Shown in pieces: positions 1 through 24,105 of a stretch of 24,105 nt of DNA. Under the pieces are notes generated by a model. The model had not been told where the DNA came from. It saw nothing but the letters and a program-made list of their open reading frames with translations, and made no database searches. Each line of letters starts with the position of its first letter. The stretch's first letter is position 1. Made by a program: the position numbers and the translations under genes. Source of the stretch: a virus; the IMG/VR virus record IMGVR_UViG_3300042475_000055, positions 1 through 24,105 of that record, one strand, 5' to 3'.

Positions 1-233
1 CACCGAATGCCTATGCCGGCAGCGTGATGAAGGCCATGGGCGTGGTCGCAGGGGTCAGCGACATGATATGGCTCTCGCCAACCGGTGCGGTGATGCTGGA
101 GTTCAAAGCCGAGAAAGGCAAGCAGTCGCTCTCGCAGAAGTGGTGGCAGGGGGTGGTCCAAGAGGCAGGCTATCGATACGAGGTAATCAGGAGCATTGAG
201 GATTTTCAGCGAGTGGTCGCAAGTGTGGAATAG
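1..233 (+). CDS. VRR-NUC-type nuclease, 5' partial
   Basis: The reading frame is open from the first bases of the window (codons in phase with position 3), so the N-terminus lies outside. The visible 77 or so residues carry GVSDMIW, then EFKAEKGKQS and a following SQKWW. This matches the core of the VRR-NUC branch of PD-(D/E)xK nucleases: an acidic residue after G-V-x-D, the E-x-K pair, then a conserved Q. Such stand-alone phage proteins are thought to cut or resolve DNA structures during replication or packaging. The internal GTG at 24 is a possible start but would remove part of the conserved fold, so I treat the gene as truncated by the window edge. The family call is from motifs only. Confidence 0.8.
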   Translation, partial: PNAYAGSVMKAMGVVAGVSDMIWLSPTGAVMLEFKAEKGKQSLSQKWWQGVVQEAGYRYEVIRSIEDFQRVVASVE

Positions 234-238
234 TTGTG

Positions 239-246
239 TAGATTTG
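239..246 (+). promoter_or_regulatory. Bacteroidota-type -7 box TAGATTTG
   Basis: TAGATTTG fits the Bacteroidota -7 consensus TAnnTTTG exactly. It ends 4 nt before the ATG at 251, so transcription would begin at or next to the start codon. I see no clear TTTG -33 box about 19-21 nt upstream, which lowers confidence. Confidence 0.45.
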
Positions 247-250
247 TGGT

Positions 251-445
251 ATGAGATACCTACTACTGCTCCTCCTGACCGCTTGTACCAACGACCGCCC
301 TTGGAAGGTGATTGAGGTCCGGGCCAAGGGTAACGCCTGCGAGTATGTGCTATCCCGCTCCAACGGATTCGGACCGCAGGTCAAGACCCTGACCGATTCG
401 TGTGGGAAGTATCGGTTGTTTGAAACTATACCCAATCGGATATAA
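251..445 (+). CDS. Small predicted lipoprotein (64 aa)
   Basis: The protein starts MRYLLLLLLTACTND. This is a very short hydrophobic signal with a lipobox (L-T-A-C), so Cys12 would be lipidated after signal peptidase II cleavage and the mature peptide of about 53 residues anchored in a membrane. The rest has two more cysteines (about residues 30 and 51), which could form a disulfide. Similar mini-lipoproteins occur near the nuclease gene of other Bacteroidota phages, as I recall; their role is not established. Superinfection exclusion is possible because phage lipoproteins often do this, but nothing in the sequence proves it. A TAnnTTTG box lies just upstream, so it may have its own promoter. 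Confidence 0.7.
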   Translation: MRYLLLLLLTACTNDRPWKVIEVRAKGNACEYVLSRSNGFGPQVKTLTDSCGKYRLFETIPNRI

Positions 446-487
446 TTTATAGAAAAACCCAAAATTTATACGCATTCGGGTATAATC
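427..487 (+). repeat. AT-rich intergenic repeat cluster, possible operator
   Basis: This stretch carries two direct-repeat pairs and an inverted pair. AATTTATA occurs at 444-451 and 463-470. An approximately 12-nt unit ending TCGG(A/G)TATAAT occurs at 435-446 and 475-486, exactly 40 nt apart. TATACCC at 427-433 is the reverse complement of GGGTATA at 478-484. The cluster overlaps the end of the lipoprotein gene and continues into a gene-free gap (446-556). The arrangement suggests a repressor or activator binding region or a promoter, but no known consensus is recognised. Confidence 0.4.
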
Positions 488-542
488 GTCAGCCTCTGGT
501 CTTACCGAAAGTCCCCCAGCGTCAGCCTATAAACTGACCAAC

Positions 543-562
543 CAAACCCCAACCCCATGAAA
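543..562 (+). repeat. 20-bp start-site repeat, copy 1
   Basis: CAAACCCCAACCCCATGAAA contains the start codon (557) of the 89-aa gene. An identical copy surrounds the start at 867. There is no Shine-Dalgarno sequence in it; the A/C-rich context is typical of unstructured Bacteroidota initiation regions. Confidence 0.8.
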
Positions 563-826
563 CCGCTCCGAGAACATTACACCCAGCCAACCGACCAAGG
601 CGATATGCTCAATGTGTTTGATTACATTGAGGCTTTGGAGAAGCATATTGAAGAATTGAATGTCGACAAATTGCTTGACGATTTTCACGAATGGATTGAA
701 TTGTATGAATGGGACTTTTATCCTGTGTCTTTTAATGGGGAAATAAAATACAGATGGAGTAATGAAACATACTCTTCTCAAGCAACTACTAAAGAATTGT
801 ACGAGATTTTTTTAAGTCAAAAATGA
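557..826 (+). CDS. Hypothetical acidic protein (89 aa)
   Basis: I do not recognise this family. The protein is acidic and rich in aromatic residues (many E, D, Y, W, F), with a probable helical segment at residues 16-50 (DMLNVFDYIEALEKHIEEL) and a W-x-x-x-Y-x-W-D-F-Y stretch after it. No membrane segment or cysteine pair is visible. The codons are clearly more AT-rich than in the flanking genes, which points to separate acquisition. The start at 557 is supported by the 20-bp context shared with the next small gene. Small acidic phage proteins of this kind are sometimes inhibitors of host or defence proteins, but that is only a general possibility. Confidence 0.6.
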   Translation: MKPLREHYTQPTDQGDMLNVFDYIEALEKHIEELNVDKLLDDFHEWIELYEWDFYPVSFNGEIKYRWSNETYSSQATTKELYEIFLSQK

Positions 827-852
827 CCACCAACTTCCTTATTCGTTAACCT

Positions 853-872
853 CAAACCCCAACCCCATGAAA
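853..872 (+). repeat. 20-bp start-site repeat, copy 2
   Basis: This is identical to 543-562 and contains the ATG at 867. It is direct evidence that the 50-aa frame starting there is a real gene. Confidence 0.8.
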
Positions 873-1019
873 ACCACACCAACCGATTTTCGACGCTGGC
901 AACTGCATATCCGCAAGGAATGCGTCAACTGCAACCGCCCCGACAAAAGCGAAACCATCAAGCCGTGGTCCGTGAACTGGACCCTGCTCGGTCGCATCCT
1001 TCAAGCCAAAAACGCCTGA
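867..1019 (+). CDS. Small CxxC protein (50 aa)
   Basis: The frame runs from ATG 867 to TGA 1017-1019 and encodes 50 residues starting MKTTPTDFRRWQLHIRKECV. The protein is basic, with a C-V-N-C pair (residues 19-22) that could bind metal together with H14 or form half of a zinc site. The start is inside the 20-bp repeat also used by the gene at 557, and the stop lies 2 nt before the next start at 1022, which fits a compact operon. A longer overlapping frame beginning at 920 is the upstream extension of the next gene and is less likely than this one. Function unknown. Confidence 0.6.
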   Translation: MKTTPTDFRRWQLHIRKECVNCNRPDKSETIKPWSVNWTLLGRILQAKNA

Positions 1020-1021
1020 CG

Positions 1022-1201
1022 ATGGAATGGATTAAATGCTTGGACCGTATGCCAACACCTTACGAGCCAGTCCTGATTTTCACGACCGACATGAATCAAG
1101 CCTACGCATGGCTGGGCGACGGACGTTGGTACTACGAGCATCAAACGTGGTTCCTAATCGAAGTAAGCCATTGGATGCCTCTACCCCCTAACCCGTTCTA
1201 A
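1022..1201 (+). CDS. DUF551-like small protein (59 aa)
   Basis: The protein begins MEWIKCLDRMPTPYEPVLIF and ends VSHWMPLPPNPF. This W-I-x-x-x-x-x-M-P opening and the H-W-M-P-L-P-x-P close are the hallmarks of DUF551, a small phage protein of unknown function. I chose ATG 1022 rather than the upstream ATG at 920 because DUF551 proteins start right at the E-W-I motif, and because the region 920-1020 codes for the CxxC protein in another frame. The stop TAA shares its last base with the start of the methyltransferase (TAATG), suggesting coupled translation. Confidence 0.75.
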   Translation: MEWIKCLDRMPTPYEPVLIFTTDMNQAYAWLGDGRWYYEHQTWFLIEVSHWMPLPPNPF

Positions 1202-2259
1202 TGAAGTACGGTTCAGTTTGCTCCGGCATTGAGGCAGCCTCAGTCGCTTGGCATAACCTTGGATGGGAACCGCAATGGTTCTCCGAAATCGAGCAGTTTC
1301 CCTCCGAGGTATTAAAACACCGGTTCCCAGCGGTTCCTAACTTGGGAGATATGACAACCATCAACCAAAACCCAATCGCAGATGAGCGACCAATTGACCT
1401 TCTCGTGGGCGGAACCCCATGCCAATCCTTCTCCGTCGCAGGACTTCGCAAAGGTCTTGATGACCCACGAGGGAACCTCATGCTTACCTTTCTTTCAATC
1501 GCTGATAAATTCCGTCCCAAGTGGCTCGTGTGGGAAAATGTCCCCGGGGTATTGTCGTCCAACGGAGGAAAAGATTTTGGAACCTTCCTTGGGGCGTTGG
1601 GGGAACTCGGCTATGGGTTCGCCTATCGAGTTCTTGACGCTCAATACTTCGGAGTGGCCCAAAGACGCAGAAGAGTGTTTGTTGTCGGATACCTTGGAGA
1701 TTGGAGACCTCCCGCAGCGGTTCTATTTGAGCGAGAAAGCCTGCAAGGGAATACTAAACCGAGCAGAAAAAAGAGGGAAGAAATTGCCTTCGATGCTCAA
1801 AGAAGCGTTGGAAATCGTGGCAAATCAACTGGAGCAAATCCGGAATTAATGGCAACCCTTTGCGCCAAAGATAACGATAAGTGGGGATGTAATCAATGGG
1901 TAAATGAGGGAAAGGCTATTGTTGAACCGATAGCCTTCAAGGTCCGTGGTGGATGCGAAGGTGGAGGAAAAGGATACCTCGGTCAAGAAGGGCAAGCGTT
2001 TACGATTAGCACAATGCAGGATCAACAGATTGCCCAACCGATAGCCGTGTTGCACTCAATGGCTATACGAAGGCTGACCCCTAAGGAGTGCGAACGCTTG
2101 CAGGGATTCCCCGATGATTGGACAAAGATTCCATACCGCAACAAGGAAGCCGACCAATGCCCCGATGGGCCAAGGTACAAGGCTTGCGGTAACTCAATGG
2201 CCGTACCGGTAATGCGGTGGATAGGAGAGAGAATAAACTTAATCGAATCAATGCTTTAA
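1201..2259 (+). CDS. C5-cytosine DNA methyltransferase
   Basis: At 352 aa this is a complete Dcm-type enzyme that transfers a methyl group from SAM to carbon 5 of cytosine in duplex DNA. Visible motifs: motif I CSGIEAASVA (residues 7-16, SAM binding), motif IV GGTPCQSFS with catalytic Cys74, motif VI ENV (112-114), motif VIII QRRRR (154-158), and motif X CGNSMAVPV near residue 329. The segment from about 165 to 300 is the target-recognition region and has no recognisable specificity. No restriction partner lies in the window, so a protective or regulatory role for phage DNA is most likely. A 155-codon open frame overlaps it in the +1 register (see 1382-1849). Confidence 0.93.
   Translation: MKYGSVCSGIEAASVAWHNLGWEPQWFSEIEQFPSEVLKHRFPAVPNLGDMTTINQNPIADERPIDLLVGGTPCQSFSVAGLRKGLDDPRGNLMLTFLSIADKFRPKWLVWENVPGVLSSNGGKDFGTFLGALGELGYGFAYRVLDAQYFGVAQRRRRVFVVGYLGDWRPPAAVLFERESLQGNTKPSRKKREEIAFDAQRSVGNRGKSTGANPELMATLCAKDNDKWGCNQWVNEGKAIVEPIAFKVRGGCEGGGKGYLGQEGQAFTISTMQDQQIAQPIAVLHSMAIRRLTPKECERLQGFPDDWTKIPYRNKEADQCPDGPRYKACGNSMAVPVMRWIGERINLIESML
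1382..1849 (+). CDS. Overprinted ORF inside the DNA methyltransferase (155 aa)
   Basis: This frame lies wholly inside the methyltransferase gene, one base out of register, from ATG 1382 to TAA 1849. Its product opens MSDQLTFSWAEP and ends with a basic helical segment, LSEKACKGILNRAEKRGKKL (residues 116-135), that looks like true protein. From memory, closely similar ORFs (S-x-x-A-C-x-G-I-L-R-R-A-E-K-R-G-K-x-L-P) recur as hypothetical proteins in phage methyltransferase genes of other hosts. That suggests either selection on the second frame or a side effect of constraint on the enzyme. The C-terminal part coincides with the poorly conserved target-recognition region. Function unknown; expression is unproven. 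Confidence 0.45.
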   Translation: MSDQLTFSWAEPHANPSPSQDFAKVLMTHEGTSCLPFFQSLINSVPSGSCGKMSPGYCRPTEEKILEPSLGRWGNSAMGSPIEFLTLNTSEWPKDAEECLLSDTLEIGDLPQRFYLSEKACKGILNRAEKRGKKLPSMLKEALEIVANQLEQIRN

Positions 2260-2261
2260 CC

Positions 2262-2561
2262 ATGGACCTAATATCACGAACCATCCTCGGATACACCGCA
2301 GAGGTCGTCGGAGTCAGCCCCGATGACATCTTGAGCGAAGTCAAGACCCAAGAACTGGTGCTTGCTCGGTCAATCTTTGCCGACATCGCCTACTCGGAAT
2401 ACCTCTACACCTACTGCCAAATTGGGCGAATCATCAAGAGGAACCACGCCACCGTGATGCACAACCTCGAAATCCTTGCCAAAAACATGAGGGCAAGGCC
2501 CGACATCAAGTTCCTGCGTACACAGGTTCTGAACAGGACACGGGATTTTTTGCAACATTAG
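2262..2561 (+). CDS. DnaA domain-IV-like DNA-binding protein (99 aa)
   Basis: The protein resembles only the C-terminal, DnaA-box-binding domain of the replication initiator DnaA. It has V-G-V-S-P-D-D-I then an A-R-S-I-F-A-D helix, then I-G-R-I-I-K-R-N-H-A-T-V-M-H, which mirrors the DnaA signature I-G-x-x-F-x-x-R-D-H-T-T-V. The ATPase domain is absent. Known stand-alone domain-IV proteins are thought to bind DnaA-box-like sites and to affect replication or transcription. ATG 2262 lies 2 nt after the methyltransferase stop and directly before the domain; a GTG at 2217 would overlap the upstream gene by 43 nt and add unconserved residues, so it is less likely. Confidence 0.75.
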   Translation: MDLISRTILGYTAEVVGVSPDDILSEVKTQELVLARSIFADIAYSEYLYTYCQIGRIIKRNHATVMHNLEILAKNMRARPDIKFLRTQVLNRTRDFLQH

Positions 2562-2582
2562 CGAGAACCCCCTCCATCTTTG
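2549..2582 (+). promoter_or_regulatory. Possible promoter TTTG-N22-CATCTTTG
   Basis: TTTG (2549-2552) and CATCTTTG (2575-2582) resemble Bacteroidota -33 and -7 boxes, with one mismatch in the -7 box and a 22-nt spacer. The -7 box ends 5 nt before the GTG start at 2588. Confidence 0.4.
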
Positions 2583-2587
2583 CGTGA

Positions 2588-3136
2588 GTGTACGCAGAAT
2601 CAATCATCCTCGAACTCTACCGCAGCGGTGAAATCCGCAGGGCTTGCCTCACAATTACGGGGGGCAATCCGCTTTGGAAGGACCTCGAACAAGAGGTCGT
2701 CCTAATCCTGCTCGAAAAAGACCCCGAAAAAATCACCAAGATGCAGGACCAAGGCTACCTGCGTTTCTACATCGTTCGTTTGATAATGAACCTGTACCGG
2801 GGCAACAATAATCAATTCGCCAAGAAGTACCGTCATCACGACGAGAGGGTCGAAGTGGATCCCGAAACCCAAGAAGATGGCAAGGACTACGATACCCTGC
2901 TCGACGACCTTTGGGCCATCGCCCAGCAAGAAATGGACTCTTGGGCCAAGGACGGAGCGTTCCCCTACGACAAGGAACTGCTGAACCTACTAATGCAGAC
3001 AGGCAATATGAAAGCCATGAGCCGGGAAACGGGCATCCCTTATAGGTCCATCATCTACTCCATAGAACAGGCCAAAGCCAAAATCAAAACCGCAATCGAA
3101 GCCAATGGATATACTGGTCTATCCCATCCTGATTAG
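2588..3136 (+). CDS. Sigma-70-like RNA polymerase factor (182 aa)
   Basis: This looks like a short sigma-70-family factor. Residues 28-75 (DLEQEVVLILLE ... LRFYIVRLIMNLYRG) resemble region 2, which binds core polymerase and the -10/-7 element. The C-terminus (MKAMSRETGIPYRSIIYSI, about residues 140-160) is a helix-turn-helix like region 4. The start is GTG 2588: an in-frame TGA lies directly before it (2585-2587), and the next ATG would delete region 2. I recognise this type from Bacteroidota phages. It is a good candidate for the late transcription regulator of the genes downstream. A phage HTH regulator that is not a true sigma factor remains possible. Confidence 0.65.
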   Translation: MYAESIILELYRSGEIRRACLTITGGNPLWKDLEQEVVLILLEKDPEKITKMQDQGYLRFYIVRLIMNLYRGNNNQFAKKYRHHDERVEVDPETQEDGKDYDTLLDDLWAIAQQEMDSWAKDGAFPYDKELLNLLMQTGNMKAMSRETGIPYRSIIYSIEQAKAKIKTAIEANGYTGLSHPD

Positions 3137-3356
3137 TGCCTTGGCGACCCTTGCGGTCGTGGAGTTCCGGGTCCTGCCGGGATGGTTCTACGCTTTGCCC
3201 TTTGCGAAGCGGAAGCCGTTTAGTTGTATGACCTGCTTCGGGTTTTGGCTTGGCTTTGCCCTGACCCTGCCGACCTGCCAATGGTACTTGGCTCCTATCC
3301 TCGGTCTTGCCTCATCTGCCACCGCAATAATCATTCGGGAATGGACCTTCAAATGA
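3105..3356 (+). CDS. Small membrane protein with CxxC (83 aa)
   Basis: There are two predicted hydrophobic segments: residues 3-20 (ILVYPILISALATLAVV) and about 42-75. The second follows an S-C-M-T-C-F-G-F-W-L-G-F motif. The Cys-x-x-Cys-x-G-F-W pattern next to a membrane helix is reminiscent of DUF1360-type small membrane proteins of phages and spore-formers, whose role is unclear. The gene overlaps the end of the sigma-like gene by 32 nt and ends in ATGA with the next gene, so it is translated as part of the same run. A holin role is conceivable but the cassette has no lysin beside it. Confidence 0.65.
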   Translation: MDILVYPILISALATLAVVEFRVLPGWFYALPFAKRKPFSCMTCFGFWLGFALTLPTCQWYLAPILGLASSATAIIIREWTFK

Positions 3357-3622
3357 CAACCGACCAATTCATCGTGGCCCAAAAGCATCGCAAGTACTGG
3401 GACCAATATGTGGCATCCCTGACCATGCGACTGCCACCCGATGCCGTTGGGGAACTGCAAGCCATCCTGACCGCTCACGGGCGACCGCCCACAAACTGGT
3501 GGTGCGCTGACTGCGTAAAATCGGCCCTTCAATACATTTACCTTCAAGCGGACCTCTTTGCCGAGTCCAACCAAAACACCATAACCCACTCCCTGAATGC
3601 CCCTGCCAATCCCGAACAATAA
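3353..3622 (+). CDS. Hypothetical CxxC protein (89 aa)
   Basis: The start is ATG 3353, in an ATGA overlap with the preceding stop; the longer frame upstream only shadows the membrane protein gene. The product is helical and has T-N-W-W-C-A-D-C-V-K in the middle (about residues 45-55), a cysteine pair preceded by a double tryptophan, followed by a helix ALQYIYLQADLF. I recall this W-W-C-x-D-C-V pattern from small proteins just upstream of the terminase in Bacteroidota phages, with no assigned function. Metal binding by the cysteine pair is plausible but four ligands are not obvious. Confidence 0.6.
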   Translation: MTTDQFIVAQKHRKYWDQYVASLTMRLPPDAVGELQAILTAHGRPPTNWWCADCVKSALQYIYLQADLFAESNQNTITHSLNAPANPEQ

Positions 3623-4067
3623 CGAAAGCAAAGAAGGCTTCATCGGTCGCTGCATGAGCAATAACCAAACCAATGCGGAGTTCCCTGATACGGCTCAAAG
3701 ATTGGCCGTTTGTGGCTCAACGTGGGAGAATCACAAGCGGCAGCAGTTCGAGTCTTATTCGGACTATGGGGAAGGCATCAGGAACAATGCCAAGCGAGGG
3801 ATAGAACTCAACGAGCGGAACGGCAACAAGTGTGCGACGCAGACGGGTAAGGTCCGGGCGCAGCAGTTAGCCAACGGGGAAGCCATCTCGGTGGAAACCA
3901 TCAAGCGGATGCACTCCTACCTGTCAAGGGCTGAAACCTACTACGACAACGCTGACGACACCAGCGACTGCGGTTACATCTCATATCTCCTTTGGGGCGG
4001 TAAGTCGGCTTTATCATGGAGCAGGAATAAACTCCGAGAACTTGGCGAACTCGAAGGCGAAGGATGA
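3597..4067 (+). CDS. Phage structural/maturation-associated domain protein (156 aa)
   Basis: Two segments are recognisable. The N-terminal 50 residues (P-I-P-N-x-x-E-S-K-E-G-F-I-G-R-C-M, then F-P-D-T-A-Q-R-x-A-V-C) resemble a short domain often fused to or next to prohead proteases and portal genes. Residues 60-145 contain R-N-N-A-K-R-G-I-E-L, V-R-A-Q-Q-L-A-N-G, I-S-x-E-T-I-K-R-M-x-S-Y and L-L-W-G-G-K-S-A-L-S-W. That combination is seen in many phage head proteins and is sometimes attached to the protease. Here it is a separate gene far from the protease (14430). The biochemical role is not known. It overlaps the previous gene by 26 nt. Confidence 0.65.
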   Translation: MPLPIPNNNESKEGFIGRCMSNNQTNAEFPDTAQRLAVCGSTWENHKRQQFESYSDYGEGIRNNAKRGIELNERNGNKCATQTGKVRAQQLANGEAISVETIKRMHSYLSRAETYYDNADDTSDCGYISYLLWGGKSALSWSRNKLRELGELEGEG

Positions 4068-4230
4068 CGAAGCACAGGTGCAGGCTCGGATGGACTCGCT
4101 GATGATGGTGATTACAACCCTCTGCGACTGTATCGGAGCGGTGGATGAGTCCAATGCCCCGAACCAGTACGAAGTGAAAATGAAAATCGTAAACAAGATT
4201 AGCGACCTAATCGACAAAATCGAATACTGA
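4042..4230 (+). CDS. Small hypothetical protein (62 aa or shorter)
   Basis: This frame sits between the head-associated gene and the terminase small subunit. It ends in TGATG overlap with the latter, which supports it being translated. The start is uncertain: TTG 4042 overlaps the upstream gene by 26 nt and gives 62 aa, while ATG 4090 gives 46 aa. The product is mostly helical (DSLMMVITTLCDCIGAV and MKIVNKISDLIDKIEY), with a C-D-C pair. It could be a small coiled-coil helper of the terminase, based only on position. Confidence 0.5.
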   Translation: MANSKAKDDEAQVQARMDSLMMVITTLCDCIGAVDESNAPNQYEVKMKIVNKISDLIDKIEY

Positions 4231-4643
4231 TGGCAGGCCGACCCCCAATTTGGAATACCCCCGAAGAACTATGGGAGGCGTTTGAACGATACCGAGCCGA
4301 GAATAAGGCCAACCCTTACCGGGTGCAGGACTATGTCGGCAAGGATGGGAACATGGTTTACAGGGATAAAGAGCGTCCGATTACCTTTCGGGGCTTTGAG
4401 GGATACCTTGCAGAAAATGGCGTTTGCCATAACCTATCGCAGTATCGAAATGGAGATAGCGACCATCACAAGGAATTCTTATCAATCATTACACGCATAA
4501 GGCTGACCTGCGACAAGGATATGCTGGAGGGTTCAAGTGCCGGGGTTTACTCGGCCAACATCGCCTCACGCCTGCTTGGCTTGGTTGACAAGCAGGAGAA
4601 CACGGTTCATATTGAGCAACCCCTGTTTGGGGATGGACTTTAA
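4230..4643 (+). CDS. Terminase small subunit (DNA packaging)
   Basis: At 137 aa it has the typical opening M-A-G-R-P-P-I-W-N-T-P-E-E-L-W-E-A-F and the segment R-P-I-T-F-R-G-F-E-G-Y-L-A, as in the gp3/TerS-like DNA-packaging proteins of Bacteroidota phages. The C-terminus has S-R-L-L-G-L-V-D-K-Q-E, then a tail that probably contacts TerL. Small subunits form rings that recognise the packaging site and hand DNA to the large subunit. The position directly upstream of, and overlapping by 11 nt with, the large subunit gene strongly supports the call. Packaging mode (cos or pac) cannot be told from the sequence. Confidence 0.82.
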   Translation: MAGRPPIWNTPEELWEAFERYRAENKANPYRVQDYVGKDGNMVYRDKERPITFRGFEGYLAENGVCHNLSQYRNGDSDHHKEFLSIITRIRLTCDKDMLEGSSAGVYSANIASRLLGLVDKQENTVHIEQPLFGDGL

Positions 4644-5808
4644 GTACACGACCGCTATCAGCCGAATCCGTCGGATGACGGCCCGGAAGAAGGTCATCCA
4701 AGGCGGAACAAGTGCAGGCAAGACCCTTGCCATCCTTGCGGTCCTCATCGACATCGCAGCAAAGAACAAGACCGAGATATCCGTAGTTTCCGAATCCATC
4801 CCCCACCTACGGAGGGGTGCAATCAAGGACTTTGCGAAGGTCATGCAATGGACAGGCCGATGGGTCGCAGACCGATGGAACAAGACCCTGCTCACCTATC
4901 ACTTCGCCAACGGTTCAATCATCGAGTTCTTTTCGGCTGATTCCGAGGCACGGCTCCGAGGTGCAAGGAGGCAGGTCGTCTACATCAACGAGGCCAACAA
5001 CATCGACTTTGAATCCTACTACCAGTTGGCAATCCGTACAAGCGAGGCCATCTACATCGACTTTAACCCGACGCATGAGTTTTGGGCGCATACCGAGGTC
5101 CTGCCCGAACAGGATGCAGAACTGGTCATCCTTACCTACAACGACAACGAGGCCCTGCCTGATACCATCAAGCGGGACATCGAACTCAACCGCACCAAAG
5201 CCGAAACCTCTGCCTATTGGGCGAACTGGTGGAAGGTGTACGGCCTCGGTCAGGTCGGGACGCTTCAGGGTGCGATATACGAGGACTTCGAGGTGGTGGA
5301 GGGTATCGATGTCAGCCGAGCCAAATTCGTCGCCTTAGGGCTTGACTGGGGCTTCAGCAACGACCCAACTGCACTCGTAGCAATCTACCGCCAAGGGGAC
5401 TGCCTGCTCATCCAAGAACTGCTCTACGCTACGGGCCTAACCAACCAAGACATCGCAGACAAGTTGCGGTCGCTGGGGATTACCCGGGCTTGGGAGATAG
5501 TTGCGGACTCTGCAGAACCCAAGAGCATCGAGGAAATCTACCGCCTTGGATTCAACATCAAGCCAGCGGAAAAAGGCCCCGATTCGGTTCGGAACGGGAT
5601 AGACATCCTGAAACGCTACAAATTGCAAGTAACCAAGGATAGCACCAACCTGATCAAGGAACTGCGGTCCTACACTTGGGCCACCGATAAGGAGGGCAAG
5701 AACACGGGGGTTCCGATTGACTCCTTCAACCACGCCTGCGATGCTATGCGGTATGTGGCTCTCAACAAGTTAAGAGTAAGCAACTCAGGGAAGTATGTTG
5801 TGGTGTAA
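4633..5808 (+). CDS. Terminase large subunit (TerL)
   Basis: This is the ATPase and nuclease motor that pumps and cuts phage DNA at the portal. Starting at ATG 4633 (391 aa; the frame extends upstream but only shadows TerS), it shows Walker A GGTSAGKT (residues 24-31), Walker B VVYINE (115-120) with catalytic Glu120, and a coupling-like segment IDFNP (142-146). The RNase-H-fold nuclease acidic residues are Asp238 in LGLDWGF, Asp292 in VADSAEP and Asp363/Asp370 in DSFNHACDAMRY. The arrangement matches the Terminase_3/PBSX-like group. Length is normal to slightly short. No key residue is missing. The stop codon overlaps a TAnnTTTG promoter box. Confidence 0.95.
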   Translation: MDFKYTTAISRIRRMTARKKVIQGGTSAGKTLAILAVLIDIAAKNKTEISVVSESIPHLRRGAIKDFAKVMQWTGRWVADRWNKTLLTYHFANGSIIEFFSADSEARLRGARRQVVYINEANNIDFESYYQLAIRTSEAIYIDFNPTHEFWAHTEVLPEQDAELVILTYNDNEALPDTIKRDIELNRTKAETSAYWANWWKVYGLGQVGTLQGAIYEDFEVVEGIDVSRAKFVALGLDWGFSNDPTALVAIYRQGDCLLIQELLYATGLTNQDIADKLRSLGITRAWEIVADSAEPKSIEEIYRLGFNIKPAEKGPDSVRNGIDILKRYKLQVTKDSTNLIKELRSYTWATDKEGKNTGVPIDSFNHACDAMRYVALNKLRVSNSGKYVVV

Positions 5809-5813
5809 CTTTG
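5806..5813 (+). promoter_or_regulatory. -7 box TAACTTTG
   Basis: A perfect TAnnTTTG whose first bases are also the TAA stop of TerL. It ends 4 nt (CCCC) before the ATG at 5818. No convincing -33 box. Confidence 0.5.
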
Positions 5814-5817
5814 CCCC

Positions 5818-5919
5818 ATGAACCCCGAACGTATCCTTGACCTGCTAATCGAAATCGGGAAGACGCTTGCAGCCGTTTTCTTCATCATCACCCTTCTAAC
5901 CCTCCTTTGGACCTTATGA
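5818..5919 (+). CDS. Tiny membrane peptide (33 aa)
   Basis: ATG 5818 to TGA 5917-5919 encodes a short polar head (MNPERILDLLIEIGKT) followed by one strongly hydrophobic helix (LAAVFFIITLLTLLWTL) that reaches the C-terminus. The stop forms an ATGA overlap with the glycosyltransferase-like gene, and a TAnnTTTG box lies just upstream, so position supports expression. A one-helix peptide could be a membrane anchor or a holin/antiholin-like element, or may act only as a leader for coupled translation of the next gene. No family recognised. Confidence 0.5.
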   Translation: MNPERILDLLIEIGKTLAAVFFIITLLTLLWTL

Positions 5920-6569
5920 AAGTCGTTCATTACTACCACGTTTATTGCGGAGGGAACTGGCAGTTAATCCTGAATCAGCACATGATGGCCGTGTGCAATT
6001 ACGGCCTCATCAATGTCTTGGACGAAATCCGTGTCGGCATCGTCGGACCACCCGAACAACGCAAGGCGGTCAAGGAGGTGCTGGAGAACTCGATGGTGGC
6101 CGATAAGGTCAAGGTCGTGGTTACCCGGACCAATGCTTGGGAGCAGGCGACCCTTACCGAGATGTACCGGGCATCGCAGGAAGAGGATGCCGTCTACCTG
6201 TACGCCCACACGAAGGGTGCAAGCGACCCGTCCCTCATCAACCAACTTTGGAATCGCAGCATGACCTTCTTCAACGTGGTGGCTTGGGAACGCTGCCTGC
6301 AACTGCTCGAAGGAGTGGATGCGGTGGGATGTCATTGGATAACCAAGGAGCAGTTCCCTCACATGGCGGACCACAACAACCCCGATGGCTACCCCTATTT
6401 TGGTGGAACCTATTGGTGGGCCAAGTCAAGCCACATCAAGGAACTGGGTGAGCCTGTACGAGAACACCGCTGGCAAGCCGAACATTGGATTGGAAAGAAG
6501 CCCGAGACGAAGGTTCACGACTCCAACCCCGGATGGCCTTCACCTGAAAAATTCATCATAACCTTCTAA
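5916..6569 (+). CDS. Glycosyltransferase-like protein (217 aa)
   Basis: I chose ATG 5916 (ATGA overlap) over the TTG at 5907. The protein starts MKVVHYYHVYCGGNWQ. Its middle has D-A-V-Y-L-Y-A-H-T-K-G-A-S, then a W-x-x-x-M-T-F-F-N-V-V-A-W segment, and later Y-P-Y-F-G-G-T-Y-W-W-A-K-S, followed by a C-terminal R-W-Q-A-E-H-W-I-G. This series resembles the GT-A-like proteins related to rhamnan-synthesis F and capsule-modifying transferases, where the H-T-K stretch and G-T-Y/F-W motif are typical. It probably transfers a sugar from an activated donor. The acceptor (phage protein, host surface polymer, or DNA) is not evident. It forms a block with the next two genes. Confidence 0.68.
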   Translation: MKVVHYYHVYCGGNWQLILNQHMMAVCNYGLINVLDEIRVGIVGPPEQRKAVKEVLENSMVADKVKVVVTRTNAWEQATLTEMYRASQEEDAVYLYAHTKGASDPSLINQLWNRSMTFFNVVAWERCLQLLEGVDAVGCHWITKEQFPHMADHNNPDGYPYFGGTYWWAKSSHIKELGEPVREHRWQAEHWIGKKPETKVHDSNPGWPSPEKFIITF

Positions 6570-6571
6570 CC

Positions 6572-7063
6572 ATGTACCAACACATCCCAACCGACCGACC
6601 TATCAAGGGAATCGAGATAGGCGTATGGGAAGCCCACAATTCCGAGAGGCTTCTTGACAAGTTCCCGAACCTACACCTAACGGCTATTGACCCGTTCGAG
6701 GGTTATCAAGATTGGTGGGGTTTCATTGATGGAAACACAATGAAAGGCCATGAATACATTGCATTTGAGCGATTGAAGCCATACGTTGACCGGGTTGACA
6801 TCATTAAGGACTACTCGGACAAAGCCTTGGAGTTCCTTGCTGATGAATCCTTCGACTTCATTTACATCGACGGGGACCATTCCTACAAATGGGCCTTGCA
6901 CGACATCACCAACTATTGGGCCAAGGTTAAGCCGGGTGGTTTGCTATGCGGACATGACCGTTCCCTTTCGGGGGTAGCCCAAGCCCTTGCAGAGTTCGGT
7001 AAACCTTTCACCCCAAGCGAAGAACCACAAAGCGATTCTTGGTTTATTGTCAAGCCCTATTGA
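6572..7063 (+). CDS. SAM-dependent methyltransferase (163 aa)
   Basis: This has the class I Rossmann layout of the Methyltransf_24 group: SAM-binding motif I G-I-E-I-G-V-W-E-A (residues 13-21), an acidic end of strand 2 at T-A-I-D-P-F, and the family signature F-D-F-I-Y-I-D-G-D-H-S-Y (about 94-105), followed by V-K-P-G-G-L-L and the active-site-like G-H-D. Such enzymes often methylate sugars or small hydroxyl groups in polysaccharide pathways, which fits its place between two glycosyltransferase genes. Short but complete. It starts 2 nt after the upstream stop. It is unlikely to be a DNA methyltransferase, since no N-P-P-Y or P-C motif is present. Confidence 0.82.
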   Translation: MYQHIPTDRPIKGIEIGVWEAHNSERLLDKFPNLHLTAIDPFEGYQDWWGFIDGNTMKGHEYIAFERLKPYVDRVDIIKDYSDKALEFLADESFDFIYIDGDHSYKWALHDITNYWAKVKPGGLLCGHDRSLSGVAQALAEFGKPFTPSEEPQSDSWFIVKPY

Positions 7064-7066
7064 GCC

Positions 7067-7717
7067 ATGGGCATCCCCGTCATCATCAACAACCGCAACC
7101 TGCTGACGTGGCCCAAAGCGATGGTCAGGGACTTGAGCAAGTGGGAGGGGATTGGGGACATCTACATCGTGGACAACGGTTCAACCTACGAACCTTTGCT
7201 GGAGTGGTACGCCACCAACCCTTGCAAGGTCGTAATGCTTGGCGAAAACTTGGGCCATCAAGCCCCATGGACTTCGGGCTTGGTGCAACAACTGGGAGAG
7301 CCGTTCTATGCAGTCACGGACCCGGACCTTGACCTTTACAAGACCAGCAAGCGGACGATTTCCATGTGCTTGGAGTGGTTGCAACAATTCCCCCAAGCAG
7401 GCAAGGTCGGCCTGTCGCTCCGATGGGATGATGTGCCTCCAAGGTCGTCGTACTACACCCACGTGAACAACTACGAAGCGACTCGTCAGCGTAACTCAAG
7501 GGTCATCATGGCAGCAAGGGTTGATGTTCCTATCGACACGACCTTTGCCGTTTACAATCGTCAGGAGTACTTCATCGGTGGGGTTTCGTTGCTTGAGTCA
7601 GCAAGGCACATTCCTTGGTATTACTCGGAGAAAGAACGCAAGGCTGATAAGGAGTTCAGCCAGTACCTTGCATCGGCATCGTCGGCATCGTCCTACAAAA
7701 CCTTCTTGAAACTATGA
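7067..7717 (+). CDS. Family 2-like glycosyltransferase (216 aa)
   Basis: GT-A fold features are visible: an N-terminal P-V-I-I-N-N-R-N-L-L strand, I-V-D-N-G-S-T-Y-E-P (residues 35-44, typical of the nucleotide-sugar site), G-E-N-L-G-H-Q-A-P-W, and a D-x-D-like metal site T-D-P-D-L-D-L. The C-terminus ends in a short serine/alanine repeat (ASASSASS) encoded by imperfect tandem GCATCGTCG units. It is a little shorter than usual family 2 enzymes. It starts 3 nt after the methyltransferase and its stop overlaps the tail chaperone start (ATGA), so it is expressed with the structural genes. Substrate unknown; virion or surface glycan modification is the likely role. Confidence 0.82.
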   Translation: MGIPVIINNRNLLTWPKAMVRDLSKWEGIGDIYIVDNGSTYEPLLEWYATNPCKVVMLGENLGHQAPWTSGLVQQLGEPFYAVTDPDLDLYKTSKRTISMCLEWLQQFPQAGKVGLSLRWDDVPPRSSYYTHVNNYEATRQRNSRVIMAARVDVPIDTTFAVYNRQEYFIGGVSLLESARHIPWYYSEKERKADKEFSQYLASASSASSYKTFLKL

Positions 7718-8283
7718 AACTCCAAGACCTCACCATTGACCAGTTCCAACGCATCGGAGCCATTGAGTTCAGTAGCGTGCTGGGAGATTACGACAAGCGA
7801 GCAGGGGTCGTCGCAATCGTTGAGGGGGTCGATATATCATTCGTTCGAGAAATGCCTGCCAAGAGCGTCCTAAAGAGATACAAGGCCATCATAAGCGAGT
7901 GGAACGCATTGCCTGCCCTTGGGTACAAGCGGAAGTTCAAAGCAGGGGGCAAGTGGTGGATTCCGACGGTGTTCACGGACGAGTTGACGGCTGGGCAGTT
8001 GATAGAGTTAATGGACGCAAACACGACCGACGAGAAGCAGTTGTTGCAGAACCTCCACCGCATCATGGCAACCTTATGCAGGGAAGGTGGTCTATTCGGA
8101 TTATTCCCGAAAAAGTACGACGGTGCTGCCCATGCAGAACGGGCCGAACTGATGAAGAAACACGCCAAGGTGGGCGACGTTTGGGGGGTTGTCAGTTTTT
8201 TTTTGCTAAGTTCAGAATCCTACTTGAAAGTTTTGAGCGACTATTCCAAGCACCTGATGACGAAGGCCGAGGGGCTGACGTAA
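7714..8283 (+). CDS. Tail-assembly-chaperone-like protein, zero-frame product (189 aa)
   Basis: It starts at an ATGA overlap with MKLQDLTIDQFQRIGAI, the same kind of opening as tail chaperones and related proteins in Bacteroidota siphophages. No catalytic motif or membrane segment is visible. At residues 162-164 the message has nine T in a row; the zero-frame product then continues for only about 26 poorly structured residues to the stop at 8281-8283. In lambda-type phages this gene position makes a G product and, by -1 frameshift, a longer GT product that loads on the tape measure. The -1 frame here is open for 85 more residues (see 8202-8459). An indel in the T run is the alternative explanation. 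Confidence 0.62.
   Translation: MKLQDLTIDQFQRIGAIEFSSVLGDYDKRAGVVAIVEGVDISFVREMPAKSVLKRYKAIISEWNALPALGYKRKFKAGGKWWIPTVFTDELTAGQLIELMDANTTDEKQLLQNLHRIMATLCREGGLFGLFPKKYDGAAHAERAELMKKHAKVGDVWGVVSFFLLSSESYLKVLSDYSKHLMTKAEGLT
8196..8204 (+). promoter_or_regulatory. T9 slippery site for -1 frameshifting
   Basis: Nine consecutive T. In the zero frame it reads AG-T TTT TTT TT-G, so 8196-8202 is a perfect T TTT TTT heptamer (X XXY YYZ). Slipping back one base continues in the frame that stays open to 8459. No clear downstream pseudoknot or hairpin is seen by eye. Confidence 0.6.
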
Positions 8284-8459
8284 GCCCTCTCGCTGGCTAC
8301 GGTTGGCTGATGGTGGTGTGGAGGATGGCAAACAAGGACGTACTGAAATTCGATGCCATCTTCGCAATGAAGGCGGTGGAGTTCTTGAACTACGCACTCC
8401 TGATTCACGACATTTTGGAAGCAGAGAGGATGGAGGCGGAGCGGGCAAGAAGAAAGTAG
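8202..8459 (+). CDS. -1 frame extension of the tail chaperone (GT-like, 85 aa)
   Basis: This frame is read if ribosomes slip back one base on the T run. It then encodes F-A-K-F-R-I-L-L-E-S-F-E-R-L-F, a G-Y-G-W-L-M-V-V-W-R-M-A segment, D-V-L-K-F-D-A-I-F-A-M-K-A-V-E-F-L-N-Y and a charged helical end, stopping at TAG 8457-8459. This looks far more like folded protein than the zero-frame tail. The final short helical domain (K-F-D-x-x-x-x-M-x-A-x-E-F-L) resembles the C-terminal part of tail assembly chaperone fusions. The fused product would be about 248 aa. It has no good independent start near the slip site. If the T run is a sequencing error, this is simply the second half of one normal gene. 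Confidence 0.62.
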   Translation, partial: FAKFRILLESFERLFQAPDDEGRGADVSPLAGYGWLMVVWRMANKDVLKFDAIFAMKAVEFLNYALLIHDILEAERMEAERARRK

Positions 8460-8467
8460 TATATTTG
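8460..8467 (+). promoter_or_regulatory. -7 box TATATTTG before the tRNA-like RNA
   Basis: A perfect TAnnTTTG placed right after the chaperone stop. It ends 4 nt before the 5' end of the acceptor-like stem of the RNA (8472), the correct distance for transcription to begin at the RNA 5' end. No -33 TTTG at the usual distance. Confidence 0.5.
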
Positions 8468-8471
8468 CATT

Positions 8472-8633
8472 AGTCAGGTGGCGGAATGACGGTACAAAGA
8501 GTAATGGTATGTGCCTGATACGGTAGACGCTACGAGTTGGATTTAGGTCTCAAACATTCCCGTTCGAGTCGGGCATAGTGGGCCAACTAGGAGAAACTAA
8601 GACCATGCAGGTTCGAATCCTGTCCTGACTACA
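8472..8633 (+). ncRNA. Unusual tRNA-like RNA with two T-arms
   Basis: The ends behave like a tRNA: AGTCAGG (8472-8478) pairs perfectly with CCTGACT (8624-8630). A canonical T-arm (stem 8607-8611/8619-8623, loop TTCGAAT) abuts the 3' acceptor strand. The first bases after the acceptor are TG, then GCGGAAT, as in leucine-type tRNAs. But the span is about 160 nt, about twice a normal tRNA. Inside lies a second T-arm (CCCG-TTCGAGT-CGGG, 8559-8573), an anticodon-arm-like hairpin with loop TTTAGGT (8542-8548, UAG anticodon, leucine-like, but one A-C mismatch in the stem), and GGCCA at 8581-8585 like an encoded CCA end. ACGGTA is repeated at 8489 and 8520. It could be one tRNA with an insertion, two nested tRNAs, a decayed tandem, or a non-tRNA RNA that copies tRNA ends. 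Confidence 0.55.
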
Positions 8634-8648
8634 CTATCCGGCACGGGT

Positions 8649-8656
8649 TACATTTA
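8649..8656 (+). promoter_or_regulatory. TACATTTA box
   Basis: A TAnnTTT(G/A) box ending 5 nt (CCCAC) before ATG 8662. The same TACATTTA octamer recurs before the genes at 18385 and 22609, and with one change before 14430. Confidence 0.5.
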
Positions 8657-8661
8657 CCCAC

Positions 8662-9309
8662 ATGGAAACAACCATACTTGCGAATGGCCAACCCGTAGGT
8701 AAGTTCGGCAGCGGTTCGATGAAGGGCATCGACCAAGCCGCCTTGGAGGGGATTGGTTCAATCGTTGGACCCAAGGGCGGAGGCAAGTCGCCAACCCACG
8801 ACGTGCTGGTCAAGTGGATTGAACGGGTCATCGAACTTGCGAAGAAAAACCTCGAAGCAGCCAACGCCAACGCAGGGGGAACGCTATCCGCATCCATCGC
8901 CCCCGAAGACATCGAACTATCCGCAAAGCAAATAGTCGTGGCTATCATGGCTAATTCCTATTGGAAGTACGTTGACCAAGGGGTGCGAGGCAAAACGTCA
9001 AGCGTAAAGGCTCCAAGGTCGCCATTCCAATACAAAGACAATTACCCACCTGCCCAAGCCATGGCTGATTGGATAGCCAACAAGGAAAAAGCAGTTGTGC
9101 CGACCTATTCACGCAAACTCAAGCGGATGCGGACGAAGCAGGAGCAGGGATTGGTCGATGGCAGGTCGGTAGCCTATTGGGTATTCCAGCGAGGAACACG
9201 GGCCACGAACTTCATGTCTAACGCCCTATCCCCCGAAATGATAGACGTTTTGGTGAACACAATCGCTGAAACCTTAGGCAAATCCATAAGCGTAGCAACC
9301 AAACTATAA
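8662..9309 (+). CDS. Neck/tail-completion protein, HK97 gp10-like (215 aa)
   Basis: The N-terminal part has a helical segment (I-E-R-V-I-E-L-A-K-K-N-L), followed by G-T-L-S-A-S-I-A-P, then A-N-S-Y-W-K-Y-V-D-Q-G-V-R-G and, near the end, A-Y-W-V-F-Q-R-G-T-R-A-T-N-F. The Y-x-x-Y-V-D-x-G-V-x-G pattern followed by a C-terminal helix is typical of HK97 gp10-like head-tail joining and tail completion proteins as seen in Bacteroidota phages. It would act at the head-tail interface of the virion. It is the first gene after the tRNA-like RNA, with its own promoter box. The name is by general resemblance; no catalytic residue is expected. Confidence 0.6.
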   Translation: METTILANGQPVGKFGSGSMKGIDQAALEGIGSIVGPKGGGKSPTHDVLVKWIERVIELAKKNLEAANANAGGTLSASIAPEDIELSAKQIVVAIMANSYWKYVDQGVRGKTSSVKAPRSPFQYKDNYPPAQAMADWIANKEKAVVPTYSRKLKRMRTKQEQGLVDGRSVAYWVFQRGTRATNFMSNALSPEMIDVLVNTIAETLGKSISVATKL

Positions 9310-9310
9310 A

Positions 9311-10504
9311 ATGGCAACAACCGTCCTTTCAGGGTCGCCCCAAGTGGCTACACCCGTTTACAACAAGATGCTTTTCAAAGTCAGCGGTTCGCTCACTGCA
9401 CAACCCAATTACAGGTACGTCTGCGATGTCAAGAACCCAGCAGGGACAACCCTTGCACGGCTCAAATGCGACAAACTGCCCAGCACCAACTTCGGATTCT
9501 TTGACGTTGCCAAGGTCGTTGAAACGCTGATTGCACCGACTAAGCCATCGCTGACCCAAACGGGCTTCGTGGATCATGCCGGGTATTATTCGGGATACAG
9601 GCTCGACTTCATGGAGGAATACGGAAACACCCCAGTCGTGCAGACAGGAACCGTTACAACCGTGTCGGGGAATGTTTCCTTCGCAGGAAACTTGGAGCAG
9701 TTAGAACTTGCGACTTGGAGCGGAGGGATTTACTTCCCAAGTGGTGCTATCGTCAACGACACGACCCGGATGCTGACAACCCCGACGACTCGCACGGTCT
9801 ATGCCGACGGCTACGGATGGCTTTCCATCGGGCAGTTCAACTACGGGGTCGAGAAGGCTTACATCCAATACTGGAGTGCAACAGGAGCGACCTTTGCAAG
9901 GCAGTTCGATGTGTTAGCGTCGAGTGTATCGGGTTCGAATGTCATCCGCTTCGGGGTCGGGCCAATGAACCTCAAAGCCCTCACGTCGGGGCAATGCTTG
10001 GACGGGAACCCCGGAGATTACCTATTCCAAGGCAATGCCGGGGACTTCTACGACGTTTACTTCTCAAGGGGGGCAAACATCACGATTCGTCAACGCTACG
10101 TCATCGGGCAATGCCAGCGATTCAACTCCATCCCAGTTCACTTCCAAAACAAGTACGGGGGCATTGACTCCTACACCTTTACGCTTAAGAACCGCAAGAG
10201 GGCCAACATTACCCGGCAGACGTTCGGATACAACTCGGACGTTTATGCGACCACCACCTACGACAAAGTTTGGGCAGGTGAGTTCGACTACGTTTACGCC
10301 CTCAACTCGGACTGGCTGACGGATGCTGAATCTGCTTGGCTGATTGAGATGGTTCGCTCCGGGCAGGTATGGCTTGAACTGGATGGGCAGTTAGTGGAAG
10401 CAATAGTCAACGCTAATACTTACCAATTCACGACACGCAGAAACGACCGCCTGACGCAGTTGCAGGTCGAGGTTGCAGTCGCCTACAAGAACAACATCCT
10501 ATGA
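9311..10504 (+). CDS. Structural (tail/baseplate-associated) protein (397 aa)
   Basis: A beta-rich protein without cysteine clusters, signal peptide or membrane segment, full of T, S, G, N and aromatic residues, as in virion proteins. Features include an N-terminal domain with Y-R-Y-V-C-D-V (residues 34-40), a central W-S-G-G-I-Y-F-P-S-G region, and a C-terminal part with W-L-T-D-A-E-S-A-W-L-I-E-M-V-R-S-G-Q-V-W-L, followed by R-R-N-D-R-L-T-Q-L-Q-V-E. I recall this C-terminal pattern from proteins beside the tape measure in Bacteroidota siphophages, without a firm name. It overlaps the next gene by ATGA and probably acts with it at the tail tip. Confidence 0.6.
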   Translation: MATTVLSGSPQVATPVYNKMLFKVSGSLTAQPNYRYVCDVKNPAGTTLARLKCDKLPSTNFGFFDVAKVVETLIAPTKPSLTQTGFVDHAGYYSGYRLDFMEEYGNTPVVQTGTVTTVSGNVSFAGNLEQLELATWSGGIYFPSGAIVNDTTRMLTTPTTRTVYADGYGWLSIGQFNYGVEKAYIQYWSATGATFARQFDVLASSVSGSNVIRFGVGPMNLKALTSGQCLDGNPGDYLFQGNAGDFYDVYFSRGANITIRQRYVIGQCQRFNSIPVHFQNKYGGIDSYTFTLKNRKRANITRQTFGYNSDVYATTTYDKVWAGEFDYVYALNSDWLTDAESAWLIEMVRSGQVWLELDGQLVEAIVNANTYQFTTRRNDRLTQLQVEVAVAYKNNIL

Positions 10505-12900
10505 GCGTCACGCTGATTGCCTACCCTCTCAACGAATCAAACGCAGAGGTTCCCTACGTCCTTGACACCATGGGCGAGATTGACATCGCCCTGACCTTTT
10601 CGGTTGAGGACATTGCCGACATCACCAAGCGGAGAGGGTCTTTCTCCAAGACCATCACGTTGCCTAATACGACAACAAATCGGGCCTGCTTCGGGTACGC
10701 TTACAACATCCAGTCCTTCGTGGGTGGATTCCAACCGAACAAGAAGATTCGTGCTGCTATGTGGGAGGACGGGGTCCAAGTATTCAGCGGAGTTCTGCAA
10801 CTGATTTCCATGTCCAAGATTCGGGGAGAGGTTACCTATGAGGTTGGCCTTTTCTCGGACGATGTGAGCCTGTTCAAGTCCATTGAGGGCAACCTCCTTG
10901 CGACAACCGTTGGGGTAAGCGGAATGAACCACACGCTGACTTCTGCTCATGTTTCTGCAACTTGGACCGCATCGGGTGCGAGCGGTTACGTTTACGGCTT
11001 GGTTGATTCCTACGGATATACCGATGTGGTTACGCAGGGGTGGTTTGCGGTTCCCTTTTACAAGATGACCCCAAGCATCTATGTCAAGAAGATGGTGGAC
11101 CTCATCTTCGCACAGGCAGGGTATCGCTACACCTCGGAGTTCTTCAACTCGGAGCGGTTTAAAAAACTGGTCATTCCTTACGCTGCTGGAGAAGCAATCT
11201 TTAACCTTTCGGGGTCTGCAATTTTTGTGGCAAGTACAGGAACGGTTAGTGGAACATTCGGTCAAAACCTCACGATGCGGTTTCAGAATGAAACGGGGAC
11301 GTACTACGACCGGCCCGGATATTGGGTTCCTTCGTCAAGCGTCTTTGATGCCCCTGAAGTTCCAACCCGTTGGAACATAACCGTCAATTACGAATTACAG
11401 GCTCAATTCTCTACTGCCGCTTATGGATTCGCAAATATGTCAATACGAAATCTCACAACTTCGGGCGACATTGCGGTCATTCAAAATATTGCAATAAACT
11501 ACCAAAGCGGTCTTAGCGGTCCGCTATCAACAACTTTTGCCAACGTAACCATCCCTGCAAACACAATCGCAAACATTGGTTTTGTCTTTACAACGCCACA
11601 GGGAGGAACTATCCTCCAAGGTGCAACGGTGCTATGGGAATGTTTGGAGAACCCTCAAACATTGAACATGGTTGACATGAGGACCGCCCTGCCTGCTGAC
11701 GTAAAGCAGAGCGACCTCCTGCAAGACCTGCAAAAGATGTTCAACCTCTACTTCATGCCGGACCCTGCCGACCCCAAGAACCTCATCGTGGAGCCTTGGG
11801 TGGACTTCTATTCCAGCGGAGTGGTTGACTGGTCGCAGAAATCGGATGAGAATGCCGAGCAGAACATTACGAACGGGGACCCGAACCAATACAAGACCAT
11901 CGTGTTCAAGTACAAAGACGCCGGGGACTACCTTTCCAAACTTGATAAGTCGAACTACCCGCTTGCCAAGGAAGGCTACGGAGGGCGAATCTTCACGACC
12001 GACAATTTTTATGGCAAAGGTGAGAACATCGTCGAACTCTCTTGCAGCACCCTGATCCCTGCGAACTTCACGACTGACAAAGTGATCGGCAGGGCTTGGG
12101 ACTTGGACGGCTCCGCTTTGTCGGGAACCATCAAGACCTTGCAGAGCGGTTACAGGATAGCCCAATACAACCTAATCGAAGCACCGACGACGTGGGCCTA
12201 CCAGTACGGGGTCAGCGGTTCGGTAGCACTCGCAGAGTCGTTGTTGAATCTTCCTTTTGTCAGCCACATCAATAACCCCTACGACGCAAACTTCGACCTC
12301 GCTTTTGGAATCCCCAAACAGTTGTATTATGCGGTGAATGTTGCCGCAAATAGCGACCCTTACCTATACACGAACAACAACCTGTTCAACATCTATTGGT
12401 GGAACTTCATTCAAGAAACGGTTAGCAGTGAGGCGATGCAGTTGGAGTTGTCCATTATGCTCAATGCCGTGGACATCAGCCAACTTGACTTCCGCACTCC
12501 CATCTACTACGGAGGGGTCCGTTGGAGGCTGCTTGAGATTCGGGACTACGAGATAGGTCAGCAGAAACCTTGCAGGGTAACTCTTCGCAGGATTCTCAAC
12601 TTGACCGAGTTCGTGTTCAAGCAAATTGGATACCTACCCTACGACGGCCCTGTACCTGCAACGGATTCGGACTACCCGAACGAAGTACCTCCCATTCCAT
12701 TGGTCAAGGAACTGCCAGCGGTTGCAGGCCCTCCGGGTGAAACGGGTGCGACTGGAGCAACAGGTGCAGGGTTCACCCCGGGCGATGCAGCAGGCGACAT
12801 CAAGTATTGGGATGGCACCGATTGGGTCAACTTGGGCATCGGGACCGAAGGTCAGGTCTTGGAAGTTGTGTCGGGATTACCAGCATGGGCAGACAAATAA
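10501..12900 (+). CDS. Large tail tip/baseplate protein with collagen-like tail (799 aa)
   Basis: The N-terminus carries D-I-T-K-R-R-G-S-F-S-K-T-I-T-L-P-N-T (residues about 38-55), then an F-Q-P-N-K-K-I-R segment and V-F-S-G-V-L-Q-L. This opening I associate with tail-tip or hub proteins of Bacteroidota phages. The centre (residues 60-600) is beta-rich. The C-terminus, from residue 743, has collagen-like triplets GPPGETGATGATGAG, followed by a compact end with I-K-Y-W-D-G-T-D-W-V, a motif common in trimeric phage fibre tips. The product is probably part of the host-contacting tail tip. It lies between the 397-aa protein and the tape measure; the 6-nt gap to the latter shows operon organisation. 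Confidence 0.65.
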   Translation: MSVTLIAYPLNESNAEVPYVLDTMGEIDIALTFSVEDIADITKRRGSFSKTITLPNTTTNRACFGYAYNIQSFVGGFQPNKKIRAAMWEDGVQVFSGVLQLISMSKIRGEVTYEVGLFSDDVSLFKSIEGNLLATTVGVSGMNHTLTSAHVSATWTASGASGYVYGLVDSYGYTDVVTQGWFAVPFYKMTPSIYVKKMVDLIFAQAGYRYTSEFFNSERFKKLVIPYAAGEAIFNLSGSAIFVASTGTVSGTFGQNLTMRFQNETGTYYDRPGYWVPSSSVFDAPEVPTRWNITVNYELQAQFSTAAYGFANMSIRNLTTSGDIAVIQNIAINYQSGLSGPLSTTFANVTIPANTIANIGFVFTTPQGGTILQGATVLWECLENPQTLNMVDMRTALPADVKQSDLLQDLQKMFNLYFMPDPADPKNLIVEPWVDFYSSGVVDWSQKSDENAEQNITNGDPNQYKTIVFKYKDAGDYLSKLDKSNYPLAKEGYGGRIFTTDNFYGKGENIVELSCSTLIPANFTTDKVIGRAWDLDGSALSGTIKTLQSGYRIAQYNLIEAPTTWAYQYGVSGSVALAESLLNLPFVSHINNPYDANFDLAFGIPKQLYYAVNVAANSDPYLYTNNNLFNIYWWNFIQETVSSEAMQLELSIMLNAVDISQLDFRTPIYYGGVRWRLLEIRDYEIGQQKPCRVTLRRILNLTEFVFKQIGYLPYDGPVPATDSDYPNEVPPIPLVKELPAVAGPPGETGATGATGAGFTPGDAAGDIKYWDGTDWVNLGIGTEGQVLEVVSGLPAWADK

Positions 12901-12906
12901 AAAACT

Positions 12907-14415
12907 ATGGCAGTAACTAAAGAAATCGTCCTCGAAGTAGGAATCAAGGACTCAACCGCACAAGGAACGACGAGTGCGAAGCAGCGTCTGCGTGAACTCC
13001 AAAAGACGCTCATTGATATGTCTTTGGCCGGGCAAGAAGGCACGAAGGCTTTCAAGCAAATGGAGGCTGAGGCAGGGAAACTGAAAGACCAAATCGGGGA
13101 CACCTCGCAGCGAATCAAGACCCTTGCAAGCGACACCGTAAGAATTGACACCGTTGTTTCAGCGGTGCAGGGGATAACGGCAGGGTTTCAAATCGCTCAA
13201 GGTGCAGCAGCGTTGTTCGGGTCCGAGAACGAGGACTTGCAGAAGGCGTTGTTGAAGGTCCAAGGGGCGATGGCTCTCGCTAACGGAGTGCAACAAGTCG
13301 CCAACCTGCTCAACAAAGACTCCATCCTAATCACCCAAGGCCAAGCAGCAGCACAAGCCCTCTACGCAACCGCAGTCGGGGCAAGTACCGGGGCGATGAA
13401 GGCGTTTAGAATCGCCCTGCTTGCAACGGGTATCGGTGCAGCCATCGCAGCCGTAGGGCTACTTATCGCCAAGTGGGACGAACTCACCGCAGCGGTCCGC
13501 AGGTTCCTGAATCTACCCGACCCAGCCATCGCAGCGAAAGCGAGGGAGCAGGCGTTGTTGCGTGAAGAAGCAGCGTTGTCGAATTACCGGGATGCATACG
13601 AAGCCCATACGCAGGCTCAAATCGCAGCAGACCAAAAGAGGGAGGCACAGGTCAAAGAACGCCAACGCAAGGAAGCAGAAGCCACCCAGAAGCGTTTGGA
13701 GCGACTAAGGGAAGAAAACAACGCCATCATCAAGTTCGTGGAGGACTTGAACCTTGAACTCTACGAAATGGAGTTGGATAGGTTGAGCGAGCAGGAGCAA
13801 CTGCAAATCAAAGCGATGCAAGCCGAAGCACAAAGGCGGATGCAGGTAGACACGGCTGACGCAAAGTCCAAGATGGGTCAAGCCCAGCGTGAAGAGGACC
13901 TTGCTGGATTGCGTGAGAAATACGTCGGTCAGTCCTTTGGGGTTATCAACGACATCATCATCGCATCGGCTGGAAAGAGCGAGGCAGCACAAAAGCGGGC
14001 TTTCAATGTTTCAAAGGCTGCTGCTATTGCCCAAGCCATCGTTAACACCTATTTAGCCGTAACATCTGCGCTCTCTACGGATTCAACAAAGTTGATATTC
14101 CCCGGTCAGCGTTTCGTCGAGGCGGGTCTTGCCCTTGCTGCTGGTCTTGCAAACGTCGCCAAGATTAAGGCTCAACAATTCCAAGGCGGAGCAGGTGCAG
14201 GCTCTCCCGGTGCAGACGTAACGGGTGCAGGAGCAAGCGCAGCACCACCGCCCATCTTTGCGAACCCACAAACGACCAACCTCGGCACGGGCGAACTCTC
14301 GGCAGGCCAAGGTCAAGGCTCATCACCGATGCGAGCCTATGTGGTCGAGAGGGACATCACCCAAAGCACTCGGAGGGTTCGGAGGTTGGAGGAATTTGCA
14401 ACTCTTGGAGCCTAA
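12907..14415 (+). CDS. Tail tape measure protein (502 aa)
   Basis: Long, helical and Q/A/E-rich. An N-terminal coiled coil (residues 15-75) is followed by an alanine-rich region (about 80-160). A strongly hydrophobic segment follows, A-L-L-A-T-G-I-G-A-A-I-A-A-V-G-L-L (about 170-187), ending next to a W-D-E-L-T motif. Then comes a charged coiled coil (210-320), a second hydrophobic stretch (A-A-A-I-A-Q-A-I-V-N-T-Y-L-A-V, about 370) and a Gly-rich tail. The hydrophobic segments and K-A-Q-Q-F near the end are standard for tape measures, which set tail length and may enter the host membrane. At about 1.5 Å per residue, 502 residues would suggest a short tail of roughly 75 nm. It ends with the S-T-R-R-V-R-R-L-E-E-F motif seen in related proteins. 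Confidence 0.82.
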   Translation: MAVTKEIVLEVGIKDSTAQGTTSAKQRLRELQKTLIDMSLAGQEGTKAFKQMEAEAGKLKDQIGDTSQRIKTLASDTVRIDTVVSAVQGITAGFQIAQGAAALFGSENEDLQKALLKVQGAMALANGVQQVANLLNKDSILITQGQAAAQALYATAVGASTGAMKAFRIALLATGIGAAIAAVGLLIAKWDELTAAVRRFLNLPDPAIAAKAREQALLREEAALSNYRDAYEAHTQAQIAADQKREAQVKERQRKEAEATQKRLERLREENNAIIKFVEDLNLELYEMELDRLSEQEQLQIKAMQAEAQRRMQVDTADAKSKMGQAQREEDLAGLREKYVGQSFGVINDIIIASAGKSEAAQKRAFNVSKAAAIAQAIVNTYLAVTSALSTDSTKLIFPGQRFVEAGLALAAGLANVAKIKAQQFQGGAGAGSPGADVTGAGASAAPPPIFANPQTTNLGTGELSAGQGQGSSPMRAYVVERDITQSTRRVRRLEEFATLGA

Positions 14416-14424
14416 CCACATTTA
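14395..14424 (+). promoter_or_regulatory. Promoter TTTG-N18-CACATTTA
   Basis: TTTG at 14395-14398 and CACATTTA at 14417-14424, separated by 18 nt, resemble Bacteroidota -33/-7 boxes. The -7 box ends 5 nt before ATG 14430 and would start the capsid operon. Confidence 0.5.
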
Positions 14425-14429
14425 CCACT

Positions 14430-15029
14430 ATGGAACTACCCATTTACAGGATGACCGTGGACGAGGTGGATGAAGGGGTCCAATTCGTGGCCCTGACCGA
14501 TATGCCCGCCATCGAACGGCCATTCCAAGCCTTTGCAAAGACACCACAAAAGTTCACCGAAACAGGCGAACGCAGGGTCCTGACTGGGCCTCTCATGCTT
14601 GCAGACACGCCCATCTTTAGGAAGGACGAAACCTATGGTGAGTACTACGTCGTATTCGACAAAGCAACCATCCGCAAGATAGTCCAAAAGTATTTCAAGC
14701 AAGGCAACCAGCACAACGTCAACGCTTACCACAATGCCGAACTGGATGGTGTGTTCATGTTCGAGTCCTACATCACCGACTCCGAGCGTGGCATCATGCC
14801 ACCCAAGGGCTACGAGGACACTCCTGATGGCTCTTGGTTCGGTTCCTTCAAGGTAGAGAACGACGAGGTATGGGACAACCGCAACCTGTTCCGGGGTTTC
14901 TCCGTTGAGGGCCTGTTCGGGATGGACAAAACCGAATCCGAACTGGAGGTCGCACTCGCTGGCCTTGCTGACGAATTAACCGCTTTTTTGCAACATATCC
15001 AACCCACCTACAAATCCAATCAACTATGA
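14430..15029 (+). CDS. XkdF-like prohead protease (199 aa)
   Basis: This matches the XkdF-like putative serine protease domain. It has an N-terminal F-V-A-L-T-D-M-P-A-I-E-R-P segment (residues 19-31), then P-L-M-L-A-D-T-P-I-F-R-K. A histidine segment NVNAYH (residues 96-101, His101 as a likely catalytic residue) is followed by W-F-G-S-F-K-V-E-N-D and G-F-S-V-E-G (156-161, Ser158 as the candidate nucleophile). In other phages this enzyme trims scaffold and capsid proteins during maturation. It overlaps the scaffold-like gene by 4 nt and precedes the major capsid gene, the usual order. Length is normal for the domain. Confidence 0.85.
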   Translation: MELPIYRMTVDEVDEGVQFVALTDMPAIERPFQAFAKTPQKFTETGERRVLTGPLMLADTPIFRKDETYGEYYVVFDKATIRKIVQKYFKQGNQHNVNAYHNAELDGVFMFESYITDSERGIMPPKGYEDTPDGSWFGSFKVENDEVWDNRNLFRGFSVEGLFGMDKTESELEVALAGLADELTAFLQHIQPTYKSNQL

Positions 15030-15658
15030 ACCTGAAAAACGCAATCGAATCCCTGCGAAGTGAACTCCGCAAATTCAGCACCCAAAAGCAGTCCTTTGCT
15101 GACTACAAACTCGTTGACGGCACCGTTGTCCGTGTGGATGGCGACCTCGTTGCCGGTACTGCCGTTTACGTCGTAGCCGAGGACGGCACACTCCCTGCCC
15201 CCGATGGCGAGCATGTTGTCGAAGGCGTTGGAACTATCAAGACCGAAGGAGGCAAAATCGTTGAGGTCATCGCTGCCGAAGTAGCAACCCCCGAAATCGA
15301 AGCCTTGCCCGTTGCTGCTGAAATCACTCCCGAAGTGGCCGTTGAGGTTACTGAGGAAATCAAAGAAGCCTATCCTGCCATGACCCCCGAAGTTGTAGAG
15401 GCCATCGTCGCCAAGCACCTCGGAGCCATCATGGAAGAACTCAAGGCAGCATACGCTGAAATGGGCAAGATGAAAGAGAAAATGTCCGCCTTCGCATCGC
15501 AGGTTGAAACCATGGCCGATATCGTTGAGAAAGTCAGCGAACTCCCAGCCGAAGCCCCCAAAGCAAGCGGTTCAGCAATCGTTGAGCAACGCAAGGCTCA
15601 GGCATCGCAGAACTTCAACGCACTCGCACAAGCACTCCAATCACTCAAAAAAAACTAA
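15026..15658 (+). CDS. Scaffold-like protein (210 aa)
   Basis: Acidic, alanine/valine/glutamate-rich and mostly helical in the second half. Residues 25-75 contain L-V-D-G-T-V-V-R-V-D-G-D-L-V-A-G-T and E-D-G-T-L-P-A-P-D-G-E-H, two beta-type repeats I know from proteins between protease and capsid in Bacteroidota phages. Residues 130-180 are a probable coiled coil (MEELKAAYAEMGKMKEKM), typical of scaffolding proteins that shape the prohead and are then cleaved or expelled. The position between protease and major capsid supports this. Low sequence conservation in the middle (poly A/E/V/P) is normal for scaffolds. Confidence 0.72.
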   Translation: MNLKNAIESLRSELRKFSTQKQSFADYKLVDGTVVRVDGDLVAGTAVYVVAEDGTLPAPDGEHVVEGVGTIKTEGGKIVEVIAAEVATPEIEALPVAAEITPEVAVEVTEEIKEAYPAMTPEVVEAIVAKHLGAIMEELKAAYAEMGKMKEKMSAFASQVETMADIVEKVSELPAEAPKASGSAIVEQRKAQASQNFNALAQALQSLKKN

Positions 15659-15679
15659 ACCCCTAAACCCCCATTAACA

Positions 15680-16600
15680 ATGGCATATTCGTTCACAGGA
15701 TTAACCTCCTACACCGACCAAGAGAGGCTTCCTCTCATCACCAAGGCCGTGTTCTCGGCCCGTTCAGCAGCCCTGTTCACCAAGCAGGTGGGCATCAAGT
15801 TTGCTGCTGCCCTCAACCTCATGGACACCGATGCACAATTGCAGAGCGGTGATGCTTGCGGTTACACCACTTCAGGAACGACTGCCTTCACCCAGCGGAA
15901 TATCACCGTTGGACGCATGAAGGTTCAAGAAACCTTGTGTCCTCGCTCTTTGGAACAATACTGGATGCAGACCCAGTTGACCGCTGGCTCTAACTACGAG
16001 AGTGTTCCCTTCGAGCAGGCTTTCTCCGAGCAGAAGGCTCTCCGTATCGCAGAGGCTTTGGAGAACGCAATCTGGAAGGGCAACGCCTACTTTTCAGGTG
16101 TCAACCAACTCTTGAACGCTGCATCGGGTTCAACCATCAGCGGTAACACAGGAGCGGTTTCTGCCTCCGTTGGTATCACCACAGGCAACGCAATCGCCAT
16201 CTTCGACGGCATCTACAACCAAATCCCACAGGCCATCTTGACTAAGACTGACCTCGTAATCTTCTGTGGTTGGGACAATTTCCGTACGTTGCTTGGTGCG
16301 TTCAAATCAACCGCTAACGTCATGTACAACCAAGTTGACTTGGCTGGACTTGCGGATGGCGACATCATGTATCCCGGCACGAATGTCCGTGTCATTGCAG
16401 TCCCCGGATTGACCGGGACAAACCGCATCGTTTCGTCTTACCTCGGCAACTTCTTCTACGGAACCGACTTGTTGAGCGATGAGGAGCAGTTCTCGATTTG
16501 GTTCAGCAAAGACAACGACGAAGTCCGCTTCCAAGCAGCCTTCAAGGCAGGTGTCCAAATCGCTTACCCCGACTTGGTTGTTGACTTCCGCTTGACCTAA
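15680..16600 (+). CDS. Major capsid protein, HK97-fold (306 aa)
   Basis: Located right after the protease and scaffold genes. Features: an N-terminal helical segment, a K-V-Q-E-T-L-C-P-R-S-L-E-Q-Y-W motif (residues 80-96), E-A-L-E-N-A-I-W-K-G-N (about 126-136, the long spine-helix end), and the C-terminal F-S-I-W-F-S-K-D-N-D-E-V-R-F-Q-A-A-F-K-A-G-V-Q-I-A-Y segment typical of the A-domain/P-domain end of HK97-like capsid proteins. It is the shell subunit and should be the most abundant virion protein. A strong hairpin terminator follows within 15 nt, as is common for highly expressed capsid genes. The start is preceded by an A/C-rich leader (ACCCCTAAACCCCCATTAAC). Confidence 0.87.
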   Translation: MAYSFTGLTSYTDQERLPLITKAVFSARSAALFTKQVGIKFAAALNLMDTDAQLQSGDACGYTTSGTTAFTQRNITVGRMKVQETLCPRSLEQYWMQTQLTAGSNYESVPFEQAFSEQKALRIAEALENAIWKGNAYFSGVNQLLNAASGSTISGNTGAVSASVGITTGNAIAIFDGIYNQIPQAILTKTDLVIFCGWDNFRTLLGAFKSTANVMYNQVDLAGLADGDIMYPGTNVRVIAVPGLTGTNRIVSSYLGNFFYGTDLLSDEEQFSIWFSKDNDEVRFQAAFKAGVQIAYPDLVVDFRLT

Positions 16601-16605
16601 TGTGT

Positions 16606-16636
16606 AGGGGGGAGGGAAACCTCCCCTCACTTTTTT
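16606..16636 (+). terminator. Rho-independent terminator after the capsid gene
   Basis: GGGGAGG (16609-16615) and CCTCCCC (16620-16626) form a 7-bp G/C-rich stem closed by a GAAA tetraloop; 4 nt later six T follow (16631-16636). Confidence 0.85.
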
Positions 16637-16668
16637 GTTCTCTTGAAACTTAAAACCCAAACACACAT

Positions 16669-17199
16669 ATGTCCTGCTCCTTAACAACTGGCTACGCCCT
16701 CGGCTGCCGTGATTCCGTAGGTGGAATCAAAACAATCTACGTCCAATCCTTCATCCCAACGGGGTCCTGCAATGCCAACCTTTCAGGTGCGGTTACAGGC
16801 TTCACGGGTTACGCTTCGGGTGGTTTCTTCGAGTATGATCTGACCAAGGCTACGTCATCTTTGACTGAAACCTTGAATGCGAGCATCGAGAACGGCTCGG
16901 TTTATTACACGCCCGAAGTAACGTTCACCATCAACAAACTGCAAGTCGCAGTCCGCAACGAACTCCGCTTGCTGGTACGCAACCGTGTCATCGTCATCGT
17001 CCAAGACAACAACAACCGCTACTGGTTGTTAGGCTCTGCCAACGGCTTGGAAGCAACCGCTGGAACCGCTGGAACTGGCACTGCCTTCGGGGACCGCAGC
17101 GGATACGAATTGACTTTGACCGGGATGGAGCCTGACCCGATGTTCCTGATTGCATCCACAGTCTTTGCACCATCGACTACGCAGATACTCGGTTCGTAG
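16669..17199 (+). CDS. Tail-tube-like structural protein (176 aa)
   Basis: A beta-rich protein following the capsid gene. It has Y-A-L-G-C-R-D-S-V-G-G (residues 9-19), then F-F-E-Y-D-L-T-K-A-T-S-S-L-T-E-T-L-N-A-S-I-E-N, V-I-V-I-V-Q-D-N-N-N-R-Y-W-L-L-G, and G-T-A-F-G-D-R-S-G-Y-E-L-T-L-T-G-M-E. This series (enclosed by G-T-A-x-G-D-x-x-G-Y) I recognise from the putative major tail tube proteins of Bacteroidota siphophages. The gene has a terminator on each side, so it probably has its own message or depends on read-through. An alternative is a capsid-decoration protein, given the adjacent capsid gene. Confidence 0.62.
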   Translation: MSCSLTTGYALGCRDSVGGIKTIYVQSFIPTGSCNANLSGAVTGFTGYASGGFFEYDLTKATSSLTETLNASIENGSVYYTPEVTFTINKLQVAVRNELRLLVRNRVIVIVQDNNNRYWLLGSANGLEATAGTAGTGTAFGDRSGYELTLTGMEPDPMFLIASTVFAPSTTQILGS

Positions 17200-17236
17200 T
17201 ATCTTCGCATCAGGTTTTCATCATCTGAGGTTTGAG

Positions 17237-17271
17237 AGGGGCAGTCAGCAATGGCTGCCCTTCTTATTTTT
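17237..17271 (+). terminator. Rho-independent terminator with GNRA loop
   Basis: An 11-bp stem (17237-17247 with 17252-17262, two G-T wobbles) closed by GCAA, followed by CTTATTTTT (17263-17271). The upstream ATG at 17251 lies in its 3' arm, which argues against that start for the next gene. Confidence 0.85.
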
Positions 17272-17277
17272 ACGGCT

Positions 17278-18354
17278 ATGAAGATTTGCATCGTTTACAA
17301 CGCCCATCCAACCGGGTGCAGTTTCTACCGCCTTGAAATGCCGAACGCATACCTTGGCGACAACTACCCGGAGTTCGATTACGTCTGCGTTGAGAATATC
17401 ACGACCATCAGCGACGAGGGATTAAAGTCGATTGACCTGTTCCTGTTCAGCCGGCTTTGGTGTCAGGGAACCATGGAGCAAGTCGAAAATGTTTACAAAG
17501 CCCTGACCCAATTCGGGGCCAAAGTCATCCTTGACTTGGACGATTACTGGGTCCTTGAGAGTGGCCACATCATGTACCGCCACTACCATCAAACCAAACT
17601 CGCAGAGGTCATCCGTAAGCACATAAAATTGGCTGATTGGGTAACTTGTACCACCGAGCATCTTGCTGCTCGCATACGGCCTCTAAATGCGAATGTGAGC
17701 ATCCTGCAAAACGAACCATACGAAGCGTATCAGCAGTTCATTCCCAACCCTGACGAAGAACCCGACAAGCACCTCGTGAAGTTCGGTTGGTTCGGTGGTG
17801 CGCAGCACGGAGAGGACATGGAACTGCTCCGGGAAGGGATGCAGAAGTTACGCTGGGACGCAAACTTGGACGGCAAGTACCGCCTCTATCTCGGAGGGTG
17901 GAACGACAATAATCCTGTTTATGAAGGCTACGAGAAAATCATCAGCGACCAAGGCAATAATCCAAACTACGGACGCATTCAAGCTGCTGACATTTACTCG
18001 TATGTGGGTGGCTACAACTTCGTGAACGTAACCCTTGCACCTTTGAGGGACACCAAGTTCAACAAACTGAAATCCGAGTTGAAGGTGGTCGAGGCAGGGT
18101 GGATGAACAAGGCGATCATCGCAAGCGAAACCATCCCCTACACGGACGTAATCAAGCACGGAGAGAACGGGTTCTTGGTCCCCTACAACAAGCCGAAAGA
18201 TTGGTACAAGTACATCAAGCAGTTGATCCTTGACCCCGACCTTCGCAAAGGCTTGGCTGACAACCTCACGAGGGACATCAAGAAGCAGTTCAATGTAGCC
18301 GAAACCGCCAAGAAGCGAGCCGAACTATACAGGCAGATTGGGCGCAAATTGTGA
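17278..18354 (+). CDS. GT-B-type glycosyltransferase (358 aa)
   Basis: I start at ATG 17278: the longer frame begins in the terminator hairpin. The protein opens MKICIVYNAHPTGCSFYRLE. It contains the family-4-like V-I-L-D-L-D-D-Y-W segment (residues 87-95), V-K-F-G-W-F-G-G (the hinge glycine region), and a C-terminal donor-site set L-K-S-E-L-K-V-V-E-A-G-W, I-A-S-E-T-I-P-Y and G-E-N-G-F-L-V. These are features of two-domain transferases using nucleotide sugars. It sits between tail-tube-like and fibre-like genes, unusual for a housekeeping sugar enzyme. It probably glycosylates a virion protein or changes host surface sugars. Length is normal. Confidence 0.82.
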   Translation: MKICIVYNAHPTGCSFYRLEMPNAYLGDNYPEFDYVCVENITTISDEGLKSIDLFLFSRLWCQGTMEQVENVYKALTQFGAKVILDLDDYWVLESGHIMYRHYHQTKLAEVIRKHIKLADWVTCTTEHLAARIRPLNANVSILQNEPYEAYQQFIPNPDEEPDKHLVKFGWFGGAQHGEDMELLREGMQKLRWDANLDGKYRLYLGGWNDNNPVYEGYEKIISDQGNNPNYGRIQAADIYSYVGGYNFVNVTLAPLRDTKFNKLKSELKVVEAGWMNKAIIASETIPYTDVIKHGENGFLVPYNKPKDWYKYIKQLILDPDLRKGLADNLTRDIKKQFNVAETAKKRAELYRQIGRKL

Positions 18355-18369
18355 AATAAGGGCGGTCGG

Positions 18370-18377
18370 TACATTTA
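18370..18377 (+). promoter_or_regulatory. TACATTTA box
   Basis: The same octamer as at 8649 and 22584; it ends 7 nt before ATG 18385. A TTG (18349-18351) lies 18 nt upstream as a weak -33 match. Confidence 0.45.
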
Positions 18378-18384
18378 GGGGTAG

Positions 18385-18783
18385 ATGCTTTACCTGAACC
18401 CTGACACGACCAACACGATAACGGTTACTTGGACCGAGCGAGCCAGCACGGGGAACCGCTACATCTTGCGCCTTACGAGCATTGCAAAGAACACCACGAC
18501 GGATTTCACCCTGCTGAAATCTGCCAATCTTTCCAACTACACCAACCGCTATGACCAATTTTCGATTGCCGTGGGGTCGCTTGAAACAGGCTCGTATAAG
18601 TATGAAGTTTACGATACCAATAGCACGGTTGCCGCTGCTTTGGCGGTCGTTGAAACGGGCTTGGCATTTATACAAACCGCAACGATAGGCTTCAACACCT
18701 ACGCCAATACGATTACTTACAATGTTTACGATGCATCCGACGAGGGTGTCTTTGACCTAACCTTTGACTCAACTTTCGCATAA
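18385..18783 (+). CDS. Small beta-rich structural protein (132 aa)
   Basis: The protein begins MLYLNPDTTNTITVTWTERA and alternates short hydrophobic strands with polar turns throughout. It has N-R-Y-I-L-R-L-T-S-I, Y-K-Y-E-V-Y-D-T-N and T-I-T-Y-N-V-Y-D-A-S. It has no membrane segment, signal peptide or cysteine. I recall similar short proteins near fibre and portal genes in Bacteroidota phages; an Ig-like fold, as in decoration or tail accessory proteins, is plausible. The stop shares a base with the next start (TAATG), so the two are probably co-translated and may form one appendage. Confidence 0.6.
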   Translation: MLYLNPDTTNTITVTWTERASTGNRYILRLTSIAKNTTTDFTLLKSANLSNYTNRYDQFSIAVGSLETGSYKYEVYDTNSTVAAALAVVETGLAFIQTATIGFNTYANTITYNVYDASDEGVFDLTFDSTFA

Positions 18784-19340
18784 TGAGCGTACAAACAAGA
18801 ACGCAACTCCAAGCGAGTGCCTTAACCATTACCAACGAAACCGTTGCTCAGGCCAACACCGCATCCCGTGTAGGCGGTCTATTCGACGACCTTGCCGATA
18901 CCGCAACGCTTGACCGGGAACGGGGCTTTGCAAACCTTTACATAGACACCGACACGGCCTTCACCCCAACGCAGGGGCAACGGGTCAAGTTGACAAGTGC
19001 GATGAAATCAGGCGTTTTGTCAACCTACAACTTTTCAAGGACCACCACCGCCATCACCTACACCGGCACAACGGGTGCGACCCTTCGCATCGCTGCATCC
19101 ATGGTCCTTGCGCAGCAGGGCAACAACCACCAAATCAAAGTCTACATCGCCAAGAACGGCACAACGATTGACCAGTCAATGACGGAAAACACGACGAGTC
19201 ATAGCAACGGCCATGCCATTTATACGGAGGCATACGTTACAGGTGCGGTCAACGATGAGTTCACCATCTACATCAACGCAATCGATAGCGGTGGAAGTAT
19301 CACGATTTCAGCCCTTTCATTCACCGTACACACCCTATGA
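18783..19340 (+). CDS. Fibre/appendage protein (185 aa)
   Basis: Residues 1-45 (T-R-T-Q-L-Q-A-S-A-L-T-I, then A-N-T-A-S-R-V-G-G-L-F-D-D-L-A-D) form a helical N-terminal segment that I have seen in fibre-like proteins of Bacteroidota phages, where it may attach the protein to the virion. Residues 50-185 are beta-rich: F-T-P-T-Q-G-Q-R-V-K-L, I-K-V-Y-I-A-K-N-G-T, A-Y-V-T-G-A-V-N-D-E-F-T-I-Y-I, consistent with a C1q/TNF-like jelly-roll tip often found at the end of head fibres. It ends in an ATGA overlap with the portal gene. The role is therefore likely surface binding, but not proven. Confidence 0.6.
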   Translation: MSVQTRTQLQASALTITNETVAQANTASRVGGLFDDLADTATLDRERGFANLYIDTDTAFTPTQGQRVKLTSAMKSGVLSTYNFSRTTTAITYTGTTGATLRIAASMVLAQQGNNHQIKVYIAKNGTTIDQSMTENTTSHSNGHAIYTEAYVTGAVNDEFTIYINAIDSGGSITISALSFTVHTL

Positions 19341-21457
19341 GCAAGTCAACGCAGCACTTCACCCAATGGCTTGGGATAGAGCATAAGGTCCCCGTGATGT
19401 TGGAGAATCGCTCCGGCAAGTACATCACCTACGGCTTTGCCAACGAGTACCCATACTACCTGCTTGACAACTATCGCAGGAGCAGCAAGCACAATGCCAT
19501 CGTCAACGGCAAGGTGAACTACATCATGGGCGGTGGATGGCAGGCAGGCGACAACCTGACCGTGGAGCAAGAGGCCCGATTCATCAAGTTCTTCGATGGA
19601 ATGTCAAGCACCGAGGACCTGAACGACATCACCGAGAAACTGGTCCTTGACTTGGAGTTATTCAACGGATTTGCGGTTGCGGTTACTTGGTCCAAGTTGG
19701 GAACCATCGCCAAGATGGAGCACGTCCCGTTTGAGAAAATTAGAGTTGACAAGGAAGAAAAGATGTTCCAAGTCGCTGACTGGTACAACGACGACATGAT
19801 GCAGTTGTTCCCGAAGGTGGGCGACATCGAGAAGATTCCTGCATTCGACCCGGAGAACCGCCTCGGTAAGCAGTTGTTCTACTATCGGGTCTACGCAGCA
19901 GGTGTGAAGCACTATCCTTTGCCCGAATACATCGGAGGGAACGCTTGGATTGAGGCAGACGTGCAAGTGGCGAACTTCCACAACAACAACCTCCGCAACA
20001 ACTTTTGGGGGGGATATCTGATCAACTTCAACAACGGCATTCCTACACCTGAAGAACAAGGCGACATCGAGCGTCAAATCAAGCGTAAGTTTTCGGGTAC
20101 GGACAACGCTGGTCGCTTTGTTGTAACCTTCAACGACGATGCGGCCAAGGCCCCGACACTTGAACCGCTGACTCCTTCGGATATGGACAAGCAGTTCGAG
20201 ATACTGAACAAAGCCATTCAGCAGGAGATATTCATTGCCCACCGTGTAACCAACCCGATGCTTTTCGGGGTGAAGACCGAAGGCCAATTGGGTGGACGCA
20301 ACGAATTGGTCGAAGCCTACGAACTATTCAAGGCCACCTACGTCAACGACCGGGTGCGCAAAGTGGAACGGATGATAAACTACCTCGGCTCGTTCAACGG
20401 AGTCGAAGGGATGGAACTTATCCCTGTGGAACCCATCACGGAGCGACTAAGCGAACAAGCCCTCTTGCAAATCATGACCCAAGACGAACTGCGTGAGAAA
20501 GCGGGTCTGCAACCCTTGGAAAAGCCTGCCGACGTGGTTGGACCTAACCCCCAACCCGACGAGCAACCGCAAACCGTGGAGCAACTTGCCAGCAACGACA
20601 ACATCAAGAAACTGTCGGGCCGTGAGTACCAAAACCTGATGCGAATCGTGCGTCAGTACATGCAGGAGAAAATCACGCTGGAAATGGCTCGGACCATGCT
20701 TTCGGCTGGATTCGGTTTGTCTGCCCAAGAGATTGACACGATGCTCGGAGTGCAGTCCCAAGAGTTCAGCGAGCCTCAATGGGGCCAAGAGGACGATGAG
20801 GACTACGGCTGGGGCGAGGAAGAGTTTAAGGTCTTGGAGGTCGTTGCCTCTAAGTTCGGATGTCATGCAGACGATTACCATGTGATGCACTCCAAGCCGA
20901 TGCGGTTCGACACCAACATCGATGAAAACATCCGCTTGGCCTTTGCCGAACTGGGCGAGGAAGAGGTTGAACTTGACAAGAAGATTGAAGCCTACCGCAA
21001 GAAGAACCGGGACGCAAGCGTTGAAGAAATGGCCAAGGAATTCGGGGTCAGCAAGGCGAAGGTCGCCAAGCGTGTCGCCTACTTGATAACAAAGGACCGC
21101 TACCCAATCAGCAGGGCGGTGGATAAGATTGCCGAGCAAAACCTTCCCAAGAACGTGAAGGAAGTTGCCGAGCCAGTCTTGGAAGTCAGATACAAATACG
21201 CATGGGCCACAGGGTTCAGCAACAAGGACAAAGGCTCCAGCCGTGAGTTCTGCAAAGTGATGCTTGACTTAGCCGGGCAGGGCAAGGTTTACACGAGGGA
21301 GGACATCGACGGGATTTCTGCAATCATGGGCTACTCCGTATGGAATCGCAGAGGCGGTTGGTATCACACACCGAGCGGAGTGAATCGCCCCCAATGTCGC
21401 CATGTATGGGAGCAGCAGTTGGTAATCCGTAAAGGCAATAAAATCACGAAGGCATGA
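19337..21457 (+). CDS. Portal protein with C-terminal extension (706 aa)
   Basis: Residues 1-400 are a phage portal protein: N-V-N-Y-I-M-G-G-G-W-like core (56-69), E-L-F-N-G-F-A-V-A-V-T-W, H-V-P-F-E-K-I-R-V, then Q-Q-E-I-F-I-A-H-R-V-T-N-P-M-L-F-G, and a helical stem. Portals form the 12-fold ring through which DNA is packed. The remaining 300 residues are unusual: a Q/P/E-rich linker (about 400-430), a helix-turn-helix-like segment (559-583, VEEMAKEFGVSKAKVAKRVA), and a C-terminal domain (616-706) with S-S-R-E-F-C-K, Y-T-R-E-D-I, R-G-G-W-Y and C-R-H-V-W. That last set recalls head morphogenesis (minor head) protein tails. So this may be a portal-minor head fusion. The normal portal length is about 400-500 aa. 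Confidence 0.85.
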   Translation: MSKSTQHFTQWLGIEHKVPVMLENRSGKYITYGFANEYPYYLLDNYRRSSKHNAIVNGKVNYIMGGGWQAGDNLTVEQEARFIKFFDGMSSTEDLNDITEKLVLDLELFNGFAVAVTWSKLGTIAKMEHVPFEKIRVDKEEKMFQVADWYNDDMMQLFPKVGDIEKIPAFDPENRLGKQLFYYRVYAAGVKHYPLPEYIGGNAWIEADVQVANFHNNNLRNNFWGGYLINFNNGIPTPEEQGDIERQIKRKFSGTDNAGRFVVTFNDDAAKAPTLEPLTPSDMDKQFEILNKAIQQEIFIAHRVTNPMLFGVKTEGQLGGRNELVEAYELFKATYVNDRVRKVERMINYLGSFNGVEGMELIPVEPITERLSEQALLQIMTQDELREKAGLQPLEKPADVVGPNPQPDEQPQTVEQLASNDNIKKLSGREYQNLMRIVRQYMQEKITLEMARTMLSAGFGLSAQEIDTMLGVQSQEFSEPQWGQEDDEDYGWGEEEFKVLEVVASKFGCHADDYHVMHSKPMRFDTNIDENIRLAFAELGEEEVELDKKIEAYRKKNRDASVEEMAKEFGVSKAKVAKRVAYLITKDRYPISRAVDKIAEQNLPKNVKEVAEPVLEVRYKYAWATGFSNKDKGSSREFCKVMLDLAGQGKVYTREDIDGISAIMGYSVWNRRGGWYHTPSGVNRPQCRHVWEQQLVIRKGNKITKA

Positions 21458-22035
21458 AGGCACTATTCATAAGCGAAGAAACGCTGCTCGACAATAGCAT
21501 CATCAACGAGAACGTATCCTACACGCAAATCCGTCCAACGGTCATCAAGGTCCAAGAGATGCGGATTCAGCCCATCGTTGGCTCTCCGTTGTACGGGGAA
21601 TTGGTTACGCAGGTCGTCAGCGGTTCAACGTCTGCACTCAACCAAACGCTGCTGGAGGATTACATTCAGCCGGCTATGATTCAGTGGCTCTACTACGAAC
21701 TACCCATGGTCTTAGCGTTTAAGTACATGAACAAGGGGATGGTCCGTAGAACGAGCGAGGAATCAAGCCAAATGAGCATGGAGGAAATCACCCGGCTGAC
21801 CGACAAAGTCAAGAACGATGCCGAGTGGTATTCCGAGCGAATTACCCGGTACCTGATGGAGAACCGCAACTCGTATCCCTTGTGGAACTCGCCTCCGTCT
21901 GCTCTTGACACAATCTACCCGAACGCTACCAACTACCGAACAGGGATGGTCTTAGACCGCAACCGAAGAATGGGAATCAGCAACCTTGACTACCCCTACC
22001 CCTACGGACAATTCGGGGCGTGTAATGACTGCTAA
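21454..22035 (+). CDS. Head-tail connector/adaptor protein (193 aa)
   Basis: Helix-rich protein with F-I-S-E-E-T-L-L-D-N-S-I-I-N-E-N-V (residues 5-21), I-R-P-T-V-I-K-V-Q-E-M-R-I-Q-P-I-V-G (26-43), and an A-M-I-Q-W-L-Y-Y-E-L-P-M segment. This pattern matches the head-tail adaptor-like DUF6712 group known from Bacteroidota phages, which binds the portal ring and forms the neck. The gene overlaps the portal by ATGA and precedes a tail completion-like gene, fitting the neck function. The last residues (C-N-D-C) form a cysteine pair. The family number is from memory; the positional argument is stronger. Confidence 0.65.
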   Translation: MKALFISEETLLDNSIINENVSYTQIRPTVIKVQEMRIQPIVGSPLYGELVTQVVSGSTSALNQTLLEDYIQPAMIQWLYYELPMVLAFKYMNKGMVRRTSEESSQMSMEEITRLTDKVKNDAEWYSERITRYLMENRNSYPLWNSPPSALDTIYPNATNYRTGMVLDRNRRMGISNLDYPYPYGQFGACNDC

Positions 22036-22037
22036 CG

Positions 22038-22211
22038 ATGGGCGCACACAAGAAGAACATACTGAAACTGCAAAACTATGTCTTGGATAAAAATCAAGCA
22101 AGCCCTGCTGGACCTTGCAAATGCTCATCCTCAGGTCAACTCCTTCGGGACGGGCGACCCGTTGGCGATAGGAACGGACAACACCATCAACCTGCGAACC
22201 CCAAGCCGTGA
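22038..22211 (+). CDS. Possible small basic peptide gene (57 aa), overlapping
   Basis: ATG 22038 lies 2 nt after the connector stop and opens MGAHKKNILKLQNYVLDKNQ, a plausible helix; the rest overlaps the 167-aa gene in another frame and looks random. The tight spacing after the connector gene and the protein-like start are the only support. It could serve as a translation leader for the next gene, whose ATG (22078) lies inside it. Real only if the short amino-terminal sequence is conserved elsewhere. Confidence 0.25.
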   Translation: MGAHKKNILKLQNYVLDKNQASPAGPCKCSSSGQLLRDGRPVGDRNGQHHQPANPKP

Positions 22212-22581
22212 ACGCATCGTCTATCCTTTGGTCTTTGCGGATGTGCAGTCGGCAACTACTGATGCTGGGACTTTGGACCTTGTGGTCGGTGTCTATTTTA
22301 GCGACAGGGTGGAGTCCATCAAACCGATGGGCGGAGTGGTTTCAGGCAGCCCTACGCTGGGTTGGCAGGACAACGAGGACGAGGTCTTAAGCGACCAGTT
22401 GCAGATAGCACAGGACTTCATTTCAAGCCTTACAAACGACCCAAGCGAGGACTGGACCCTTAGTGCCTCCGTGTCGCTTACACGCTTTGTGGAGAGCCGG
22501 GACGACCGCACGGCAGGGTGGCAGGCGACGATGACTTTTGAAATCCCCTACGGCCATTCGGTTTGTGAAATTCCAGTCTAA
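22078..22581 (+). CDS. Tail completion/neck-type protein (167 aa)
   Basis: The protein starts M-S-W-I-K-I-K-Q-A-L-L-D-L-A-N-A-H-P-Q-V and ends A-T-M-T-F-E-I-P-Y-G-H-S-V-C-E-I-P-V. The mixed helix-then-beta layout with repeated W and T, and the last T-F-E-I-P-x segment, resemble the tail terminator (completion) proteins found after connectors in siphophages. These cap the tail tube and join it to the neck. It follows the connector gene by about 40 nt; the same order portal, connector, terminator is classical. Residues 90-150 (D-N-E-D-E-V-L-S-D-Q-L-Q-I-A-Q-D-F-I) form the main helix. Confidence 0.62.
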   Translation: MSWIKIKQALLDLANAHPQVNSFGTGDPLAIGTDNTINLRTPSRERIVYPLVFADVQSATTDAGTLDLVVGVYFSDRVESIKPMGGVVSGSPTLGWQDNEDEVLSDQLQIAQDFISSLTNDPSEDWTLSASVSLTRFVESRDDRTAGWQATMTFEIPYGHSVCEIPV

Positions 22582-22591
22582 TCTACATTTA
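22562..22591 (+). promoter_or_regulatory. Promoter TTTG-N18-TACATTTA
   Basis: TTTG (22562-22565) and TACATTTA (22584-22591) are 18 nt apart, the same spacing as the promoter before 14430. The -7 box is 17 nt before ATG 22609, leaving a short A-rich leader. Confidence 0.5.
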
Positions 22592-22608
22592 CAATTAAAC
22601 GCTAAAAA

Positions 22609-22884
22609 ATGCCTACACCTATTTTGCAACAAATGCTCGGACAGGGCGGTACGATGGAGTTTATCAATGGATCCGTTACCGGGAAAAACTACGACTTCCT
22701 TGTAGTCAACACCGCTGCGACCTTCACAACTTTAACAGGAACTGGAAGCGAGAACCTGCTAACCGCTTACAACTTTTCGGGGGTTTCTATTTCCGCTGGT
22801 ATCGTGATAAGCGGTCGCAATGGCGGTAAGATTACGGCCGTCAATCCAAGCGCAGGTTCAGTCATCGGTTACACATTCCTCTAA
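22609..22884 (+). CDS. Small structural protein (91 aa)
   Basis: Begins MPTPILQQMLGQGGTMEF and ends S-A-G-S-V-I-G-Y-T-F-L. Short beta strands (F-L-V-V-N-T-A-A-T-F, G-I-V-I-S-G-R-N-G-G-K-I) dominate. I recall nearly the same opening and close in small proteins of Bacteroidota phages, next to the fibre genes, but no function has been given. A decoration, collar or fibre-linked protein is likely. It has its own promoter box and is joined to the next gene by a TAATG overlap. Confidence 0.68.
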   Translation: MPTPILQQMLGQGGTMEFINGSVTGKNYDFLVVNTAATFTTLTGTGSENLLTAYNFSGVSISAGIVISGRNGGKITAVNPSAGSVIGYTFL

Positions 22885-23054
22885 TGCTGATAGGCTACGG
22901 CTACGGCTACCCGACATCAATGCTCCAAGGCGGAGTCGCTGCTGGAGTTTGGGCCTTGTTCAACGCACGGGCTACGGCTGACGGAGCGACCGCTGCCGAG
23001 GCTGCCGTGGATGGATGCCTCTTTAATCGCTTTGCAGTCATCTACAATTTCTAA
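22884..23054 (+). CDS. Small structural peptide (56 aa)
   Basis: ATG 22884 overlaps the previous stop (TAATG) and TAA 23052-23054 ends it 2 nt before the next start. Sequence: a repeated G-Y-G-Y-G-Y start, G-G-V-A-A-G-V-W-A-L-F-N-A-R-A-T-A-D-G-A, then E-A-A-V-D-G-C-L-F-N-R-F. The A-R-A-x-A-D-G-A...E-x-x-x-x-x-C-L pattern matches short phage proteins found before large fibre genes in Bacteroidota phages. One cysteine, no membrane helix long enough to be certain. Function unknown. Confidence 0.65.
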   Translation: MLIGYGYGYPTSMLQGGVAAGVWALFNARATADGATAAEAAVDGCLFNRFAVIYNF

Positions 23055-23056
23055 GA

Positions 23057-24105
23057 ATGCCGACACCATCGCTAATCCTTGTGCCTGCTCGCTTTAAGAC
23101 GGGCAAACTATACACACCCTTAGCAACGACTTCGGGCGGTGTGGTTCTTGGTGCATCGGGCGACTTCAATGTTACCCGTGCAACTACGGCAACAAGGGTC
23201 AACGCAAGCGGATTGATTGAGGTTGTCGCTTCAGGGATTCCGAGGTTGGACTATCCTCTTGGCGGGGGATGCCCTGCTCTCTTGGTGGAGCCGAGTGGGT
23301 CGAACTTGGTCGCACAAAGCCAAAACTGGCTTGCAAGTGGATGGCGTTCGGATGCAACGGCAAACGTTACAACCGTGTCAGCAACCACGGGAACACTTGA
23401 CCCCTTAGGAACAAACACGGCCAATGCAATAAGTCCTACGAGTGGGAATACATCACACACAAAGGTTGGTAATGATAGTGCTACAAGTTTTACAAGCGGA
23501 ACGGTTTACACGGCATCCGCATTTTTCAAACAGGGAGTGGGCAATGCAGGAAGATATGTCCAAATATTTTGGGCTCCTACAAGATTTGCTTCAAATACCT
23601 TTGCGAATTTTGACCTGCAACTTGGAACAGTTGCCCTTGTAACAGGTTCAACGGTAACGGCAGACATAGAAAATTACGGAAATGGCTGGTATCGATGCAG
23701 ATGCACAAACACCTGCATAAGTGCAGGAACAGGGGCAAATGGTATATCTATCGCATTAATTGAAACAAGCGGTAGTACTCGTGCGTCTATTTTTACAGGC
23801 ACAACTACGGACATCTTATACGGCTGGGGCGCACAACTTGAAACAGGCTCCATCGCCACCTCCTACATCCCCACAACCACCGCATCGGGAACACGCAACG
23901 CAGAGGTATTAACCCTATCAGGCGCAGTCAGCGGATGCATCGGGCAGACGGAGGGGACGATTTATTTAGAAACAGATGCACTTGTTAGCGGGGCAAGTGA
24001 TTTATTTTGCTTTGCAAGGGCTACAACGAACACTGTATCAATAAGCAAGAATTCTAGCAATATAATTCAAGCCACGGTATATACATCTGGACTAGCTTTA
24101 AATAT
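23057..24105 (+). CDS. Fibre/spike-like structural protein, 3' partial (at least 349 aa)
   Basis: ATG 23057 starts a frame that stays open to the window end. It begins MPTPSLILVPARFKTGKLYT and then shows F-N-V-T-R-A-T-T-A-T-R-V-N-A-S-G-L-I-E, P-R-L-D-Y-P, and L-L-V-E-P-S-G-S-N-L-V-A-Q-S. A carbohydrate-binding/concanavalin-like domain follows: V-Y-T-A-S-A-F-F-K, Y-G-N-G-W-Y-R-C, L-Y-G-W-G-A-Q-L-E-T-G, S-Y-I-P-T-T, then a second beta domain from E-G-T-I-Y-L-E. This chain is common in phage fibre or appendage proteins and suggests glycan binding on the host cell. The gene is cut by the window edge. Confidence 0.82.
   Translation, partial: MPTPSLILVPARFKTGKLYTPLATTSGGVVLGASGDFNVTRATTATRVNASGLIEVVASGIPRLDYPLGGGCPALLVEPSGSNLVAQSQNWLASGWRSDATANVTTVSATTGTLDPLGTNTANAISPTSGNTSHTKVGNDSATSFTSGTVYTASAFFKQGVGNAGRYVQIFWAPTRFASNTFANFDLQLGTVALVTGSTVTADIENYGNGWYRCRCTNTCISAGTGANGISIALIETSGSTRASIFTGTTTDILYGWGAQLETGSIATSYIPTTTASGTRNAEVLTLSGAVSGCIGQTEGTIYLETDALVSGASDLFCFARATTNTVSISKNSSNIIQATVYTSGLALN

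Follow-up and report, generated by a model that had tools for sequence, protein, structure and literature searches.

We analysed a virus record of 24,105 bases (in the following called the window) that carries terminase, portal and tape-measure genes. Between the end of a gene for a 186-aa protein (8459) and the start of a gene for a 215-aa protein (8662) a sequence-only reading had reported a 160-nt tRNA-like RNA, and we confirm this element as real. The respective features are listed in Table 1. The upstream gene overlaps another long plus-strand open reading frame in a different frame (7714-8283 vs. 7899-8459); probably only one of the two is a gene, and searches against Pfam and PHROG gave no match for either. 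Elsewhere, the window encodes a DNA methyltransferase (1201-2259), a glycosyltransferase (17251-18354) and a methyltransferase-domain protein (6572-7063).

Table 1. Features of the locus in window coordinates, in 5' to 3' order.
Feature	Positions	Strand	Remarks
Upstream flanking gene, 186 aa	7899..8459	+	no Pfam or PHROG match; ends at the slot
Promoter-like -7 box TATATTTG, Bacteroidetes-type TAnnTTTG	8460..8467	+	4 nt 5' of the RNA start
Exchangeable cassette (promoter and tRNA-framed RNA)	8460..8630	+	absent in 51/81 relatives
tRNA-framed RNA, 160 nt	8472..8631	+	
Acceptor stem, 5' strand AGTCAGG	8472..8478	+	partner 8624-8630; six further framed elements have different complementary acceptors
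D-arm, 5' part GGCGGAATG, leucine-tRNA type	8480..8488	+	motif repeated in hundreds of elements
D-loop insert, 33 nt	8489..8521	+	hairpin GGTAC 8491-8495 / GTGCC 8511-8515; recurs in unrelated phage L360
D-arm, 3' part GGTAGACGC	8522..8530	+	
Helix S1, 5' strand AGTTGG	8535..8540	+	pairs with 8583-8588
Helix S2, 5' strand GGTCT	8546..8550	+	crosses S1 (H-type pseudoknot)
Inner T-arm-like hairpin CCCG-TTCGAGT-CGGG	8559..8573	+	
Helix S1, 3' strand CCAACT	8583..8588	+	includes the CCA of the sequence-only reading
Helix S2, 3' strand AGACC	8600..8604	+	followed by ATG and T-stem CAGG (class-wide position)
Outer T-arm GCAGG-TTCGAAT-CCTGT, 5 bp	8607..8623	+	first pair G-U; abuts the acceptor
Acceptor stem, 3' strand CCTGACT, and discriminator A	8624..8631	+	CCA not encoded
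Downstream flanking gene, 215 aa, PHROG 29822	8662..9309	+	query for collecting relatives

The outer part of the element has the features of a tRNA. The perfect 7-bp acceptor-like stem with its abutting T-arm is exactly as had been described, and such a combination (5-bp T-arm and exact 7-bp acceptor within 200 nt) is found once on the plus strand of the window but in none of 60 dinucleotide shuffles. A D-arm with GG in its loop, overlooked so far, is present as well but divided by a 33-nt insert.

Standard detectors do not report the element, i.e., neither ARAGORN nor Rfam at its gathering thresholds gives a match. In a permissive Rfam search, the best sub-threshold match is a tRNA with 18.6 bits (cut-off 29) that covers only 8567-8631, while tmRNA, group I intron (RF00028) and GOLLD/ROOL models show no match in 8440-8660 at E up to 10. 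MFE folding is uninformative (z of 0.05), with a folder that is unable to model pseudoknots.

The element had also been credited with its own promoter, based on a -7 box at the correct distance from the RNA 5' end. The placement is accurate, and 53 viral contig stretches conserve TATATTTGCATTAGTCAGGTGG together with CATT-AGTCAGGTGG. The box stands at a fixed offset from the RNA start mainly within the phage group of the window. As a motif in the window, TAnnTTTG does not exceed chance (7 occurrences vs. 10.4 expected).

Slot and class of the tRNA-framed RNAs

Relatives of the locus were defined as viral contigs with a homologue of the downstream gene at 91-99% protein identity, which resulted in 81 loci with the window among them. 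In 51 of these the slot between the two genes is empty, such that the upstream stop codon joins ACACATTCC/ACACTATCC directly, and filled in the remaining 30 with 12 cassette types, single or in tandem. All slot cassettes have the frame AGTCAGG...CAGGTTCGAWTCCTGTCCTGACTA in common and most also the upstream box TATATTTGCATT. Two of the 12 types are ordinary tRNAs, namely Ile-TAT (73 nt) and Leu-TAA (90 nt), while the other types are not. The flank of one empty relative (L009) shows 96.9% identity to the window. Conversely, one cassette is common to loci with a flank divergence of 7-8%, and the flanks around the cassette of the window diverge by as much as about 8%. Comparison of these loci shows, at the level of sequence, that whole cassettes are gained, lost and swapped between phages at a fixed slot.

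The same frame is found far beyond this slot. Sampling with the exact 3' frame and with the 5' frame in two versions yielded at least 501 distinct phage elements from at least 534 loci, on phage contigs between about 4 and 281 kb in length. Their common outer frame consists of the acceptor AGTCAGG/CCTGACT-A, a leucine-type D-arm GGCGGAAT-GGTAGACGC and a T-arm ACAGGTTCGAATCCTGT. The conservation of this frame is overstated partly by selection, since exact frame sequences were used for sampling. The interiors are unrelated and form at least 280 clusters (284 by single linkage, of which one with 80 members is a chaining artefact). The window element belongs to this class, i.e., it combines the AGTCAGG-leucine-type D-arm-T-arm-CCTGACTA frame with a non-tRNA interior in an exchangeable slot. 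This hypervariable class was invisible to the sequence-only reading because the latter had a single window at hand.

Class-wide conservation stops sharply at positions -5/+4, so that it is the RNA gene as such that is conserved. A U is found at position -1 in 82% of the elements, and CCA is not encoded. Framed elements within one locus reuse the same acceptor (up to six in L170), while leucine tRNAs with GCC-type acceptors are among the ordinary tRNAs of those arrays. Six framed non-tRNA elements (L486, L517, L404, L451, L488, L381) have different, fully complementary acceptors, with the alternatives GGTGAGA/TCTCACC, AGGTAAG/TTTACCT, AGCAAGA/TCTTGCT, AGCAAGG/CTTTGCT and GGTTGGG/CCCAACC, and thus provide independent support for the acceptor stem. 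Framed elements sit amid arrays of ordinary tRNAs, some frames hold real tRNAs, and some sister elements exceed the Rfam tRNA cut-off with 31-47 bits.

The class is nearly exclusive to viruses. Within 84,980 bacterial and archaeal species (one genome each), the 3' frame occurs in 8 MAG contigs only. We searched 10 proteins from 7 of these 8 contigs and found phage-type proteins (terminase, DnaB helicase, exonuclease, sigma factor, helicase) in 5 contigs, while the proteins tested from L330 and L332 had no match. The contigs L328, L329, L331, L334 and L335 are filed as bacterial MAGs with phage genes inside, i.e., they look like phage contigs binned with bacteria or like prophages. In 50,697 GenBank phage records the exact frame is absent, the nearest matches being ordinary tRNA-Leu/Gln and similar. 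We found no Rfam family that matches the class and no account of such elements in the open-access literature, a search that covered subscription journals and preprint servers in part. Judged from sequence, the tRNA-framed RNAs appear to form a class of viral non-coding RNA that is new.

Two further observations concern the surroundings of the class. A spacer hairpin with a GAAAGA loop and a variable 5-bp stem (e.g., CCTCG-GAAAGA-CGAGG or GCTTG-GAAAGA-CAAGC) is located 0-40 nt upstream of 29 framed elements (loci such as L498, L431, L469 and L362), while four control loops yield 0; it is possibly a processing or regulatory signal. Furthermore, a family from L172 (e44), L195:5329-5430, L231:12636-12737 and L244:864-947 shows at least 3 complementary acceptors (TGTAAGG, TGTATCG, TGTAGAG), a conserved hairpin whose loop reads TCGTCT(C/A), and a long conserved 3' domain GGTTGACCACAAAGCCGGC. 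It may represent an Asp-like tRNA in which the variable region is giant.

Interiors and their helices

First, we consider whether the interiors encode anything that decodes. The sequence-only reading had pointed to an anticodon-like hairpin with loop TTTAGGT. The respective TTGGA-TTTAGGT-CTCAA is paired at just 4 of 5 positions, with A x C beside the loop, and its spacing is wrong for a decoding arm. In the class, a decoding anticodon arm is found in 1.8% of the representatives vs. 1.3% of shuffled sequences, and anticodon-like hairpins anywhere in the interiors in 5.3% vs. 4.7%, i.e., the hairpin is about as frequent as in shuffles. Some interiors, with 18-29 nt, are too small for an anticodon arm plus an intron. 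Interior families recur and some are common to unrelated phages, while many elements are singletons.

What is enriched instead is a helix that connects the interior with the tail of the element. A tail helix S2 with a score of at least 14 is found in 27% of 201 representatives, compared to 8.6% for shuffled and 8.5% for slid sequences, and in 38 of the 55 strong cases S2 ends exactly 3 nt before the T-stem CAGG. The interior also contains the partner strand of S2, and a helix S1 at the position of the anticodon stem often crosses it, which yields an H-type pseudoknot. The crossing S1 is modestly enriched (21% vs. 8% at a score of at least 14).

For S2, the best comparative case is family T3, which occupies the same slot as the window element in other phages. 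Here, S2 (GGGTACA/TGTACTC) is paired in 7/7 sequences. Two of its positions show three pair types, the double-change cells number 9, and the covariation of S2 is 0.599 vs. 0.211 for shuffled and at most 0.197 for slid alignments. Three bases of S2 could alternatively pair in a 5-bp stem at the anticodon position of T3. S1 does not vary within the aligned families and thus shows no covariation. In family F1, which alone is not decisive, S1 is likewise invariant and S2 shows a single double change.

The window element follows the same layout on one sequence only, i.e., S2 ends 3 nt before CAGG and crosses S1. Jointly, S1 and S2 have a P of 0.019 against shuffles, which is single-sequence evidence because the relatives of the window interior are nearly identical. 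What had been taken for a CCA-like end inside the element (GGGCCA) overlaps the 3' strand of S1, the partner of AGTTGG.

The D-loop insert of the window recurs in L360, where the first pair of its hairpin is changed from G-C to A-U. Covariation in homologues, the absence of which the sequence-only reading had named as evidence against the element, is thus observed both in this insert and in the same-slot sister family T3. The interior of L360 is also found in L471, there without the D-loop insert; D-loop inserts and interiors are therefore separate modules. Among the 17 elements listed with a displaced GGTAGACGC, most carry real D-loop hairpin inserts. Removing the D-loop insert would yield a consensus D-loop; interiors in the anticodon region leave no standard arm.

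The second T-arm inside the element is present as had been noted. Among the matches listed, 8 of 283 independent interiors have such a T-arm-like hairpin, compared to a shuffled mean of 0.13. Two T-arms are therefore a recurring minority feature and no coincidence. By inspection, the inner T-arm of the window has neither an acceptor stem nor a D-arm of its own.

We also considered two kinds of sequence match for the interiors and rejected both. Pieces of rRNA were one candidate: plus-strand matches to E. coli rRNA number 22 at 23 bits or more vs. 7-11 for shuffles, a modest excess that is partly due to one repeated tRNA cassette. As an individual case, the D-loop insert AGATATTAGTAGTGGYGAGCGAAC.TATCGT of L484 (e428) and L521 (e481) matches 23S rRNA nt 241-257 at 16/17 positions. 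Antisense guides were the other candidate. Matches to phage DNA above the shuffle level are, among those inspected, same-orientation relatives in tRNA-like frames, and no antisense target was found in the phage DNA searched.

Proposed role and rival explanations

Structure and exchange of the class are well supported by the alignments. Comparison shows an outer body made of the predicted acceptor, T-arm and split D-arm of a leucine-type tRNA, in which an interchangeable, putatively structured domain takes the place of the anticodon domain. By a modest preference, we read the element as a phage-encoded, tRNA-scaffolded, non-decoding RNA whose exchangeable structured interior would be the working part, likely with a role in host or inter-phage conflict. 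The more general statement appears fairly probable to us, namely that a large and nearly virus-exclusive class of non-coding RNA exists in phages, the hosts of which are probably freshwater Bacteroidota, with the tRNA body as scaffold for exchangeable, fast-diversifying domains. Such a class would be a modular RNA-effector system that phages trade with each other. It is the MAG names and the TAnnTTTG box that suggest Bacteroidota as hosts.

The tRNA body would let the host's tRNA enzymes mature and protect the RNA (RNase P, 3' processing/trimming, CCA addition). An earlier suggestion of a tRNA with an insertion, or of a mimic that engages processing factors, agrees with the outer tRNA body, the U at -1 and the covarying acceptors; the engagement of such factors itself we only infer. 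Bacterial LeuRS largely ignores the anticodon. Since it does so and the framed RNA has a leucine-type D-arm and a leucine-type A73, its leucylation is possible. Rapid turnover at a fixed slot in near-identical phages is typical of genes in host or inter-phage conflict. We tentatively favour a conflict role because the turnover of the interiors among near-identical phages is extreme. This turnover hints that the interior might be the working part, which may bind a fast-changing factor of the host or of a rival phage as an RNA decoy or inhibitor rather than act in translation.

The strongest competitor reverses the roles of body and interior. That is, the tRNA body would be the active part, a sacrificial or competitive decoy for immune nucleases that read tRNA bodies or tails (retron-associated, PARIS, PrrC-like, Cas12a3-like), and the interior would only make the RNA non-decoding or uncleavable. 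It is a serious rival because phage tRNAs that escape tRNA-cleaving defences (PMC10264068, PMC11555353) and an immune nuclease that cuts tRNA tails (PMC12851939) are published. The frame, which retains acceptor, elbow and T-arm without an anticodon, would suit such a decoy. The conserved helices of the interiors and their recurring families, however, are left unexplained, and we regard this explanation as unlikely overall.

Rather unlikely are tiny introns, i.e., inserts in the D-loop and the anticodon region that are spliced out to leave ordinary tRNAs. The two insert positions within the tRNA, the consensus D-loop restored by removal, the insert-free L471 and the real tRNAs in some frames are all in line with splicing. 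But S2, in T3 and others, links the would-be intron to the would-be exon before the T-stem and would be broken by excision. We disfavour introns because of this bridge and because an arm and an intron together would not fit into some of the interiors; furthermore, neither decoding arms nor anticodon-like hairpins exceed chance, and Rfam gives no group I match at E up to 10.

We likewise disfavour, as quite improbable, that the elements are decaying tRNA genes, i.e., functionless leftovers in a recombining phage tRNA array. Their place among ordinary tRNA arrays and the many singletons are what decay would produce. Decay does not account for the compensatory changes in S2 and the acceptors, an intact frame around a wholly different interior, families common to unrelated phages, or a promoter conserved in the group of the window.

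A tmRNA-like or translation-factor trap, in which the frame binds EF-Tu or the ribosome while the interior blocks or rescues ribosomes, is very improbable. A tRNA elbow with a pseudoknot recalls tmRNA, and true tmRNAs occur in L221 and L197. However, tmRNA lacks a D-stem while the framed elements keep a normal D-arm, no tmRNA match is obtained at E up to 10, and an unsystematic look revealed no tag-like reading frame. Finally, two ordinary tRNAs or a tRNA nested in a tRNA, as once suggested by the two T-arms, are refuted by the lack of an inner acceptor, an inner D-arm and any tRNA predicted by ARAGORN or above the Rfam threshold, and by interiors that are unrelated between cassettes.

If the preferred reading of a tRNA scaffold with exchangeable interiors is true, tRNA detectors have missed a large class of viral RNA, and 'odd' tRNAs in phage tRNA arrays have a reason. 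In the laboratory, the 'tRNA scaffold' is a method to stabilise payload RNAs; the class would be a natural use of the same principle. It would also be a source of hundreds of compact structured RNAs that are candidates for binding factors of phage-host conflict.

Relation to known systems

Genes of tRNAs with introns (small archaeal ones or group I) resemble the framed elements in their insertions in the D-loop and the anticodon region. They differ in that the S2 of framed elements ties the interior to the frame, no decoding arm remains and no group I match is found. The RNA antitoxins of type III toxin-antitoxin systems (ToxI) and phage pseudo-ToxI are small, fast-evolving RNA pseudoknots in phage-host conflict. 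By description only, framed elements are alike in being small, fast-evolving pseudoknots, while ToxI has no tRNA frame.

GOLLD/ROOL RNAs (RF02032; PMC12286853) are, like the framed elements, structured phage RNAs near tRNA islands. In contrast to the framed elements, they have 400-800+ nt, a conserved sequence of their own and no tRNA frame. In L197, GOLLD occurs together with framed elements; matches of GOLLD, tmRNA and type-P3 twister ribozyme in framed-element loci are located at L197:4476-4887, L197:2717-3112, L221:553-939 and L508:2924-2993. With tmRNA (RF00023), of which phage copies occur nearby, the elements share tRNA-like ends around a pseudoknotted body, but they have a normal D-arm, do not match the tmRNA model and are far smaller.

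Closest are the phage tRNAs in arrays (RF00005), with which the framed elements share acceptor, D-arm, T-arm, U(-1) and the place among ordinary phage tRNAs. Unlike these, framed elements have no decoding arm, a length of 86-182 nt and a pseudoknotted, hypervariable interior, and they reuse one acceptor sequence across different interiors.
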